Part shown: positions 1 through 64,000 of the stretch, one piece after another
Layout of the letters: every line of letters begins with the position of its first letter
How positions within the stretch are numbered: the first letter of the stretch is position 1
NCBI RefSeq assembly: GCF_036174265.1
Contig: NZ_CP108055.1
Coordinates: 372,001 to 436,000 of the forward strand
Length of the DNA stretch: 64,000 nucleotides
Source: Streptomyces sp. NBC_00285
GTDB lineage: Bacteria; Actinomycetota; Actinomycetes; Streptomycetales; Streptomycetaceae
Direction: 5' to 3'
Made by a program: the position numbers and the translations under genes
Notes under the pieces: model-generated
What the model was told of the DNA's origin: nothing
The model's database searches: none
The model's input: the letters and a program-made list of their open reading frames with translations, nothing else

Positions 1-144
1 TCCTTCACCAGACCCGCCAGCACCCTGCACATCGACAACTACCTCCAGACGCACCTGCGGTTCCCCCCAGCACGACATCGGGATGACGAGGGCTATCACC
101 GCATTGCCTCCAATCACGCGCTGGGCGCAACCGGGAGGCACTGA
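1..144 (+). other. Open frame cut by the left window edge, unrecognised
   Basis: An open frame runs in from the window edge and stops at 142-144, overlapping the end of a minus-strand fragment. Its readable part includes STLHIDNYLQ. I do not recognise it, and it may not be coding. Confidence 0.2.
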
Positions 145-317
145 GGCAGGCGCGGCAGGGGCCAGGCCGGATCCCATCGCCAGCCAGACCACGCGGCGAG
201 GTCCGCGAACAGCCCGGAGCGTTCTTGGATCATCGCGAGGACCTGAGTGCGGGCGCCGTCCACGGCCCGGTGCTCGGTGTCGGTGACGATGCCGAGCCGC
301 CGTACATGCGCGTACTC
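114..317 (-). pseudogene. 3' part of a gene interrupted by the transposon
   Basis: A minus-strand frame runs from the transposon's outer edge to a TGA at 114-116. It carries coding-like sequence (EYAHVRRLGIVTDTEHRAVD, then further acidic and Trp-rich residues). When the transposon and one copy of the 5-bp duplication are removed, the frame continues into 8768 onward as PEDEYAHV, so the element probably landed in this frame. The product family is not recognised, and the upstream half has no clear start codon, so the target may already have been a remnant. Confidence 0.4.
313..317. repeat. Left copy of the 5-bp target duplication (TACTC)
   Basis: TACTC lies directly outside the left inverted repeat and recurs as TACTC at 8763-8767 directly outside the right one. 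A 5-bp duplication is the length expected of the Tn3 family, so it fixes the element's outer ends. Confidence 0.85.
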
Positions 318-365
318 CGGCCTTGGGGACCAGCGGAACAGCCAGTAACGCTAAGCACTTGATCT
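318..365 (+). repeat. Left terminal inverted repeat (48 bp)
   Basis: It begins CGGCCTTGGGGACCAGCGG and contains the Tn3-like GGGG and TAAG landmarks. It matches the reverse complement of 8715-8762 at all 48 positions; the match breaks at 366. Confidence 0.93.
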
Positions 366-441
366 CGGGCTTCTAGCACGGGTGATCGGTGTCGTGCGGG
401 GGTTCGGCGGAAGGTCCCCGACCGCTGGTTGGGGGATGGCT

Positions 442-2415
442 ATGGTCCGCCGCATGCCGGTGGAATTTCTGACTGATGAGCAGGCTGAGGCGTATGGGAA
501 GTTCGCCGAGGAGCCGACGAAGCCTGAGCTGGAGCGGTTCTTCTTCCTTGATGACGAGGACCTGAAGCTGATCGCGAAGCGGCGCGGGGACCACAACCGT
601 CTCGGCTTCGCGCTCCAGATGTGCACGGTGCGGTACATCGGGCTGTTCCTGGAGGACCCCCTCGCGGTGCCGTGGCCGGTCGTCGAGCATCTGGCCGAGC
701 AGCTGGGGATCGGGGATGCCTCCCAGATCAAGCGGTATACCGAGCGCAGGCCGACGCCGTACGAGCACGCGTGGGAGATACGTGACGCGTACGGCTATCA
801 CCAGTACGAGGACCACGACCAGGGCCGGAAGCTCAGGGCCTTCCTGCACGGCCGGGCGTGGACGGCGCACGCGGAGGGGCCGAAGGCTTTGTTCGATCAC
901 GCGGTGGGCTGGCTGCGCCGCAACCGGGTGCTGCTGCCGGGAGTGAGTGTGCTGGCCCGGCAGGTCGCCGAGGTCCGCGGCGTCGCGGACAAGCGGCTGC
1001 ACGCCACGGTCGCCAGGGCGGCCCGGCGGGCGGACCCGGCTCTGCCCGGCGACCTGGTTGCCACGCTGAAGACGCCGGAGGGCAAACGGCATTCGGAGCT
1101 GGAGCGGATGCGCCGGCCGCCGACGCGGACCACCGGCACCGCGATGAAGGCCGCGTTGCAGCGGGTCGAGGACATCGCCGCCTTCCAGTTGGGCCGTCTC
1201 AGGCTGGAGCAGGTTCCGCCGAACCGGCTGTCCGCGCTGGCCCGGTACGGGCTGGGCACCAAGGCGCCGAAGCTGGAGCGGACCCCGGAGCCCAAGCGCA
1301 CGGCGATGCTCACCGCGGTGATGCGCCACTTGGAGGCGAAGGCGATCGACGACGCGCTGGACCTTTTCGAGATCCTGATGGCCACCCGGCTGATCAGCTC
1401 CGCGAGGCGGTCCACGGACAAGCAGCGCCTGTCCACGCTGCCGCAGTTGGAGAAGGCGGCACGGATCACCGCCCGGGTCTCGAAGGTGATCATCGAGGAG
1501 CTGGAGCTCATCGAGGCGAGCGGCTGCGATGTCGACGTGGCCGGGCTGTGGCGGGCCTTGGAGGAGGTCGCGCCTCGGGCCGCGCTCTCCAGCGCGGCGG
1601 CCACGGTGGTGAGCCTGGTGCCGGAGGACGACGGCACGGCGGAGACCGCGCTGCGTGGGGCGCTGGCGCTGCGCTACAACACCGTCAAGCCGTTCCTGTC
1701 GCTGCTGGGTGAGTCGAAGGCGCTGGACGCGGCGCCCGCCGGCAGACGGATCCTCACCGGGGTGCAGCGGCTCCCGGCTCTCTCCCGGCGGAAGGCGGGC
1801 GAGAAGCCGCTGCTGCCGCGCGAGGTCGACGACAAGCTGGTGCCGGCGCACTGGCGCAAGACCGTGTACGCGAACGCGGAGCTGCCGCAGGGGGCGGTGG
1901 ACCGGGATGCGTACGTGGTGTGTGTGCTGGAGCAGCTGTTCGGCGCGCTGAGGCGCCGCGACATCTTCGCCTCGCCCTCGCACCGCTGGTCCGACCCGCG
2001 AGCCCGGCTGCTTCAGGGCAAGGGGTGGGAGGCGGTGCGCGAGGACGTCCTGGCCGGCCTGAGCCTGGCCGAGGACGCCGAACAGCACCTTCGGGAACTG
2101 GTCGCCGTGCTGGACGCGACGTGGAAGCAGATGGCCGAGCGCCTTCAGGAGGCGGGCTCCGACGCGAAGATCAGTATCGAGGTGCAGCCAAACGGCCGGG
2201 CGAAGCTGAACGTGGAGAAGCTCCATGCGCTCGGTGAGCCGAAGTCACTGAAGTGGCTGCGCGAGCGTGTCGAGAAGATGCTTCCGAAGATCGACCTGCC
2301 GGACCTGCTGTTCGAGGTGTACTCATGGCATGTCCGCCCGCCACGCGACCGTGCACCTTGGGATGCCCGACTTCCGCACCAGTGCCGGCCGGCTCCCGCC
2401 GAACTCCGGCAGTGA
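442..2415 (+). pseudogene. tnpA: Tn3-family transposase, N-terminal fragment
   Basis: The product starts MVRRMPVEFLTDEQAEAYGK, the usual opening of actinobacterial Tn3 transposases (DUF4158-type N-terminal region), and stays recognisable to LLFEVYSW near base 2330. It then runs about 28 codons through unrelated sequence to a stop. Family members are about 1000 residues; this one ends near 657. The missing part would hold the catalytic Asp-Asp-Glu residues. The family's C-terminus reappears in the same orientation at 3215-3481. I chose ATG 442 because a G-rich ribosome site precedes it; ATG 454 is also possible. Confidence 0.88.
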
Positions 2416-2464
2416 CTGACGACCATCGCGCCACCGACCGCCTCGCACAGGATCACGCAGTGAT

Positions 2465-3049
2465 TCAGCTGTGAGGCGGCAAAACCTCGATGACCGTGGC
2501 CGTGCCGGCAACAGGCCGGGCCTCGTGCATCGTGATCACGTCACCGCACTTCAGATGCCTCCACTGCTCGGGGCTCAGAGGGGCCAGCCGAACGTCGGCG
2601 GTCTCTCCCGGACCGATCTCCTCCGCGAACTCCACCCACACCCGTGCGACGCTCAGCTCTCGTTCTCCATCGGTGGTGCGGTTGCCGATGTCCCACATCG
2701 GTCTGAGTCGGCCGTCCCCGGCAAAGGCACTCCGGCGTCCGCCCTTCTTTGCCTCTGGGAGACTCAGTGTCGCCCTGACCGTGCCGTGCCGGACTTCCCA
2801 GCCCCGCCACTCACACCAGCGCCGGCTGCGGTCGAGCATCATCTGCCGGGCGGCCTCGGCGAGAAGCTCCCAGAAGTCCAGGGAGATCGGATGAACATCT
2901 CCGAACTCGGTGAGAAGGCCGAGCACCATCTCCCACTCCTGGCGCCTGATGTCCTCGCGAACATCCCCGACCGTCACGCCGTTCTCTGTCATGGCATCCT
3001 CGGGCAACAGGTCAACGGCATGCCGAAGGAGTGTGAACGCGTCATCCAT
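2465..3049 (-). CDS. Hypothetical protein inserted in the transposase gap
   Basis: A 194-residue protein on the strand opposite the transposase, starting MDDAFTLLRHAVDLLPEDAM. It is acidic and Trp-rich (WCEWRGWEVRHG), with a C-terminal part rich in short beta-like segments (LSPEQWRHLKCGDVITMHEA). It resembles uncharacterised Streptomyces proteins; I know no function. It lies wholly within the DNA that replaced the transposase core, so it probably arrived with that replacement. There is no signal peptide or membrane segment. An immunity or beta-barrel role would be a guess. Confidence 0.6.
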   Translation of the reverse strand: MDDAFTLLRHAVDLLPEDAMTENGVTVGDVREDIRRQEWEMVLGLLTEFGDVHPISLDFWELLAEAARQMMLDRSRRWCEWRGWEVRHGTVRATLSLPEAKKGGRRSAFAGDGRLRPMWDIGNRTTDGERELSVARVWVEFAEEIGPGETADVRLAPLSPEQWRHLKCGDVITMHEARPVAGTATVIEVLPPHS

Positions 3050-3214
3050 GAGCCGGATTCTCCCCGGCCTTGGGCACCTTGTCTCAGCCGAGCACCAGGA
3101 CCCACCGGCGCGACACGCCCGGATGCTCCTGGGTGCGAAGATTTCCGCCCACTACTTTCGGCAACTCGGCTGCGGTCCGGCCCACCAGGCCGTCAGCTGG
3201 GCTAGTTCGGATAA

Positions 3215-3481
3215 GACCAACTCGGGTCGCTGGGGCTCGTGCTGAACGCCGTGGTCCTGTGGACGACGCGCTACATCGACGCCGCCGTCGCCCAGCTCCG
3301 CGCGGAGGGCTACGAGATCCGCGACGAGGACGTCGCCCGGCTCTCCCCGCTCAAGCACAAGAATCTGAACGTCCTGGGCCGGTACAACTTCACCGCCTCC
3401 CAGCCGGTGAAGGGGCTGCGGCCCCTGCGCGACCCGGATGCTGTCGACCTCGACGATGACGACGACGGCCAGGAGGAGTGA
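3215..3481 (+). pseudogene. tnpA: Tn3-family transposase, C-terminal fragment
   Basis: After a TAA at 3212-3214 the frame reads QLGSLGLVLNAVVLWTTRYI, then LKHKNLNVLGRYNF. This is the conserved C-terminal signature of Tn3 transposases, and it ends at 3481 with an acidic tail. It has no start of its own and follows the N-terminal fragment after about 0.9 kb of unrelated DNA. It is the other half of the same broken gene. Roughly 200 or more residues of the catalytic domain are absent between the halves. Confidence 0.85.
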
Positions 3482-3566
3482 GCGCCGCATCCGCCGTCCG
3501 GGGCGGGTCGTTGTACTTCGAGAAGGCCACCGCCGACCGGCGGGGCAGTGAGAAGGGGGCGCCGGT

Positions 3567-3689
3567 ATGACCGTGACCGACTCGTACGACGAGATGAGGG
3601 AGCACCTGCGGGAGGCCAACGAGCGGTTCGCCGCCGACCGCAGGGACGCGCCGATGACCATCCGCTTCGAACCCATCGAGGTGACCTGA
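3567..3689 (+). CDS. Small hypothetical protein (40 aa)
   Basis: The frame ATG 3567 to TGA 3689 encodes MTVTDSYDEMREHLREANER and 20 further residues. A purine-rich ribosome site (GAGAAGGGGG) lies about 7 bases upstream. The product is charged and predicted helical, with no membrane segment. It may be an independent small gene or the head of a truncated one. No family is recognised. Confidence 0.4.
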   Translation: MTVTDSYDEMREHLREANERFAADRRDAPMTIRFEPIEVT

Positions 3690-3807
3690 CCTGCACGAAG
3701 CCTCTATTTTCGTGTCAGAGTCAAGCTCAGCGTCCAGCTTCAAAGCCTCCATGGCGCGGCGGCACGGCCGTCCGCGGCTCCAACCTCACGCTCCCGGCCA
3801 GGACAGC

Positions 3808-4326
3808 TCAGGCGTGCCAGTCGTGGTCCATCCGCAGGAAGTACGGGAAGAGGGTGCGCTCCTCGAAGTCGAGATGTGCCTGGAGGTGGTCGGAAAGCGC
3901 GACGATCTGTTCCAGCACCACGTGGACGGAGCGTTCGTCCTTGGGGTTCAGATGCCGCGCGTCGGCGCGGATGCTCACGATCATCTGTTTGACCTCCTCA
4001 TGCTCGCGCCGGAGCCGCCCGATCTGATCGGTGAGCTCGGGGAACCGGTGCTGCATGACCGGCAGCATCCGAGCGTCCTCGATCGTGTGGTGGGCGTCCA
4101 GGTGGGCGCAGAAATGCTGGCAGCCCACCTTGAGCTGCCAGGTGAGGTCCGCGACAGTCAGACCGCCGAGCAGCTCCTCGATGTCCTCTGCGCGTGTGGT
4201 CGCCGCATCGAGCACCTCAAGCCCCTTGCGCAGGGCGGCGACGTCGCTGCGCAGCGGCGCATGCGCCATCAGCAGCTGCTGCACCATCTGGCGGCCGGCG
4301 ACAGTTCCCGCCTGCGGCTGTGTCAT
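3808..4326 (-). CDS. Hemerythrin-like (HHE) domain protein
   Basis: A 172-residue cytoplasmic four-helix-bundle protein. HHE proteins bind a di-iron (or other metal) centre and sense or handle oxygen, nitric oxide or reactive species. The ligand pattern is visible in order: HFCAHLDAHHTIEDARMLPV near residues 70-90, then RREHEEV near 108, then HLQAHLDFEERTLFPYF near 148-165. It starts ATG after AAGGAG. The start overlaps the stop of the upstream oxidoreductase fragment (ATGA), so it was probably translationally coupled to that gene. It fits the element's redox cargo. Confidence 0.85.
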   Translation of the reverse strand: MTQPQAGTVAGRQMVQQLLMAHAPLRSDVAALRKGLEVLDAATTRAEDIEELLGGLTVADLTWQLKVGCQHFCAHLDAHHTIEDARMLPVMQHRFPELTDQIGRLRREHEEVKQMIVSIRADARHLNPKDERSVHVVLEQIVALSDHLQAHLDFEERTLFPYFLRMDHDWHA

Positions 4327-4601
4327 CGTCGATGCTCCTTTGCGACTGCCTCGCGCACGGCGGGCGCGACCTTCTCGATGATGGGGCGCAGCGCGGACTC
4401 GTCGACCGGGCCGCTGAAGATGTAGCCGTTCATGCCGTGCTCGACCGGCCAGCTCGTCAGCAGGTCGACCCGCTGCGTAGTCGAACGGTCACCGACCAGG
4501 TTGTAGACCCGGTTGGTCCGGCTCGGGTCCCGCCCGGCAGCGCCGGCCGCCTCGTCGATTCGCCGGTTCGCGTCGTCCAGCTCCTCCGGGGCGAGAAATT
4601 C
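4323..4601 (-). pseudogene. LLM-class flavin oxidoreductase, C-terminal fragment
   Basis: About 92 codons after an in-frame TAG (4602-4604) read LDDANRRIDEAAGAAGRDPS and then NRVYNLVGDR. This matches the C-terminal end of luciferase-like F420/flavin monooxygenases (IDEAA..AGRDP signature). The N-terminal two thirds, including the substrate barrel, are missing and there is no start codon. It ends overlapping the hemerythrin start by two bases. It is a remnant of a cargo operon cut by the DNA that now carries the azoR terminator. Confidence 0.65.
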
Positions 4602-4643
4602 CTACGAGGGCAGCCAACTGCCTGTCCCCGCTGGAGTTCGCCC

Positions 4644-4677
4644 ACGGCGGCCGTGAAGCGTGCTTCACGGCCGCCGT
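4644..4677 (-). terminator. Strong hairpin terminator after azoR
   Basis: Perfect 16-bp arms (ACGGCGGCCGTGAAGC and its complement) are separated by a 2-base GT. The hairpin begins 17 bases after the azoreductase stop on the minus strand. Streptomyces terminators often lack a U-tract, as here. Confidence 0.75.
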
Positions 4678-4693
4678 CCGGAGGGCGCTGTTT

Positions 4694-5347
4694 CTAGGCG
4701 GCGATGCGGTGGGCTATCGCCTTGGCCGTGGAGGCTGCGTCGTCCAGTGCCTGCTGGCGGGAGGCTTCGAAGAGGGGGATCAGCTGGGACATCGCCGGGT
4801 TGTGTACGGCCATCGTGAGTTCCGGGACGATGAAGTTCACGTCCAGGGCGAGCGCGTCGGCCAGAACGGCCGTGAGGTAGTTCTGCACGTATTCGTAGCC
4901 CTCGCGGGGCGTGCCCGGGGCGTAGGAGCCGCCGCGGCTGGCGACGACGGTGACGGGGGTGCCCTTGAGCCTGGAGCTTTCCACGCCGGCGGTGCGGCCG
5001 ACGAGGACGATGTTGTCGAGCCACGCCTTGAGGGTCGAGGGAATCGAGTAGTTGTACATCGGAGCGCCGATCAGTATGGCGTCGGCGTTCTCCAGCTCGT
5101 CGATCAGCGTCAGCCGGTGGGCGAGGGCGGCGGCCTGGGCGGGGGTGTGCGTGGCCGGGTCGGTCTGGCCGGCGGTGTGGGCGTCGGCGGTGAGGTGCGG
5201 TACGGGGTTCGTGGCGAGGTCACGGTAGATGACCGTGCCCTCGGGGTGGTGCTCCTGCCAGGTCCGGCGGAAGGCGGCGGTCACGGCGCGGGAGGAGGAG
5301 GCGTCGCCGGAAAACAGCGAGGAATCGAGGTGCAGAAGAGTGGTCAT
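4694..5347 (-). CDS. azoR: FMN-dependent NADH:azo/quinone reductase
   Basis: A 217-residue flavodoxin-fold enzyme of the AzoR family. It transfers hydride from NADH through FMN to azo dyes and quinones, in the cytoplasm. The N-terminal phosphate-binding stretch (LLHLDSSLFSGDASSSRAVT), the FMN-contact PMYNYSIPSTLKAWLDNI near residue 95, and the SRGGSY loop near 138 are all present. Length is normal for the family. It is the last gene of a minus-strand block with doxX-like and NADP-binding reductase genes, and a strong hairpin follows it. MarR regulators commonly control such quinone or electrophile reductases, and a divergent marR lies at the block's head. Confidence 0.9.
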   Translation of the reverse strand: MTTLLHLDSSLFSGDASSSRAVTAAFRRTWQEHHPEGTVIYRDLATNPVPHLTADAHTAGQTDPATHTPAQAAALAHRLTLIDELENADAILIGAPMYNYSIPSTLKAWLDNIVLVGRTAGVESSRLKGTPVTVVASRGGSYAPGTPREGYEYVQNYLTAVLADALALDVNFIVPELTMAVHNPAMSQLIPLFEASRQQALDDAASTAKAIAHRIAA

Positions 5348-5485
5348 GGGATGTTCCTCAGGTGTAGCAGTGGTCGGGAATGCGGATGATCGGTGGCGGT
5401 CCGCGTGGCGAGGGCGGTCTCGCGATCACCCGGCCGGGTTTGCCGGGCGGAAGGTGAGCTGTGGCGCCTCGGATTCAGGCGCTGG

Positions 5486-5857
5486 TCAGGAGGCGAGGAC
5501 GAGCGTGGCGGCGGCAGCGATCGCGATGACGGTGAGGATGATGGGTGCCATCGCGTTGCCGCGGGTCTCGGGGTTGGCGTAGTCGCCGGACTTGGCGTGG
5601 AAGCCGACGGCTCCGACGAGCAGGACTGCGAATCCCAGGGCGGCGGCAACGCCGATGGGCTGCCAGAAGAGACCGGCGATGAGCCCTGCGGCTGCGGCCA
5701 GCTCGGCCAGCCCGATGAACCGGACCAGCGGGGCGCTGAAGCCTCCGGGAGACTGCAACTGGGCTGGAATGCTGCCCTTGAGCAGGGCTTTCGGTAGTCC
5801 GGCGGCCAGCCCGACAACGGCGAGCAGAACGCTCAGTACGGCGGCGAAGACAAACAC
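5486..5857 (-). CDS. DoxX-like integral membrane protein
   Basis: A 123-residue protein with four hydrophobic segments (near residues 1-20, 45-65, 68-88 and 103-122), matching the DoxX-like/DUF4870-size membrane family. GTG 5857 is preceded by GAAAGG on the minus strand. Family members are linked to redox and thiol stress, although biochemical roles are poorly defined. It lies between azoR (138-bp gap) and the NADP-binding reductase (263-bp gap), the typical company of MarR-controlled stress genes in Streptomyces. Confidence 0.8.
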   Translation of the reverse strand: MFVFAAVLSVLLAVVGLAAGLPKALLKGSIPAQLQSPGGFSAPLVRFIGLAELAAAAGLIAGLFWQPIGVAAALGFAVLLVGAVGFHAKSGDYANPETRGNAMAPIILTVIAIAAAATLVLAS

Positions 5858-6120
5858 GGGTCATGCCTTTCTGGAGAGTGATTCGGACCGCCCGAGCTGT
5901 GAGGGAGCGGCATCCGTGGAGGATGGGTGTGCCAGGGGTTTTGCTGTTCACGCGTGAGCGTTGCTGAAGTGCGGTCTCATCGATGGAGAGCGCTGCTGCG
6001 CGGCAACCCGGCCGCGGGCCGGGCGCCGGCCGCCGCGGTCCGGCCGGTGACGGCAGACGCTGAGGCGGGACGGCTCGTCGGCGCCGGCCGCACCGCCTGT
6101 GGAAGGCGGAATGCGGCCGA

Positions 6121-6732
6121 TCAGGTGAGGGGCTGTTCGGTGAAGTTCCTGAGCACCAGTGCGCCGGGAACCTCGATGAGGCGTCCGCCTTCGTCGATCC
6201 TGCCGAGTTCCACCGGCGACAGGCCGAGCGTGCGGGCGAGCTCGGCGATCTGGGAGCTGGCCTCCCCGGAGTCGCTGGAGACGAAGACCACGCGCTTGCC
6301 CTGGCCGGAGGGCACTTCGGCGGCGAGCGTCTGGGCGGGAAGGTGGTTGAAGCCCTTCACGATCTGGGCGCCGGGCAGGACCTCGGCCGCGTACTGCGAG
6401 GAGAGCCGACCCTTGAGGACGTCGCCCGCGTTGGGCGCGTAGTGCGCGTTGGTGGTGTCGACGACGATCTTCCCGTTCCAGTCGGGCAGGGCGTTGCCGA
6501 ACGTCTCGACTGCGCCGAACGGGATGGCCATGAAGATGACGTCGCTCGCCAGTGCCTCGGTGAGCGTCACGGCCCGGACCGTGGAACCCCAGGAGGCGGC
6601 GAGTTCGCTGATCGAGCCCGGTCCGCGGGTGTTGGCGATGCTGACCTCGACTCCGGCCCGGGCGAAGACGCGCGCCAGCGCCGAACCGATGTTTCCGGTG
6701 CCCACGATGGCGTAGCGGGTGTCTGCAGACAT
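6121..6732 (-). CDS. NADP-binding reductase (F420-dependent NADP reductase-like)
   Basis: A 203-residue Rossmann protein. It opens YAIVGTGNIGSALARVFARA, a GxGxxG dinucleotide site near residue 10, followed by the family hallmark IANTRGP. The centre reads VDTTNAHY and VKGFNHL, as in NADPH-dependent F420 reductases and related YqkB/NmrA-like proteins. It probably moves hydride between NADP(H) and a cofactor or small substrate; the exact partner is unknown. Its start faces the marR gene across a 175-bp region that holds two matching palindromes, so it is the best candidate for direct MarR control. Confidence 0.8.
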   Translation of the reverse strand: MSADTRYAIVGTGNIGSALARVFARAGVEVSIANTRGPGSISELAASWGSTVRAVTLTEALASDVIFMAIPFGAVETFGNALPDWNGKIVVDTTNAHYAPNAGDVLKGRLSSQYAAEVLPGAQIVKGFNHLPAQTLAAEVPSGQGKRVVFVSSDSGEASSQIAELARTLGLSPVELGRIDEGGRLIEVPGALVLRNFTEQPLT

Positions 6733-6845
6733 GAGTGCTCCCTGTTCCAGTAATTGCTGAAGGCTGTCGAGGCGGCAGAGCAGCTTCGACGTCCGGCCTG
6801 TCGTCGCCGCGTTTCTGTAGGCGGCTCCGACCTCCGCAAGTCCAT

Positions 6846-6865
6846 TTGGTTGAGGTGTTAACCAA
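6846..6865. promoter_or_regulatory. Putative MarR operator O1
   Basis: TTGGTTGAGGTGTTAACCAA: arms TTGGTT/AACCAA with an 8-base centre, in the gap between the divergent reductase and marR. A second copy of the same layout lies exactly 33 bp downstream. Confidence 0.65.
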
Positions 6866-6878
6866 ACCGTACGACGGA

Positions 6879-6898
6879 CTGGTTAACATGTCAACCAA
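6879..6898. promoter_or_regulatory. Putative MarR operator O2
   Basis: CTGGTTAACATGTCAACCAA: the same arms and 8-base centre as O1, ending 9 bases before the marR start. The 33-bp spacing (about three helical turns) would place two dimers on one DNA face. Confidence 0.65.
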
Positions 6899-6907
6899 AG
6901 CAGTAGG

Positions 6908-7390
6908 ATGGGCTTCATGGACGAACCGCGATGGCTGGACGAGCGTGAACAGCGGGCTTGGCGCAGCCTCATGAAGATGCAGGCCGGCCTGTCCGAATAC
7001 ATCGAGCGGCAGCTGCGCACCCACAGCGGGCTGTCCACCGCCGACTACCAGGTGCTGGCACACCTGTCCGAGGCGCCCGAGGGACGCCTGCGGTCGTTCG
7101 CACTCGGAGATGCGCTGCAATGGGAGAAGAGCCGTCTGTCGCAGCATCTGACCCGCATGCAGAACCGCAACCTCATCCGCCGCGAGCGATGCGCGACCGA
7201 CCAGCGAGGGGCCGTCGTGGTCATCACCGAACAGGGCCGCACCCTCGTCGAGGCAGCCGCCCCGCTCCACCTGGCCGACGTGCGCAATGTGCTGATCGAC
7301 CACGTGACCCCTGCGCAGATGGACCTGCTGATCGAATTGGGAGACCAGGTGGAGGCGCAACTCGCCGAGATCGATCAGAAACCGGGATGA
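6908..7390 (+). CDS. MarR-family transcriptional regulator
   Basis: A 160-residue winged-helix protein. The DNA-binding part spans roughly residues 45-110 (LSTADYQVLAHLSEAP, SRLSQHLTRMQNRNLIRRER, then the wing TDQRGAVVVI). MarR proteins repress divergent stress genes and release DNA on binding phenols or quinones or on oxidation. One cysteine (in RRERCATD) sits near the wing and could be redox-active, which is only a suggestion. ATG 6908 is used, with ATG 6917 a few codons in as an alternative. The gene is divergent from the reductase/doxX/azoR block, and paired palindromes precede it. Confidence 0.88.
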   Translation: MGFMDEPRWLDEREQRAWRSLMKMQAGLSEYIERQLRTHSGLSTADYQVLAHLSEAPEGRLRSFALGDALQWEKSRLSQHLTRMQNRNLIRRERCATDQRGAVVVITEQGRTLVEAAAPLHLADVRNVLIDHVTPAQMDLLIELGDQVEAQLAEIDQKPG

Positions 7391-7536
7391 CCCCTTGCGT
7401 CCCCGCCGGGCTGCCGCCGACCGTGCCGTCAGAGTCTCGCCCGGGGTGCTGATGAGGGCCCGGCATCGCACCAACCGCCCTTACTGCGACACTCCCATCC
7501 AACAAAGAAGACGATGCGGGTCGACGAGCCTCGCCT

Positions 7537-7653
7537 TCAAAAAACGAACGTTTTCTGAAGATCGCCATTTCAAGATCGAAAAGAACCGAGAGCCCTTCAA
7601 AAACCCCTTCAAAAACTTCAGTGCTTCAAGAACCCCGAACCACCGTTTTCTGA
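7537..7653. promoter_or_regulatory. Resolution (res-like) site of the transposon
   Basis: An A/T-rich stretch directly upstream of the resolvase. One inverted pair at 7537-7558 has arms close to TCAAAAAACG/CGTTTTCTGA. Another pair of 28 bp at 7626-7653 has TCAAGAAC and GTTTTCTGA at its ends. Further TTCAAAAA half-sites lie between. Two or three paired half-sites before tnpR is the usual Tn3 res plan, and a resolvase promoter probably overlaps. Confidence 0.65.
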
Positions 7654-7667
7654 CATGATCCGGGGTC

Positions 7668-8339
7668 ATGAGTGACCCCCTGGAGCCGTCCGGCCATCCC
7701 GAATTCCTCGTCGCCGAGCCGCTCGTCCGCACCGAGATCAAGATCGGGTACGCGAGGGTGTCGAGCGGCGGGCAGAAGCTCGACCGGCAGATCGATGCCC
7801 TCACCTCTGCCGGATGCCGGAAGATCTTCTCGGACAAGAAGTCCGGCAAGAACGCGCTCCGCCCGGAGCTGAAGGCGTGCCACGCCTTCCTCGATGCCGG
7901 CGACACCCTCGTGGTCCCCTCGCTCGACCGCTACGGCCGCAGCCTCCAGGACCTCATCAACATGGTCGCCGAACTCCGGACGCGCGGGATCGGCTTCACC
8001 TCGCTGCACGAGAACCTCGACACCACCACCCCCGGCGGCCGGCTCGTCTTCCACGTCTTCGCCGCTCTGGCGGAGTTCATCCGCGAACTCATCGTCCAGG
8101 GCACCCGCGAGGGCCTGGCCGCCGCCCGCGCCCGCGGCCGGGTCGGCGGGCGCCCCACCGTCGCTACCGAGGAAGTCATCCGCGCCGCCCGCGACCTGCT
8201 GCCCGACCCCGGCCGCTCCATCACCTCGATCGCCAAAATGCTGGGCATCTCCCCGGGCACCCTCTACAACCACATCCCCGACCTCCAAGACCTGCGCGCC
8301 TCCGCCGTCCCCCACCAGCTCGACGCTGCGGAACGGTGA
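7668..8339 (+). CDS. tnpR: Serine recombinase / Tn3 resolvase
   Basis: A 223-residue small serine recombinase that resolves cointegrates at res. The catalytic N-terminal domain begins near residue 25: KIGYARVSSGGQKLDRQIDA holds the nucleophilic serine of ARVS, and LDRYGRSLQDLI holds the conserved arginines. The E-helix region (GGRLVFHVFAALAEFIRELI) and a C-terminal helix-turn-helix (SITSIAKMLGISPGTLYNHI) follow. All expected parts are present, so it is probably active. There is a roughly 25-residue N-terminal extension before the catalytic domain; a later start is possible but no clear alternative was seen. Confidence 0.92.
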   Translation: MSDPLEPSGHPEFLVAEPLVRTEIKIGYARVSSGGQKLDRQIDALTSAGCRKIFSDKKSGKNALRPELKACHAFLDAGDTLVVPSLDRYGRSLQDLINMVAELRTRGIGFTSLHENLDTTTPGGRLVFHVFAALAEFIRELIVQGTREGLAAARARGRVGGRPTVATEEVIRAARDLLPDPGRSITSIAKMLGISPGTLYNHIPDLQDLRASAVPHQLDAAER

Positions 8340-8363
8340 CCCCACGTGCCGCTCCGTCCCTAG

Positions 8364-8702
8364 AACCGCGAGCGTTGTCCCGCCGACTGGCCGGACATCT
8401 CCAACGCCATCAACGAACGCGCCGGCTGGCGGTGCGAGTGTGAAGGCGAGTGCGGACGCGGCAGTCACCCCGGCCGGTGTCCCAACCGGCACGGACAGCC
8501 CGTGTACGGCACCGGTTCGCGGGTCATCCTGACGACGAGAGCGCGCACCTCGACCACACGCCGGAGAACTGTCACCCGGCCAACCTCAAAGCCATGCCAG
8601 GGCTGCCACCTGCACTACGACCGTAACCACCACACCCGCACCCGGGCCCAGACCCGGCATACCGCGCTCGAAACCGGCGGGCAGCTGACGTTCGAGTTGT
8701 AG
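8364..8702 (+). pseudogene. HNH endonuclease-like gene, frameshifted
   Basis: The frame reads CPADWPDISNAINERAGWRC, ECGRGSHPGRCPNRHGQPVY and GTGSRVILTT, the start of a family of small Streptomyces HNH proteins. It then shifts frame for about 20 codons before returning to CQGCHLHYDRNHH near the end. The expected AHLDHTPENC stretch exists in another frame (about 8544-8575). The two shifts nearly compensate, so the frame stays open but the histidine motif is lost. No start codon follows the TAG at 8361. It sits against the right inverted repeat. Confidence 0.65.
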
Positions 8703-8714
8703 GCGAACGCAGCA

Positions 8715-8762
8715 AGATCAAGTGCTTAGCGTTACTGGCTGTTCCGCTGGTCCCCAAGGCCG
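8715..8762 (-). repeat. Right terminal inverted repeat (48 bp)
   Basis: The exact reverse complement of 318-365. It is followed at 8763-8767 by the second TACTC copy of the target duplication. Confidence 0.93.
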
Positions 8763-8885
8763 TACTCGTCTTCTGGAAGGCGTGATGCTGAACCATGCAG
8801 CCGACGGCTTCCACAGGACCAGCTCCGTCTTCTGTCACCGGCTGTCCTCGAGCTCCCACTCCCCCACTGCCAGCGCGTCGAACGC

Positions 8886-9120
8886 CTACACACGCACAGG
8901 ACGCTCGCCGTCCGTACGGGCCTTGGCGTAGAGGGCGGCCATCCAAGCCGCGTGCTGACGGATGCGGACCAAGTCATCGGGAAAGTAACTCTCCCAGCCC
9001 TCGTCCAAGCGCATCCAGGCCACCGGCTGCCCAGCCTCCGCGACGAACGGGGGCGCCACATCAACGACCGCGGCATACGACAGGCTGAGCGTGACCGGCC
9101 AGTCCGGCGGACGTGACCGG
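8886..9120 (-). pseudogene. Unrecognised C-terminal protein fragment
   Basis: A minus-strand frame contains coding-like sequence (PPDWPVTLSLSYAAVVDVAP, then DEGWESYFPDDLVRIRQHAA) and ends RPVRV at a TAG. The same frame after that stop continues FDALAVGEWELEDSR before another stop, which suggests a decayed gene. No clear start is seen, and I do not recognise the family. It lies between the transposon edge and an IS701 scrap. Confidence 0.35.
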
Positions 9121-9289
9121 CTCGTGATGCGGGTGGTCGGGCAGTTCAGTTTACGTAGTAGCCGCCAGGACCGGCAGCGGCATCCCGTGGCCCGCTGCAC
9201 CGTCGACAGCAAGACGAAACGCGAGCATCCGTTGCCTCAAACGCTACGTCATCCGCGAGGGCTGCCACCCGCTTCGGCCGGCCCCACGG

Positions 9290-9672
9290 AGAGCCTCTGC
9301 GGCAAGTGCTTGGCAGATTGAGGAATGCTTCCAAGCCGCCAAGGGCAAGTCGGACTCGACCATTGCCAGGTCAGGCACTGGACCTCATGACACCGGCACG
9401 TCACGCTCGCCATGCTTGCCCTGGCCATCCTGACCGCCGTCGCCGCCAGCTCGGCCCCTGAGCGACCCGCCCAAAGAACCCGCCTCACCTGCGGTCACTC
9501 CCTGATCAGACTCACCGTCCCGGAGATCCGACACCTACTCGCCGCCGTCCTCAACCCACCAGCCGTGACAGCAACCAGGCTGCTGCACGGGCCAACCTGG
9601 CGCCGACAACACCAGGCAACAGCCCGCCGCAGCCACTACCGCCGACTTGACCCTCACGGACCGACGGGATAG
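9290..9672 (+). pseudogene. IS701-type transposase, C-terminal remnant
   Basis: Translated pieces match the end of Streptomyces IS701-like (DDE) transposases. WQIEECFQAAKG appears near 9310. After an in-frame stop near 9388 come MLALAILTAVAASSAPERPA, LTVPEIRHLLAAVL and a WRRQHQATARRSHYRR tail. The catalytic parts upstream are missing and the frame is interrupted, so this is a dead IS fragment. Confidence 0.65.
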
Positions 9673-9712
9673 AACACGAAACCTGATCAGCGCGGAGTCA
9701 GACCGGCGATTC

Positions 9713-10240
9713 TCAGGTCAGGACCAGCCAGCGGCGGCCGTCGATCAGCTCCCGGGCTGCATCGAGGTGGCCCGCATGGCACGCAGTCTCGGTGATGACA
9801 TGCAGCAGGACGTCGCGCAGCGTGTGTAGGTGCGGTTCACCGAACAGGTCGTGGGGCCACCAGGCCAATGCGGCGTCGGCAGGGGCGGCAGTGATGACGG
9901 CATCGGCGAGTTCTGCCTCCCGCCGATATTGGTCGAGCACGTCGATGGCCGGCACTTCCGGGGCCACCTTCCACGCTTCGTCGCCGCTCGTAAGACCGTG
10001 GATGACCTCCTGATCCCCGGCGACGACCGCGCGGAACCAGAACCGCTCAACATCGAGCGCCAGGTGCTGGACCAGCCCCAGGCAGTGCCATCCGGAAGGC
10101 AGCACGGGCCGTCGAAGATCCTTTGCGTCGAGCCCGTCGAGGATACCGAGAACGTGGCGTCGCTGTCCGTGCAGGATCCGAAGAAGCGCCCGTACCTCAC
10201 TACCTGGAGTGGTGTCGCTAAAATTTTCGGTCACGATCAC
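9713..10240 (-). CDS. DinB-family (DUF664-like) protein
   Basis: About 175 residues from GTG 10240 (GTG 10234 is equally possible). The four-helix DinB/DUF664 pattern is visible: LHGQRRHVLGILDGLDAKDL, LPSGWHCLGLVQHLALDVER near residue 45, and the C-terminal LRDVLLHVITETACHAGHLD. Spaced histidines (QHLALDVE, then the HVITETACHAGH group) are the usual metal ligands. The fold is used by metal-dependent thiol transferases and many proteins of unknown role; the substrate is unknown. A longer upstream open frame exists but does not look coding. Confidence 0.78.
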   Translation of the reverse strand: MIVTENFSDTTPGSEVRALLRILHGQRRHVLGILDGLDAKDLRRPVLPSGWHCLGLVQHLALDVERFWFRAVVAGDQEVIHGLTSGDEAWKVAPEVPAIDVLDQYRREAELADAVITAAPADAALAWWPHDLFGEPHLHTLRDVLLHVITETACHAGHLDAARELIDGRRWLVLT

Positions 10241-10416
10241 CCAGGTTCCCCGAATCTCTGCGGCCGCGCAGGGAGTTGTCCAATATCCGGGACACGCACC
10301 CGACCGAAGACCGGGCGGGACCGTGAGGCAGGCAGCCACTGGAGTCACCTTCCGCTCCAGGGTCAAGTCGCGAGAAGGCTTGCCCCGACCCGCGAGAGGC
10401 CGGCCACCTCCATCAG

Positions 10417-10746
10417 CTAGCCGCTGTTGACGTTCTTGATCTTGTAGTAGCCGTCGCCGGTCGAGATGAAGGTCCATTTCTGGGCCGAGTTGTTCAGCCA
10501 CGGCCACTGCTGGACGTTGCTGCCGTTGGCGGTGCCGAAGTTGTAGACGTCGGCGACCTCCCCGCTGTTGCGGTTCACCAGGCGGTAGACGGTCGTGTTC
10601 CCCGGGAGGACGGAGGACACCAGGACGGGCTTGGCACTCCTTCCGCCGATCTTCACACCGCCGATGTTCGCGTAACCGCCGGTACCGGCGTTGACCTGGA
10701 TGCGTACGAACGGCGTTCCCGTCATCGCATGGCCCGCGCCCTCCAC
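10417..10746 (-). pseudogene. Ricin-type (CBM13) lectin domain remnant
   Basis: A 109-residue frame whose second half matches a ricin-B trefoil unit: GNTTVYRLVNRNSGEVADVY, then SNVQQWPWLNNSAQKWTFIS, ending DGYYKIKNVNSG at a stop. The QxW-type motif is present, but the remaining trefoil repeats that normally follow are missing, as are a signal peptide and catalytic domain. It looks like an internal scrap of a secreted glycoside hydrolase or carbohydrate-binding protein. Confidence 0.5.
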
Positions 10747-10881
10747 GGCATGGAGGTGCGGGGATGCGCGAGCTGGAAGGCCGCCGTTCCCTCAGGACGC
10801 CGTGCGGGGTGGGGGCTTGGCGTCGGACCGGCGGCGTCTACGTCCGGCGGCGCCGGCCGTCTCCCGCGCGGCCCGGTGCGT

Positions 10882-12006
10882 TCAGCGTTCGCCGGGCCGC
10901 ACGGCACACAGGGAGTGGGCCGCGAGAGCACAGCCCAGCGTGGTGAGCCCGTTCGGATCGTTCAGGTCCTGGCCGGTGAGGTCCTCGATACGTAGGCACA
11001 GCCGGTCCATGACGCAGCGGTCGACGTTGAGCCGACGCGCCGCCCTCGACCGGTCACCGCCCGCGGTAATCAACGTTTCGAGGGTCCGGAGCAGGGTCGG
11101 CTGGGACAGAACCGGGTCGATCATGACGACCAGGCGGCCCACGGCCGACGGTGTCGTCACCGCCGTGTACTCGACCACCAGGTCGCGCGGTCGGTACACA
11201 CCGGGGTCGTAGAGGGCGGCGGCGATGGTGAGAAGGATGTCGGCCCGCTGCCGGCACGCCGGGAGATCGCGCACGCTCCCCCGCTCGACCACCAGCCATC
11301 CGGCGCCGCCGAGTTCGGCGCGCACCCGCTCCGCGGTCGCCGACGCGGTCCACGGCTCGTACTCCGGTATCACCACGTGACCGCCGCCGCGGCCGAGCAG
11401 GCACAGCGTCCCGGGCCCCCCGTGACGTTGGAAGGCCTCCTCGACGTCCGCCGGCGCGGCACCGGACAGTCGTACCGCCACCAAGGTGTACGCGTCGGCG
11501 AGCGCGTGCACCGTCGGTCCGTGCGAACCGCCGCTGCCGAGCAGGGCGCTGAGGACCTCGTGCTCGGTGCGCCGTCGTGCCCCGAAAGCGGTGACACTGT
11601 CCCGCGCCCGCTCGTACTCGAACACAACCGCGGCGATGATCCTTGCTCCGACGACCGTCGCCCGCCGGGCGGAGCCGTCCGTCCTGTCGCTCCCCGGCGC
11701 GGCGCGCCTGGACACCTCACCGAGGATGTCGTCCGTGGCCTCGTACACCGCCTGGAGGAGCTGGTCGAGGTCCGCTTCACGGCGAGCCCACTGCCGGGCC
11801 ACCCACTGCGCGGTGCGCAGCGCCCGAAGCTCCCAGTCGCGTTCGTCCTCGAAGGCGTCGAAATAGACGGGAAGAAACTCCGTGCTCAGTGCACGCCGTA
11901 GAGCCGCGGGCTGCGTCGGCAGGCCTCCGACGCGTATCCGGATGGAGTTGAGCCGGGCGGCGGCCCCTCTGGTCCCGAACTGGTCGGGGGGCGGCTGCAG
12001 CGGCAT
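10882..12006 (-). CDS. PucR/CdaR-type helix-turn-helix regulator
   Basis: A 374-residue regulator. Residues about 60-130 are helical (RTAQWVARQWARREADLDQL), and a central domain of about 170 residues follows (HALADAYTLVAVRLSGAAPA). The C-terminal PucR-type HTH starts near residue 310 (LLRTLETLITAGGDRSRAARRLNVDR). This layout is typical of Streptomyces regulators annotated as PucR or CdaR, many linked to specialised metabolism. It is divergent from a large LAL regulator with a 403-bp gap between them, so the two may share a control region. The ligand is unknown. Confidence 0.78.
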   Translation of the reverse strand: MPLQPPPDQFGTRGAAARLNSIRIRVGGLPTQPAALRRALSTEFLPVYFDAFEDERDWELRALRTAQWVARQWARREADLDQLLQAVYEATDDILGEVSRRAAPGSDRTDGSARRATVVGARIIAAVVFEYERARDSVTAFGARRRTEHEVLSALLGSGGSHGPTVHALADAYTLVAVRLSGAAPADVEEAFQRHGGPGTLCLLGRGGGHVVIPEYEPWTASATAERVRAELGGAGWLVVERGSVRDLPACRQRADILLTIAAALYDPGVYRPRDLVVEYTAVTTPSAVGRLVVMIDPVLSQPTLLRTLETLITAGGDRSRAARRLNVDRCVMDRLCLRIEDLTGQDLNDPNGLTTLGCALAAHSLCAVRPGER

Positions 12007-12409
12007 TTCTCCTCCAACGGTCGCCGACCGGCACCGGCCCGGTCATGCGTCACCTTTCCCCCAGCGTGGCAAGGAAGATCGCGCGTCGCATCGCGGGAAA
12101 CCCTCAACTCTCCTGCTCCCGCTGGTGAACGCGCACGTGAGGGTCCCTCGGGTACGGCGTGGACCGCTCGCCGCCGTACGCCCGGGAACGGCTGGTGAGG
12201 GATTCCCCTCACCACCGACGGAGGCCGGGCGAACCAGTCGCCCCCCGGCGGTGTCACGCGTCACAGCAGCGAATATGTCAGCGGGGACTTCGATCGGATA
12301 ATGTGCCAGATCGGATATGTTGCGATCGAGGCGAACGCGCTGAGCTGACTGCCGCGAGCGGAGCGACCGGCCACGTCGGCCCCACTACGACACTGCGCTC
12401 CCTCGCTGG
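12007..12409. promoter_or_regulatory. Divergent intergenic region between two regulators
   Basis: 403 bp separate the starts of the PucR-type and LAL genes. It must hold both promoters. I see no convincing gene or clear -10/-35 pair. The stretch 12270-12330 is the least GC-rich part (GCGAATATGTCAGC, GATCGGATATGTTGCGAT) and contains a repeated GATCGGATA. Confidence 0.4.
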
Positions 12410-15340
12410 GTGAGTAGCGCCCCACAGCATTCGCACCCCACCGGCATGACAGGCAGAGACGGCATGCGACGCATCCCGGACCCTCGCGGCGAATTCACCG
12501 TCGTCGATGACACCCTCACCCTGCTGCGGGCCGGCCGCGGGTCCGGGCTGCTGATCACCGGGGCTCCGGGAGCCGGGCGTTCCACACTCGCCGCGAACGT
12601 CAGGGAGCGGGCACGTGACAGCGCGGCGTGCGCCTGGGTCGCGCCCGCCGACGACTCCTTTCCCACCTGGCTCGCCGCTTGGCAGAGTCTGGCCCTCCAG
12701 TTGGCCGCGGACAGGCCGGGAGGTCCCGCGGACAGACTCGCCATGTGGATGACGGCCCAGCACACCGTCGGCGACCGCCAACTCGCCGAACGCGTGACCG
12801 CCGCGTTGGCGGAGGAGAGCGCGGCAGGGCCGATCGCCCTGTTCCTCGATGACGCCCACCGGGCCGAGGCGGTGTCCGCGTCTGTCGTGGACCGGCTGCT
12901 GGACGTCGCGGGGCATCGCCCCGTGCTGATCGCCGTCACCGCGGAGACCCGGACCGCCAACGCGCGGACGGCCTTGTGGCACCGATGGCGCGACCACCCG
13001 GTCACCAGGCTGGTCGAGTTGGGCCCGCTCGGGGAGTCCGACATCCAGACGCTCATCCGGCGGACCGCACCCACCGCGCTGCCCCCGCGTACCGAGCGCG
13101 AGATAGTCCGGATCGCCCGGGGCAACCCCCGGCTGGCCCGTGAACTGACCACGCGGGAAGCCCTGGCACACAATTCGACGCGCATGCCCTCCGCGGGGCG
13201 TCTGCCGACGGACGGCCTGGCACGGCGCGTGGTGATCGAGTGCGAGCACGAGGCGGTTCTCGCCACGCTCGCCGCCGCCGGACGTGCCGTGTCGCGGTCG
13301 TTGCTGGCCCGGGCGGTGGTGGATTCTGCGGAGACGGTGTCCGAGGTCCTCAACCGCGCCGTGCACGCCGGGATCGTCACGGTCGCGGAAGGTGCGGGCG
13401 GGCAGGCAGTGCGGTTCAGTCACTCCCTCTTCGCGGAACTGGCCCTGAGCCTGCCCGGCCCGGAACGCATGGCGCGGGTCCGCGCCTCCCTGGCCCAGGC
13501 ACTGACCGAGGCGGCCTCGGACGACCTGGCGGACTGGACACCACCGGAGATCGCCTCCCACCTCATCGGTGTCGGGGATCTCTCGGCCGCCGCTGTGGAC
13601 TGGTGCCTGCGGGCGGCTCTGTGGTGCGAATCCGAGGGGAAGCCGCGCGAAGCGGTCGACTTCGCGACCTACGGCCTGCTGGGTGCCCCCGGGCACGGGA
13701 GCCGGTGCTCGCAGCTGAGGGTTCTCGGCAGGTGTGCGGACCGGACCGGGGATCACCTGACGGCCGTCAGGGCGCTGTCCGACGCCGTGGCGGCAGCCGA
13801 CGCCCTGGCCGACAGCGAGCAGTTCGCCGAAGCGGTGGCGGACCTCGCCGCCGCCCACAGGGGCGCGAAGGTGCCGGACGCGACCGGCACGGACCTGGCC
13901 CCGCTGCTTCGCACTGCGATGAGCAGGACCTCCACGGACAGCCCCGCGACAGCCGCTCGCCTGCGCGCCCTGACAGCAGAAACGCTTCACTTCGAGGACT
14001 TCCCGACCGCCCTCGCCCTCGCCGACGAGGCGGCCCGCACGGTGGTGGGGCACCGCGACGCGTGCGGCCCCGTGGCGGCGCACGTGTTGGCGACCGGGGC
14101 GTGGATCCACGGCAATCCGCAAGGCTGGGACCGAGCGCTGCTCCTCGCCCGCCAGGCACCGACCGCGGACTCGGCACCGGCCCTCAGACGGATGATCCCC
14201 GCCACGACCGGTCTGTGTCTCGCTCGGGGTGACGCGACGGAACTGGCCGCGCTTGAAGGCGAGTTCGAAACCCTCCTGCAAGCGGTCCCCGACGTGCGGG
14301 CCCGCGGCGAGTTCGACCTGTTGCGGGCCACCCGTGCCCTGCTCTCCGGCAAACAGGAAACGTTGATACGAGCACTGCGTGCCCTGCCGCCTCCCCTGTG
14401 TGAGGAAGAGCGCATCATGCCCGCGGCCATGGTGATGACCTGGACCGCTCACACCGGTCGCCGGCTCGACGTCGAACCGGCGACAGTCCGCGCTCCCGAG
14501 GGTCTGGCCCCACCGCTGGCCGCGCTGTGGGCGAGCACGGAAGCAGTGCTGGCGGCATCGGCGGGTGATCGACGGTCCCTGTCCGAAATGACCGCGCTCG
14601 CCCGTGACTTCCGCCTGGCCGGTCCTGCCAGGCCAGGACCGACCTGGTCCCAGGAGATGGCCGTACGAGCCCAAGTGGCCTCCCTGGCAGGGGACATGGC
14701 ACTGTGCCTGAGCGTGTCGGAGGCCCTGCGCCCGTACACCGACGAGTTCGCCGTGTTCGCCTCCTACCTTCCCATCGCCCCGGTCGGCTGGCTCGTCGCC
14801 GAACCCCTGCGGTACCTCGGGGACTTTCCGGCCGCCCACGACGCGAACCTGAACGCGGAGCGAGTGAGCCGCAGACTCAGGGCGCGCTGGTGGATCGCCC
14901 GATGTCTCCTCCAGCGAGCCCGCCTGTTCGACGACCGGGACCAGGTCGAGGCGCACCGCGCGCTCGACGAGGCGATCGAGATCGCCCGCGAACTCGACTC
15001 GGCCCAACTGTTCGAGGAGGCCACGAGGCTGCGCCGCCGTACCCGGGAGGACCGCGAGAACGACAGCAGTATCGTCGCCATTCACCGCGAACAACACGGT
15101 CACCAGATCCCCGTGCCGATCCCCAGGGTGCCGGGCGCGAACCATCTCACGGCCCGTGAACGGGACGTGTTCCGTCTCGCCGCGACCGGCATGCGCAACA
15201 GGGACATCGCCGCAACCCTGCATCTCAGCGTGTCGACCGTCGAGCGCCACTGCACAAGCGTCTACCGAAAGCTGGACGTGCGGAACAGGGCCCAGGCTCT
15301 GGGCGTCCTGGTCGGCGGCCAGAGCCTGACGGAAAGCTGA
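12410..15340 (+). CDS. LAL-type (AAA + LuxR HTH) transcriptional regulator
   Basis: A 976-residue large ATP-binding LuxR regulator. A Walker A site (GAPGAGRST) lies near residue 48 and a Walker B (IALFLDDAH) near 145. A long helical/TPR-like middle runs from about residue 350 to 880. The C-terminal LuxR HTH is LTARERDVFRLAATGMRNRD followed by STVERHCTSVYRKLDV. LAL proteins activate antibiotic and sugar genes in Streptomyces. GTG 12410 is the longest start; ATG 12446 or 12464 would trim the N-terminus by a dozen or more residues. The target is unknown; no cluster touches it directly on this side. Confidence 0.85.
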   Translation: MSSAPQHSHPTGMTGRDGMRRIPDPRGEFTVVDDTLTLLRAGRGSGLLITGAPGAGRSTLAANVRERARDSAACAWVAPADDSFPTWLAAWQSLALQLAADRPGGPADRLAMWMTAQHTVGDRQLAERVTAALAEESAAGPIALFLDDAHRAEAVSASVVDRLLDVAGHRPVLIAVTAETRTANARTALWHRWRDHPVTRLVELGPLGESDIQTLIRRTAPTALPPRTEREIVRIARGNPRLARELTTREALAHNSTRMPSAGRLPTDGLARRVVIECEHEAVLATLAAAGRAVSRSLLARAVVDSAETVSEVLNRAVHAGIVTVAEGAGGQAVRFSHSLFAELALSLPGPERMARVRASLAQALTEAASDDLADWTPPEIASHLIGVGDLSAAAVDWCLRAALWCESEGKPREAVDFATYGLLGAPGHGSRCSQLRVLGRCADRTGDHLTAVRALSDAVAAADALADSEQFAEAVADLAAAHRGAKVPDATGTDLAPLLRTAMSRTSTDSPATAARLRALTAETLHFEDFPTALALADEAARTVVGHRDACGPVAAHVLATGAWIHGNPQGWDRALLLARQAPTADSAPALRRMIPATTGLCLARGDATELAALEGEFETLLQAVPDVRARGEFDLLRATRALLSGKQETLIRALRALPPPLCEEERIMPAAMVMTWTAHTGRRLDVEPATVRAPEGLAPPLAALWASTEAVLAASAGDRRSLSEMTALARDFRLAGPARPGPTWSQEMAVRAQVASLAGDMALCLSVSEALRPYTDEFAVFASYLPIAPVGWLVAEPLRYLGDFPAAHDANLNAERVSRRLRARWWIARCLLQRARLFDDRDQVEAHRALDEAIEIARELDSAQLFEEATRLRRRTREDRENDSSIVAIHREQHGHQIPVPIPRVPGANHLTARERDVFRLAATGMRNRDIAATLHLSVSTVERHCTSVYRKLDVRNRAQALGVLVGGQSLTES

Positions 15341-15641
15341 GCGACGGCCGACGCCCCCTGCGTCTGCTTGCACACGGCCTGCCCCCCTCAGCGCGACTGA
15401 TCATCCCGATACCGACGGTCCGCAGTCCCGCCAGGAGTTGGCGCGGCGCTCGAAACCGGCTTCATCGGCGCACCACCACCCCGCTCCCGCTGGTCCCATT
15501 CCGGCCGTGCCGGTGCTGGCCGGCGCCCGTCCCGTGTGCGGGTGGTGCGCAACATCCACGCCCCTGTGCGGGGTGGCGTAGCCCGTGGCCTTCATGTGCG
15601 GCACAGCTTTGCCCGCAGCTCCATCGATGGGTTGACTCCTA
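15341..15641. other. Intergenic stretch, nothing convincing
   Basis: About 300 bp between the LAL stop and the hydrolase operator. A 67-codon minus-strand frame (15401-15604) has no recognisable content and no good start. The rest is non-coding. Confidence 0.4.
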
Positions 15642-15678
15642 GGCTAAGTCTGATAGCTTTTAGCTAATACAGTTAGCC
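15642..15678. promoter_or_regulatory. 37-bp palindromic operator before the hydrolase-TetR operon
   Basis: An interrupted palindrome with outer arms GGCTAA/TTAGCC and inner arms TAGCT/AGCTA. It lies 30 bp upstream of the hydrolase start and is unusually A/T-rich. The downstream tetR gene is the obvious candidate to bind it; the -10 region probably overlaps. Confidence 0.7.
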
Positions 15679-15708
15679 AACGGGCCGCCAGGCCACATGG
15701 AGGTAGTC

Positions 15709-16542
15709 GTGACCGAGTTCCTGAACGTCGACGGTGGCACCATCGCGTACGAGCTGAGCGGCGTCGCCGGGCCGCTGGTGGTGGTTTCCCACGGCATGGG
15801 CGACAGTCGCGAGGCCTACCGGTTCCTCACCCCCGCCCTGGTGGAAGCCGGGTACCGGGTCGTCGCGGTGGACCTGCGCGGCCACGGTGAGTCCAGCGTC
15901 GGATGGGCGTCCTACACCCGCACCGACCTCGCGGGTGACCTGATCGCCCTGGTGAAGCACCTCGGTGAGCCGGCGGTGCTCATAGGCCACTCCATCGCCG
16001 GCGGTGCCGTCACGATCGCCGCGGCGAAGGCACCGGAGCTCATCACCGCGGTGGTCGAGCTCGCACCTTTCACCCGCAAGCAGCAGCTCCGACTCGGTGA
16101 CCTGCGAGTGGCCGGCTACCGCCGCGGTCTGACCCATCTCATGGGCACCACCATCCTGGGCAGCACCCGGCAGTGGGCCAAGTACCTGGACGTCGCCTAC
16201 CCCGGCTCCAAGCCCGCGGACTTCGACACGCGCACGGGGCAGATCACCGCGATGCTTCAGGAGCCCGGCCGAATGAAGGTCCTGCAGGCGATGGGCAAGA
16301 TCTCCCCCGCCGATGCCGGTGAGCAGCTGGCCAACGTCACCTGCCCGGTCCTCATCGTGCAGGGCACCCTCGACCCCGACTGGGCCTCGCCGCAGGCCGA
16401 GGGCGAGGCGATCGTCGCCGACCTGCCGTCCGGTCTGGGCCGGCTGGAGATGATCGAGGGCGCCGGTCACTACCCGCACGTCCAGTTCCCCCAGCAGACC
16501 CTCGCCGCGGTCCTTGCCTTCCTGGCCGGTGTCGGTGCCTAG
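15709..16542 (+). CDS. Alpha/beta-fold hydrolase
   Basis: A 277-residue serine hydrolase. The oxyanion strand VVVSHGMGD lies near residue 27, the nucleophile elbow GHSIAGG has Ser near residue 95, an acid candidate is in GTLDPDW near 222, and the catalytic His is in EGAGHYPH near 250. GTG 15709 is chosen because GGAGGT sits 5 bases upstream; an upstream ATG (15697) overlaps that ribosome site. Its stop overlaps the start of a tetR gene and a palindrome precedes it, so it is part of a self-regulated operon. The substrate is unknown, likely a small ester or lactone. Confidence 0.85.
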   Translation: MTEFLNVDGGTIAYELSGVAGPLVVVSHGMGDSREAYRFLTPALVEAGYRVVAVDLRGHGESSVGWASYTRTDLAGDLIALVKHLGEPAVLIGHSIAGGAVTIAAAKAPELITAVVELAPFTRKQQLRLGDLRVAGYRRGLTHLMGTTILGSTRQWAKYLDVAYPGSKPADFDTRTGQITAMLQEPGRMKVLQAMGKISPADAGEQLANVTCPVLIVQGTLDPDWASPQAEGEAIVADLPSGLGRLEMIEGAGHYPHVQFPQQTLAAVLAFLAGVGA

Positions 16543-17128
16543 GGCGGGCCTGGACGCGGCCACGATCGTCGCCGCCGCCGCGGCACTCGCCGACGAGATC
16601 GGCTTCAGTGAGCTGACCATGGGCCGGCTGGCCGGGCGCCTCGGGGTGCGCGCCCCGTCGCTCTACAAGCACATCGCCAGCCAGGACGACCTCCACCGGC
16701 GGATCGCGGCGCTCGCCTTCGACGAGGCCGGCGCCGCGATCGGCACGGCCATCCAGGGCCGTGCCGGGCGCGACGCCCTCGCCGCGGCGGCCGGCGCGCT
16801 CCGCGACTTCGTGCTCACCCACCCCGGCCGCTACGCGGCCACCCTCGGCCTTACACCAACCGGTCCCGACGACCCGATCATGCTCGCCGGCAGACGAGGA
16901 ATCGGCCCCTTCGAAGCCGTGCTGCGGGGATACGACATCGCCCCGCAGGACATGACCCACGCGCTGCGGGCAGTACGCAGCGTCTTCCACGGCTTCGCCC
17001 ACCTGCAGGTATCCGGCGGGTTCCAGTGGTCCACCGACATCGGCGAAAGCTTCGAATATCTCGTCGCCCTCGTCGACCGCGGCCTTCGCGCCTCCTCGGA
17101 CACAGACCGCGCCGACCATCACACGTAG
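16529..17128 (+). CDS. TetR/AcrR-family repressor
   Basis: About 199 residues. The N-terminal HTH is LDAATIVAAAAALADEIGFS then LTMGRLAGRLGVRAPSLYKH, ending in the family's SLYKHI helix. The C-terminal part (ALRDFVLTHPGRYAATL, then LRAVRSVFHGFAHLQVSGGF) matches the WHG-type TetR ligand domain. Candidate starts are GTG 16529 and GTG 16535, both before the hydrolase stop at 16540-16542, implying translational coupling. It probably represses its own operon by binding the palindrome at 15642-15678. Confidence 0.87.
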   Translation: MSVPRAGLDAATIVAAAAALADEIGFSELTMGRLAGRLGVRAPSLYKHIASQDDLHRRIAALAFDEAGAAIGTAIQGRAGRDALAAAAGALRDFVLTHPGRYAATLGLTPTGPDDPIMLAGRRGIGPFEAVLRGYDIAPQDMTHALRAVRSVFHGFAHLQVSGGFQWSTDIGESFEYLVALVDRGLRASSDTDRADHHT

Positions 17129-17201
17129 GACCATACGCTCGCCGGACCGCCGCCCCTCTCCCCCGCCCCCGCCCCCGCCCCCGCCAGAAATGGAACCCGT
17201 C

Positions 17202-17636
17202 ATGGACGCAGTGCTCACCGCCGTCATAGACATCGACGCCACGCCGGAAGAAGTGTGGAATGTCCTCACCGACTTCGCGTCCTACGGCGAGTGGAGCAAC
17301 TTCACCGCAGCCGAGGGAAGCGCTCACGTGGGAACCAAGCTCACCATGCGGATGCCGGGCATGACCTTCAGGCCCACGGTCACCGTCGCGACACCCGGCC
17401 AGGAACTGCGGTGGGCCGGCACGCTCGGCACGAAGCGCCTCTTCCACGGCCAGCACTCCTTCGTCCTTGCCCCCAACGGCGACGGCACCACCCGCCTGAC
17501 CAACCGCGAGGAATTCTCCGGAGCCCTGACCACCCTGACCCGGCGGTTCCTCAAGACGCCCAAGGACGACGGGTACGCCGCGTTCAACCAGGGCCTCAAG
17601 CAACGAGTGGAAGGCCTCACCGACAGCACACGCTGA
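17202..17636 (+). CDS. SRPBCC (START-like) domain protein
   Basis: A 144-residue protein of the SRPBCC superfamily, a hydrophobic-pocket fold used in lipid or polyketide binding and stress proteins. It starts MDAVLTAVIDIDATPEEVWN, the typical opening, with FxSYGEWSNF near residue 27 and the C-terminal FNQGLKQRVE helix. ATG 17190 would add four residues. It follows tetR by 73 bp, including a run of CCCCCG repeats, and may be cotranscribed with the hydrolase. The function is unknown. Confidence 0.8.
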   Translation: MDAVLTAVIDIDATPEEVWNVLTDFASYGEWSNFTAAEGSAHVGTKLTMRMPGMTFRPTVTVATPGQELRWAGTLGTKRLFHGQHSFVLAPNGDGTTRLTNREEFSGALTTLTRRFLKTPKDDGYAAFNQGLKQRVEGLTDSTR

Positions 17637-17765
17637 CGACGCCCTCACCTGCCGGCACGACACGATCCCGCAGCAGCGGGTCCCACTGGGCGACCCGCTA
17701 CAACTGCGCCGACGGCACTCCCGCCCGTCCAGATCACCCGGCAGTCCTGCGCTCGCGGCAGTACC

Positions 17766-17925
17766 GGAGCCGACGCGGTCCTCTCAGGACTCGGCGCTCG
17801 ATCGGGCGCCGAAGCCAGTGTCGCTTCGCAAAGAACCCAAGCCATCGTCCAGGCCATACACGAGACCGCCGTACGACGCATCATCGCCGTCAGCGCGGCA
17901 TCGGTCGGCACCGTCCCTCAAGGGC
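17766..17925 (+). pseudogene. NAD(P)-binding (NmrA-like) protein, internal scrap
   Basis: An open stretch reads GADAVLSGLGARSGAEASVA, then TQAIVQAIHETAVRRIIAVS and AASVGTVP. This is the middle of an NAD(P)H-binding SDR/NmrA-like protein. There is no start, no N-terminal GxxGxxG and no C-terminal half. The match ends where an IS200-type piece begins, consistent with disruption by that insertion sequence. Confidence 0.55.
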
Positions 17926-18083
17926 GTCAGCTACCACCACCTTCGCGCGGAGTGCACCGGCCGGATCAACCGGATCGGCACGGGATCCGTCTTCTGGTCC
18001 CCCTCCTGCTTCGCGGGGTCCTGCGGCGGCGCACCACTGAGCATCGTCCATGACTACATCGAGAGCCAGAAACGCCCGGCCTG
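17918..18083 (+). pseudogene. IS200/IS605-type transposase C-terminal scrap
   Basis: The frame reads LKGVSYHHLRAECTGRINRI, then VFWSPSCFAGSCGGAPLSIV and ends YIESQKRPA. This matches the C-terminus of IS200/IS605 TnpA, in particular the family-specific SCGGAPLxI stretch. The catalytic HUH motif and tyrosine region upstream are absent. Confidence 0.65.
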
Positions 18084-18144
18084 ACCGTCACCACACAGAC
18101 GGAGCGATCTCCGACGCTTCGTGCCTCCGAGCCGAGGATCGCAT

Positions 18145-18172
18145 TCCTGCCCGGACTGAAGGCCGGGATTCC
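18145..18172 (+). repeat. Possible IS200/IS605 right-end hairpin
   Basis: CCCGGACTGAAGGCCGGG lies about 65 bp after the TnpA-like stop. Short hairpins near the right end are recognised by IS200/IS605 transposases. The stem is only five strong pairs, so the call is tentative. Confidence 0.4.
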
Positions 18173-18195
18173 ACGCGATACACAAGGGATGGACG

Positions 18196-20085
18196 TCACC
18201 GGTCCTTGGCCAGGGCGACGAGTTCGGCGAACAGCCCTCCGGCGTATTCAAGGTCCTCGTACCTGCCCTGCTCGACTACTCGGCCCTTGTCCATGACGAG
18301 GATGCGGTCGGCGAGCCGCGTGTTCTCGAGTTGGTGGGTGACGACGATCGTCATGCGCTCGGCGGCGATCCGCTTGATCTCCAGGAAGATGGCGTGCTCG
18401 CCGCGGGCATCCATCTGCGAGGTCGGCTCATCCAAGATCAGGAGCGGGGTCTGCCGGTAGAGCGCGCGGCCGCACACGAGTCGCTGCCACTGCCCTCCGG
18501 ACAACTCGGCGCCACCGAACAGCTCCTTGGCGAGGAGGGTGTCGAGCTGGTGGGGCAGCTTCTCGATCGCTTCCCGCATACCGACGGCGTCGACGACGTC
18601 CCACACCGGCCCGTCGTCGTGCGTCTTGGGCTGGCCGAGGGTGATGTTCTCGCGGGCGCGCAGGGGCCAGCACGCGAACCCCTGCGGGACGAGCGCGGTG
18701 CGCTTCCACACAGTGTCGGGGGCGGCCTGGGCAAGGTCGATGCCGTCCCACAGAACACGGCCCTTGTCGGCGAGGAGAATGCCGGTGAGGAGCTTGGCCA
18801 GGGTTGACTTGCCCGAGCCGTTCTCACCGACGATCGCCAGGATCTCACCGCGGCGGAGCGTGAGCGAGACCCCCGCGACGGCTGCTTCCTCCTTGCCGGG
18901 GTACTGGTACACGACCTCGTCGAGGCGGATCTCGTCCACGCGTTCCGGGATGGTCAATTCCCCTCGCTTGGGGGCGCGTTCGGTGGCCATGTCGAGGAAG
19001 GACCTCATGTCGGCCAGGTAGAGCGAGGTGTGGAACATCGCGGCGCCGTGGATGACGAACTGGGAGAGCGAGGCCAGTGTGGTCTGGACGGCGACCAGGG
19101 CGGTGGCCGCGACGGGCAGGGCGACCCGGCCGGTGGTGGCCAGCCAGGCGAGGGTGGCCCAGGTACCCAGCTGGAAGATCCCGCCCAGGGCGCTGGTGGC
19201 CAGGACGATGCGGAGCATCCGCGGGGCTGCGGTCACGGTGCGCTCATCGATCCGGTCGGACAGGGCGCGGTACCAGTAGATGAGGTAGTCGGTCATGCCG
19301 TTGGCGCGGACCTCGTCGCCGTAGCGGGAGTAGGTGGCCCACCAGCGCATCATGGAGCGCACATTGCGGTCGCCGACGTTGAGGTAGTGGGTCTCGTAGT
19401 CCACGCGTGCGGACAGCACTGCTCCGGCGCCGGCCGGGAGCACGGCCAGCAGGAGAAGCGGCAGCATCAGCGGGTGCAGTGCGGTGATGACCCCGCTCGC
19501 GGCGATCATGCGGATCAGGGCGGACATGAACCGCTGGGCGTCCTGCACCATCATCCGGGTCCGGGTGACGCCGACTTCGGCGGCCTCCTGCCGGTCGGCG
19601 AATCCGTCCTCGCCGTACGCGGCTGACTCCACGCGGCACACGGCGGCGACGAGGGCGACGTCCGCCTCGGTCATCAGCAGAGGTGTGATCCGTCCGTCGG
19701 CGTACGAGGACAGGGCTCCGCTGATGCGGCCGATGCCCGCAGCTGTCGTCACCACCACCAGGGCGGGCAGTGCGGCGTGCAGACGTCCGGAAACCGTCCC
19801 GGTGGCGAGGAGATGGATCATCGCCTGGGCGGTGAAGGCGAGGACGACGGCGGCCGCGATGCCGACGAGCAACTGGCAGGCCAGGAGCAGCACGACGCCG
19901 GTCCTGTCGACGGCCCACGCCATCCGCGCGGTGTGCCCGAGCACCGAGGGAAGACGTCGGCACATCGCTCCGAAACTGGCGTCCGCCAGTGGGTTCTTCC
20001 CGTACTTGCCCTCGAAGGTGATGGCGGCCGGGGGTGGAGGGGGCGGCGTCTCCTCGTTTGCAGTCGAGGCGTCAGTCACAGTCAC
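18196..20085 (-). CDS. ABC transporter, fused permease and ATPase (lanthipeptide exporter candidate)
   Basis: A 629-residue half-transporter. Five to six membrane segments lie between about residues 60 and 330. The nucleotide-binding domain starts near 380, with Walker A GENGSGKST, signature LSGGQWQR and Walker B LLILDEPTSQ; a switch histidine is in VVTHQ. GTG 20085 follows GGAGGG by six bases, and an upstream open extension is not needed. There is no N-terminal C39 peptidase domain, so it cannot cut the leader itself. It is the last gene of the FxLD lanthipeptide cluster in the direction of transcription and is the likely exporter. Part of the membrane region (PPPPPP near the N-terminus) is proline-rich. 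Confidence 0.87.
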   Translation of the reverse strand: MTVTDASTANEETPPPPPPAAITFEGKYGKNPLADASFGAMCRRLPSVLGHTARMAWAVDRTGVVLLLACQLLVGIAAAVVLAFTAQAMIHLLATGTVSGRLHAALPALVVVTTAAGIGRISGALSSYADGRITPLLMTEADVALVAAVCRVESAAYGEDGFADRQEAAEVGVTRTRMMVQDAQRFMSALIRMIAASGVITALHPLMLPLLLLAVLPAGAGAVLSARVDYETHYLNVGDRNVRSMMRWWATYSRYGDEVRANGMTDYLIYWYRALSDRIDERTVTAAPRMLRIVLATSALGGIFQLGTWATLAWLATTGRVALPVAATALVAVQTTLASLSQFVIHGAAMFHTSLYLADMRSFLDMATERAPKRGELTIPERVDEIRLDEVVYQYPGKEEAAVAGVSLTLRRGEILAIVGENGSGKSTLAKLLTGILLADKGRVLWDGIDLAQAAPDTVWKRTALVPQGFACWPLRARENITLGQPKTHDDGPVWDVVDAVGMREAIEKLPHQLDTLLAKELFGGAELSGGQWQRLVCGRALYRQTPLLILDEPTSQMDARGEHAIFLEIKRIAAERMTIVVTHQLENTRLADRILVMDKGRVVEQGRYEDLEYAGGLFAELVALAKDR

Positions 20086-20344
20086 CTGTATCCCTCCTTG
20101 GGGGCTGTGCCGCACCTGGATGGCTCGGCAGTGCACGGCATAACGACGCACCACGGCATTCGAACGCGCTCGATTCCGGACGCGCCGGAGCCCTTGAAAC
20201 GCAAGGGGTGAACCTGTGACCGCCGTGCCGGGGCGGCCCAGGGCCGGTGCAGTTATGACCGAATCGCCGATGCCTGTGGCGCCTGTGACGCATGAGGTTT
20301 CGGACCGTGATCGGCTCGCGATGGCGCCAAGGGACCTCGACAAA

Positions 20345-20384
20345 CCAAGATCATTCTTGCCCAATTGGGCAAGAATGATCTTGG
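20345..20384. repeat. 40-bp perfect palindrome at a gene end
   Basis: CCAAGATCATTCTTGCCCAA followed directly by its exact complement, with no spacer. It covers the last codons and stop (20351) of the TPR-like gene. It may act as a terminator or a processing hairpin before the ABC gene; no U-tract follows on the minus strand. Confidence 0.8.
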
Positions 20385-21484
20385 AGAGCAACGCTTTCCC
20401 GGATGGTGTGATCGCTGGTACGCACCGCATGGTCCAGTTGGTCACGCACCTCATCGGGGATGCTTCCTGCTCCGAGTGCGCAGGCGGTGAGGAGAGTTCG
20501 GCAGTCCTGTGCCTCTCGATCGGTGGCGAGGGCGGCACACAGGGGGTGTGCCAGGATCTCTCGCGCGGCATAGCCGTCGGAGGTCTTGATCGCCCTTCGG
20601 TGCAACTCCTCGACCACGAGGCGTGCTTCAGGCCCTTCGGGCAAGGTGAACAGGTCCAGCGTGGCGAGCCCGAGCCGCGTGTTGAACACGGTCAGGTCGT
20701 CCCCGTCCAGAGCCCCGAGGTGCTTGGTCACCAGGTTCTGCAGGGTGTGTTGCCAAGGCAGTCCTGCGGTTCGGCGGCACACGATGCTCAGGCAGTCGGT
20801 CACGGCGACTTCCCAAGGTTCACCAGGCTTCGTGTCGGCCAGGAGGCTGTCAGCACGGACGGTGTCTCCGACGGTGAGAGCGGCGAGGACGGCGACCTGG
20901 CGGCCGTCGAGCATGCGCTGTCCGACTCCGTGGTGTGCTTCGACGTGGGCGAGTGCTTCAGTCCAGCGGCCGGCAGTGGTCAGCGCGCGCGTTCCGTCAG
21001 CGAGTAGAACTCGCCATAGCCAGGCGCGGACCTCTTGGCGGTCTCTGGCTGTTGAGGTGAGGCCGGATGGCACGGCCACGTCCTCGAACAAGGTGGTAGG
21101 GGTGTTGGTGCTGACCGCATCGAACAACTGGAGGAGCGTACGGCGGCCGTCGTCGTAGTGCCCGGCGCGGATGGCGAGGCGAGCGAGGTTGACGATGGGT
21201 TCTAAGGCTCGGATCGCGGCCTTACCGGGCAAGGGAGCGGCCTCTAGGTAAGCGGCTGCGTGCTGGTGGCACAGCGTGTGGGCCATGTCCGGCACACCGG
21301 CGTCGGAGGCGATCAGCGCGGCCTGGTTGTAGACCGTGGAGGCCATGCTCGCATCGCCCGTCTTTGCCGCGCTGTCGGCGAGTTCGACGAGCGCACGAAC
21401 ACCCTGGGGCAGGGGGAGGCAGGCCGGGCGGGGGCGAGCGATGAGGGGGAAGCGCCGGGCCAGGGCGTCAGGGATTATCCACAC
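20351..21484 (-). CDS. TPR-like helical protein of the lanthipeptide locus, unknown role
   Basis: A 377-residue, all-helical protein from GTG 21484, which lies inside the end of the preceding gene (17-bp overlap). The repeated helix pairs (ALVELADSAAKTGDASMAST, LARLAIRAGHYDDGRRTLLQ, TTAGRWTEALAHVEAHHGVG) look like degenerate TPRs seen in Streptomyces XRE/SARP-type regulators, but no HTH is visible. It could be a scaffold or a signalling protein. The last seven codons are encoded by half of a perfect palindrome. Its place between the TIGR03891-type gene and the exporter suggests it belongs to the cluster. Confidence 0.6.
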   Translation of the reverse strand: MWIIPDALARRFPLIARPRPACLPLPQGVRALVELADSAAKTGDASMASTVYNQAALIASDAGVPDMAHTLCHQHAAAYLEAAPLPGKAAIRALEPIVNLARLAIRAGHYDDGRRTLLQLFDAVSTNTPTTLFEDVAVPSGLTSTARDRQEVRAWLWRVLLADGTRALTTAGRWTEALAHVEAHHGVGQRMLDGRQVAVLAALTVGDTVRADSLLADTKPGEPWEVAVTDCLSIVCRRTAGLPWQHTLQNLVTKHLGALDGDDLTVFNTRLGLATLDLFTLPEGPEARLVVEELHRRAIKTSDGYAAREILAHPLCAALATDREAQDCRTLLTACALGAGSIPDEVRDQLDHAVRTSDHTIRESVALQDHSCPIGQE

Positions 21485-22298
21485 GGTCCGCGACGCTCCT
21501 TCCCGTGGTGGGGTCCGGGCCGAAGACAACGGCTTTCGCGGCGGCGGCGAGGGCGGCCTGGGTGGCGTAAGGCAGGCCGATGCGGTTCCAGGCAAACAGC
21601 ACGTGATGGGCGAGCACGTCACGCAGCCCGCGGTGAAGCAACCCCAGCTCCATGAGGTGGGCCAGATCCCGCCCGGCGTCGCGATAGGCGCGGGCCCAGT
21701 CCGCAAGGTGAGCCAGCGGCCCGCCGGTACGCATCAACTCGTCCCCGTTCACGGAGATCAACCGGTGTACGGCAGCTTGGAGTTGCTCGCGCCTCTCCGG
21801 TGTGGCACCTGGGGGCGTCTCGCGGTGGGCGCCCACGCGGGCCCAGACGTCGCCTTGTTCGTACCAGTCCAGCCCGGCGGAGCGCATCAGGATGCTGCAC
21901 AGCATCAGGGACGTCTCGCGCCGGTGCAGGCCGCCCTTGCGCTGAAGGTGTTCGAGCAGACTGCGGCTGTCGCGGTGAAAAAGGCGGTGCGCGCTGGCCA
22001 TGGCTTCGGTGCCACCGAAGGCATGCTCTTCGGGTTCGTAGACGATCTCCGTCCACGCTGTGATGGCCCTCTCGGCAATCAGCGTGTCGAGACTCTGGGC
22101 TATGTGCTCTGCTCCTCCGGCGGCGGGCAGGTAGCGCACCCGCCAGCACGGGTGCTTGCGGATGATGAACCACCGGGCCAGGGCGCCTTCGTCCTCGCCC
22201 ACGCGCAGTATGGGGGCGAGTCGGGACACGGCGATGGTCTCGGCGTTCTCCCATTCCGGGAACACTAGATTGGCCTGGCACCAGGCCGGCAGAGTCAT
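21468..22298 (-). CDS. Stand-alone SpaB C-terminal-like / thiopeptide-type biosynthesis protein
   Basis: A 276-residue protein matching the TIGR03891 (thiopeptide-type bacteriocin) / SpaB-C family. It has RWFIIRKHPCWRVRYLPAAG near residue 43, WTEIVYEPEEHAFGG near 82, and MASAHRLFHRDSRSLLEHL near 100. The same fold forms the glutamate-elimination half of LanB enzymes. The neighbouring LanB already contains its own copy, so this is a second, separate one. It could assist elimination or act on a different residue. The product is cytoplasmic. Confidence 0.82.
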   Translation of the reverse strand: MTLPAWCQANLVFPEWENAETIAVSRLAPILRVGEDEGALARWFIIRKHPCWRVRYLPAAGGAEHIAQSLDTLIAERAITAWTEIVYEPEEHAFGGTEAMASAHRLFHRDSRSLLEHLQRKGGLHRRETSLMLCSILMRSAGLDWYEQGDVWARVGAHRETPPGATPERREQLQAAVHRLISVNGDELMRTGGPLAHLADWARAYRDAGRDLAHLMELGLLHRGLRDVLAHHVLFAWNRIGLPYATQAALAAAAKAVVFGPDPTTGRSVADRVDNP

Positions 22299-22399
22299 CG
22301 GGGGCCTCCGCGGTGGTCGAGTGCGAGATGCCGGCGTTCGCCGTTGCGGCCGCCGTCACCGTCGATGTTCCACACCGCAGCGGTCACGAGGTCGGTCAC
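22295..22399 (-). CDS. 34-aa small open frame, possibly a truncated EEP-family head
   Basis: GTG 22399 to TGA 22295 encodes VTDLVTAAVWNIDGDGGRNG and 14 more residues. The opening resembles the first strand of endonuclease/exonuclease/phosphatase proteins. It ends in a 4-bp overlap with the next start, the pattern of a translated gene. It may be only a leader that couples translation. Confidence 0.3.
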   Translation of the reverse strand: MTDLVTAAVWNIDGDGGRNGERRHLALDHRGGPR

Positions 22400-22436
22400 T
22401 TCAGACCTTTCGGTATCGGTACGGATCGGCGCGGTA

Positions 22437-23681
22437 TCACGCCAGAGCGAGGAAGGTGTCCCAGTGCGGGGCGGGCGCACGGCCCGTGCCCACGGTGTGC
22501 AGAGCGAGTGCTGCTCCGGCTGTTCCATCGAGGAGTTCCGGGTTGGGGTCGCTCTGGCTGAGCGCGGTGATCAGGCGGTCGGTCAGCCGCGGCAGCTCGG
22601 CGCTGATCTCGGGGTTGTCCGTCTCGGTGGCCATGCGCCATGCCGCGTGCAGGAGTCCCGCCATGCCGTGGCACAGCCCGGTCTCGGGGAGCGTGTCCAG
22701 TTGGAGGGGGTCTTGCAGTGCGGAGAGGATGGCGGTCTCGGCCATCGCGACGCGTGCCGGGTCTCCGAGGGCTAGTCCGGCCAGCTGCTGGGCACGGGCG
22801 GTGCCGCTGACGCCGTAGCACCAGGACGGCCGGGGCCGAAGCGAGGAATGGACCTGGTCGTCGGTCACCTGCTGGATCGAGAGGTGTCCCGGCCACCAAA
22901 GCGCGGTCTCGTCGCCTTGCCGCCACTGGTCCGTCCAGGAGCAGATCCTCGCGATCGCGTCGGCCGTGCCGGGCACAGTCAGCCCGCCGAGCAGGGCCTG
23001 CGAGAGGACGGCGAGGGTGGAGCCGATGCCGTGGGCGAGCCCGATGTTGCCGTGCCCGCCGGGGTAGTCGGGATGGAGGACGCCGCTGGGGGCGATGTCT
23101 GTCCACCACGGCGGCAGCCCGGCCGGGTCGGGGATGTGCTCGGTCAGGCGTACCAGGTAGGCGATTACGTCCGAGGTGATTGCGTGGTGCGGGTGGCGGC
23201 TGAGGTGATAGGCGCCCAGGCCGGACAGGCCGCGGATCAGGTCGAACTCTTCCATGAGAGGGCGCTCGGCACGGGTGATGCGCTGGTGGGCGGCGGCCAG
23301 CCGGTTGCGGGTGAGGGTGAGGGTGGCGGTGTCCAGACGGGCAAGGACGGGCAGGTAGCGGCTCGATGTGCTGGCTGCCCGATGCATCACGTACGCGAGG
23401 GCGGGAGCGCCGAAGTACAGGTTTGCGTTGGCTGCGGCGCTGACTTCACCTTGCGCGGCCGCCTTCAGCCAGGCGTGTGCGGTGGACCAGTCTCCGTGCC
23501 CGGTCCTGGCGCGCTCGATGTGCAGCAGGGCGATGCCCGAGGCTCCACCCGCCAGTGACTGGGGCCAGGACCGGCCGCCGTCGGGGCGTCCGCCGGGCCA
23601 CGCGGTGCTCGGGTCGGCCAGCGCGGCGGCCAGATGGTCGACGGTTTCCAGTGCGGTGAGAGCGGGAGCGGTGGTGATCAC
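22437..23681 (-). CDS. lanC: Lanthipeptide cyclase LanC
   Basis: A 414-residue zinc enzyme that adds cysteine thiols to dehydrated residues to form lanthionine rings. The toroid landmarks are present: GGHGNIGLAHGIG near residue 220, SWCYGVSGTARAQQL near 288 (first zinc Cys), and GLCHGMAGLLH near 338 (second zinc Cys and zinc His). All metal ligands are intact. GTG 23681 overlaps the lanB stop by four bases (GTGA) and has GGAG six bases upstream, so it is translated with LanB. The length is normal for a class I LanC. Confidence 0.92.
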   Translation of the reverse strand: MITTAPALTALETVDHLAAALADPSTAWPGGRPDGGRSWPQSLAGGASGIALLHIERARTGHGDWSTAHAWLKAAAQGEVSAAANANLYFGAPALAYVMHRAASTSSRYLPVLARLDTATLTLTRNRLAAAHQRITRAERPLMEEFDLIRGLSGLGAYHLSRHPHHAITSDVIAYLVRLTEHIPDPAGLPPWWTDIAPSGVLHPDYPGGHGNIGLAHGIGSTLAVLSQALLGGLTVPGTADAIARICSWTDQWRQGDETALWWPGHLSIQQVTDDQVHSSLRPRPSWCYGVSGTARAQQLAGLALGDPARVAMAETAILSALQDPLQLDTLPETGLCHGMAGLLHAAWRMATETDNPEISAELPRLTDRLITALSQSDPNPELLDGTAGAALALHTVGTGRAPAPHWDTFLALA

Positions 23682-26581
23682 GGTGTACTCCTTGCGCGGG
23701 CCGTCCAGCTGAGGGCAGCGGCTCTGGCCAGGTGAAGGTGGGTGCGTTCCTCGGGCAGTCCCGGCCCGTGCATCCGGACGTGGTGGAGGTGCAACAGGTC
23801 CGGCAGCAGTTCGTCCGGACGGAAGGCCGTGTCCGTGAGCGCGCGGCGGTAGTCGGCCAGTGCCCCACGCCGCGCGGACCAGGCCGCGCTGACGTCCTCG
23901 CTCAGGCCGGCCGAGGGCATGTTCACCAGGTCGACGGCTTGGCGGTAGACGGTGCGGGGCGGGGCGTCCGGGTCTGTGCGCGTGTGCTCGATCAGCCACT
24001 GCATCGCCGCGGTGCTGTCGCCGAGCACGCCCACGGCGATGTCCACCATGCTCGCGGCGGTCACTGCGCGAAGGTCGGGGACCTCCGTTCCGCTCTGGGC
24101 AGCGAGCTGGGCTACGGCGGCGGCGGAGTCGGCGGCGAAGTACCGTTCGGCCGCGTCGAGGGCGGTGGGGCCGCCGAATCGGGCGGTCTCCGGGTGGTAG
24201 GTCTCCACACCGGCGTGCGTGATCAGACCGTGTCGCCGCAGGCGGCGCGTCCACTCCCCGATCGTCTCGAAAACGGCGCCGAGGGTCCCGCGCTGGTAGG
24301 TCAGGCGGAGGCGAAGGTGGTCGTCAGGGTCGCGATAGCGGATGAACCACCATGGAGGACCGTCCAGTTCGTCCAGCAGGGCCGCCAGGTGCCGGGTCAG
24401 GATGGGGTTCTGCCGGTCGCGATGGCCATGGAGGTGAAGGGAGATGCGGTTCTCGCATCCGGGCAGGTGACCGTGCTCCCGATTGACCGCGCGGCCCGCC
24501 ACGCGGACGGGGATGATGTTCTGCTCGGTGCTCAGAGGGATGACGACTTCGTGGGCACGGCCTCCGGTCCAGCCCAGGTCCTTCGCACATGGTGCCGGGC
24601 ACAGCGTCACGGTGCCGTCGCGGTCCAGGTGGACGCGCAGCAGGGCCCGGTGGGACGGCTCCGCCAGGTCCAGGGCCATGCGCTGGTCGTCCTCGCTCAG
24701 GTACACCTGCTCAGGGAGGTGGACCTCGCGGCGCCAGCGGGTCAGGGCGTCGTCCCACTGCGGCCATGATGCGGATGTGGGAGGCAGGTCCTCTCGCGTC
24801 AGGAGCCAGCGGGCTGGGGACAGGATCGTCCGGCCGTAGCGCAACGCGGGCAGGAACGGCAGGCTGGACGCGGCCGTCCCCCACCTGAATCCGGTGCAGG
24901 GGACGGCCAACGCAGCGGGCGCCTCCGTCAGGAACCGGCACAGCGGGTGCGAGTGGTGGCCCAGGTCAACGGCGTTGAGCAGCAGCGTGTGGACGGGGCG
25001 GCGGTGGGACAGCGAGACGAGGTGCAACTGTTCGGCGTCGGCGGTGACCGCGAGGTCTGTGACGGGAACGAGGCGGGTGTCCGGGCTGTGGTAGTCGCCG
25101 AGCGAGATCACCCACTCGGTCGCCTGCGGGGCGCGGGCGACGTTCTCGGTTGGCGCCGACAGAGGGGTGGAGCTGATCTGCGCGCTGAGCGCGCCTTGAT
25201 GCACTGGAGGTAAAGCGCCGTAGGTCTCGGTCATGCGGCGGCGGTCTTCGTCGTCGAGCAGATGCAGGAAGCGTCCGGTGGTCGCTCCGGCCGAGCGCGC
25301 CACCCCGACCACGTGCAGGGTGAACTCCCCCTGCTGGAGGGCGGCGACGCTTTCGGCGTCAATACGGATGGTCAGCTCCGTGCTCGGCTGGATGGGACGG
25401 CCCGGATCGACGGTGGACAGGTCCTCGATCGCCGCATCGTCGAGCTGGATTTCAAGGCGGCGCTGCATGCCGGCGGTGTGCGCGAGTTTGATGAGGCGGC
25501 CGACACGGGCGGGCAGCGGGGAAGCCGTCGGCGCGGCAGTGGCACCGAGGTAGCCGGGCGGATAGCCGAGCACGTCGATCGCGTCCAGGACGGGGACGGC
25601 CGCCCGCGGCCCGTACCGCTCCAGGAAGCGGCGATGCCACTCGGCCCAGCCGGTCAAGGACGCTTGTGGCGCGAGGCGGATGAGCGCCTTCGCTGCCTCT
25701 GCCGCCTCCTGCACGACGGCCGTAGGTACGGTCAGGTCCCAGTCCACCCGCAGGTCGAGCGCGGGCCTGGGGGTGGACCGGATCTCTGCTGCCTCCGTGG
25801 GCGGGAGGTGGGCTGCCTGTTCGACGAGGGCGGTGAGCGGGTCGGTGACCGTCATCGCCTGCCGGAGGCTCGTGAGAAGGACCCGTTGCCTGACCAGGTC
25901 TGCGATGAGGCGGTCGATCACGGAGGGCGGCGCGCTCGGGAAGCTGGTCGCCAGCTTCGCAGCGAGGTCGCTCCACAAGACCGGAGTCTGTGCCCCGCCC
26001 AGGGCTTCGCGGACCGGTGCGGTCAAGCGGATCTGCACGTGGTCGGGGCGTCGATCGAGGGTTGCGTTCGGGCGGTGCTCGATCACCACGTACCCGTCGC
26101 GTTCGATGAGGAGGCTGGAGGCGAGCAGCATCAGGCGGGGCCACAGCGCCGGGTGCTGCTCGAAGTAGTCGATGAGGACCGTACTGTGTGCCGCATCTGC
26201 TCTGGCGATGGCGCGGTGACCAGGGCCGACGCGGAGCGCGGGCACCTCACCTATTCGTACGGCCGCAATGCCGGCGAACAGGCCGAACGGCGTTGCCCGG
26301 GTGCGAGCGCGCAGCAGATAGCGCAGCACGGCGACCACCGTGCGCCGAACGGCAGGGACCGGGACCGGCCGGCCGGCGCAGATCTGCTCCACCCGGGTCG
26401 CAAGGTCGGGGCTGGCTGCCCTGACGGCGGCCGCGAAGTCGGTGTCGTTCCAGGTCTGTTGGAGCCATGCCTGCCAGGACGCCGGGTCCGCGCACGCGCC
26501 GGTGAGGTCCGGCCATACTGTCTGGCGGTCGGGACGCGATGCAGATGCCCGGACCAGTGCCGCATCAAGGTGGCGATACAT
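23678..26581 (-). CDS. lanB: Class I lanthipeptide dehydratase LanB (full length)
   Basis: A 967-residue tRNA-dependent dehydratase. The N-terminal glutamylation domain covers about residues 1-680 (RARTRATPFGLFAGIAAVRI near 92 is a family signature). The C-terminal elimination domain (SpaB-C) runs from about 700 (WWFIRYRDPDDHLRLRL near 750, then TYHPETARFGG near 795). It glutamylates Ser/Thr of the precursor using glutamyl-tRNA and then removes glutamate to give Dha/Dhb. It follows the precursor gene by 78 bp, across a GC-rich hairpin, and is coupled to lanC. Confidence 0.93.
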   Translation of the reverse strand: MYRHLDAALVRASASRPDRQTVWPDLTGACADPASWQAWLQQTWNDTDFAAAVRAASPDLATRVEQICAGRPVPVPAVRRTVVAVLRYLLRARTRATPFGLFAGIAAVRIGEVPALRVGPGHRAIARADAAHSTVLIDYFEQHPALWPRLMLLASSLLIERDGYVVIEHRPNATLDRRPDHVQIRLTAPVREALGGAQTPVLWSDLAAKLATSFPSAPPSVIDRLIADLVRQRVLLTSLRQAMTVTDPLTALVEQAAHLPPTEAAEIRSTPRPALDLRVDWDLTVPTAVVQEAAEAAKALIRLAPQASLTGWAEWHRRFLERYGPRAAVPVLDAIDVLGYPPGYLGATAAPTASPLPARVGRLIKLAHTAGMQRRLEIQLDDAAIEDLSTVDPGRPIQPSTELTIRIDAESVAALQQGEFTLHVVGVARSAGATTGRFLHLLDDEDRRRMTETYGALPPVHQGALSAQISSTPLSAPTENVARAPQATEWVISLGDYHSPDTRLVPVTDLAVTADAEQLHLVSLSHRRPVHTLLLNAVDLGHHSHPLCRFLTEAPAALAVPCTGFRWGTAASSLPFLPALRYGRTILSPARWLLTREDLPPTSASWPQWDDALTRWRREVHLPEQVYLSEDDQRMALDLAEPSHRALLRVHLDRDGTVTLCPAPCAKDLGWTGGRAHEVVIPLSTEQNIIPVRVAGRAVNREHGHLPGCENRISLHLHGHRDRQNPILTRHLAALLDELDGPPWWFIRYRDPDDHLRLRLTYQRGTLGAVFETIGEWTRRLRRHGLITHAGVETYHPETARFGGPTALDAAERYFAADSAAAVAQLAAQSGTEVPDLRAVTAASMVDIAVGVLGDSTAAMQWLIEHTRTDPDAPPRTVYRQAVDLVNMPSAGLSEDVSAAWSARRGALADYRRALTDTAFRPDELLPDLLHLHHVRMHGPGLPEERTHLHLARAAALSWTARARSTP

Positions 26582-26604
26582 ACGCCCCTCCTGGGACTGC
26601 GCGG

Positions 26605-26635
26605 TGCCCGGCCGCGCTGGTGGTGCGGCCGGGCA
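26605..26635 (-). terminator. Hairpin between precursor and lanB (attenuator)
   Basis: Perfect 11-bp arms TGCCCGGCCGC/GCGGCCGGGCA with a 9-base loop, located 25 bp after the precursor stop. A partial terminator at this place would give more precursor than enzyme message, a common RiPP operon device. Confidence 0.65.
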
Positions 26636-26659
26636 TCGCGGTGGACGCGGTCGGTGCTG

Positions 26660-26842
26660 CTACGGACAGCTCGTGCACGCGGTCGCGCACGTGGAGTTGC
26701 AGCCGTCGTCCGTCATCCTGATGAGCTGGTCCGCGGAGGGACCGCCCTCGACGATGGAGATGTCCAGGGCGAAGTCAGCGAAGTCCTCCGCATCAGCGGC
26801 CGGTTGCGCGGATATGGCCGGTCGCTCCAGTTGAACGGTCAT
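26660..26842 (-). CDS. FxLD-family lanthipeptide precursor
   Basis: A 60-residue precursor. The leader has the FxLD recognition motif as F24-A-L-D27 (DFALDISIVE), followed by GGPSADQLIRM. The core is about residues 44-60: TDDGCNSTCATACTSCP. It holds four Cys (48, 52, 56, 59) and six Ser/Thr (44, 50, 51, 54, 57, 58), allowing up to four thioether rings. Asp46-Gly47 is a classic aspartimide-prone pair and the likely target of the methyltransferase encoded next door. The FxLD family is known from genome surveys; this exact core was not recognised as any characterised product. The cleavage site is not evident. Confidence 0.9.
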   Translation of the reverse strand: MTVQLERPAISAQPAADAEDFADFALDISIVEGGPSADQLIRMTDDGCNSTCATACTSCP

Positions 26843-26908
26843 GTGTGCCTCCTTGAGGTAATGGGGGATGGTGCAAAGGTCCCGGAGCCCTCGCTGGGCC
26901 CCGGAGTC

Positions 26909-28114
26909 TCAGGTCCAGGACGCGGTGACGATCCCGTGCCGCCGCAGTACGGCGTCCTGCGGCAGAGGGGACGGAGCGGGGCCCGGCAGGTACCGGAACG
27001 TCGCAGCTCCCCGGCGACGGTGGTGTTCGGCCCAGCAACGCAGCAGCTCCGCGTACTGGTCGGCGAGGGCTTCGGCCTGCGGACCGTGCGCGATGACGCC
27101 GCTCTCGAAGCCGCCGATGGCCTCGTTGTCGCGACGGGTGCGGTAGGCGATGCTGTCCTCACTGACCAGGGCGGGCACCCCGAACTGGACTGCTGGCGTG
27201 ACCAGCCCTCGCTCGACCACGTCCTTGGCCGCGTGCAGCCGCACCGCACGCGGCAGGTTGAGCGTGAGGTACAGGTCCAGCTCGTCGGGCAGGTCCCATG
27301 CCGCCCCCGACCAGTGCACCAGCTGGGGGGTGTCCAAAGCATGGTTCAGCGCCTGCGCGTTGAGGGGCACCCGCACGTCATCGGTCTGCGCGACGACGCC
27401 CTCTCGCAGCAGCACCTTGCGTTCCTCTGCGGCGCCCTCGCCCTGCATCGGTACGAAGTGCGCCAACCGGTAGGAGCGGCTGAGCAGGCCCGCACCGTCA
27501 CGGTCGAAGGCGATCGAGCGGGTCGTGCCGCACATCGTCAGCGGAACGACGAGCCTGCCCTTCTCCGTGAGCCCGTCGATCCACGACGGGGGGACGTCCC
27601 ACGCCGCCGCGGTGACGATGATCCGGTCGTAGGGCGCTCCATCGGGGACACCCCTCTCGCCATCGGCGAGGACCGTCTTCACCTGCCGGTATCCGGCCTC
27701 GTTCAGGCACAGACGGGCACGGTCGACGATGTCGCGGTCGATGTCGACCGTGGTGACCTCACCGTCGCTGCCCACGAGTTCCTGGAGGTAGGCGGCATTG
27801 ACGCCACCCGAGCCGATCTCCAGGACCTTCATCCCGGGCGCGATGTCAGCCTGCTCCAGCATCACACCCTGAAGGTGGGCAGCGGACATGACGCTGACGT
27901 TCAGGCCGCTCTCGTCCTTCTTGACCGGCACAATCCGGTGGAGATCGTAAACGACCTCCAGGGACGCCTCCGGCGCGAACCGGTGCCGGGGCACAGCGGC
28001 GAAGGCCGCAGCAACCGAGTCGGACGTAATCGCGTCCTGGTCACGGAGCGCGCGGACCATATCCGCACGCCACACGCCGGGATCGCGATCGGTCGAGTCA
28101 TCGACAACAGGCAT
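26909..28114 (-). CDS. FxLD-system methyltransferase (PIMT-like)
   Basis: A 401-residue SAM-dependent enzyme of the protein-isoaspartate methyltransferase type that accompanies FxLD precursors (TIGR04364-like). RHRFAPEAS lies near residue 40 and SAM motif I is KVLEIGSGGVNAAYLQELV near residue 92. RIIVTAAAWDVPPSWID near 155 and the roughly 200-residue C-terminal domain typical of the FxLD group follow. Related lanthipeptide enzymes (LanS type, for example in the olivaceus OlvA system) methylate a core Asp, giving succinimide and isoaspartate. ATG 28114 begins MPVVDDSTDRD; an upstream extension to 28246 does not look coding. It directly precedes the precursor gene. Confidence 0.88.
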   Translation of the reverse strand: MPVVDDSTDRDPGVWRADMVRALRDQDAITSDSVAAAFAAVPRHRFAPEASLEVVYDLHRIVPVKKDESGLNVSVMSAAHLQGVMLEQADIAPGMKVLEIGSGGVNAAYLQELVGSDGEVTTVDIDRDIVDRARLCLNEAGYRQVKTVLADGERGVPDGAPYDRIIVTAAAWDVPPSWIDGLTEKGRLVVPLTMCGTTRSIAFDRDGAGLLSRSYRLAHFVPMQGEGAAEERKVLLREGVVAQTDDVRVPLNAQALNHALDTPQLVHWSGAAWDLPDELDLYLTLNLPRAVRLHAAKDVVERGLVTPAVQFGVPALVSEDSIAYRTRRDNEAIGGFESGVIAHGPQAEALADQYAELLRCWAEHHRRRGAATFRYLPGPAPSPLPQDAVLRRHGIVTASWT

Positions 28115-28227
28115 CCATTTACCTATCTCTGTTGAGGGGTGGTGCTTGCGAAGGCTCAGATGGGCCCGGTGGTCAGCGAGGACGCTAACCAGGACGCCGT
28201 CGTTGGGGGCGGTTACGCGCCGGTCAC

Positions 28228-29598
28228 TCAGGCACGGTCGAACCACCGTTCCCGCTCGACGTCGGTGACTTGTCTGCGGTGTTCGGCGATCTCGGCCTCG
28301 GCTGCGATGGCGTAGTGCCGCACTACCTCGGCTCCAAGCGCGCTCGTCGCGAAGTCGCTGCCGTGGAAGTACGCCAGCGCCTCGGCGAGGTCACGTAGAA
28401 CAGGCACCGTCTGCCGGTCTGCGTAGGCGTCGCCCCGGCAGGGTGCGGGCGGGTTCAGCTTCTCGGTCAGGCCGTGCACGATCGCAGCGACCGAGGCAGC
28501 GAGCGCGAGGTACGGGTTGGCGTCGGCGCCAGGTAGGCGGATCTCCAGGTGGGTGCCCTCGCCGTGACCGGTGACCCGGACTGCGCACCCGCGGTTGTCG
28601 TGGCCCCAGTTCATGTACTGAGGTGCGAAGGAGTGCGCCGTCGCGTACCGCTTGTAGGAGTTGGGGTTGGGCGCGTACAGCGGGGCGAGGTGCGGCATTC
28701 CGGAGAGCAGCCCGGCGATGCTGTGGCGCATCGTCTCGGGCAGCTCCGCGCCGGGGACTGCGTCGAAGGCTGGAACGCCGTCCTTCCAGAGGGACAGGTG
28801 CAGGTGCAGCCCGCTGCCCACGCCGGTGAACGGTGCGCTCATGAACGTGGCCGACAGCGCCTGTCGTCTGGCCAGGTGCTGCACGGTCTGCTTGTAGACG
28901 GTGTAGTCGTCACAGGCCTGAAGCGCCGGGCCGTAGGGGAACGTGATCTCCACCTGGCCGGGAGCGCCCTCTGTCTTGGCCGCCTCGATCGGTACGCCGG
29001 CCTCGGGCAGAGCGTCTTCCAGGTACCGGAAGAAATCGCTCAGTGCCGGCGGATGGTCGAGGGCGTAGTCGAGGTTGTGCTGCACCATGGGCTGAAGGCC
29101 GTTGCAGAGAACGAACTCACTCTCCAGACCCACGCGTGCCTCGAAGCCGAGCTTCCCCAGCCGATCGAGCTGAGTGCGGAGCATGCGGCGCGGAGCGATC
29201 TCCAGGGGCGTCCCGTCGGGTTGGACGGCCTCGCAGTGAACCAGCGCGAGGCCGGGCATGTAGGGCAGGACGCGCAGTGTGGCCAGGTCGGCGACCATGC
29301 CGAGGTCCTGAAAGCCTTTGTCCCAGCCCGTGAGGTCGAAACCGCCAAGGGGGTCCATGCCCACGTTGGTGGCCAGGATGTAGGCGCAGGCTTCCGTCAC
29401 GTTGAGCCCGTCGGCGATCCGGTCGAGGAATACCCGGGCGCTGAGCCGCTTGCCCTTGAGACGCCCCATCATGTCGGGGACGCAAACCATGACTGTGGTG
29501 ATGTCCTCACGATCCACCGCGGTCCGGAATTCCTCGGCGGAAATGAAACCGGCGAGCCGGGTCAACTCGTGGCTCTCGTCAGTCTGCTGGCTGCTCAT
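28228..29598 (-). CDS. Glutamine synthetase-like gamma-glutamyl ligase
   Basis: A 456-residue enzyme of the glutamine synthetase family, closer to gamma-glutamylpolyamine synthetases than to GlnA. The catalytic domain shows GLESEFVLCNG near residue 145, the ammonium/glutamate-side GAPGQVEITFPYG near 215, and the HLHLSLWKDG metal/ATP stretch near 272. NPNSYKRYATAHSFAPQYMN follows near 318, then LEIRLPGADANPYLA near 355. It ligates an amine or ammonia to glutamate with ATP. The ATG overlaps the permease stop (ATGA), so the two are coupled. It lies 113 bp upstream of the lanthipeptide methyltransferase on the same strand. Whether it serves the cluster or amine catabolism is open. Confidence 0.87.
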   Translation of the reverse strand: MSSQQTDESHELTRLAGFISAEEFRTAVDREDITTVMVCVPDMMGRLKGKRLSARVFLDRIADGLNVTEACAYILATNVGMDPLGGFDLTGWDKGFQDLGMVADLATLRVLPYMPGLALVHCEAVQPDGTPLEIAPRRMLRTQLDRLGKLGFEARVGLESEFVLCNGLQPMVQHNLDYALDHPPALSDFFRYLEDALPEAGVPIEAAKTEGAPGQVEITFPYGPALQACDDYTVYKQTVQHLARRQALSATFMSAPFTGVGSGLHLHLSLWKDGVPAFDAVPGAELPETMRHSIAGLLSGMPHLAPLYAPNPNSYKRYATAHSFAPQYMNWGHDNRGCAVRVTGHGEGTHLEIRLPGADANPYLALAASVAAIVHGLTEKLNPPAPCRGDAYADRQTVPVLRDLAEALAYFHGSDFATSALGAEVVRHYAIAAEAEIAEHRRQVTDVERERWFDRA

Positions 29599-31109
29599 CA
29601 GACCACGTCCTCCGCCAGGGAGGCATGCGTGGCGGTGTTGCCCAGGGCCGGGATGCGGTAGTTGCGGCGGCCCTGAGTGATCCACAAGATCCAGGCCAGC
29701 GTAAGCACGGCGATCAGGGCGACGCCCGCGTAGTTGAACGACGAGGTGGTGATCGGGGAGACCTGCGGCAGGCAGAACAGGACAGTGACGACGCCGACCC
29801 AGGTCACAGCCGTCCAACCGATGGGCTTGCTCCACCGGCCAAGATTCCACAGTCCGGGCTCGAAGCGGTCCCCCGCGCGCAGCCGCAGGAAGACGGGGAT
29901 GGCGTAGGCAGGGGTGATACCGATGACATTGATGGCCGTGACTGCGGCGTACGCGGTCGGCGAGTACAGCGACGGTGCCGCCAGGACGAGCGCGACTCCT
30001 ACCGACAGCCACACGGCGGCAACCGGCGTCTTCGTGCGGGTGCTGACCCGGCGCCAGGTGGCGGCGAACGGAACCGCCCCATCGCGAGAGAACGCGAACA
30101 CCATGCGGGAGGCAGCAGCGGTCTCTGCGTTGCCGCAGAACAGCTGGGCCACGATCACGATCAGCAGCAGGGCCTTGGCGCCGGAGAGGCCGACGACATC
30201 GAGGAAGATCTGGGCGGGCGGCACGCCGGTGGCGCTGGTCTGCGTGCCCGCGTAGTCCTGAATGGAGGACGTGAGCCCTGCCAGCAGGATGAACCCGGCG
30301 ATCCACGAGACCCAGATCGAGCGGACGATCCCCCTAGGCGCCGATGTCTGGGCCTGCGTGGTCTCCTCGGACAGGTGAGAGGAGGCGTCGTAGCCGCAGA
30401 AGGTGTACTGCGCCAGCAGCAGCCCGAGCGCGGTCACGTACAGGCCGTTGCTGAAGCCGGTGTCATTGTTGAACGTGGTGAACATGAAGTCGGCGCTCTG
30501 ATGATCGGCCGGAGCGAGAGTCAGCACGCCGACGATGACCGCGACACCGACGAGGTGCCACCACACTGAGACCGAGTTCAGGAGGCTGACCAAACGGACG
30601 CCGGCCACGTTCAGCAGAGCGTGCAGCAGCAGGATCGCGGCGAAGACCACCATGGTCTTCTCCGGTGTCGGCGTGAAGCCCCACTGGAGGTTGGCGAACG
30701 CGCCGACGAACGTGGCGGCGCCGTAGTCGATGCCGGCGATGGCGCCGAGCAGCCCGAGCAGGTTCAGCCAACCGGTCACCCAGGCCCAACGGGGCCCGCC
30801 GAGCCGGTGCGCCATGTAGTACAGGCCGCCGGAGGTGGGGTAGGCGGAGGTGACCTCGGCTAACGACATGCCGAGTAGCAAGACCATCAGGCCGACGCCG
30901 ACCCAGCCCCACATGATCACGGCCGGTCCGCCGGTGTTCAGGCCGAAGCCGTAGAGAGTCATGCATCCGGACAGGATGCTGATCACGGAAAAGGAGATGG
31001 CGAAGTTGCCGAACGGGCCCATGCGGCGCGCCAGTACGGACTCGTAGCCGAGCCCGGCCAAGACAGCGTCGTCATCGACCAGTCGGTGGGCGGCACTTCT
31101 CGGAGACAC
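29598..31109 (-). CDS. APC-superfamily amino acid/amine permease
   Basis: A 503-residue membrane protein with about 12 hydrophobic segments. It has the APC-family opening (GPFGNFAISFSVISILSGCM near residue 31), AYPTSGGLYYMAHRLGGPRW near 90, and a consensus-like FCGYDASSHLSEET near 240. The C-terminal end is the last two membrane segments. Members import amino acids, GABA or polyamines using proton exchange. Its coupling to a glutamine synthetase-like ligase suggests uptake followed by gamma-glutamylation of the same amine. Confidence 0.87.
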   Translation of the reverse strand: MSPRSAAHRLVDDDAVLAGLGYESVLARRMGPFGNFAISFSVISILSGCMTLYGFGLNTGGPAVIMWGWVGVGLMVLLLGMSLAEVTSAYPTSGGLYYMAHRLGGPRWAWVTGWLNLLGLLGAIAGIDYGAATFVGAFANLQWGFTPTPEKTMVVFAAILLLHALLNVAGVRLVSLLNSVSVWWHLVGVAVIVGVLTLAPADHQSADFMFTTFNNDTGFSNGLYVTALGLLLAQYTFCGYDASSHLSEETTQAQTSAPRGIVRSIWVSWIAGFILLAGLTSSIQDYAGTQTSATGVPPAQIFLDVVGLSGAKALLLIVIVAQLFCGNAETAAASRMVFAFSRDGAVPFAATWRRVSTRTKTPVAAVWLSVGVALVLAAPSLYSPTAYAAVTAINVIGITPAYAIPVFLRLRAGDRFEPGLWNLGRWSKPIGWTAVTWVGVVTVLFCLPQVSPITTSSFNYAGVALIAVLTLAWILWITQGRRNYRIPALGNTATHASLAEDVV

Positions 31110-31188
31110 CGAAAGATTCCTCTGGGTCGAAGGGGAAACAGGGATGGGGTGGTACCGGAAACCGTCTGCGGCGGGGGTGATCGGCTTC

Positions 31189-32178
31189 TCATCCGAGGTT
31201 CCGCTCGTGCTTCATCGCGTAGGTGCGGGCTTGCAGGAAGTCGTCCTGCCACCACCGGCTTTCGCTGACGTGCTGCCAGGGCGCGGGAGTGGCGAAGGGG
31301 CCGATCGCCGTGAACACCTCTGCCGCGCCGGGCAGGCCACAGGCAGTCAGCGTGTAGGCCAGATAGTTCAGATCCAGCAGGGAGCAGGTGCTCATGTCGG
31401 TGACGTAGGCGAACCATCCATCTCTCGCCAGCTCGACGTAGTGCCGGACCTCCTCGTTGGTCCAGAACCCAAGCGTGCTGGCGACCTGTCCGCCTGCCGT
31501 CCGCGTCCGGTAGTCCTCGACGTATGCGTACAAGGGCAGGGTCAGCAGTACGGATCCCGGCTTCGCCTGGGAGGCCACCCACCGTGTGAAGTCCACGGCT
31601 CCGTTGCCGCGGGCCTGGAAGCACTGGAGCATCCGGTGATATGCCTCCCTGTTGGACCGGTCCCGCCGGTCTACCTGCCATAGCAGCGGCCACGGTCCCC
31701 GCGGCAGCAGGGCCTCCGGCGGATGCGCCCAGTGGTCAACGGAGTGCCACTGCCTGTGGTCGACGTCCAACTGAGCGAGTGCCAACAGGCACACCCACGG
31801 AACGGGGTCAGCCGGCCAGCGGCGTGTGGCGTCCCCGCATACCGCACGTGCGGCGCTGACCCTGGGGAGCAGGGTGTGACGGTCTGCCGTGCTGCGGTGA
31901 GCGCCCACAACCCGGTGGGTCATGACGCGGGCCCGCATCATCAGGGCGTTCGCGTCTCCGGGTTCCTCCGCGCACCAGGCCGCGATGGCATCACCTTTGG
32001 CGGCGCCAGCCGCCAGGACCTGACTGCGGGACGTGCGCAGGCCCCAACTGCGGGTGTTGGCGAGCAGAGCTTTGGTGGAGAGCCAACGGTCGAGCAGGAG
32101 GTCTTCCAGAGCCAGGCGCAAGTCTTCGTCGTAACCCGCAGGATGGGAGGTCAGGGGCATGTCACTGGAGCCCGTCAC
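31189..32178 (-). CDS. Hypothetical protein (329 aa) upstream of the permease
   Basis: A helical, Trp-rich protein (PWVCLLALAQLDVDHRQWHS, then LDLNYLAYTLTACGLPGAAE) with no membrane segment or signal peptide. The alternating helices in the first half hint at TPR-type folding, as in uncharacterised Streptomyces proteins sometimes found near RiPP genes. It begins MTGSSDMPLTSH; ATG at codon 7 is an alternative. It precedes the permease by 79 bp on the same strand and may be cotranscribed. No function is assigned. Confidence 0.65.
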   Translation of the reverse strand: MTGSSDMPLTSHPAGYDEDLRLALEDLLLDRWLSTKALLANTRSWGLRTSRSQVLAAGAAKGDAIAAWCAEEPGDANALMMRARVMTHRVVGAHRSTADRHTLLPRVSAARAVCGDATRRWPADPVPWVCLLALAQLDVDHRQWHSVDHWAHPPEALLPRGPWPLLWQVDRRDRSNREAYHRMLQCFQARGNGAVDFTRWVASQAKPGSVLLTLPLYAYVEDYRTRTAGGQVASTLGFWTNEEVRHYVELARDGWFAYVTDMSTCSLLDLNYLAYTLTACGLPGAAEVFTAIGPFATPAPWQHVSESRWWQDDFLQARTYAMKHERNLG

Positions 32179-32334
32179 TGCACCCCCCGATCATGTGAGG
32201 GGTGCTAGCAGGCAGGACTGGAGCCCGCCTTGAACGCGTTAAGAGGATCATGGGGCCTCATCTGGGGATTGGAAGCCGCCGAGCGGCAGGGGCACGAACC
32301 TTGGGGAGATAGGCGTCCGCCGCCCGGCGGCCGC

Positions 32335-32880
32335 TCAGGAAACGCCGGCGGCCGTGGCTGTACATCCGATCTCGCTGGAGGGCCGCATCCGCACCCGGAT
32401 GGTCTTGCCGTGCCCGCATTCCACTGGGAACCAGCTGACCTCGCCGCCCAGAAGTCGCACGAACCAAAGGCCCGTCCCGTCGCCGCCGACTAGGGCTTCG
32501 TCGAGTCCCTCGTGACCGGAGTGCGGGTCCGTCACGTCGATGAGCAACACGTCATGTTCGTCAACGGACAAGGCCAGCCCGACGATGCCCGTGTCGACGT
32601 GTGCCACGGCATTCCGTACGACCTCGGTGGTGATCCGTACGGCGGCACCCTGGTTGCCGGACCAGGACATCATGCCCAGCCGTGTGCGGGCGTACAGCCG
32701 AGCGAGCCTGGGAACACAGGCCGCCATGCGCCACGTATTCGCCCATGTCTGCGGGCGGACGGGTCGACCGGCGAGGGCAGCCGACCGCGCGTCGGCACCG
32801 GAAACCACGAAGGCCCCGGGCTCAGGTCCGATCGGGTACAGGTGCTCGTCGGAGCCGGGTGCGCTGCGCAGGCTCTTCAT
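32335..32880 (-). CDS. RsbW-like ATP-binding (anti-sigma type) protein
   Basis: About 181 residues from ATG 32880. The GHKL-type ATPase landmarks are present: N-box VVRNAVAHVDTGIVG near residue 87, G1-like LLIDVTDPHSG near 110, and GDGTGLWFVRLLG near 133. Streptomyces has many such single-domain kinases that act as anti-sigma factors or partners of XRE regulators. The start overlaps the stop of the 129-residue gene upstream (ATGA), so they are coupled. The divergent XRE gene at 33456 is the probable third member of this small signalling set. Confidence 0.78.
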   Translation of the reverse strand: MKSLRSAPGSDEHLYPIGPEPGAFVVSGADARSAALAGRPVRPQTWANTWRMAACVPRLARLYARTRLGMMSWSGNQGAAVRITTEVVRNAVAHVDTGIVGLALSVDEHDVLLIDVTDPHSGHEGLDEALVGGDGTGLWFVRLLGGEVSWFPVECGHGKTIRVRMRPSSEIGCTATAAGVS

Positions 32881-33266
32881 GCCGACAGCTCCGCGCACGC
32901 GTCGGCCGTTGAACAGTCCTCCAGAGCCGCCTGGAGGGCACGCGCATCAGTGAGCCAATCACTGTCCCCGGGACAGACCAGCCAGTGCGGGCCGACAGCC
33001 GCCGTACAGCGCGTCGGCGGGATCGTGAGGGTACCCCCTTCGCCAATCGCCGTTGTGCCGTCAACTTCCCACTCGGCCGCAGTTCCGACAGAGACGAAGT
33101 AGTAGATGGCCGGCTTGTGCGGGTGCTCAAGGACGGCGCCGCATCGGGGTCCCAGGATGGCCATTGCGCCGAAGCCAAGTTGGCGCGGTACGCGGATCAC
33201 GTCCCAGTCCTGGCCCGCGTCGTGCAGGCTGCACCCTGCCGCGGTCGGCAAACGGTTGGCGGGCAT
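32877..33266 (-). CDS. Small conserved hypothetical paired with the ATP-binding protein
   Basis: A 129-residue protein from ATG 33266, after AAGGAGG. It contains VPRQLGFGAMAILGPRCGAV, then IYYFVSVGTAAEW and CPGDSDWLTDARALQAALED. It resembles small Streptomyces proteins encoded next to RsbW-type kinases, sometimes described as primase/polymerase-like at the N-terminus; no catalytic motif is clear. It is the first gene of the minus-strand series and is divergent from the XRE regulator. Confidence 0.65.
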   Translation of the reverse strand: MPANRLPTAAGCSLHDAGQDWDVIRVPRQLGFGAMAILGPRCGAVLEHPHKPAIYYFVSVGTAAEWEVDGTTAIGEGGTLTIPPTRCTAAVGPHWLVCPGDSDWLTDARALQAALEDCSTADACAELSA

Positions 33267-33455
33267 GCGTCCTCCTTGAAACACCGGTGATCAGGTGTGC
33301 TCCACAGTGGCCCTGTTAAATGCCGATAACGAGGACTTCAAGAGGTCTTTCAACTGCCGCTAATGGGACTTCTATTGAGTTCAGAGGGCGAAGAGTGGCC
33401 AGATCGAGGACTCGCAGCAACACTGTCCTCAGTGCTCGGCTAGGAGGTACAGAAG

Positions 33456-34682
33456 GTGTCACGGCCCGCAGGCAACACCCGGCTCAAAGCGGCCCGGCTT
33501 GCAGCCGGTTATGCATCCCAGCAGGCCCTCGCCGACGCGCTCGGCGTCGGTGTTCGCCAAGTGCGACGCTGGGAATCCGACGCTCCGCCATGGCCCCAAC
33601 CCGGGATCGCCCAGGCACTTACACGGATTCTGGGCCAGGACCTGGAGTCCCTCGGGTTCAGCCCGCCCGGCGGCGTTCAACCGGACCGCGCGCGTCGTGC
33701 TGTGCCCTCCGCTACCGCTGCTGTGGTCGGGCCCGCAGCAGTGCCCAGGCGGGCCGTCACCATGCAACCTGCCACCGTTGCACAGGACTTCGAAGCCGTC
33801 ACGCGCTCGCACCGGCGCCTGTACTGGTCTGTCGCCCCAGCCACGCTGCACCCCGCCGCCCTGGCCCACGCCGCCCTCGGCTGTGCGCTGCTCCCGGAGA
33901 CGGCCGGGCAGACACGGCAGCTGATCGCCGCAGCACTCGCCGAGACCTATTTGCTCGCCGGGCGGATCGAGTTCTTCGACCTGCGCGACGCCGATCGGGC
34001 CCAACAGACCCTGTTGCGTGCCCTCCAAGCCGCGGGCGAGGCTGATGCCCCGCTGCTCGGCGCGGCGATCCTCGCGCACACCGCGTTCATTCCTGGCTGG
34101 GCAGGCGACCGCGAGGCGGCCGTCGAGCGGATGGTCGCCGCCCGCACCTACGCCCGTCGCGGCCCCGCCTCGGCCGAGCTGCTCGCATGGCTGGACGCCG
34201 TCGAAGCCGAGTGCGAGACCCGGTGCGGCCACACGCGCAGTGCGCTACACCTGATCGGGCACGCTGAGAGTGTCTTGGAAGCAGGCAGCGAGCACGAAAT
34301 CCCGGAGTGGCTCGACTGGTTCTCGCCGGTTCGACTCGCCGCGTTCAAGGGAAACACCCAGCTGAAGGCCGGACATCTGCCGCAGGCCCGCACCACGCTC
34401 CTTGGTGTTCTCGACCAGCTCGACCCAAGCGAAGAGAAACAGGCGACCGTGGTGCTCGGCGACCTCGCCGCCGTAGAAGCTGCGACAGGCGATCCCAATG
34501 CCGCGTGCGCATTCGCTCTGCGCGCGCTCGACCAGCTGGAACGGACCTGGTACGCGATGGGCATGGATCGGGTCCGCGAGGTTCGGCGCACCCTGGCGCC
34601 ACATCAGCACGAGCGGTGTGTGCACGAGTTGGACGATCGCCTGTACGGCTGGACGACGACAGTCAGCGCGCTGTCTCGTTGA
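33456..34682 (+). CDS. XRE-family regulator with TPR-like C-terminus
   Basis: A 408-residue regulator. The HTH is at residues 5-45 (LKAARLAAGYASQQALADAL then GVRQVRRWESDAPPW). A long helical C-terminal part has repeats of about 35-40 residues (LIAAALAETYLLAGRIEFFD, RSALHLIGHAESVLEAGSEH, LGDLAAVEAATGDPNAACAF), typical of Streptomyces XRE-TPR regulators. GTG 33456 follows AGGAGG. It diverges from the 129-aa/ATP-binding pair and faces the lanthipeptide side of the window. It is a candidate regulator for that region. Its end overlaps the convergent HAD gene by 20 bp. Confidence 0.8.
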   Translation: MSRPAGNTRLKAARLAAGYASQQALADALGVGVRQVRRWESDAPPWPQPGIAQALTRILGQDLESLGFSPPGGVQPDRARRAVPSATAAVVGPAAVPRRAVTMQPATVAQDFEAVTRSHRRLYWSVAPATLHPAALAHAALGCALLPETAGQTRQLIAAALAETYLLAGRIEFFDLRDADRAQQTLLRALQAAGEADAPLLGAAILAHTAFIPGWAGDREAAVERMVAARTYARRGPASAELLAWLDAVEAECETRCGHTRSALHLIGHAESVLEAGSEHEIPEWLDWFSPVRLAAFKGNTQLKAGHLPQARTTLLGVLDQLDPSEEKQATVVLGDLAAVEAATGDPNAACAFALRALDQLERTWYAMGMDRVREVRRTLAPHQHERCVHELDDRLYGWTTTVSALSR

Positions 34683-35325
34683 AGTCTGCGATCAATATGG
34701 GCAGTTCGAGGAGGCTCTCCACTCTGAACGTCGGGAGCTTCTCCGCTTCTTCTGTCCGCCACTGGATCGTCGCCCACGGACCCCGGTGCACGAGTGCGGT
34801 GCGCATCCCCGCAGCGACGGCCGGCCGAAGGTCGTTGTCGACTCGGTCCCCGACGTAGAGGATCTCTTCGTTTCTGAACGGGGTCACCTCTGCGACACGT
34901 TGAAAGAACTCCTGGTCGGGTTTGCTCGCACCCCAGTCGTCCGAGGTGCCGATCAGATCCACGTCTCCTGTGAACAGCTCGCGCAGAATCTTCCCGGCGC
35001 GCACCGTCTGGTTACCGGCGATGCCCAGCCACAGCCCGTCCGCGCGCAGCCGGGTGAGCGCCGGGCGGACGTCGCTGTACAGGTCTTCCTCTCCAAACCC
35101 TTCCGGTTTCCCGGCCTCTGCGCGCTTGCCGCGTTCCTCGTAGAGGTCGAAGTTGGGCCAGAATTCCTGGAATGTCTCGCGATAGTCGCGCCCCTGAGCG
35201 ATGACGGCGCCGAACATCGCGTGGAAGGTGTGCCGGGGTACCCCGAGCCAGTCGGCCCAGGTGCCATACTCCCGGGTCTCGTCTACAAGACACTCGCCGA
35301 CGTCGAAGACCACTGCGCGAATCAT
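34663..35325 (-). CDS. HAD-superfamily hydrolase
   Basis: A 220-residue haloacid dehalogenase-like phosphatase. Motif I appears as VVFDVGECLVDE (normally DxD; here DVG, with Gly at the second acidic position). Motif II is IAGNQT, and motifs III/IV are KPDQEFF and LYVGDRVDNDLRPA. The cap helices sit between. Replacement of the second motif I aspartate is typical of dehalogenase-like or non-phosphatase members, so the reaction cannot be predicted. It is convergent with the XRE gene, with the 20-bp overlap limiting any terminator. Confidence 0.82.
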   Translation of the reverse strand: MIRAVVFDVGECLVDETREYGTWADWLGVPRHTFHAMFGAVIAQGRDYRETFQEFWPNFDLYEERGKRAEAGKPEGFGEEDLYSDVRPALTRLRADGLWLGIAGNQTVRAGKILRELFTGDVDLIGTSDDWGASKPDQEFFQRVAEVTPFRNEEILYVGDRVDNDLRPAVAAGMRTALVHRGPWATIQWRTEEAEKLPTFRVESLLELPILIADFNETAR

Positions 35326-35417
35326 GTAGGCAGCGTATCGGGACTGATCATCAGTCGGGCAAGGGATCCAGAGGCCCTTTCAACGCCGCCCAGTGGACTT
35401 GGACCGGTTTGCGGAAC

Positions 35418-35459
35418 GTCACGTAATTACGTGACCGTCGACACTGTTCAAGCAGTGTC
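35418..35459. repeat. Two adjacent short palindromes
   Basis: GTCACGTAATTACGTGAC at 35418-35435 is a perfect 18-bp palindrome. At 35440-35459 GACACTG and CAGTGTC flank TTCAAG. They lie between the HAD gene start and the end of a phage-protein scrap and could be an operator or hairpin terminator. Confidence 0.6.
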
Positions 35460-35812
35460 CCCGAGATCCGGGCGCGGCCCGAACCCACGCCGACAGCGCG
35501 GATGGGAGATCGGCCACTCGGCTGCGTCTTCGACAGTACGCACTGTGGGGTTGGCCTTGTCGGTGTCCTGATGAGTGGTCCAGCCACAGTCGACACCGTC
35601 GAAGACCTCGACCATGGAGACGCCTGCCTGACGGGTCCGGTTGAGGGTGCCGGCGTTGTAGGCGACGGCCGACTTGGCGAGAGTCGCAGCCTCAGCCCAC
35701 GCCCGGACCGGCACTCGGACACCGTTGCGGTAGACGACGTGGGTCAGCTTGTGCTCGGCGGCGAGTCTGGCCGCCAGATTCTTCGCGGCCTGCCTAGCCG
35801 TAGAAGACCTAC
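35448..35812 (-). pseudogene. Phage minor head/capsid protein scrap
   Basis: A minus-strand frame of about 120 codons reads QAAKNLAARLAAEHKLTHVV, YRNGVRVPVRAWAEAATLAK, then MVEVFDGVDCGWTTHQDTDK and ends SHPRCRRGFGPRPDL. This resembles the C-terminal region of actinophage minor head proteins (DCGW.xH and HPxCRR motifs). It has no start and no phage neighbours, so it is a prophage relic. It meets the IS1380 scrap at about 35815. Confidence 0.55.
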
Positions 35813-35821
35813 GGTCATCAC

Positions 35822-36411
35822 CCTCTGACGGCCTTCGTCGACCACGGACCGGGCGGAACCGGTGAGCCCGTCGCCGCCCTGCTCCGACCGGGAAACGCGG
35901 GCTCCAACACCGCTGCCGACCACATCACCACCGCCCAACTTGCCCTGGCCAACTGCCCAAGCGCTACCGGCGAGGACGGCAGACGCTGATCCGCACGGAC
36001 TCCGTCGGCGGCACCCACGACTTCGTGTCCTGGCTCGCGAAGCGGGGCCGATGGCTGTCCTACTCGGTAGGTATGACGGTCAGCGAAGCGATCCACGAAC
36101 ATGTGCTGAAGGTCCCCGCCTCGGCCTGGACCCCGGCCGTCGAGGCCGACGGCGAGGCCCGGGACGGGGCCTGGGCCGCCGAGCTCACCGGCACGCTCCT
36201 TAACGGCTGGCCCAAGGGCATGCGGCTCATCGTCCGCAAGGAACGGCCCCATCCCGGCGCCCAGTTGAGGATCACGGACGCGGATGGCATGCGGATCACG
36301 TGCTTCGCGACCAACACCACGGGCCGGCCGATCGCTGAGCTCGAGCTGCGTCACCGGCTCCGGGCACGGGCCGAGGACCGGATCCGGGCCGCCCGGGCCA
36401 CCGGCCTGGAG
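35822..36411 (+). pseudogene. IS1380-family transposase, truncated and frameshifted
   Basis: Pieces read LTAFVDHGPGGTGEPVAALL, then after a one-base loss near 35960 RTDSVGGTHDFVSWLAKRGR, ITDADGMRITCFATNTTGRP and ELELRHRLRARAEDRIRAAR. This is the middle of the IS1380 transposase. Both ends are missing and the continuation after 36411 is unrelated. Confidence 0.72.
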
Positions 36412-36569
36412 AAGAGCGCGGCACTCCTGCGCCGCTCGATCGGATCGTCTGATTTCCGGCCCTCGGGTGCCAGGCCTGCACCCAGGCTGACCACCGAAAC
36501 GTTGCCCAACGAACTCCTCCGGTCACTTTGGACAACCCCAGTCCCTCCCCTCCCGCTCTCCGGACGACG

Positions 36570-36624
36570 TTGACAACCGCCCTCATCCCGCCCCATCATC
36601 ATTCCACTAATCAAGTAGTGGAAT
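36570..36624 (+). promoter_or_regulatory. Promoter and palindromic operator of the GntR-ABC operon
   Basis: TTGACA at 36570-36575 is a -35 candidate with a weak -10 (CATCAT) 18 bases on. At 36601-36624 a perfect inverted repeat, ATTCCACTA-N6-TAGTGGAAT, ends 13 bp before the GntR start. YtrA-type GntR repressors bind such sites in their own promoters. Confidence 0.7.
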
Positions 36625-36637
36625 GGTGGTGGTGATC

Positions 36638-37090
36638 ATGGAGTACCGCATCGACAGGCGGAGCGGGGTCCCCGCCTTCCAGCAGATCGTGCAGCAGACC
36701 AAGCAGGCACTGCGGCTGGGCGTACTGGTGCCGGGGGATCGGCTGCCCACCGCCAAGGAGGTCGCGGAGACCAGCACGGTCAACCCGAACACCACCCTCA
36801 AGGCCTACCGCGAGCTGGAGCGCGAGGGCCTGGTCGAACCGCGCCCGGGTCAGGGCACCTTCGTACGCCGCACGCTGGGCCGCCCCGAGACGGGCACCGA
36901 CTCGCCGCTGTACGCGGAGCTCGTGGCGTGGATGTCGAAGGCGGCCGGAGCCGGTCTGGAGCAGGAGGACGTGACCGCGCTGGTCGCGTCGGCCATGGAG
37001 AAGCAGTACGCCGCCGGGACCACGGCGGCAACGGGATCCACGACATCGGGGTCCACGGGGGCCACGACAACTAGGAGCACAGGTGAGTGA
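36638..37090 (+). CDS. GntR-family (YtrA-type) repressor
   Basis: A 150-residue regulator with a winged helix at residues 10-80: PAFQQIVQQTKQALRLGVLV, LPTAKEVAETSTVNPNTTLK, then AYRELEREGLVEPRPGQGTF. There is only a short C-terminal helical tail, as in the YtrA subgroup that controls ABC transporters. The last about 25 residues are a Thr/Ser/Gly run and may be disordered. ATG 36638 is used rather than an upstream GTG string. It overlaps the ATPase start by eight bases and a perfect operator precedes it, so it is probably self-regulated. Confidence 0.85.
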   Translation: MEYRIDRRSGVPAFQQIVQQTKQALRLGVLVPGDRLPTAKEVAETSTVNPNTTLKAYRELEREGLVEPRPGQGTFVRRTLGRPETGTDSPLYAELVAWMSKAAGAGLEQEDVTALVASAMEKQYAAGTTAATGSTTSGSTGATTTRSTGE

Positions 37091-38027
37091 CGGTATGTAC
37101 GCGGGGGAACCGGCGCTTGAGGCGTACGGACTGGGGATGCGCTACCGGCGGGGCTGGGCGCTGCGGGACTGTTCCTTCCGGCTTCCGGCGGGCCGGATCT
37201 GCGGGCTGGTGGGACCCAACGGGGCGGGCAAGACCACGCTGCTGAGTATCGCGGCCCATGTCCTGCAGCCGACCCACGGCTCGCTCAGTCTGTTCGGCGA
37301 GGCGCCGGGCTCGGTGAAGTCCGGTCGGCGCACCGCGTTCCTCGCCCAGGAGAAGCCCCTGTTCCGCCGGTTCACCGTGGCGGAGACCCTGCGTCTGGGC
37401 CGGGAGCTGAACCCCGGCTGGGACCAGCGTGCCGCCGAGGACATCATCCGCGCGGGCAATGTGCCCTTCGGCGCGAAGGTCGGCACTCTCTCCGGCGGTC
37501 AGCGCACCCGCGTCGCCATCGCTCTCGCCTTCGGAAAGCGTCCCGACCTGCTGATGCTCGATGAGCCGATGTCGGACCTCGACCCGGTGGTGCGCCACGA
37601 GATCATGGGCACCCTCCTGGCCGAGGCGTCCGAGCGCGGCACCACCGTGCTGATGTCCACCCACGTCCTGGCCGAACTGGAGAACGTGTGCGACTACCTT
37701 GTCGTCGTCTCCGGCGGCGGAGTGCGCCTCGCCGGTGACGTGGACGAGCTGATGTCCGTGCACACCCTGGTCACCGGTGCCGCGGAGGGCGGCGGCCTGC
37801 CCGCCGCCCTCGGGAACCACACCCTCGTCGAGTCCCGGACCAGCGGACGGCAGTTCACCGCGCTGATCCGCCCCGAAGGTCCGGTCACCGGCCCCTGGGA
37901 CATGAACGCACCGAACATGGAGGAACTCCTGCTCGCCTACCTCCGCTCAGCCGACGCACCACCGCTGATCACCCCCACCGCCCAGGTCCACGGCCAGGGG
38001 TTCGGCACCGGGACGGTGGCGGCATGA
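37083..38027 (+). CDS. ABC transporter ATP-binding protein
   Basis: A 314-residue ATPase of the drug/antimicrobial-peptide type. Walker A GPNGAGKTT lies near residue 46, LSGGQ near 138 (TLSGGQRTR), Walker B LLMLDEPMSDLDP near 158, and the H-switch in MSTH near 186. The C-terminal 90 residues form the extra domain of this subgroup. GTG or ATG near 37083 overlaps the GntR stop. Together with the permease behind it, it forms the operon's transporter; such GntR/ABC sets often respond to cell-wall-active peptides. Confidence 0.87.
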   Translation: MSDGMYAGEPALEAYGLGMRYRRGWALRDCSFRLPAGRICGLVGPNGAGKTTLLSIAAHVLQPTHGSLSLFGEAPGSVKSGRRTAFLAQEKPLFRRFTVAETLRLGRELNPGWDQRAAEDIIRAGNVPFGAKVGTLSGGQRTRVAIALAFGKRPDLLMLDEPMSDLDPVVRHEIMGTLLAEASERGTTVLMSTHVLAELENVCDYLVVVSGGGVRLAGDVDELMSVHTLVTGAAEGGGLPAALGNHTLVESRTSGRQFTALIRPEGPVTGPWDMNAPNMEELLLAYLRSADAPPLITPTAQVHGQGFGTGTVAA

Positions 38028-39103
38028 GCACCTTCACCCGCAGCTCGACCAGCACCTCGACCGGCTCCACGAGCGACGGCAAGAACGGGACCATGAACGC
38101 GACCACCGACGAGACCTTGAACGCGACCACCACGGAGGCCACCCGGCGCCCCCGCCTCAGCGGTATGACCTGGCTGGTCTGGCGCCAGCACCGGGCCGGG
38201 TTCTGGGCGATCCTCGCCGCCACCGCGCTCTTCGTGGCCTGGATGGTCTACCAGCGCGGCGAGATGACGAACTTCCTCGACGGTTACGGCTATCCCGCCA
38301 AGAACTTCGACGAGATGGGTAACGAGTTTCAGCAGTACAGCGCCGCGCTCGCCGCCGTATCCACCGGCCTCCAGGCGATACCCATCCTGCTCGGTGTCCT
38401 CCTCGGTGCTCCGCTGCTCGCGGGCGACCTGGAGAACGGCACGGCCAAGCTGGTCGCTGCCCAGTCCGTGAGCCGGACCCGCTGGCTCGCCACGAAGCTG
38501 GCGCTGGCCGGGCTGGTGGTCGTGGTGAGTACGGGCCTGCTGTCAGCTGCGTTCGGCTGGTGGTGGAACCCGGTCAAGTCCGAGGCCACGGTCATGAACT
38601 GGACTTCCAGCGAGGCCTTCAACAACACGGGCCCGGTGCCCGTCGCCCTCACCCTCCTGTCCGTGTTCGGCGGCGTGGCGATCGGTGTGGTGCTGCGCCG
38701 CACGCTGATCGCCATGGTGGTCACCTTCGGTTTCACCGTCGCCGTCCAGCTCGTCTGGGGCTACTTTGTGTTGTCGCTCGGCAACGTGGTCACGGTCACA
38801 ACCCACAAGGGCATTCTGGCCGCGAACGCGGCCCCGTCGCTCCCCCACGGCGCGACCCAGCTCGATCAGTCGTACCTCACGGGCAGTGGGGACCTTCTCG
38901 GCTTGAACGCGTGTGTGAATACACAGACGGAGCAGGCGCTGAACCTGTGCCTGAAGAAGGCGGATGTGGTGGGCTGGTCGGTGGAGTACCTCCCGATCTC
39001 GCAGATGAACGCCATGCAGTGGTTCGGGGCATCGATTCTGTTCGCTCTGACGGCCGGCCTCGTGGCGTTCCTCTTCGTCTGGGGCCGTAAGCGCCTCGTC
39101 TGA
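38024..39103 (+). CDS. ABC transporter permease
   Basis: A 359-residue membrane protein with six hydrophobic segments (about residues 60-80, 118-140, 165-185, 213-235, 238-260 and 330-352). The soluble N-terminus of about 45 residues is Ser/Thr-rich (STSTSTGSTS and similar). A 70-residue extracytoplasmic loop lies between segments 5 and 6. It overlaps the ATPase stop by four bases (ATGA). It is the partner permease of the GntR-controlled exporter. Confidence 0.85.
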   Translation: MSTFTRSSTSTSTGSTSDGKNGTMNATTDETLNATTTEATRRPRLSGMTWLVWRQHRAGFWAILAATALFVAWMVYQRGEMTNFLDGYGYPAKNFDEMGNEFQQYSAALAAVSTGLQAIPILLGVLLGAPLLAGDLENGTAKLVAAQSVSRTRWLATKLALAGLVVVVSTGLLSAAFGWWWNPVKSEATVMNWTSSEAFNNTGPVPVALTLLSVFGGVAIGVVLRRTLIAMVVTFGFTVAVQLVWGYFVLSLGNVVTVTTHKGILAANAAPSLPHGATQLDQSYLTGSGDLLGLNACVNTQTEQALNLCLKKADVVGWSVEYLPISQMNAMQWFGASILFALTAGLVAFLFVWGRKRLV

Positions 39104-39198
39104 GCAGTCGTTCTACTCCTTCCCGGCCCCCTGCCCCCGAGTGTGGCGCTTCTCCACCCTTCGCTTCCTCATCCGGTCGTCCGGAGAGAAGGCATGCG

Positions 39199-39737
39199 TT
39201 GAATCACCGAAAGAGGCGAGCGAGTGAGGCTTCGGCACTCATCCTGCTCACCGCCGCCGCTGTTACCGCGACCCTGCTCAGCGCCCCGGAATCCGGGGGC
39301 GCACAGTCCGCCGACGGTACGGCGGGGACGGCTCGCACCCTGGCCAAGGCGAGGTCCGTCACTCTCGTCACCGGGGACCGGGTCACCCTGGACGCCACCG
39401 GGCAGGTCACCGGAGTGCGGGCCGCCAAGGGCCGGGAGGGCACGGTCTTCCGAATAGCGCGAAGCGCCGACCGCACCTACGTCGTCCCGCGTGACGCCGA
39501 GCGCCTCCTCGCGAACGGCACCGCCGACCGACGGCTGTTCGACGTGACGCAGCTCATCAAGTGAGGGTACGACGACGCGTCCCGCCCCGACCTCCCGCTG
39601 ATCGTGACGTACGCCAAGGGCCGCACACTCGCGCCGAGCGCGCTGTCCGCCGCCGGAGCCCGGGTCAGCCGGGACCTGCCCAGCGTCAACGGGGACGCGC
39701 TGAAGGCCCGTAAGGCGGAGGGCGCCGACCTGTGGGA
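39199..39737 (+). pseudogene. S8 (subtilase) protease pro-region, nonsense and truncated
   Basis: The frame begins with a secretion signal (SALILLTAAAVTATLLSAPE) and then the usual pre-domain of Streptomyces S8 proteases (RSVTLVTGDRVTLDATGQVT, VVPRDAERLLANGTADRRLF, DVTQLIK). An in-frame TGA at 39562-39564 replaces a codon of the normal K-S/A-GYDD stretch. The match continues in the same frame (GYDDASRPDLPLIVTYAKGR) to about 39737 and then stops. The protease domain with its Asp/His/Ser triad is absent. Confidence 0.75.
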
Positions 39738-40003
39738 GACGCGATGGTGGGGAACTTCTTGGGCGACAGGGTGAGGTAGTCCGTCTTCCACGCCCGCAGG
39801 TCCGCGTCCCGGATCTCCGGGGACAAGGACGCCAGACTCGCGTTCATGGCGCTGCAGGCCAGCACCAGGTCGGCGAAGACGGGGTAGAAGCGGGCCGAAT
39901 CGTCGCCGTTGGGACCGGCGCAGAGCATGCAGTCCAGCTTGCGTTCCACGGTCCGGAACTCGTTCTCCCGGCAGGCAGTACGTGCCGCCGCGAGGGCTCC
40001 CAC
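39686..40003 (-). pseudogene. Unrecognised regulator-like C-terminal scrap
   Basis: A minus-strand frame has coding-like sequence (NEFRTVERKLDCMLCAGPNG, then FADLVLACSAMNASLASLSP, then IRDADLRAWKTDYLTL). It somewhat resembles a TetR-type ligand domain but has no HTH. The last 15 codons run antisense into the S8 scrap. The family is not certain. Confidence 0.35.
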
Positions 40004-40216
40004 CTGCGGTCGCCAGCAGGGACCACTGGGCTGTCGCCCAAATCGCCACGACGGTCTTCGCGAACGCTTGCGGGCAGTGACACCACGTGCGGCCCCGTGA
40101 CCGTCACCGACCGCCTGGCGGCGGCGATCGACGACCTCTGAGCCCTGGGACCTGATCAGGCCGGGGTCGTGGGGTGGGCGCGCACGAGCTCGGGGTGCGC
40201 GTATGTCGGTTGTCGC

Positions 40217-42154
40217 TTACCCCGCTCCGGCGCATGCCTCCGCCTCAGCCAGGTAGCGCGCCACGGGGCCAAGGGTCAGCATTCCGCTGGCGGCACCGGC
40301 GTGTTCGGCACGGGCATCGCGCAGGGCAACTTCGGCGCGTGCGGCGATTCCGCGCTCGTCGAGGCGTACGGCGGCGCGGGCGGTCAGGCACCACATGGCC
40401 TCCTGCATGTGGTCACGTGGTGGCTCGGGCACTGCGTTGAGGGCGGCACGGGCCTCCTCGACTAGGTCCTGGGCGAGCAGCACGAGGGGGCGCGCCCAGA
40501 GTCGGTACGGGCCCCAGTCGAGGTGCGGGTCGGTGGGCGCGTGCTGGTCGTGCAGCAGGCGCAGCCCCAGTAGGGCGAGCGGGAACAGGCCGCGGTGCAG
40601 CCCCGGCATTCCGGCCGTCCGGAGGGCGTCCTCGGCAGCGCGGTAGTGCGCTGCCGCCGTGGCGGCGGTCGGTCCGCCGGGTTCGGCGCTGCGGGCGGCA
40701 GTGGCCCGGGCCCTGAACCATCCGGTGAGGACGGAGACAAGGGGGGCCTCGGTGGTGGCGGCGAGCTGTTCGGCTGCCGTGGCGTGCAAGGTTACGGCGT
40801 CGAGGTCGCCGAGTGCCGAGGCGGATTGCAGGCGGACGAGTCGGCCGAGTACGGCGTAGTTCGGCAGCTCGTGCCGGGTGGCCAGGTCGAGGATCTCGGC
40901 GCCGATCCGGTCCCGTACCGCCGCGAGCCCGGGGCGGGTGAAGGACTGCAGGAACACCCCGTTGAGGGCGAAGGCCAGCAGGGCGGGATCGTCCAGGCCC
41001 CGTGCCAGCGCCTCGGCCTGCTGTGCCGCCTGCTGCGCGCGCTTCAGCTCGGTCCCGGACAGATCGGCGCTGCGGCTCTCGACGGCGACCGTGGCCAGGA
41101 GGCGGGCGGGCAGGTCGGCAGGGCCGTCGGGGCCGAGCGCGGTGAGCGTGCGCTCGGCGGCCGCGACGACGGCGCGGGACTGCTCGGGGTCGTCGGCCCG
41201 GCTCCAGAGGGCGGGCACGTCGTAGGCGCCGATGATCCGGGCGGTCAGGGAGAGGTTTCCCGTGCGTTCCGCCGCCTGGATGGCAGCGAGGCGGTCGCGC
41301 CGTGAGTGTACGAGGGCGTCGCCGCCCGCCAGTGCGAGGGTGCGGGCCAGATCCACGGTGGTACGCGGGCCGAGCCGGACGCCATGGCCGGTCCACGCGG
41401 CATGTGCGCCTTCGGGGGGCACGGACCCGTTGAGGATGTCCGTCTCCAGGCGTTGGAGGTCGCTACCAGGGTCGAGTCCGAGTTGGTCAACGAGCATCGC
41501 GCGGGCGCGGCGGAGGGTGGCCAGGGCGTCGGCCTGGCGGCCTGCGCGGTACAGCGCCCGGGCAAGCAGCCCCCAGGCCGGCTCGCGCCACGGATGTTCG
41601 GTGACATGGGCACCCAGTTCGGCGACGAGATCGGCCCCGTCCCCGGAGCCGAGGAGGATACGGGCGCGCAGTTCCACCCCCTCCAGTCTCAGCTCCTCCA
41701 GTCGGGTGCGCTCGCGCTGCGCCCATGCGGAGCCGGGCCCATCGGCGTAGGCGGGTCCACGCCAGTCCGCGAGTACCGCGTCAAGGTCGGTCACCGCGGC
41801 GGGATTGCGGCGGGCTCGGGCCAGGGTGTCCTGGAACCGATGGACGTCCACGTCCTCGCGCGGCAGGCGGAGCGCGTAGCCGGGACCTTCGGTGACGAGT
41901 ACGTGCGGCGGATCGCGGGGCGGCCGGTCGGGTTCGAGGGCGCGGCGCAGCGCGGCCACGAACGTACGCAAAGCGCCCACGGCGCGGGCCGGCGGATCGG
42001 TCCACAGGTCCTCGACAAGGCTGTCGGTGGTGACCATCCGTCCCTCGGCGGCGACGAGCCGGGCAAGTACCTCGCGATGGCGGGGTCCACCCAGGTCAAC
42101 CGGACTGCCGTCGTCGCGGAAGGCCCGCACGGCACCGAGCACGTCGATTCGCAT
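40217..42154 (-). CDS. SARP-like regulator with BTAD domain
   Basis: A 645-residue regulator. An OmpR-type DNA-binding domain occupies residues 1-90 (VDLGGPRHREVLARLVAAEG, then ALRTFVAALRRALEPDRPP and a GYALRL strand). A bacterial transcriptional activation domain follows at about 95-245 (DLDAVLADWRGPAYADG, REPAWGLLARALYRAGRQAD, DQLGLDPGSDLQRLETDIL). A long helical tail with TPR-like repeats runs to the end. There is no NB-ARC domain. SARP proteins activate specialised-metabolite genes. It is divergent from the hydrolase at 42266, its most likely target. Confidence 0.88.
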   Translation of the reverse strand: MRIDVLGAVRAFRDDGSPVDLGGPRHREVLARLVAAEGRMVTTDSLVEDLWTDPPARAVGALRTFVAALRRALEPDRPPRDPPHVLVTEGPGYALRLPREDVDVHRFQDTLARARRNPAAVTDLDAVLADWRGPAYADGPGSAWAQRERTRLEELRLEGVELRARILLGSGDGADLVAELGAHVTEHPWREPAWGLLARALYRAGRQADALATLRRARAMLVDQLGLDPGSDLQRLETDILNGSVPPEGAHAAWTGHGVRLGPRTTVDLARTLALAGGDALVHSRRDRLAAIQAAERTGNLSLTARIIGAYDVPALWSRADDPEQSRAVVAAAERTLTALGPDGPADLPARLLATVAVESRSADLSGTELKRAQQAAQQAEALARGLDDPALLAFALNGVFLQSFTRPGLAAVRDRIGAEILDLATRHELPNYAVLGRLVRLQSASALGDLDAVTLHATAAEQLAATTEAPLVSVLTGWFRARATAARSAEPGGPTAATAAAHYRAAEDALRTAGMPGLHRGLFPLALLGLRLLHDQHAPTDPHLDWGPYRLWARPLVLLAQDLVEEARAALNAVPEPPRDHMQEAMWCLTARAAVRLDERGIAARAEVALRDARAEHAGAASGMLTLGPVARYLAEAEACAGAG

Positions 42155-42265
42155 GCCCCCATCCTCCGCGCCAGGAGTGGGCTGCGCCCAACCGTACTGA
42201 TCGGCTGCTGATCGCCGTCGCCCAGGCTGATCCGGTCAAGTCCCCCACCCGAAAAGACGGCCTTC

Positions 42266-43144
42266 ATGACGCTCACCATTCCCGGCTTCGATCACATCCG
42301 CCTGCCCGGCGCGGACGGTGTGGAGCTGGCTGCCGCCGTCGGCGGCAGCGGCAGCCCGGTCGTGCTGTTGCACGGATTCCCCCAGACCCACCTGATGTGG
42401 CGACACGTCGCCGAGCGGCTCGCTGACAAGCACACAGTGATCTGTCCTGACCTGCGGGGCTACGGCGCCAGCGACAAGCCGGCGGCCACCGGGCCCGACG
42501 TGTACGCCAAGCGCACCATGGCCGCCGACGTCGTGACCCTGGCGGCGGCCCTCGGCCACGACCGCTTCGCCCTCGTCGGCCACGACCGGGGCGCCCTGGT
42601 CGCCTTCCGAGCAGGGCTGGACCACCCCGAGACCATCACGCACCTGGGCATCCTCGACATCGTGCCGACGCTCGACATGTGGAACGTCCTGCGCGGTGCC
42701 TCGGCTGCGGTCGGCTACCACCTCTTCCTCATGGCGCAGCCGCCAGGCCTGCCGGAGACGATGATCGCAGGCAGCGCGGACGCGTTCTTCGGCTCGTTCC
42801 TCGACGCCTGGGCCAACGACCCGACCGCCATGCCGGAGGACGTACGCGCCGAATACCTGCGGGCAAGTTCCGCGGCAGTGACGTCGATCGTCGCGGACTA
42901 CCGGGCATCGGCGGGCATCGACGTCGCGCACGACCAGGCGGACCTGGACGCCGGGTCGCAGCTGGCCATGCCCGTGACGGTCGTCCAGCAGGACTGGGGC
43001 GCGCAGCTCGGCTACGACGCTGCCGGGGTGTGGAAGGCGTGGGCGCCGGACCTGGACCACCGGCTGACCCGAGCCGGGCACTTCATGGCCGAGGAGGCAC
43101 CCGACGAGATCGCGGCCGCGATCCAGGCCCTGCTGGCCCGCTGA
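42266..43144 (+). CDS. Alpha/beta hydrolase, haloacetate dehalogenase / epoxide hydrolase-like
   Basis: A 292-residue hydrolase with aspartate nucleophile. HGFPQTHLMW near residue 36 contributes the oxyanion hole, PDLRGYGASDKP is near 61, and GHDRG near 105 gives Asp107 as nucleophile with the adjacent Arg used by fluoroacetate dehalogenases. The catalytic His is in LTRAGHFMAEE near 270. The order and HGFPQ motif favour haloacetate dehalogenase-like enzymes; an epoxide substrate is the alternative. It is divergent from the SARP-like regulator by 111 bp. Confidence 0.85.
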   Translation: MTLTIPGFDHIRLPGADGVELAAAVGGSGSPVVLLHGFPQTHLMWRHVAERLADKHTVICPDLRGYGASDKPAATGPDVYAKRTMAADVVTLAAALGHDRFALVGHDRGALVAFRAGLDHPETITHLGILDIVPTLDMWNVLRGASAAVGYHLFLMAQPPGLPETMIAGSADAFFGSFLDAWANDPTAMPEDVRAEYLRASSAAVTSIVADYRASAGIDVAHDQADLDAGSQLAMPVTVVQQDWGAQLGYDAAGVWKAWAPDLDHRLTRAGHFMAEEAPDEIAAAIQALLAR

Positions 43145-43576
43145 CCCTCCTGCTCCCGACTCGCCTGACCTACCCGGACCTGCCGGGAAGCTGCCTGGTG
43201 GTTCTCATCGGTGCACCGGGCGCCGGGTACCCGGAGGAGCACGATCGCCGGCACCTGGCCTGCCTCGCAGGTCCTGTCACTGAACGCGAGGCGGTGAGCG
43301 CCGACTCCCCTGCCTGGTTCAGCGTGTTGAGCCGAAGCGTTTCTCATCATCCGCCGGTAAAGCGACGGCACTTTTGGACGTGTTGAAGGATGTTGACGGA
43401 GTCTGCGAGTGACGGCATGATGACCGACTGCGTGGCCTACGCCGAACCTCCCGCGACCGTCCCCAGCACGGTCTCCCATCGGAGGCAAAGGGACCAGTGT
43501 CTCAGGCCGTTTCCGCAGCCCGATCGCCTCGGGCGAGGTTGCTGGGGAGCCGTCGCTCAAGGCGTGGAAGGCCGCG
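43145..43576. other. Intergenic stretch without a recognised gene
   Basis: 432 bp. Short open frames on both strands lack recognisable content. Base use is less GC-biased around 43330-43420 (CGTTTCTCATCATCCG), where a promoter for the nitrilase-like gene may lie. Confidence 0.35.
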
Positions 43577-44590
43577 ATGACAGCCCGTAAGAACTTCAAG
43601 CACCAGGTGCGTGCCCGCGCCGCCAGAACCGGCGAGTCCTACACTTCTGCCCTACGGCACCTCCGTCCAGCTCAATCAGCAGACGTCATGTCGGAAGCAG
43701 GGAATCCCAAGAGCGTGTGGCTCGCCGTAGCGCAGACGCCCGTACGCGAAGACCCCCGAGACGTTGAAGCGCTGCGCGAAAGCGGGCGTGAGGTCCGTGC
43801 TCTGATGCGCGAGGCCAGCGCTCAGGGAGCGAGGATCGTGCAGTTTCCGGAAGGCGCGATCTGCTTTCCCAGCAAGTTCGTCATGTCCGTCGACGGCCCG
43901 GATACGGTCGGCCCGGCGGACTGGGGCCGGTGCCAGTGGCCCGTGCTCCAAGCGGAGTTGGCCGCGATCGCCGAGTCGGCCCGTGAGCTGCGGCTGTGGA
44001 CGGTGATCCCATCGGTGCACCGCTTGACCGGCCCGAACCGTCCGCACAACAGCCTCTACGTCATCTCCGATCGCGGTGAGGTCGTCACGCGTTATGACGA
44101 GCGCCTGCTGTCCAAGACGAAGGTCTCGTACATGTACTCGCCGGGCGTCTCACCGGTGACCTTCGACGTCGACGGCGTGCGCTTCGGCTGCCTGCTCGGC
44201 ATGGAGGTCCACTACCCGGAGTTGTTCGCGGAATACGAAAAGCTGGATGCCGACTGCGTCCTGTTCTCCACCAGCGGCACCCCAGGCAACATCGCCGCCC
44301 AAGCCCAGGGCCACGCCGCGGTCAACAGCTACTGGGTCAGCCTGTCAGTACCCACACAGCACAGCGGCAGCACACCGTCCGGAATCGTCGCTCCCAACGG
44401 CCACTGGCTTACGCGGTGCCCCGCAGACAACTCGCCGTCGGTGGCCGTAGCGAACCTCGACGACAGTTCCGAGGCCGCCGCCGGAGCAGTGACCTACGGG
44501 CGTCCCTGGCGTCGTGAGGCACGCTCGGGCATCTACACCGAGCACCAGGTGACCGACCCGCGCAGCGAAGACCGGACAGCGGCCTTCTGA
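43577..44590 (+). CDS. Nitrilase-superfamily protein lacking the canonical cysteine
   Basis: A 337-residue carbon-nitrogen hydrolase fold. The glutamate site is VQFPEGAICFPS near residue 92 and the lysine site is DERLLSKTKVSYMYSPG near 178. The cysteine-elbow strand reads FGCLLGMEVHYPELF near 210. In active enzymes the residue just before the (Y/M)(D/E)xRxPE stretch is Cys; here it is Gly, with the nearest Cys three positions earlier. It may therefore be a pseudo-enzyme or use a shifted residue. The N-terminal 35 residues (KNFKHQVRARAARTGESYTS) are a basic motif found ahead of several Streptomyces proteins. ATG 43688 would remove it. Confidence 0.78.
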   Translation: MTARKNFKHQVRARAARTGESYTSALRHLRPAQSADVMSEAGNPKSVWLAVAQTPVREDPRDVEALRESGREVRALMREASAQGARIVQFPEGAICFPSKFVMSVDGPDTVGPADWGRCQWPVLQAELAAIAESARELRLWTVIPSVHRLTGPNRPHNSLYVISDRGEVVTRYDERLLSKTKVSYMYSPGVSPVTFDVDGVRFGCLLGMEVHYPELFAEYEKLDADCVLFSTSGTPGNIAAQAQGHAAVNSYWVSLSVPTQHSGSTPSGIVAPNGHWLTRCPADNSPSVAVANLDDSSEAAAGAVTYGRPWRREARSGIYTEHQVTDPRSEDRTAAF

Positions 44591-44595
44591 CTGCA

Positions 44596-44653
44596 GAGTC
44601 CGAGGTGTTCGCGTGTACGGGATGGCTCCCGGCGCCGCGAGCACCTCGGATTC
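44596..44653 (+). terminator. Hairpin with T-rich tail after the nitrilase-like gene
   Basis: Arms GAGTCCGAGGTG (44596-44607) and CACCTCGGATTC (44642-44653) pair with one mismatch around a 34-base loop. A TCTTG-repeat tail follows. It is six bases after the stop codon. Confidence 0.5.
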
Positions 44654-44814
44654 AGTCCGTCTTGTCTTGTCTTGTCGAGGGCGCCGATAGCCCGCGCTCG
44701 CGGTAGCACCCCTTACCGGTGCGGACCATGTCGACGCATCGGCAGGCTGAAAAGCGGGAGTTCTACGTCGGGCTCCCTGGCCGTCCGCGTCGCGCGCGGG
44801 TGACAATCGCCCGC

Positions 44815-46824
44815 ATGACCGAGTCCTCCGGTGGCCCGTCCACCTTCCATGACCTGTCCGCCCTCGTCGCCTGCCCTCGCGTCAACTCCCTTGCCCTGTC
44901 CGTCGATGGCACTCGTCTCGTCGCGGCCGTGCAGGGGCTGTCCGGGGACGGGACGCGGTTCGTGTCCAGTCTGTGGGAGATCGATCCGACCGGGAGGCGC
45001 GACGCACTGCGGCTGACTTGGTCCGACAAGGGCGAGTCGGGGCCGGTGTTCGGCCCGGACGGAACGCTGTACTTCCTGTCCGGACGCGCCGCAGCGGACG
45101 GCGACGAGGACGAGGGGCCCGCGCTGTGGGCGCTGCCGCCGCGCGGGGAGGCCGTCGTCATGGCCCGGCACCCAGGCGGGATCGCCTCGGTCACCGTCGC
45201 CCGTAACTCCGGCGCGCTGTGCCACACCGCGGAACTGCTACCGGGGGCCGCCGACGCCGAGGCGCACGGCAAGCTGCGCGCGGCGCGAAAGGACGCGAAG
45301 GTCACCGCGATCCTGTACGAAGCCGGGCCGACCCGCGCCTGGGACCACGACCTCGGCCCTGCGGAACCGCACACCTTCGTCCGTGCCGGCGTTGACGCGG
45401 AGCCGGTCGTCGCCGGCGGGCAGGGGATCGGACTGAAGGATCCGGGGGACGCAGCGTTGTCGCCGGACGGCACACGCGTCGCATACCGCCGGTTCATGCC
45501 CGGACGGGTCCCCGACGAGCATCGCACCGCCGTGGTCGTGGCCGACACCGTGAGCGGTCAGGAGATCCATGTCGTCGGTGATCTGGAGCACCTCTACGAG
45601 GCTCCGCGGTTCACCCACGACGGCTCGGCCCTCGTGTGCTGCCAGATGCGCTACCCGACGTACGACGCCCCCTGGGAAGCAACTCTCGTCAGAATCGACG
45701 TGGCCGACGGCACGGTGCGGGACCTGCTGCCCGGGTTCGACAACTGGCCCGGTGGCGTGGCCTGTTCACCGGTAGACGACACGCTCTTCTTCACGTCCGA
45801 CGAGCAGGGGCACGCGCCCGTCTTCAGGCGCGACCCGGACGGCGTTGTCACACGTCTCACCGCTCGGGGTGCGTACGGCTCGCTGACCGTGGCCCCCGAC
45901 GGGCGGACGCTCTACGCCCTGCGCCACGCGGTCGACGCGCCGCCGACGCCCGTCCGGATCGACGCCTACGTCGTCGACCAGACTCCGGCCGGGCTGCCCG
46001 CCCCGGGTGGTGTCGGGGAGCTGCCCGGCACGCTCACCGAGGTGCACACGGAGGCCGACGACGGGTTCGTGCTGCGCGGCTGGCTCGTGCTGCCCGAAGG
46101 CGCGTCCGCCGAGCGACCCGCTCCGCTGCTCGTCGCCGTCCACGGCGGACCGCAGTTCAGCTGGAACGGCTGGACCTGGCGGTGGAACCCGTGGCCGTTC
46201 GCCGCGCGCGGCTATGCGGTGCTGCTGCCGGATCCGGCCCTGTCGACCGGCTACGGGCAGATCAACCACACGCGCGGCTGGGGGCAGTGGGGTGGGCGCC
46301 CCTACACGGATGTGATCGCGCTGACCGACGCGGCCGAGGCCCGCAACGACATCGATGCCTCACGTACGGCGCTGGCCGGCGGGTCGTACGGCGGATACAT
46401 GGCGAACCGGGTCGCCACCAGCACGGACCGGTTCAAGGCGATCATCAGCCATGCGGGTCTGTGGGACCTGCGGATGTTCCAGGGCGACACCGACGTGCCC
46501 TGGTACTTCCAGCGGATCTTCGGCGACCCGCTGACCCGCCCCGAGCAGTACGACGCCGACTCCCCGCACCTGGACGTCGCAAAGATCCGCACCCCGATGC
46601 TGATCATCCATGGCGCCAGGGACTACCGCGTGCCCGTCGGGCAGGGCGCCACACTCTTCCAGGAACTGCAACGGCACGAAGTCCCCGCGAAGTACCTCTA
46701 CTTCCCGGACGAGAACCACTGGATCCTGAAGCCGAACCACACACGCCTGTGGTACGAGACGTTCCTCAACTTCCTCGACCACCACGTCCTCGGCACCGAA
46801 TGGCACCAGCCCGACCTGCTGTGA
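44815..46824 (+). CDS. S9-family (prolyl oligopeptidase/acylaminoacyl) peptidase
   Basis: A 669-residue cytoplasmic serine peptidase. The N-terminal 400 residues form WD/PD40-like propeller repeats (AALSPDGTRVAYRRFMPG, APRFTHDGSALVCCQMRYPT, SLTVAPDGRTLYALRHAVD). The hydrolase domain starts near 440: LLVAVHGGPQFSWNGW, nucleophile GGSYGGYMAN (Ser near 524), acid in IIHGARDYRVP, and His in PDENHWI near 638. ATG 44815 is used; the upstream in-frame extension to 44719 looks non-coding. It removes N-terminal residues or peptides from oligopeptides. It stands alone. Confidence 0.9.
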   Translation: MTESSGGPSTFHDLSALVACPRVNSLALSVDGTRLVAAVQGLSGDGTRFVSSLWEIDPTGRRDALRLTWSDKGESGPVFGPDGTLYFLSGRAAADGDEDEGPALWALPPRGEAVVMARHPGGIASVTVARNSGALCHTAELLPGAADAEAHGKLRAARKDAKVTAILYEAGPTRAWDHDLGPAEPHTFVRAGVDAEPVVAGGQGIGLKDPGDAALSPDGTRVAYRRFMPGRVPDEHRTAVVVADTVSGQEIHVVGDLEHLYEAPRFTHDGSALVCCQMRYPTYDAPWEATLVRIDVADGTVRDLLPGFDNWPGGVACSPVDDTLFFTSDEQGHAPVFRRDPDGVVTRLTARGAYGSLTVAPDGRTLYALRHAVDAPPTPVRIDAYVVDQTPAGLPAPGGVGELPGTLTEVHTEADDGFVLRGWLVLPEGASAERPAPLLVAVHGGPQFSWNGWTWRWNPWPFAARGYAVLLPDPALSTGYGQINHTRGWGQWGGRPYTDVIALTDAAEARNDIDASRTALAGGSYGGYMANRVATSTDRFKAIISHAGLWDLRMFQGDTDVPWYFQRIFGDPLTRPEQYDADSPHLDVAKIRTPMLIIHGARDYRVPVGQGATLFQELQRHEVPAKYLYFPDENHWILKPNHTRLWYETFLNFLDHHVLGTEWHQPDLL

Positions 46825-46899
46825 CCGAGCCCAGCCCGGCAGCCCTCGGTTCAACCGACTTGCGCCCCCATGAGCGACCGCCATGGCGGACTCCCGCCG

Positions 46900-47277
46900 A
46901 CCCGAAGGCGAAACAGGCGGAGACCCGCTGTGGCTGGGGTGTGCCGAGGTTGAACCGCACGGGCTGTCGTAGCTGAAGATCTCGTGCAGGAGGGCGTACG
47001 CCAACTCGTGCTCGAAGATCTCCGCGTCAGCGGGCGAGGCGAACTACTTGTAGTCCTCGCCCGCCTTCCGGTACGTCTTCACGAAGCGGTCGATCAGCTG
47101 CCTCAGTCCGGTCTCGCGCTGCGGAGTGCCGACGCAACCCCGGAAGTACTTGCTGGTGACGATGTTGACCGCGTTCACCGACCACCAGTCGGGGAACTCG
47201 CCGCCGCGCTGCTCGAAGTTAACCGAGCCGCCGCGCCAGTTGGTCCCTTCGGACCATTCCCGGAGGCGCGTCGGCAC
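46900..47277 (-). pseudogene. nrdJ: Class II (B12) ribonucleotide reductase, N-terminal scrap
   Basis: The minus frame reads GGSVNFEQRGGEFPDWWSVN, then NIVTSKYFRGCVGTPQRETG and DRFVKTYRKAGEDYK, followed by a TAG in place of a Tyr codon. Past it the same frame continues FASPADAEIFEHELAYALLH. A shift then leads to FNLGTPQPQRVSACFAF before the match ends near 46900. This is the conserved N-terminal part of NrdJ. It is a dead copy; a working RNR must be elsewhere. Confidence 0.8.
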
Positions 47278-47549
47278 GTATGAGGTTGACCCCGCGGCTC
47301 ACGGTTTGGAGCAGCCTGGGCACACACGATCGCTTCGGCGGCGAGGGCTGCCGGGCTGCGGACGAGACGGCGTTGGATGCAGGCAGCGCCGTCCGGTTGC
47401 ATCAGCGTGTACCAGGTGCTCTGGCTTCAGAACCCGAGGCCCCTCACGACATACAGCCCCCATCGGAGCCCGAAGCGCAGAGCAGGAAGCCGGCGCCCAC
47501 GCATCGCATGGCCAGCGGGAGCACAGCGACCGCCCCGCATAATTCAGGC

Positions 47550-47825
47550 ATGGATTTTCGAATCGAGTGGCCTGCCCCCATGGACGAGCTTGACTGGCAA
47601 ATGCAGGAAGTGAAGGGCTGGATCGGGGAAGTGACCGTCACGTGGGACGGTGGCGCTCGAGTCTTCGAGGTCTACGACCCAGTTCGACTTGCCCAGACTG
47701 TGGACCTGGAGATCGAGCAGATCGGGCGGTTCACTGCTCGGAGCCTGCTGGTCGTCCCAAGCGTTACACGCGAGAACATCGAAACAGCCATATCGGCAAT
47801 CGCGGACAGGGGCTTTCGCGATTGA
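47550..47825 (+). CDS. Small conserved hypothetical (91 aa)
   Basis: ATG 47550 encodes MDFRIEWPAPMDELDWQMQE, with WIGEVTVTWDGGARVFEVYD and LLVVPSVTRENIETAISAIA. The pattern of short strands followed by a helix, and its acidic charge, look like a small domain seen in other Streptomyces. There is no signal peptide. Its role is unknown; possibly an immunity-type or regulatory protein. It lies alone between the nrdJ scrap and the enoyl-CoA hydratase gene. Confidence 0.6.
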   Translation: MDFRIEWPAPMDELDWQMQEVKGWIGEVTVTWDGGARVFEVYDPVRLAQTVDLEIEQIGRFTARSLLVVPSVTRENIETAISAIADRGFRD

Positions 47826-48085
47826 CGACCACACCACACACCCCGACGTGCCCCGGCCAACCGTGCGCCAAGAAGATGTCTCAGTTGGCGATGGAGCCTC
47901 GCTGCAGTCGAAGGCGCGGTAATCATGTGCCGGGCCGAGCAGAGCACCGCCCCGATCGAGGCAGCCGCCGCCGAGATCCACGACCTGCTCCTCTACACCG
48001 TGCGCGACAGCCCCGGTGCGCGATCCGGGACCCGGTCGTAGTCCGTAGCCCCTTGACCCAGTCAGTTCAGCTCGAAGGAGTCGTC

Positions 48086-48757
48086 ATGCCCTCGCTCGAC
48101 CGCCACGACAACGTCTTCGTCCTCGACCTCGGAGACGGAGAGAACCGCTTCCACCCCGACTGGCTCACCGCCGTCGCAACCGCACTCGACGAGGTGGAGA
48201 AAGCGGACGGCCCCCGCGCCCTGGTCACCGCCGCCACCGGCAAGTTCTACTCCAACGGCCTCGACCTGGACTGGCTGTCCGCCCACGCCGACGAGTACCA
48301 CGACTACGTCGTCTCCGTCCATGAGCTCTTCGCGCGGATGCTGTCGCTGCCGGTGATCACCGTGGCCGCGCTGCAGGGGCACACCTTCGCCGCCGGCGCG
48401 ATGCTCTCCCTCGCCCACGACTTCCGCGTGATACGCGCCGACCGCGGCTACTGGTGCCTGCCCGAGGCGGACATCAACATCCCCTTCACCCCCGGCATGG
48501 CCGCCCTCATCCAGTCCCGGCTGGCCCCGCAGACCGCCCATGAGGCCATGGTCACCGCCCGACGCTACGGCGGCTCCGACGCCGCAGCCGCCGGCATCGT
48601 CGACCAGGCTGTCACCGAGGAAGCCGTGCGCTCCACCGCCATCGAGATCGCCCAGGCGCAGGTGGCCAAGGCCGGCGACACGCTCGGCATCATCAAGGCC
48701 CGCATGTATGCACCGGCCCTGGCCACCCTGCGCGACACCACCAACCCGCTCGGCTGA
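48086..48757 (+). CDS. Enoyl-CoA hydratase/isomerase family protein
   Basis: A 223-residue crotonase-fold enzyme. The CoA-binding and oxyanion stretches are TGKFYSNGLDLDWL near residue 52 and LQGHTFAAGAMLSLAHDFRV near 95. LPEADINIPFTPGMAAL near 125 lines the active site and matches the enoyl-CoA isomerase (Delta3,Delta2) group more than hydratases with two glutamates. ATG 48086 follows GAAGGAG. It acts on acyl-CoA thioesters in the cytoplasm. It ends before a strong terminator facing the SDR gene. Confidence 0.87.
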   Translation: MPSLDRHDNVFVLDLGDGENRFHPDWLTAVATALDEVEKADGPRALVTAATGKFYSNGLDLDWLSAHADEYHDYVVSVHELFARMLSLPVITVAALQGHTFAAGAMLSLAHDFRVIRADRGYWCLPEADINIPFTPGMAALIQSRLAPQTAHEAMVTARRYGGSDAAAAGIVDQAVTEEAVRSTAIEIAQAQVAKAGDTLGIIKARMYAPALATLRDTTNPLG

Positions 48758-48781
48758 GCCGGCACCCCGCCGACGGCACAT

Positions 48782-48812
48782 CCCGTGCCCCGGGCTGAGC
48801 CCGGGGCACGGG
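48782..48812. terminator. Bidirectional terminator hairpin
   Basis: Perfect 14-bp arms CCCGTGCCCCGGGC/GCCCGGGGCACGGG with a 3-base TGA loop. It sits between two convergent genes (stops at 48757 and 48879), so it serves both. Confidence 0.85.
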
Positions 48813-48878
48813 CGACGCCGGCCGCGCACCCCTTCAGCGCCGCGCTGCACCTCCCCGCCGAGTCTGCGGGGCATGCCA

Positions 48879-49628
48879 TCACCGCGCGGCGAGTGCAGTG
48901 TCCGTCTCCTCGGCCAGCGTCCGCAGGAGCCGGTCCTGGAACCCCTCGTCGTGCACGGCGGCGTGTGGCCGCTGCCGTTGACGGTGGTACCAGTAGCCGC
49001 CGGTCGTGAGCGCCTCGGGATCCTCGCTGGAGGCCAGCCACTGCTGTGTCCGGTGGCCCAGTTCAAGATCGTCGGGTGCGCCCGGTCCGCCCATCTTGGT
49101 GGGCACCCAGCCGGGGTCCACGGCGTTGCTCAGCACGCCGGGGTACAGGCGGGCCACGGCGGCAGCGAGGGTGGTGACGAACAGTTTGCTGTCCGCGTAT
49201 GACCCGTTCGCGTGCCCGCCGGACTTCGTGCCGCGCCAGTCGATGTCATCTGTCGAGGGGCGGCCGTCGAAGTGTGAGCTGCTGCTCAGGTACACCACGC
49301 GGCGCGGTCCGGGCACGAGCGCGGTGAGCAGGTACGGGGCAATGATGTTGACCGGTATGACGGCAGGCCCTCTCCAGACGCCGGCGTTGTGGATGACCGC
49401 GTCGAGCGGTGGTCCGTCGTTCAGCTCGGTGGCGAGCTGCCGTACGGCGGCCTGGTCGGTGAAGTCGGCGACGACGAGACCCGCTCCGCGACCGACGAGC
49501 GGGTCGAGGGCTCTGGCACGTTCCGAGTTGCGGGCGTGGACCACGACGTCGTGCCCGGCGGACTGCAGCGCGCCCGCCGTGGCGAGTCCGAGGCCGTCCG
49601 TGGAACCGGTGACCAGGATCCGGCTCAT
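48879..49628 (-). CDS. Short-chain dehydrogenase/reductase
   Basis: A 249-residue Rossmann enzyme with NAD(P) site TGSTDGLGLATAGAL near residue 7, the AVIHNAG segment near 78, catalytic Ser in VVYLSSSSHF, and the catalytic pair in SYADSKLFV near 143. PGWVPTKMGG follows. The opening Arg-rich loop (VVVHARNSERARAL) favours NADP. Its ATG overlaps the stop of the preceding MmyB-like fragment, suggesting coupled expression with it. The substrate is unknown. Confidence 0.87.
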   Translation of the reverse strand: MSRILVTGSTDGLGLATAGALQSAGHDVVVHARNSERARALDPLVGRGAGLVVADFTDQAAVRQLATELNDGPPLDAVIHNAGVWRGPAVIPVNIIAPYLLTALVPGPRRVVYLSSSSHFDGRPSTDDIDWRGTKSGGHANGSYADSKLFVTTLAAAVARLYPGVLSNAVDPGWVPTKMGGPGAPDDLELGHRTQQWLASSEDPEALTTGGYWYHRQRQRPHAAVHDEGFQDRLLRTLAEETDTALAAR

Positions 49629-50030
49629 GATCGTCCTGTGTGCGTCACTGAAGGGCTCCTCTGGTGGAAGTCATGGGTGGCTACCCAGGAGGCGAGCAGG
49701 CGCAGACCGTCTTCGAAGGACGAGCCGGGTTCGGCGGTGTAGATGGTCAGGGAGTGCGCCTCGCGGACGGACATGGGCAGGCCACGGGGCTGGTAGGTGA
49801 GTTCCAGGTCCCCGGGCTCGGGATGATCGAAGCGTTTCACGCCGCCGTGGTGGATGCACACGTGCTGGGCGGCTCCCCGGGTGCGGAACTCGGGGCTGAC
49901 GGTGGACAGCTCGCCGATGAAGCCGGGCAGGTCCTTGTCGTCGGGGTAGCGGCCGGCCTCGGCCCGTAGCGGTGCGGCCGTGACGGTGGCGGCGCTGCCC
50001 CAGTCACAGTGACCGAGCGCGACGGCATGT
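49625..50030 (-). pseudogene. MmyB-type XRE regulator, C-terminal fragment
   Basis: The translated piece reads AATVTAAPLRAEAGRYPDDK, then LPGFIGELSTVSPEFRTRGA, FDHPEPGDLELTYQPRGLPM and SLTIYTAEPGSSFEDGLRLL. This is the ligand-binding (MmyB-like) C-terminal domain of XRE regulators. The N-terminal HTH is missing. Its upstream end collides with the stop of the toxin gene at 50031. A start at 50050 is possible but would encode no HTH. Confidence 0.7.
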
Positions 50031-50342
50031 CTACAAGTCGAGAACCGCACGGAGGGCGTTGTCGACGACGTCTTGCTGTTCGGGTCCGATGTTGCCGTGG
50101 AATGTGCCGCTTTCGAAGCGGATGGCGGAGAGTTGGAGGAGGTTGACGGCGACGAGGGAGGCGTCGACTGGAGTGGTCAGGTGCACGCTCATCGCAGTGT
50201 CGGGGTGCTGGGCCGGAGCGTGGAGTACCAGGGCGACGACAGCGCCGTAGGCCTCAGCGAGCCCGTCGAGGCTGACGATGAGAACCGTACGGGTGCCCTT
50301 TCCGGTGTCGACGTCCCAGACGTCGCCCTTGCGGATGGTCAC
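50031..50342 (-). CDS. Type II toxin, MazF/PemK-like
   Basis: A 103-residue protein from a GTG that overlaps the antitoxin stop by four bases (GTGA). It begins VTIRKGDVWDVDTGKGTRTV, the beta-barrel opening of MazF/PemK ribonucleases (normally G-x-hydrophobic-W with R/T later). SLVAVNLLQLSAIRFESGTF near residue 62 and QDVVDNALRAVLDL at the C-terminus match the fold's later strands and terminal helix. It would be an mRNA endonuclease kept inactive by the small protein encoded just upstream. Confidence 0.72.
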   Translation of the reverse strand: MTIRKGDVWDVDTGKGTRTVLIVSLDGLAEAYGAVVALVLHAPAQHPDTAMSVHLTTPVDASLVAVNLLQLSAIRFESGTFHGNIGPEQQDVVDNALRAVLDL

Positions 50343-50524
50343 AGAGCGTCGCCCTCGCCCGCGAGGTCGAGGGGAGTGATGGAGACGAGCTTGCGGGCGG
50401 CGTCGAGGGTCATCTGGCGCCGAACGGCGCGCAGGATGTAGTCGTTCAGCGACGGGGCGCCGGCTGCGGCGTCGCGCAGAGGTTTATCCATGGCGTCGGG
50501 GATCCGCAGCGTGATGGCAGTCAT
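50339..50524 (-). CDS. Ribbon-helix-helix antitoxin
   Basis: A 61-residue partner of the toxin. MTAITLRIPDAMDKPLRDAA forms the N-terminal strand and first helix, followed by SLNDYILRAVRRQMTLDAAR. This is an RHH/Arc-like DNA-binding fold that also neutralises the toxin. It overlaps the toxin start by four bases. The start ATG lies just after a TATATT on the minus strand that may be its -10; autorepression is expected. Confidence 0.72.
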   Translation of the reverse strand: MTAITLRIPDAMDKPLRDAAAGAPSLNDYILRAVRRQMTLDAARKLVSITPLDLAGEGDAL

Positions 50525-50809
50525 GACGTCAAATATAGTGGCACTGATGCCATCACGGTAGGTGCGCTGGTGATGGGCTCCGAACGCCGACGCGCGTCGG
50601 TGGTCGTCGAAGCGGTCATGATCTCGCTACGGCTACCTTGCCCCCTGGGCCCTTCGCGCGGCTTTCTGGAGGGCGCAGTCCGGAGCGCGTTTCGCCGCCA
50701 CGCCTGTTTGGCCGTCAGGGAGCCGAAGGCGCCCCTCCTGCGCCCCCTTGCACTACGCGTCGGGCGAAAGATCACACCACCACGCCGCCTCCATCCAACA
50801 GTGGTGACC

Positions 50810-51571
50810 ATGCCGAACCGAGTAGCCGTCCTGTCCGACATTCACGGAGTCCTGCCGGCCCTGGAGGCGGTACTCGCCGAACCAGACATCCGCACCGCCG
50901 ATCTCATCGTGCTCACCGGCGACATCGCCGCCGGCCCGCAGCCCACCCAGGTTCTCGACCTGCTGACCAGCCTCGGCGACCGTGTCGTCTGGGTCAGCGG
51001 CAACGCCGACCGCGAACTCCTCGAATACCGCCGGGGGCAGCGCGACACGATCCCCGACCCGATCGCCCCCTGGGCAGCCGAACAGCTCCGCACGGAGCAT
51101 CTCGACCTTCTCGGCTCGCTTCCACGATCACTCTGTCTGTCCGTGAATGGCCTGGGGAAAGTGCTGTTCTGTCACGCCACTCCTCGCGACGACGAGGAGG
51201 TTGTCCTGGTCGACTCCCGCCTTGAGCGCTGGAAGGAAGTCTTCAGCGGACTCGATACGGACATCCGCACCGTGGTCTGCGGCCACACCCATATGCCGTT
51301 CGTCCGCCTCGCCCACGGGAGACTCGTGATCAACCCCGGCAGCGTCGGCATGCCCTACGGACGAACCGGGGCACACTGGGCCCTCCTGGGCCCGGGCGTC
51401 GAACTCCGCACCACGTACTTCGACATCCAAGGCGCAGCCACGCAGGTCAGCCAGGACTCGTCGTACCCGGACATCACCGCATGGGCCGACTACTTCCTGC
51501 ACGCTCGCGCGTCCGACACCGACGCCCTCGCAGCCTTCGCCCCACGGGACGGACGCGACAACAGCCCGTGA
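50810..51571 (+). CDS. Calcineurin-like metallophosphoesterase
   Basis: A 253-residue YfcE-type phosphoesterase. The five metal/active-site blocks are in order: VAVLSDIHGVLPAL near residue 5, VLTGDIAAGP near 39, VWVSGNADRE near 62, FCHATPRDDEE near 122, and VVCGHTHMPFVR near 156, with NPGSVGMPYG after it. ATG 50810 gives the compact family start; the upstream extension to 50570 is unlikely. It hydrolyses phosphodiesters or monoesters with two metals; the substrate is unknown. It is divergent from the toxin-antitoxin pair. Confidence 0.87.
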   Translation: MPNRVAVLSDIHGVLPALEAVLAEPDIRTADLIVLTGDIAAGPQPTQVLDLLTSLGDRVVWVSGNADRELLEYRRGQRDTIPDPIAPWAAEQLRTEHLDLLGSLPRSLCLSVNGLGKVLFCHATPRDDEEVVLVDSRLERWKEVFSGLDTDIRTVVCGHTHMPFVRLAHGRLVINPGSVGMPYGRTGAHWALLGPGVELRTTYFDIQGAATQVSQDSSYPDITAWADYFLHARASDTDALAAFAPRDGRDNSP

Positions 51572-51644
51572 CACGCTCTCCCCATCCACGACAACGGGCG
51601 GCCGGACACCGACTACGCGCTCGAGGCCGCCTACCAACCCCCCG

Positions 51645-51854
51645 GTGCCTGCGGATCTCGGTCGGCGGCCTCGCGGGCGGTGCGGGTACTCGCTCCCCCG
51701 CCTGGACCTGGCCCGGCGCGGCCGGTTGGAGGAGATCCGCGATGATCTCATCGCCCGAATCACCGAGGCAGAGCAGGGGGCTCGCGGGGCGCGATCGAGG
51801 GCCTCCAGGCCGGCGTTGATGAAGAGTCAAGATCTGTGGATCGAGATCGTTTAG
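51645..51854 (+). pseudogene. Recombinase-like coiled-coil tail scrap
   Basis: A short frame includes RLDLARRGRLEEIRDDLIAR and ITEAEQGARG, which resembles the C-terminal helix of actinobacterial recombinases or transposase helpers. It has no start context and no catalytic part; the last codons overlap the end of the GNAT gene. Low confidence. Confidence 0.3.
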
Positions 51855-52306
51855 AGGACCCTCGTCATGAACGTACTGTTCGAGTCGGGTTGGTAGTCGG
51901 CGAACGCCTCGCAGTCGACGAACCCGAACTTCTCGTACAGCTTCCTGGCGGGCAGGAAGAAATCGGCCGCGCCGGTTTCCAGACTCAGCCGCGTGAATCC
52001 CATGCGCTTGGTCTCGGTGACGATGTGCTCCAGCAACATGGATGCGACCCCGCTTCGCTTACGTGTCGGGGTGGTGCGCATGGACTTCAACTCCGCGTGG
52101 TCCGCGTCCAGCCTCTTGATCGCACCGCAGCCCACCAAGCTGTCACCGTCCATGACCGACCAGAACGTGATCTCGGGCTTGCGGAGTTCGTCGAGATCGA
52201 GGGCGTGCTTGCTTTCCACAGGCGTGATGGACCGCATCTGCTGGACGTGCTCGGCGAGGAACCCGGCGATCTGTGGGCCGAGGAGGTCGTCCACTACGAT
52301 CTTCAC
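51851..52306 (-). CDS. GNAT-family N-acetyltransferase
   Basis: A 151-residue acetyltransferase from GTG 52306. ITFWSVMDGDSLVGCGAIKR gives strands 2-3. The acetyl-CoA pyrophosphate loop is RTTPTRKRSGVASMLLEHIV (R/QxxGxA form, here RKRSGVA) near residue 82. The C-terminal LYEKFGFVDCEAFADYQPDS is the usual end of the fold. It acetylates a small amine using acetyl-CoA; the substrate is unknown. It is convergent with the recombinase-like scrap. Confidence 0.85.
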   Translation of the reverse strand: MKIVVDDLLGPQIAGFLAEHVQQMRSITPVESKHALDLDELRKPEITFWSVMDGDSLVGCGAIKRLDADHAELKSMRTTPTRKRSGVASMLLEHIVTETKRMGFTRLSLETGAADFFLPARKLYEKFGFVDCEAFADYQPDSNSTFMTRVL

Positions 52307-52380
52307 TGTGCTCGCCCTTCGTCGGGACTCTCGGTGCCGCGGGTGCTGTGTCACGTTCCCCAAGCCGCTTGAGATGGGGG

Positions 52381-52809
52381 CTACTTTTCGGGACGTCGGC
52401 AAGTTTGCCACCTGGGCGAACGATCAATAGCCAATATTTGCAGGCCGGTTGAGATGCTTAATGCTGCGTAAGCCTCGGGGCGTTCGGCGAGGTGGCCGCG
52501 TTCGAAGCGGGTTCCGGCGCGGACCAGGGTGACGAGCTTGCAGACCATGGCAAGCGCGGCGGCGGCAGTGCCGGCGCCCTTGGTGACCTTGGTCCTGAGC
52601 AGGACCGTCGCGAACGTCGATTCGATGGGATTTGTCGTAGGCAGGTGAACCCAGTGCTCGGCCGGGAAGCCGTAGAACGCCAGCAGTTCATCGACATCGT
52701 TGGTGATCTTCCGAGCCGCCTTGGGCCACAGCTCGCCGTACGTCTTGTCGAACGCGGCGACGGCCTTGGCCACATGCTCGCGGTCCTCGGCGTTGCAGAT
52801 GTCCTGCAA
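52381..52809 (-). pseudogene. IS256-family transposase, C-terminal fragment
   Basis: About 142 codons match the end of IS256 transposases: CNAEDREHVAKAVAAFDKTY, WPKAARKITNDVDELLAFYG, FPAEHWVHLPTTNPIESTFA (the conserved E region), then LRTKVTKGAGTAAAALAMVC. The DD part upstream is missing and the frame enters unrelated DNA near 52810, so it is inactive. Confidence 0.82.
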
Positions 52810-53247
52810 TGAGCCTCCGGCAACTTGAAGACGCAGGTCAAAGGGCTGGCGTTACGGTCGCCCCAGGTTCTCACGCTGGTCGGAGGCGGCAGTCTCCGGA
52901 GTCGATCGTCTGGCAGCGGTTGACTTCAGGATTCGCCATGACGAGCCGGGCGCGCAGGAGGTGGGTGGCGCGGGTGGCCTCCGTCCTCACTCTCAAGTCA
53001 AGTGCGGCGCACAGTAGTTCCGGTCAGGAACCCGAGTCCGGGTGTGGGTCGGCTGACGGGTCTGCGGGCCCATGCCGGCAGTCAGCGGCCAGGTGAAGCT
53101 TGCTGCCCGCCTCTGGAGCACTGAAGGAGAGCGGATTTCTGCCGGAGATTCCGCCGACGCCAGTAGCGGCGACGGTTCTCCCGCCCAACCGGTCTCGATG
53201 TTCTGCCCGTTCTGTACTTCAGGGCCGGTGACCCGGCACCGCCGGTG
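52810..53247. other. Region without recognisable genes
   Basis: 438 bp between the IS256 scrap and the SDR stop. Frames on either strand have no recognisable product, and no IS256 inverted repeat could be placed with confidence. It probably consists of degraded insertion-sequence or gene DNA. Confidence 0.4.
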
Positions 53248-53946
53248 TCAGGACCAGGCGATCTCGCCATGGCGGTCGATGAAGCGTCCGGTGCCGGCGC
53301 CGGGCTCCTCGGTGGCGAGGGCGACGATCGCGTCCGTGCCCTCGGTGAGGGTCTGGGGGCCGCTGTGACCGTTGAGGTCGGTCGCGGTGTAGCCGGGGTC
53401 GGCGGCGTTGACGCGAATGCCCTTGAGCCCCTTGGCGTACTGCGTGGTCAACATCGTCAGCGCCGCCTTCGAGGAGGCGTACAGCGGCACGACGACGTGC
53501 GACTCGGACCGGCCGGGGTCGTGGGTGAAGGCGAGGGAGCCCATGCCACTGCTGACGTTGATGATCACGGGGTCGTCCGAGCGGCGCAGCAGCGGCAGAA
53601 ACGCGGTGGTGGTGCGGACGACGCCGATGACGTTGACGTCGAGGACTGCGCGGGCGTCCGCGGCGGTGAGGTCGCCGGGATCACCGAAGGGTCCCTGTAC
53701 CCCCGCGTTGTTGATCAGGACGTCGATCCTGCCCTCGTGCTCGGCGACGTCCGCGGCGGCGGCGGCCACGGACGCGTCGTCGCTCACGTCGACGGGGACG
53801 AAGCGTGCGCCCAGCGCGGCGGCTGCCTCCTCACCCCGCTCACGGTCGCGGGCTCCCAGGAGAACGGTGTGACCGCACGCGATGAGGCGGCGGGCTGTCT
53901 CGCGGCCGATGCCCTTGTTGGCTCCGGTGATGAAAGTGATCGTCAT
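53248..53946 (-). CDS. Short-chain dehydrogenase/reductase, divergent to an XRE gene
   Basis: A 232-residue SDR. NAD(P) site ITGANKGIGRETARRLIA lies near residue 6, the NNAG motif in VLINNAGVQGPFG near 80, catalytic Ser in INVSSGMGSLAF near 130, Tyr-x3-Lys as LYASSKAALTML near 152, and NAADPGYTATDLNG near 180. The catalytic set is complete. It is encoded divergently from the MmyB-type XRE regulator at 54061, a frequent Streptomyces arrangement in which the regulator controls the SDR; the gap is 114 bp. The substrate is unknown. Confidence 0.9.
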   Translation of the reverse strand: MTITFITGANKGIGRETARRLIACGHTVLLGARDRERGEEAAAALGARFVPVDVSDDASVAAAAADVAEHEGRIDVLINNAGVQGPFGDPGDLTAADARAVLDVNVIGVVRTTTAFLPLLRRSDDPVIINVSSGMGSLAFTHDPGRSESHVVVPLYASSKAALTMLTTQYAKGLKGIRVNAADPGYTATDLNGHSGPQTLTEGTDAIVALATEEPGAGTGRFIDRHGEIAWS

Positions 53947-54060
53947 GCCTTCGATGGTCGCCTGGACGAGGGAGCCGGACCAGGGACGCTTCGACGGTGG
54001 GAAGACCAGTACCACCCTTGCGCCCCCGCAGGTGATCGGGGACGCGGGAGGATGGAGGGC

Positions 54061-54930
54061 ATGACGACGACACCCCCCGGGGCCGGACTGGGCGCGGCGA
54101 TCCGCACATGGCGGAACCGGCTGCCCCCGTCGGCCGCCGGGCTGCCGGTCGTCCGCAAGCGCCGGGCTGTCGGGCTGCGGCGCGAGGAACTGGCCGACCT
54201 GGCCGGGGTGTCGGTCGACTACGTCGTGCGCCTGGAGCAGGGGCGGGCCACGGCACCCTCGGCGTCGGTGGTGGCGTCTCTGGCACGTGCCCTCCAGCTG
54301 TCCACCGCCGAGCGGGACCACCTCTACCGGCTGGCCCGGATCGTGCCGCCGGCGGACGGCACGATCAGCGACCATCTCCCGCCCGGCATGCAGCGTGTGC
54401 TCGTCCGCCTCGGAGACGTGGCAGTCGCCGTGTTCGCGGCGGACTGGCAACTGGTGTGGTGGAACCACGGGTGGGCCGCCCTGCTGGGCGACCCCCTGGC
54501 CGCGCCGCCGCGGATGCGCAACTTCGCCCGCGACAGGTTCCCGGTGGACGCCGAACACACCTCGCTCGCGCTGTGGCCGGTCACCGACGCGGATCCCGAC
54601 ACCACCGACTCCGCCCTCGTCTCCGACCTGCGCCGCGCCACCGGCCGCTTCCCCCGGGACAGTCGCCTGGCCGCGCTGGTCCGCGACCTGAACGCAGGCA
54701 ACGAGAGGTTCGCCGAGTTGTGGGCGAAGGGAGAGGTGACCGCGAACCGCGAGGTCCGCAAGACGGTCGACCACCCGTTGGTGGGTCCGGTCACGGTGGA
54801 CTGCGATGTCCTGACCGACGGCGACACCGAGCTCAAGATCGTCATCATGACCGCGGCGCCGGGCAGCGAGGACGAGACAAAACTCCAGCTCACCACCGTC
54901 GTCGGCCCACCGGCCGGCACGCGCAACTGA
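54061..54930 (+). CDS. XRE-family regulator with MmyB-like ligand domain
   Basis: A 289-residue regulator. The HTH lies at residues 30-85: RAVGLRREELADLAGVSVDY then YVVRLEQGRATAPSASVVAS. The C-terminal MmyB-like domain starts near 110 (VFAADWQLVWWNHGWAALLG, RMRNFARDRF, then LVRDLNAGNERFAELWAKGE and VDHPLVGPVTVDCDVL). This domain binds small ligands, possibly fatty acids or flavin-like molecules, in homologues. It is divergent from the SDR at 53248 and probably represses it. Confidence 0.88.
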   Translation: MTTTPPGAGLGAAIRTWRNRLPPSAAGLPVVRKRRAVGLRREELADLAGVSVDYVVRLEQGRATAPSASVVASLARALQLSTAERDHLYRLARIVPPADGTISDHLPPGMQRVLVRLGDVAVAVFAADWQLVWWNHGWAALLGDPLAAPPRMRNFARDRFPVDAEHTSLALWPVTDADPDTTDSALVSDLRRATGRFPRDSRLAALVRDLNAGNERFAELWAKGEVTANREVRKTVDHPLVGPVTVDCDVLTDGDTELKIVIMTAAPGSEDETKLQLTTVVGPPAGTRN

Positions 54931-55156
54931 TCCGCCCCGCGCGTCGGCCGACCGGCGGCTCACGGTCCCCTGTCAATCCCTTCGCGTCGTGGGGAACCTT
55001 TCAAGCGGCCAACTCCACGGATGGGTCGGCATTGGGGCGCGGCGCGACGAGACGCCCTTGGCCAATCGCCGGACCCGTCGAACACGCTCTGAACCTCGTC
55101 AGCCAGGTGGTGCCCCAGTGGCCGGGCGAACGTGTCGTTGGTCGGTGCGGCATGTG

Positions 55157-55347
55157 TTACTCCGCTCTGTAGTAGCACCTCTGCGGATTCTCTGCGGCCA
55201 GGCAGAGAGCTGGAGGCTTGGGCGTATGGGTCACGAACACGTTGTCGTGTGCCAGTCCGTGCATCAGCAGCAGCGGACGACCACGCTTCGGAGCGTCGGC
55301 GAGCAGCGAGAACATCTCATAGTGCTCCGAGTATTTGTCGGGCCAGA
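55157..55347 (-). pseudogene. Prolyl-oligopeptidase-like C-terminal scrap
   Basis: A minus frame reads YSEHYEMFSLLADAPKRGRP and LLLMHGLAHDNVFVTHTP. The HGLAxDN block is the acid-containing strand of S9/alpha-beta hydrolases. The frame then runs into unrelated codons to a TAA at 55157. The nucleophile and histidine parts are missing. It borders the FAD-oxidase scrap. Confidence 0.5.
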
Positions 55348-55437
55348 CCGAAGAAGCGCCCTTTCCAGCAGGCGTCGTGGAGCCGCCGGCCGGTGAGCGG
55401 GGCGCCGGACATCGCGGCGTGGAAGACGTCGGGTCGA

Positions 55438-55757
55438 CGCAGCACCGCGGACCCGTACGCGGGCGCCGTCGTCGAGGATCTCGATGCTCCGGAAGGTGCA
55501 GCGGGTGTCAACGAAGACCTCGTCATTGGTGGCCTGGCCGGAGAGGCTGGGGCCGCCGGAGCGGAAGGTGAGGGTCAGCCCGTGGGCGGCACCTGTGCGC
55601 AGGACTTCGGCCACCTGGGCGCTCTCCTTGGGGGTGACCACGGCGTCGGGCACCAGCAGGCAGTGCAAGGCGCCGGTCCAAGTCGCGAGCGGCGACAGTA
55701 CCCGGGGCTGCCGCCTCCAGCCGGGCGAGCAGGGTCGCGTCGGCGGTGAGGAGGGCG
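55438..55757 (-). pseudogene. FAD-binding oxidoreductase N-terminal piece, frameshifted
   Basis: The frame right after the dehydratase stop reads TDALLTADATLLARLEAAAP. About 20 codons on, the match shifts frame to PDAVVTPKESAQVAEVLRTG, then LTFRSGGPSLSGQATNDEVF (the FAD-binding PP-loop region of glycolate/lactate oxidase-like proteins) and RSIEILDDGARVRVRG. It then ends. It has no start codon, one frameshift and no C-terminal half. It was probably the next gene of the dehydratase operon. Confidence 0.72.
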
Positions 55758-57479
55758 TCAGTGCGACTCGCGGGTCACCTCGGAGCCGCTGGAGCCGACC
55801 AGGAAGTCCAGGTCGGCGCCGGTGTCGGCTTGCAGGACGTGGTCGACGTAGAGGCGTTCCCAACCGCGGCGGGGTGCAGCAAAGGCGTCGAGCGTGGCCT
55901 GGTCGGGCTTGCGGGCGGCGAGTTCGTCGGCGGGTACGTCGACATCGATACGGCGGGCCTCGACGTCGAGGGTGATCACGTCGCCGGTGCGGACGAGGGC
56001 GAGGGGGCCGCCGGCCGCTGCTTCGGGGGCCACGTGCAGGACGACGGTGCCGTAGGCGGTGCCGCTCATCCGGCCGTCGCAGACGCGGACCATGTCGCGG
56101 ACGCCCTGTTCGAGGAGTTTCTTCGGCAGGGGCATGTTGGAGACCTCGGGCATGCCCGGGTAGCCCTTGGGGCCGCAGCCGCGCAGGACCAGGACGGAGT
56201 CGGCGTCGACGTCGAGGTCCGGGTCGTCGATGCGGACGTGGAAGTCCTCGATGGAGTCGAACACGACGGCCCGGCCCCGGTGTTGGAGCAGGTGCGGGGA
56301 GGCTGCGGCCGGTTTGATCAGTGCGCCGTCGGGGGCGAGGTTGCCGCGCAGGACGGCGATGCCGCCCTCGGCGACCAGCGGCTTCGCGCGGGAGCGGATG
56401 ACCTCGGCGTCCCAGATCGGGGCGTCGTCGAGGAAGTCGACCAGCGGCTCGCCGGTGACGGTCAGGGCGTCGGGGTCGAGCAGGTCGCGCACTTCGCGCA
56501 GGACGGCGAGCAGGCCGCCGGCGCGGTGGAGGTCCTCCATGAGGAAGCGGCCGGCGGGCTGGAGGTCGACCAGGACGGGCACGCGGGAGCCGATGCGGTC
56601 GAAGTCGTCCAGGGTGAGCTCGATGCCGAGCCGGCCGGCGATGGCCAGGAGGTGGACGACGGCGTTGGTGGAGCCGCCGATGGCGGCCAGGGCGACGATC
56701 GCGTTGTGGAAGGACGCCTTGGTGAGGAAGGTGCCCGGGCGCCGGTCACCGGCGACCATGCCGACGGCGAGCCGGCCGGTGTGGTGCGCGGCTTCCAGTA
56801 GCCGGCTGTCGGGCGCGGGGGTTCCGGCCACGCCGGGGAGCACGGTGCCCAGTGCCTCCGCGACCAGGGCCATGGTCGAGGCGGTGCCCATGGTGTTGCA
56901 GTGTCCTCGGCTGCGGATCATCGAGGACTCGGAGCGTACGAACTGCTCCTGGGAGAGGGTGCCCGCGCGCACCTCCTCCGACAGCTGCCACACGCCGGTG
57001 CCGCAGCCCAGCAGGCCGCCGCGGAAGGTGCCGTTGAGCATCGGTCCGCCGGGGACGACGACCGCGGGCAGGTCGACCGACGCGGCGGCCATCAGCAGCG
57101 AGGGGATGGTCTTGTCGCAGCCGCCCAGCAGCACCACACCGTCGATGGGGTTGGCCCGCAGCATCTCCTCGGTCGCCATCGCGGCCATGTTCCGCCACAG
57201 CATGGCGGTGGGCCGTACGTTCGTCTCGCCCAGCGACACCACCGGGAGGTCGAGCGGGATGCCGCCGGCCTCGTAGACGCCGTTGCGGACCGAGGCCGCC
57301 ACCTCGTCGAGGTGGGCGTTGCAGGGGGTCAGGTCGGAGGCGGTGTTGGCGATGGCGATCTGGGGCCGGCCGGTGAAGGCGTCGTCGGGTACACCCCGCC
57401 GCATCCACGCCCGGTGGATGTAGGCGTTGCGGTCCTGGCCCGCGTACCACTGTGCGCTGCGGAGAGCCACCTCAACCAT
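55758..57479 (-). CDS. IlvD/Edd-family dehydratase (sugar-acid type)
   Basis: A 573-residue dehydratase with an iron-sulfur cluster. The three cluster/active-site blocks appear: TPCNAHLDEVAASVRNG near residue 55, LLGGCDKTIPSLLMAAAS near 125, and SRGHCNTMGTASTMALVAE near 197. ILVD-like endings (VCDGRMSGTAYGTVVLHVAP near 460) follow. The N-terminal length and RNAYIHRAWMRRGVPDDAFT resemble arabonate/xylonate dehydratases rather than amino-acid IlvD. It converts a sugar acid to its 2-keto-3-deoxy form. ATG 57479 follows GGAAGG. The divergent IclR and downstream zinc dehydrogenase support a sugar-acid catabolic locus. Confidence 0.87.
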   Translation of the reverse strand: MVEVALRSAQWYAGQDRNAYIHRAWMRRGVPDDAFTGRPQIAIANTASDLTPCNAHLDEVAASVRNGVYEAGGIPLDLPVVSLGETNVRPTAMLWRNMAAMATEEMLRANPIDGVVLLGGCDKTIPSLLMAAASVDLPAVVVPGGPMLNGTFRGGLLGCGTGVWQLSEEVRAGTLSQEQFVRSESSMIRSRGHCNTMGTASTMALVAEALGTVLPGVAGTPAPDSRLLEAAHHTGRLAVGMVAGDRRPGTFLTKASFHNAIVALAAIGGSTNAVVHLLAIAGRLGIELTLDDFDRIGSRVPVLVDLQPAGRFLMEDLHRAGGLLAVLREVRDLLDPDALTVTGEPLVDFLDDAPIWDAEVIRSRAKPLVAEGGIAVLRGNLAPDGALIKPAAASPHLLQHRGRAVVFDSIEDFHVRIDDPDLDVDADSVLVLRGCGPKGYPGMPEVSNMPLPKKLLEQGVRDMVRVCDGRMSGTAYGTVVLHVAPEAAAGGPLALVRTGDVITLDVEARRIDVDVPADELAARKPDQATLDAFAAPRRGWERLYVDHVLQADTGADLDFLVGSSGSEVTRESH

Positions 57480-57521
57480 TCCTTCCAATAGTCGGTACGC
57501 CGATCTAAAGTGTGGAACGCC

Positions 57522-58346
57522 ATGGAGCATACGCAGGCCTTCGACGGACCGACAGACCCCGGTGAGGACGGCGCAACCGGTACCGACGGCGGCCGGCTCG
57601 TCGGCTCGGACCGGGTACTCGCCGTCCTCAAGGAACTCGCGCGCCATCCCGACGGGGTGGGCCTGGACGAGGTGACCCGCGCGATCGGCAGCCCGAAGCC
57701 GACCGTGCACCGGGCGCTCGGCGCTCTGCGCCGGGCCGGGCTGGCCGACCAGGACGCGAGCAGCCGCTATGTGCTCGGGGACGAGTTCCTGCGCATGGCG
57801 TTCGCGCACCACGAGGCCCGCCCCGACCATGTCCGTGTCCGCCCGGCCCTGCAGGCGCTGGCGCACCGGTTCGGCGAGACGGCGCACTACGCGGTCCTCG
57901 ACGGCCGGGAGGTCGTCTACCGGGCCAAGGTCGACCCGCCGTCCGGTGCCGTCAAGCTGACGTCGACGATCGGCGGACGTAACCCGGCCCACGCCACCGC
58001 GGTCGGGAAACTGCTGCTCGCCCGGGAGCTGACGTCCCTGGAGGACGTTGAGACGTGGGTGGGCTCCTTCCCGCTTGAGCGCCGCACCGACCGGACGCTG
58101 TGCACGGCGGCCGAACTGCACCGTGCCCTCGGGACCGCGATCGAACGGGGCTATGCCTGCGACGACCAGGAGAACGAGACCGGCGTGAACTGCCTCGCCC
58201 TGCCCGTCTACCTCACCTCGCCCACGACCCCCTCCGGAGCGGTGAGCGTCAGCGCGCTCGCCTACCGGACCCCGCTGGCCGACCTGGTGAACGCTTTCAC
58301 GGAGATTCGTGCTCTGCTCGGCCCGCTCGCCGACCCCCTGGCCTGA
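57522..58346 (+). CDS. IclR-family transcriptional regulator
   Basis: A 274-residue regulator. The winged HTH lies at residues 30-90 (SDRVLAVLKELARHPDGVGL, SPKPTVHRALGALRRAGLAD). The C-terminal effector domain has YVLGDEFLRMAFAHH near 88, VVYRAKVDPP near 135, GRNPAHATAVGKLLLARELT near 152, and GVNCLALPVYL near 225. ATG 57522 begins MEHTQAFDG. The gap to the divergent dehydratase is only 42 bp, so its operator must overlap both promoters. IclR regulators of sugar-acid genes bind their substrate or product; the effector here is unknown. Confidence 0.9.
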   Translation: MEHTQAFDGPTDPGEDGATGTDGGRLVGSDRVLAVLKELARHPDGVGLDEVTRAIGSPKPTVHRALGALRRAGLADQDASSRYVLGDEFLRMAFAHHEARPDHVRVRPALQALAHRFGETAHYAVLDGREVVYRAKVDPPSGAVKLTSTIGGRNPAHATAVGKLLLARELTSLEDVETWVGSFPLERRTDRTLCTAAELHRALGTAIERGYACDDQENETGVNCLALPVYLTSPTTPSGAVSVSALAYRTPLADLVNAFTEIRALLGPLADPLA

Positions 58347-58394
58347 ACCACTGCCTTCTCCCCCATCGTCCCGCCCCACCCTGGAGACAGAGTC

Positions 58395-58592
58395 GTGCAC
58401 CTCATGCGCATCGGCGCCCCCGGCGCCGAGAAGCCCGTCGCACGCATCGACGACGAGACATACGTCGACCTTGCCCCGCCCGGCGTCGGCATGGGCCTCA
58501 CCCCGCCCGTCTACCTGCAGCCGGGCGACGTAATCGAACTCGGCATCGACCGCCTCGGCAGCCGGCGCCAGCACGCGCTCGGCCCACGGTGA
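58395..58592 (+). pseudogene. Fumarylacetoacetate hydrolase-like protein with internal deletion
   Basis: A 65-codon open frame from GTG (GGAGAC upstream) joins the N-terminus of an FAH-family protein (LMRIGAPGAEKPVARIDDET) directly to its C-terminus (GVGMGLTPPVYLQPGDVIEL). About 200 residues, including the metal-binding active site, are lost, yet the reading frame is kept. It cannot be an active hydrolase. The normal gene would cleave the 2-keto-3-deoxy acid made by the dehydratase or a relative. Confidence 0.75.
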
Positions 58593-58603
58593 GCAGCCGG
58601 CCG

Positions 58604-59638
58604 ATGCGCGCTTTCGTGCTGACCGCGCCGGGCGAGTACTGCGTACAGGAGGTAGCAGCACCGGTCGCCGTCTCGGGCGAAGTCGTCGTCGACGTCGAGC
58701 GGGTCGGTGTCTGCGGCACCGACATGGAGTTCTTCACCGGCGAGATGGCCTACCTCCACCAAGGGCACTCCGCCTATCCGATGCGACTCGGACACGAGTG
58801 GGCCGGCCGGGTGGCTGCGATCGGCCCCGACGTCGATCCCGGCTGGATCGGCCGACGGGTCATGGGCGACACCATGATCGGCTGCGGTGACTGCCGCCGC
58901 TGCCGACGAGGGCACCAGCACGTCTGCGAGAACCGGCACGAGGTGGGCGTGCGCACCGGCCGTCCCGGTGCCCTGGCCGAGCAACTCGCCGTTCCGGCCT
59001 CCTCGTTGCACGCTCTGCCCGGCTCCGTCGACGCCGTCCTCGGCGCGCTCGTCGAGCCGGGCGGCAACGCCCTGCGCGCCGCGCGTGCAGCGGCGCTGCG
59101 CCCCGGCGACCGCGCTCTGGTCCTGGGTCCGGGCACGATCGGCCTGCTGGTGGCGATGTTCCTGCGCGCCGCCGGCACCGAGGTCCACCTGATGGGTGCC
59201 ACCGACAGCTCCCTCGCCTTCGCCCGCCGTCTGGGCTTCGAGCATGTGTGGGCCGCGGACTCGCTCCCCGGCCTGCCCTTCGACGCGGTCGTGGACGCCT
59301 CGAACGCCGCCCCGCTGCCCGCCAGGGCGCTGGAACTCGTCGAGCCGGGCGGCCGGCTCGTGTACATCGGGCTGTCCGGCGAGCCCAGTCACGTCGACAC
59401 CCGCACCCTCGTCCTCAAGGACGTCACCGCGGTCGGCATCCTGTCCGCCTCCCCGGGCCTGGCCGCCACCATCCGCGCGTACGCCGACAAAACGGTCGAC
59501 CCCCGGCCGCTCATCGCGGCCACCGTGGGCCTCTACGACGTCGGCCCCGTCCTCGCCGGCCGGCGCCCGGCGGACGCGGGGCCCGGCCCCAAGATCCATG
59601 TCGATCCCCGATCGAGTACGGCGAGAAAGGCCTCTTGA
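58604..59638 (+). CDS. Zinc-dependent alcohol/sugar dehydrogenase (MDR family)
   Basis: A 344-residue medium-chain dehydrogenase. The catalytic zinc ligands are Cys37 in VGVCGTD and the HE pair in RLGHEWAGRV near 65. The structural zinc site is CGDCRRCRRGHQHVC near 95. The Rossmann site is LGPGTIGLLVAMFLRAAG near 180. ATG 58604 overlaps the end of the FAH-like scrap's region by no more than a few bases. It oxidises an alcohol or sugar with NAD(P). It lies in the IclR-controlled sugar-acid locus and is its best-preserved second enzyme. The C-terminal six residues (STARKAS region) may be non-native. Confidence 0.87.
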   Translation: MRAFVLTAPGEYCVQEVAAPVAVSGEVVVDVERVGVCGTDMEFFTGEMAYLHQGHSAYPMRLGHEWAGRVAAIGPDVDPGWIGRRVMGDTMIGCGDCRRCRRGHQHVCENRHEVGVRTGRPGALAEQLAVPASSLHALPGSVDAVLGALVEPGGNALRAARAAALRPGDRALVLGPGTIGLLVAMFLRAAGTEVHLMGATDSSLAFARRLGFEHVWAADSLPGLPFDAVVDASNAAPLPARALELVEPGGRLVYIGLSGEPSHVDTRTLVLKDVTAVGILSASPGLAATIRAYADKTVDPRPLIAATVGLYDVGPVLAGRRPADAGPGPKIHVDPRSSTARKAS

Positions 59639-59760
59639 GCGACTTCCACGGCGTCGGCGCGAACGTCACCGCCGTCGCGGGCGGCATCGGCGCTGCCACG
59701 GCCGCCCGGCGCGGCACCAGAGTGGCCGTCCTGGACCTGCCCACTGCTACGACACGGCCG
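59634..59760 (+). pseudogene. SDR N-terminal scrap
   Basis: TTG 59634, overlapping the dehydrogenase stop, opens a frame reading LSDFHGVGANVTAVAGGIGA and AARRGTRVAVLDL. This resembles the first 45 residues of an SDR with a damaged glycine motif (normally TGxxxGIG; here AVAGGIG). The rest of the enzyme is missing. It is the likely third enzyme of the locus, now lost. Confidence 0.55.
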
Positions 59761-59992
59761 GACTCGTGCAGGGCCGTGCGGGTTCTGGAGATGGGGGTCC
59801 GCTTCCACCCATGCTTCTGAAGGGCCGGATCATCCGCTTCGGCCACGGCGCGTACGTGGTGGTTTTGGCCGGATCTCGTCACCGGTGGGTCACAGGTCGG
59901 AGTGGCGGAGAACTGCCGGTTCCACGGTGCTGTCTGGTTCGACGGGAGCGGCGAGGAGCCGCGCTCCGGACAACTGGAACTCGGGGGACAGC

Positions 59993-60703
59993 ATGCGGTA
60001 CATGAACGGAATGCGCGGGTCGGCGGTGGCGGTCGTCGTGGCTTCGGCGGCGCTGGCGGTAGCGGGATGCCAGCCCGGTGGGGGCGGAACGGGCATCGGA
60101 GACGGCGGCGCCCCTCCGTCCGGGGCCGTCAGCTCAGCAGCCTCCTCCACCCCAGGCGCCCCGAAGCCCGGCAGCTCCGCCTCCGGCCCCTCGACGCCCT
60201 CCGCCTCCGAGCCCGCGTCCTCCTCGCCCGCCGCTTCCGCACCTGCCGCGGACGGTTCGGCGGCGACCTGTTCCGCGGCCAGTCTGAAGGCGACCGCCCG
60301 TCAGGCCACTGTGCGGCCGTCCGGTACGGGGACCGGGGCGGCCCTCGTCGAGTTCACCAACGTGTCCGCACGGACATGCGTCCTCAAGGGACACCCCACG
60401 GTGGCCGGCGCCGGGAACGGCTCCCCCGAGATGAACGTCCCGCTCACCGTCAAGCCGACCGGATCCGCGACGCCGGTGACGGTGGCCCCCGGCGGCAAGG
60501 CCTGGGTGAAGCTGACGTTCGTGCAGGTGCAGGGAGAGGCCGACGGGTACTGCGTGTCCGGTTCGGCACCCGTGGTGTATCCCACGATGGTCGTCCGGCT
60601 GCCAGGGTCCGGGGCGCACCAGGTGGCCCTGGACGACGGGCAGTTCGCCGAGTGCGACGACATCGTGACCGTCACCGCCGTATCAGCGGTCAGGCCGTCC
60701 TGA
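59993..60703 (+). CDS. DUF4232 lipoprotein
   Basis: A 236-residue exported lipoprotein. The signal peptide (residues 1-27) ends in lipobox ALAVAGC. A Ser/Pro/Ala-rich linker of about 60 residues follows, and then the DUF4232 domain (CSAASLKATARQATVRPSGT, CVLKGHPTVAGAGNGSPEM near 140, WVKLTFVQVQGEADGYCVSG near 180). ATG 59993 has a GGGGGACAGC stretch upstream. DUF4232 proteins are cell-wall-side lipoproteins of unknown role in Streptomyces. The last five residues end in RPS. Confidence 0.85.
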   Translation: MRYMNGMRGSAVAVVVASAALAVAGCQPGGGGTGIGDGGAPPSGAVSSAASSTPGAPKPGSSASGPSTPSASEPASSSPAASAPAADGSAATCSAASLKATARQATVRPSGTGTGAALVEFTNVSARTCVLKGHPTVAGAGNGSPEMNVPLTVKPTGSATPVTVAPGGKAWVKLTFVQVQGEADGYCVSGSAPVVYPTMVVRLPGSGAHQVALDDGQFAECDDIVTVTAVSAVRPS

Positions 60704-61019
60704 CCGATCCCAGCCGCAGCACAGGCGCACACAGCCGGACGATGCCGAGAGGAACGAGGCGAGTACGCATGGGACGCCTGGGCAGGTCATCGAGGCGCTG
60801 GTGACCTAAACGGCACCGCGGCAGCCAACGGTGCGGTGCCACCCGAGGCCAAGCAGGCGTCAACGGGCTCTGGGACCGACCGCCGCCCGCGACGAACCCG
60901 CCCCGGCATGCACGGCTCCAAGAACGCCGGCACCGCCGAGACTGCGAGCAGACAGGGCCGATGTCAGTGGCGTCTGCGACGATCCCGCATGGTTCAGGGA
61001 CACCACGGTGGGAGGGTTC
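60704..61019. other. Intergenic stretch, nothing recognised
   Basis: 316 bp between the lipoprotein and the next gene. An upstream in-frame extension of the 61020 gene reaches 60831 but has no recognisable residues. A promoter is likely near the 3' end. Confidence 0.35.
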
Positions 61020-61646
61020 ATGTCTTTCGGCTTCAAGACGTCATGGCTGGCGGTGCGCGACGCCGGGCCGGAGGAAGTGGCCGATGCCCTCGACCTGCGA
61101 CACCGGCAGCGCATCGACTGGGAGACCGGCACCGAACTCGCCTACCGGCACGGTGTCTTCGTCGCCAGACCCGTCCCGGAATGGACACTCGCCCACGGCA
61201 GGATCCATCTCACGCACACGACCGACCCCACACGCCCGGACTTTCTCAGCTGGCTTCGCACGCTGGCCGCCCGTGTCGGGGACCTCCAGTACTTCTGCAC
61301 CGACCGTATCGGCGAGCACCACGCCTGGGCCAAAGTCGAATCCGGCGAACTCACCCGCGCCTACTGCTACATCGGCATGAGCGGCGAGGTCCCCCTGCGC
61401 CAGGGAGAACCCACCGCCATTGAAAGGGAGCTCGGCGTCGGGCTCGTCGGCTGGGAAGAAGTCCGGCAGGACTGGGGAGACGCAGAATGGGACGCCTGGC
61501 ACGCCGCGATGCCCACGGAACATGACGTGATGCGCATAGCCGCCAACTGGAGCGTCTGCCCGCCACTGATCGAGGACGACTCCGTCACCGAGCCGGGGAT
61601 CCTTGGACTCCCACCGGGCGTCGAGCCCGCAAGCGCATTCTCTTGA
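61020..61646 (+). CDS. Hypothetical protein (208 aa)
   Basis: ATG 61020 (GGAGGG upstream) begins MSFGFKTSWLAVRDAGPEEV, then LAYRHGVFVARPVPEWTLAH and DLQYFCTDRIGEHHAWAKVE, EWDAWHAAMPTEHDVMRIAA. It is a soluble, Trp-rich protein of a type seen in Streptomyces without assigned function. The strong ribosome site decides the start over in-frame starts upstream. It is not linked to a clear operon. Confidence 0.7.
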   Translation: MSFGFKTSWLAVRDAGPEEVADALDLRHRQRIDWETGTELAYRHGVFVARPVPEWTLAHGRIHLTHTTDPTRPDFLSWLRTLAARVGDLQYFCTDRIGEHHAWAKVESGELTRAYCYIGMSGEVPLRQGEPTAIERELGVGLVGWEEVRQDWGDAEWDAWHAAMPTEHDVMRIAANWSVCPPLIEDDSVTEPGILGLPPGVEPASAFS

Positions 61647-61940
61647 CCTGAAGTCCCCTGCAGGGCGTCGGGCCTGTCATCCGGCTTCGCACCGAGGTGA
61701 CGGCCGTCGATACCGTGCAGGGCCGTGACTGCGGCACGTGTTCATCGAGTATCAACGGCCGTTGGGCCGCGGCTGGTTTCGCGGAAGGGTCCCGCAGGTC
61801 TGGGGCCTTCGCAGTTCTTGTTACGGCTGCCGAGGAACAGCAGCTGTCACGAGGGCACGGGTCTTGTCACTGTGCTCCGACGCCGGGCAGTGCTGTGCGT
61901 GACGGGGATAAATGAAGGCAACGGTGGCTTGAGGTAGTGC

Positions 61941-62678
61941 ATGATCTGCCGGGTGAAGAGGCATGCGGATTCGGATGTGAGCGGGGACGATGCCGACGTG
62001 TGGCACGAGCGGCTGGGGTGGGCGTTCGGGCTGATAGCAAACGATCCGGCTGAACGTGCTGCGGCGCTTGTCCGTCAGGCTGACGCCCAGCGGAACACCC
62101 AGGACGCTCGTCAGCGGTTCAACAACATGTGGCGTCGAATTTATCCGCTGAGGCCGAAGGCAGCCCACAGAAACTATCTCAAGGCCCTGAGGTATTCGCT
62201 GCCCGATGCGTTGTGGGACCGTCCGGCCGGTCACGACATCGGCACCTGGCCGGGTCTTCCCTACGCGCTGTGCTTCCTGGAGTGGGAGGCGAGATATCCG
62301 CAGGAGTGGACACGGCATGCCAAGTCGTGGGGCACGAAAGAGAATCTCATTCAAGACATGGCTGCCGCGCACCACGATGACACGGTCAGAAGCAAGCTCG
62401 TGGAACTGATCGAGATCGTCGTACAACGGCCCTACCGCTGCAAGGACCGCGAGTACGTGCGCGTGGCCCGGGCGGTGGACGGTGAGGATCTGCGCAGCAG
62501 GCTGGAAAGAGCTGCCTGTTCGGACAACCCATGGGCGCAGCGCCATGCCGGATATGTTCTCTGGCTCCTGGACCGTCCCGAGGTGCCCAATACGCGTCAC
62601 GTCTGGCGGACCTGGCTGGCGGCATCCACAAAGTCAGCACCAACTGGCGTCGTCCGGAACCGGATCGATGATCAGTGA
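61941..62678 (+). CDS. Hypothetical helical protein (245 aa)
   Basis: ATG 61941 begins MICRVKRHADSDVSGDDADV. The rest is mostly helical with many Arg/Trp/His (WGWAFGLIANDPAERAAALV-like opening, RRIYPLRPKAAHRNYLKALR, DALWDRPAGHDIGTWPGLPY). It has no signal peptide, membrane segment or known motif. Codon use looks slightly lower in GC than its neighbours. No function is assigned. Confidence 0.55.
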   Translation: MICRVKRHADSDVSGDDADVWHERLGWAFGLIANDPAERAAALVRQADAQRNTQDARQRFNNMWRRIYPLRPKAAHRNYLKALRYSLPDALWDRPAGHDIGTWPGLPYALCFLEWEARYPQEWTRHAKSWGTKENLIQDMAAAHHDDTVRSKLVELIEIVVQRPYRCKDREYVRVARAVDGEDLRSRLERAACSDNPWAQRHAGYVLWLLDRPEVPNTRHVWRTWLAASTKSAPTGVVRNRIDDQ

Positions 62679-62783
62679 CGAGGAGCTTGCCTCGCTGGTG
62701 ACGACACCCTGCCTCGGCAGCGACGGCCTGGGCGAGCGGTCCAGCGGGGTGGTCGCTTCACATGCCGGGAACATCCGGGAGGG

Positions 62784-63794
62784 CTACGGCTCGTCGGGGT
62801 GACCGCTCGCGGTCCGGGACTGCGCGCACTTCTTCGCCTCCGCCCGGGCCTCGCTCGGGGTGAGGCCGAATCTGGAGCGGAAGAGGCGGGCGAAGTGGGC
62901 CTGGCTGGAGAACCCCCACCGGTGCGCGACGTCGGCGATCCTGGTCTCGCGCGCATCGGGTTCGACGAGTTCTTGATGCGCCCTGACCAGGCGCCGTTCC
63001 ACGATGTGCCGTGCCGGCGACGTGCCCGTCGATTCGAAGATCCGCCCCAGGTGGCGTACCGAGATACCCATCACGCCGGCCACCTGCACCGCCCCGAGAC
63101 AGGGATCGTGCAGACGCCGTTCGATGTAGTCCTCCGCCACCATCAGCTGCGACCGGTAGACGTCGGGTCCCGGCCGCCCGCCCGTACGCTCCTCGGCGAG
63201 TCGCCTCAGCAGAGCAAGCACGGCCTCCTCCGCGTCGGCGGGGCCCAGCGGCCCGCCGCTCAGGGCAGCCACCCCGCCGAGCAGGGAGCTCAGCGCGGCC
63301 ACGAGCGCGCCCTCCCTCGCCGTGCCCCGTCCGAACAGCATCGGCCCGGGCAACCCGCCTCCCACGCCCGCCTGTTCGAACAGGTCATGCGGCACGTCGA
63401 CCAGGATCTGCCGCATCGAGGAGGAGAACCCGAACAGATACGGCCTTCGGGTGTCGTAGACGAGCAGCTCACCCGCCGTGGCCGCGAGGCAGCCGTTCTC
63501 GTGCAGGAACACCGCCTCTCCCTTGAGCAGGAGGGTCGCGAACACCGAGTCCTTGGGCGCCGACCTGACCGTCTTCGGGCTGCGCTCGACGGCGTGGGCG
63601 TTGCCGGCGATGTCGGCCAGGCGCAGCCCGCCCAGCTCGATGTTGGTCTGCCTGGCCAGCAGACCCTGCTCGGAATAGCTGGTGCAGGACAGGCCCACCA
63701 GCGCCTGGTGGTTGTAGTCCTCCCAGTAGTGGATGCGCTCGGCGGGTGCGATGTGCTCGGTGGCGGCCCGGGAGATGACGAAGGGTACGGACAC
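62784..63794 (-). CDS. AraC-family regulator (cupin-like ligand domain)
   Basis: A 336-residue regulator. The N-terminal AraC-binding domain covers residues 1-200 (HIAPAERIHYWEDYNHQALV, TVRSAPKDSVFATLLLKGEA). Two C-terminal HTHs follow (GVMGISVRHLGRIFESTGTS, then IADVAHRWGFSSQAHFARLF and the RSRFGLTPSEAR ending). GTG 63794 is chosen because GGAGGT sits 5 bases upstream; ATG 63812 is the alternative. It reads leftwards next to a partial SDR gene at the window edge; it may control that gene. Confidence 0.85.
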   Translation of the reverse strand: MSVPFVISRAATEHIAPAERIHYWEDYNHQALVGLSCTSYSEQGLLARQTNIELGGLRLADIAGNAHAVERSPKTVRSAPKDSVFATLLLKGEAVFLHENGCLAATAGELLVYDTRRPYLFGFSSSMRQILVDVPHDLFEQAGVGGGLPGPMLFGRGTAREGALVAALSSLLGGVAALSGGPLGPADAEEAVLALLRRLAEERTGGRPGPDVYRSQLMVAEDYIERRLHDPCLGAVQVAGVMGISVRHLGRIFESTGTSPARHIVERRLVRAHQELVEPDARETRIADVAHRWGFSSQAHFARLFRSRFGLTPSEARAEAKKCAQSRTASGHPDEP

Positions 63795-63843
63795 GTGACC
63801 TCCCATGGTCATGCGGTCAGAGGGCCTGAGCTTAGGCGTCACA

Positions 63844-64000
<157 letters not shown>

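Follow-up and report, generated by a model that had tools for sequence, protein, structure and literature searches.

A conserved FxLD lanthipeptide cluster with a PIMT-type methyltransferase and a putative stand-alone syn-glutamyl lyase in Streptomyces sp. NBC_00285

The window analyzed here, a stretch of 64,000 nucleotides from Streptomyces sp. NBC_00285, carries a lanthipeptide cluster that, judged by its gene content and by the distribution of its relatives, is widely conserved and of an already described kind. According to its translation and family match, the lanA gene encodes an FxLD family lanthipeptide precursor, and the gene set around it (Table 1) falls, at the sequence level, within the published descriptions of the TxDGC/PIMT group of class I clusters. 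It is probable that LanB and a stand-alone syn-lyase dehydrate this precursor, that LanC cyclizes it, and that the methyltransferase turns Asp46 into aspartimide/isoaspartate.

Among the class I lanthipeptides of Actinobacteria, this group is one of the commonest; Walker et al. 2020 described the largest class I families there as sharing a core Asp that is conserved and a methyltransferase of the PIMT type, with an additional elimination-domain protein beside a full-length LanB in some clusters (PMC7268733). Lee et al. 2023 counted 1,305 class I lanthipeptide clusters that encode a PIMT-type methyltransferase, most of the precursors containing TxDGC (PMC10787088). The original prediction presented the core as a plausible new compound and the family as one defined mainly by genomic surveys. 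However, TxDGC is the published hallmark, as core motif, of this large group, named "lanthimiditides" (PMC10787088; 2026 review, PMC13001092), Streptomyces canus 299MFChir4.1 has an identical core, and both OlvA and CoiA1 have been modified by their own enzymes and characterized (PMC13001092, PMC9486935). For the coi and olv clusters, neither a product from a native producer nor a leader protease was known in the 2022 account of Sarksian and van der Donk (PMC9486935), and the literature consulted on the group contains no characterized example of the sub-lineage with a stand-alone syn-lyase.

Table 1. Features of the lanthipeptide cluster and its surroundings, with positions in the window
Feature	Position	Strand	Basis
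PIMT-type (PAMT/LanSA) O-methyltransferase, 401 aa from ATG at 28114	26909..28114	minus	TIGR04364, PF01135
lanA, FxLD precursor, 60 aa	26660..26842	minus	translation, TIGR04363
GC-rich hairpin in the lanA-lanB gap	26600..26640	minus	RNA folding
lanB, full-length dehydratase, 967 aa, glutamylation and anti-type elimination domains	23678..26581	minus	PF04738 (586 bits), PF14028 (146 bits)
lanC, cyclase, 414 aa, GTG start	22437..23681	minus	PF05147 (124 bits)
Stand-alone Lant_dehydr_C protein, 276 aa, syn-glutamyl lyase signature	21468..22298	minus	PF14028 (81 bits)
TPR-like all-helical protein; start GTG 21484 or ATG 21346 (uncertain)	20351..21484	minus	operon conservation, model
ABC transporter (permease/ATPase), possible exporter, start approximate	18196..20085	minus	PF00005 (99.8 bits)

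The FxLD precursor and its relatives

Translation of the lanA gene gives MTVQLERPAISAQPAADAEDFADFALDISIVEGGPSADQLIRMTDDGCNSTCATACTSCP followed by a stop codon, with FALD at F24-D27 as the FxLD motif of the leader and a core region, TDDGCNSTCATACTSCP, at residues 44-60. The core contains the TxDGC motif (T44-D45-D46-G47-C48), four Cys (positions 48, 52, 56, and 59), and six Ser/Thr (positions 44, 50, 51, 54, 57, and 58). A ribosome-binding site, AAGGAGG, was found at 26848-26854, five bases separating its end from the ATG of lanA. The leader motif, the length of 60 residues, and the counts of Cys and Ser/Thr all agree with the original prediction, which gave no strand. The proposed search of the precursor against TIGR04363 ("FxLD family lanthipeptide") yielded 61.3 bits (E 6.2e-17, residues 23-58), the curated cut-off of this NCBIfam model being 30 bits. 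Of 392 genomes of the genus, 111 gave a score above the cut-off of the model, and none of 14 control genomes was matched; a chance open reading frame is ruled out by the score together with these genome counts. The plus strand encodes no Cys-rich precursor here, and the search for a solved structure returned only chance-level matches, to pollen allergens.

The gap between lanA and lanB contains a hairpin whose segment folds with a z of -2.94, none of 200 shuffles being equally stable; each of the eight relatives folded has a hairpin as well (z -1.89 to -6.28). This structure possibly limits the expression of the genes past lanA, which would provide more precursor than enzyme.

Relatives were collected by scanning a genome collection of 84,980 species with five precursors, which gave 30 loci belonging to Streptomyces, Actinacidiphila, Frankia, Spongiactinospora, Glycomyces, Sphaerisporangium, Stackebrandtia, Thermocatellispora, and Nocardiopsis. 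With 14 further regions, the set grew to 44 loci, 43 of which have a LanB match, 35 of these being non-redundant. Among these 35, the methyltransferase was matched in 33 and the stand-alone lyase in 32 (three are without it), and the order MT-LanA-LanB-LanC-lyase-TPR was seen in 22, a count to be read with the enrichment of the set for this order, since the loci were picked through the precursor. The gene identities, the conserved operon, the active-site residues, and the conserved core positions are direct observations.

Of the 44 loci, 34 gave a precursor match at E 1e-6, and only these served as the source of precursors, which amount to 26 distinct sequences, or 27 with that of the window. 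Asp-Gly is present in 26 of these 27, the exception being the Asp-Asn of locus L080. A profile made from the precursors of the sub-lineage itself was also used to gather a wider set, of 72 distinct precursor tails; 56 of them have [ST]xDGC, 11 have DNC, 2 have DTC, and 3 are without such a motif. Position counts were made in a 16-position frame, from which the four of the 27 precursors that did not fit it (L080, L082, L103, and L104) were left out. All 12 distinct sub-lineage cores have Ser at position 58 and either Ser or Thr at position 54, and eight of them have Thr at position 57. At the position of Ser58, the four divergent precursors carry a Thr, so this Ser marks the sub-lineage and is not shared by all clusters that have a stand-alone lyase. 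In three loci (L025, L081, and L090), more than one precursor was found, one of which has GGC (SDGGC or SSGGC) in place of xDGC and may escape or change the Asp modification.

The S. canus locus (L075), with its identical core, is also close to the window in its enzymes, with 88% identity for LanB, 92% for LanC, and 92% for the methyltransferase. It differs from the window in the distance between lanC and the lyase gene, which is about 940 bases with an open frame against about 140, and in the ABC transporter, which matches as a fragment only. A search with short core fragments, which covered the open-access full text of papers, returned a single match, in an unrelated genetics paper. The exact lanA peptide has probably not been described before, as must be true of many peptides in so large a group.

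LanB, LanC, and the putative stand-alone glutamyl lyase

LanB and LanC are encoded together with a Cys-containing precursor, which is the gene criterion for a class I lanthipeptide. The LanC sequence shows WCYG and CHG motifs, which we take to be those of the zinc site. Equivalents of the NisB glutamylation residues Y80, R83, R87, and T89 and of the anti-lyase residues R826 and H961 are present in all of the 17 aligned LanB sequences, and those of R784/R786 in 15 of them, the roles of the NisB residues being those given in PMC4341554, PMC4979651, PMC9486935, and PMC9011353. The two exceptions, L083 and L086, are distant; their LanB has no equivalents of Arg784/Arg786 and keeps Arg826 and His961, and their stand-alone lyase retains the Arg pair.

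The putative stand-alone second glutamyl lyase had been overlooked in the original prediction. The sequence criteria published for syn-lyases are a hydrophobic residue at the position of NisB Arg826, a Lys in place of the anti-lyase Tyr, and retention of Arg784/786 (PMC9486935, PMC9011353). In the 19 aligned sequences of the stand-alone protein, the window's included, Lys48, Arg53, and Arg55 are invariant, with the same spacing as K46, R51, and R53 of CoiSA (PMC9486935), and Ala93 occupies the NisB Arg826 position throughout, its column having been matched to R801 of LanB by profile comparison (probability 97.4). At the position equivalent to Lys48, LanB has a Tyr (Tyr749), which is found in 16 of the 17 aligned LanB sequences. 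Lyases of the SptBb/CoiSA type are further marked by the lack of the catalytic His (NisB H961); in the stand-alone protein two His residues, H231 (17 of 19 sequences) and H232 (18 of 19), lie in an uncertainly aligned region, neither being clearly in the H961 column. By these published criteria, a syn-glutamyl lyase is the best reading of the protein, and this second dehydration enzyme may give one ring an unusual geometry.

An AlphaFold2 model of the stand-alone protein (pLDDT 89.4), when searched with Foldseek, matched LanB elimination domains best, followed by the thiopeptide [4+2] cyclases TbtD and PbtD, the aza-cyclase, and TsrL. Thiopeptide pyridine synthases occur with a YcaO cyclodehydratase partner and an azole-containing core. 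No YcaO protein was found among the proteins scanned, which come from a part of the genes at roughly 12-33 kb of the window. The matches to these cyclases, together with the absence of the NisB Arg826 equivalent from all 19 sequences and the non-elimination role that Walker et al. 2020 raised for such proteins (PMC7268733), would fit a different cyclization reaction, like that of the thiopeptide cousins, or a non-catalytic helper. Such a role is nevertheless improbable in our view: the elimination domain of CoiSA, which has the same substitution and the conserved Lys, eliminates glutamate (PMC9486935, PMC9011353), Lys48, Arg53, and Arg55 do not vary, and the fold search places the LanB elimination domains ahead of the cyclases.

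The putative syn-glutamyl lyase also resembles SptBb of the SapT cluster (SptA/SptBa/SptBb/SptC), a lyase of the syn type in which the Lys is conserved and a hydrophobic residue stands at the Arg826 position (PMC9011353). In the SapT cluster, LanB is split, SptBa glutamylating and SptBb eliminating, whereas LanB in the window is full length with an elimination domain of its own. We also considered that the stand-alone protein might be the missing half of a split LanB, and rejected this because LanB is full length and its elimination residues are conserved.

The methyltransferase and the predicted fate of Asp46

The methyltransferase gene adjoins lanA upstream on the same strand; its open frame starts at GTG 28246, and the ATG start given in Table 1 was chosen by homology. 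The PIMT-like methyltransferase that had been noted beside the precursor matches TIGR04364 ("methyltransferase, FxLD system") with 527 bits, against a cut-off of 320 bits; of 150 genomes of the genus, 63 exceeded this threshold, and none of the 14 controls did. The PCMT domain (PF01135) covers residues 62-268 of 445, so that 177 residues lie C-terminal to it, PIMT-type lanthimiditide enzymes being characterized by a C-terminal extension of more than 100 residues (PMC10787088). A housekeeping PIMT that happens to lie beside lanA was rejected, since TIGR04364 scores well above its cut-off and the housekeeping equivalog models score below theirs. The proposal of Asp46-Gly47 as the likely target of the enzyme is supported.

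The two non-redundant loci in which no methyltransferase was matched are L063, whose contig stops next to lanA, and L071 (Streptomyces ipomoeae 91-03), which keeps the Asp-Gly core and gave no methyltransferase match at E 1e-6 with 10 kb upstream covered. Frames that look transposase-like by eye occur in the L071 DNA reaching to about 130 bases before lanA. The methyltransferase of this locus may be dispensable or recently lost, since the match is missing despite the Asp-Gly core.

All of the chemistry proposed here, the order of its steps, the ring pattern, and the stereochemistry are modeled on OlvA, CoiA1, and SapT. The olv cluster of Streptomyces olivaceus NRRL B-3009 (OlvA/OlvB/OlvC/OlvSA), compared by its published description (PMC9486935), resembles the window in having a full-length LanB, a LanC, and a separate PIMT-type methyltransferase, but is described without the additional glutamyl lyase that the window encodes as a stand-alone protein. 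OlvSA acts only on dehydrated and cyclized OlvA and methylates Asp, and the aspartimide is converted to 70-80% isoAsp (PMC13001092); this core Asp lies in the N-terminal MeLan ring, and the same fate is predicted for Asp46. The coi cluster of Streptomyces coelicolor A3(2) (CoiA1/CoiB/CoiC/CoiSA) shares with the window a full-length LanB, a second, syn-type lyase, and a PIMT-type methyltransferase, but its lyase is fused to the methyltransferase and it has three precursors, whereas the window has separate genes and one precursor. By the published residue numbers, T44, C48, T51, C52, C56, and S58 are spaced exactly as residues 43, 47, 50, 51, 55, and 57 of CoiA1, CoiA1 Thr57 corresponding to Ser58; C59 of the window is an additional Cys.

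By analogy with these systems, the FxLD leader would dock on LanB, which would glutamylate core Ser/Thr from glutamyl-tRNA and eliminate most of the glutamyl groups in an anti manner to give Dha or Z-Dhb, and the stand-alone lyase would carry out the syn elimination of at least one glutamyl-Thr to give E-Dhb. LanC would add the Cys residues to form up to four thioether rings; the spacing, equal to that of CoiA1, suggests rings T44-C48, T51-C56, and S58-C52, and the extra C59 perhaps takes residue 54. After cyclization, the methyltransferase would methylate Asp46 within the T44-C48 ring, and the resulting ester would form an aspartimide that opens mostly to isoaspartate. More tentatively, the peptide might be exported by the nearby ABC transporter and its leader cut by an unclustered protease.

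It is possible, though unlikely, that Asp46 is methylated and that the functional end state is a stable aspartimide, or an unchanged Asp after hydrolysis, and not isoaspartate. Aspartimide has been isolated intact from other RiPPs with such methyltransferases and lasso peptides hydrolyze back to Asp, but the lanthipeptide example itself, OlvA, gives predominantly isoAsp, and Gly after Asp is the usual lanthipeptide context, unlike the Thr that steers lasso peptides (PMC13001092). A further point in favor of another end state is that no mature OlvA product was known in the account of Walker et al. (PMC7268733). We thus retain isoaspartate as the predicted main form of Asp46.

Which Thr the putative syn-lyase would act on is a separate matter. 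In CoiA1, Thr57 is the residue assigned to the syn-lyase, and its T57S variant was poorly converted (PMC9486935). Since the equivalent position is Ser58 in all of the 12 distinct sub-lineage cores, the enzyme of the sub-lineage may use a Thr other than the C-terminal one of CoiA1 (44, 51, 54, or 57 where present), Thr57 being a further candidate target in the window. We advance this as a tentative suggestion with rather less than even chances; the Thr at the position equivalent to 58 in the four divergent precursors argues against it. If it holds, the product would contain four rings, the first of which would carry the aspartimide/isoAsp, and its allo-methyllanthionine would sit at a so far undescribed position, perhaps within that same ring with the modified Asp. 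Because the syn-lyase and the methyltransferase are encoded by separate genes in the window, each can be left out singly, and the invariant Ser at the proposed CoiA1 target makes the choice of Thr by the enzyme directly addressable.

That the cluster has become a silent or degenerating remnant in this strain and gives no product is very improbable. The lack of native products from coi and olv in 2022 (PMC9486935) and the silence of dmx, a related class I cluster, in its host would be in line with such a state, but lanA, lanB, lanC, and the genes of the methyltransferase and the lyase all have intact reading frames, and residues and gene order are conserved over several actinobacterial genera.

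Neighboring genes and genomic context

The TPR-like gene was matched in 27 of the 35 non-redundant loci. Its product has Pfam TPR matches below threshold only and no NCBIfam match, and its helical model (pLDDT 90.8) gave no convincing match in the PDB.

It is uncertain whether the ABC transporter belongs to the cluster. Near full-length neighbors with 83-89% identity were found in L064, L067, and L097, the L080 neighbor has 91% identity over 413 of 631 residues, and a same-strand match near the cluster occurs in six of the 35 loci, one of these matches being a short fragment and another having 34% identity. No protease turned up in the set of genes examined, a part of those at roughly 12-33 kb of the window. 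The gene at 12410-15340 on the plus strand, past the far end of the cluster, encodes a large LuxR-type regulator that contains an AAA ATPase domain.

In L075 (14403-15340) and in L097 (13567-14507), the stretch of about 940 bases between lanC and the lyase gene contains an open frame, of 343 aa in L075. The corresponding gap of the window (22299-22436) has a start that resembles the beginning of this stretch, which would fit a loss of the gene in the window.

The flanks of the cluster in L080 (Streptomyces philanthi 23Af2) are close to those of the window, with a homologue of the gene at 31189-32178 (84% identity) in addition to the ABC transporter mentioned above. Between these flanks lies a different FxLD cluster, with 35% identity for LanB, 36% for the methyltransferase, and TGDNC in the core, as if clusters had been exchanged at one chromosomal site.

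Finally, the genome from which the window comes (G000) contains a second, different FxLD cluster (L102, contig C1, 10201184-10206910) near the far end of the chromosome. Its precursor tail is ...GTGDGCAASCASSCASAV, its genes are in the order LanB-LanC-methyltransferase, and no stand-alone lyase was matched in it.
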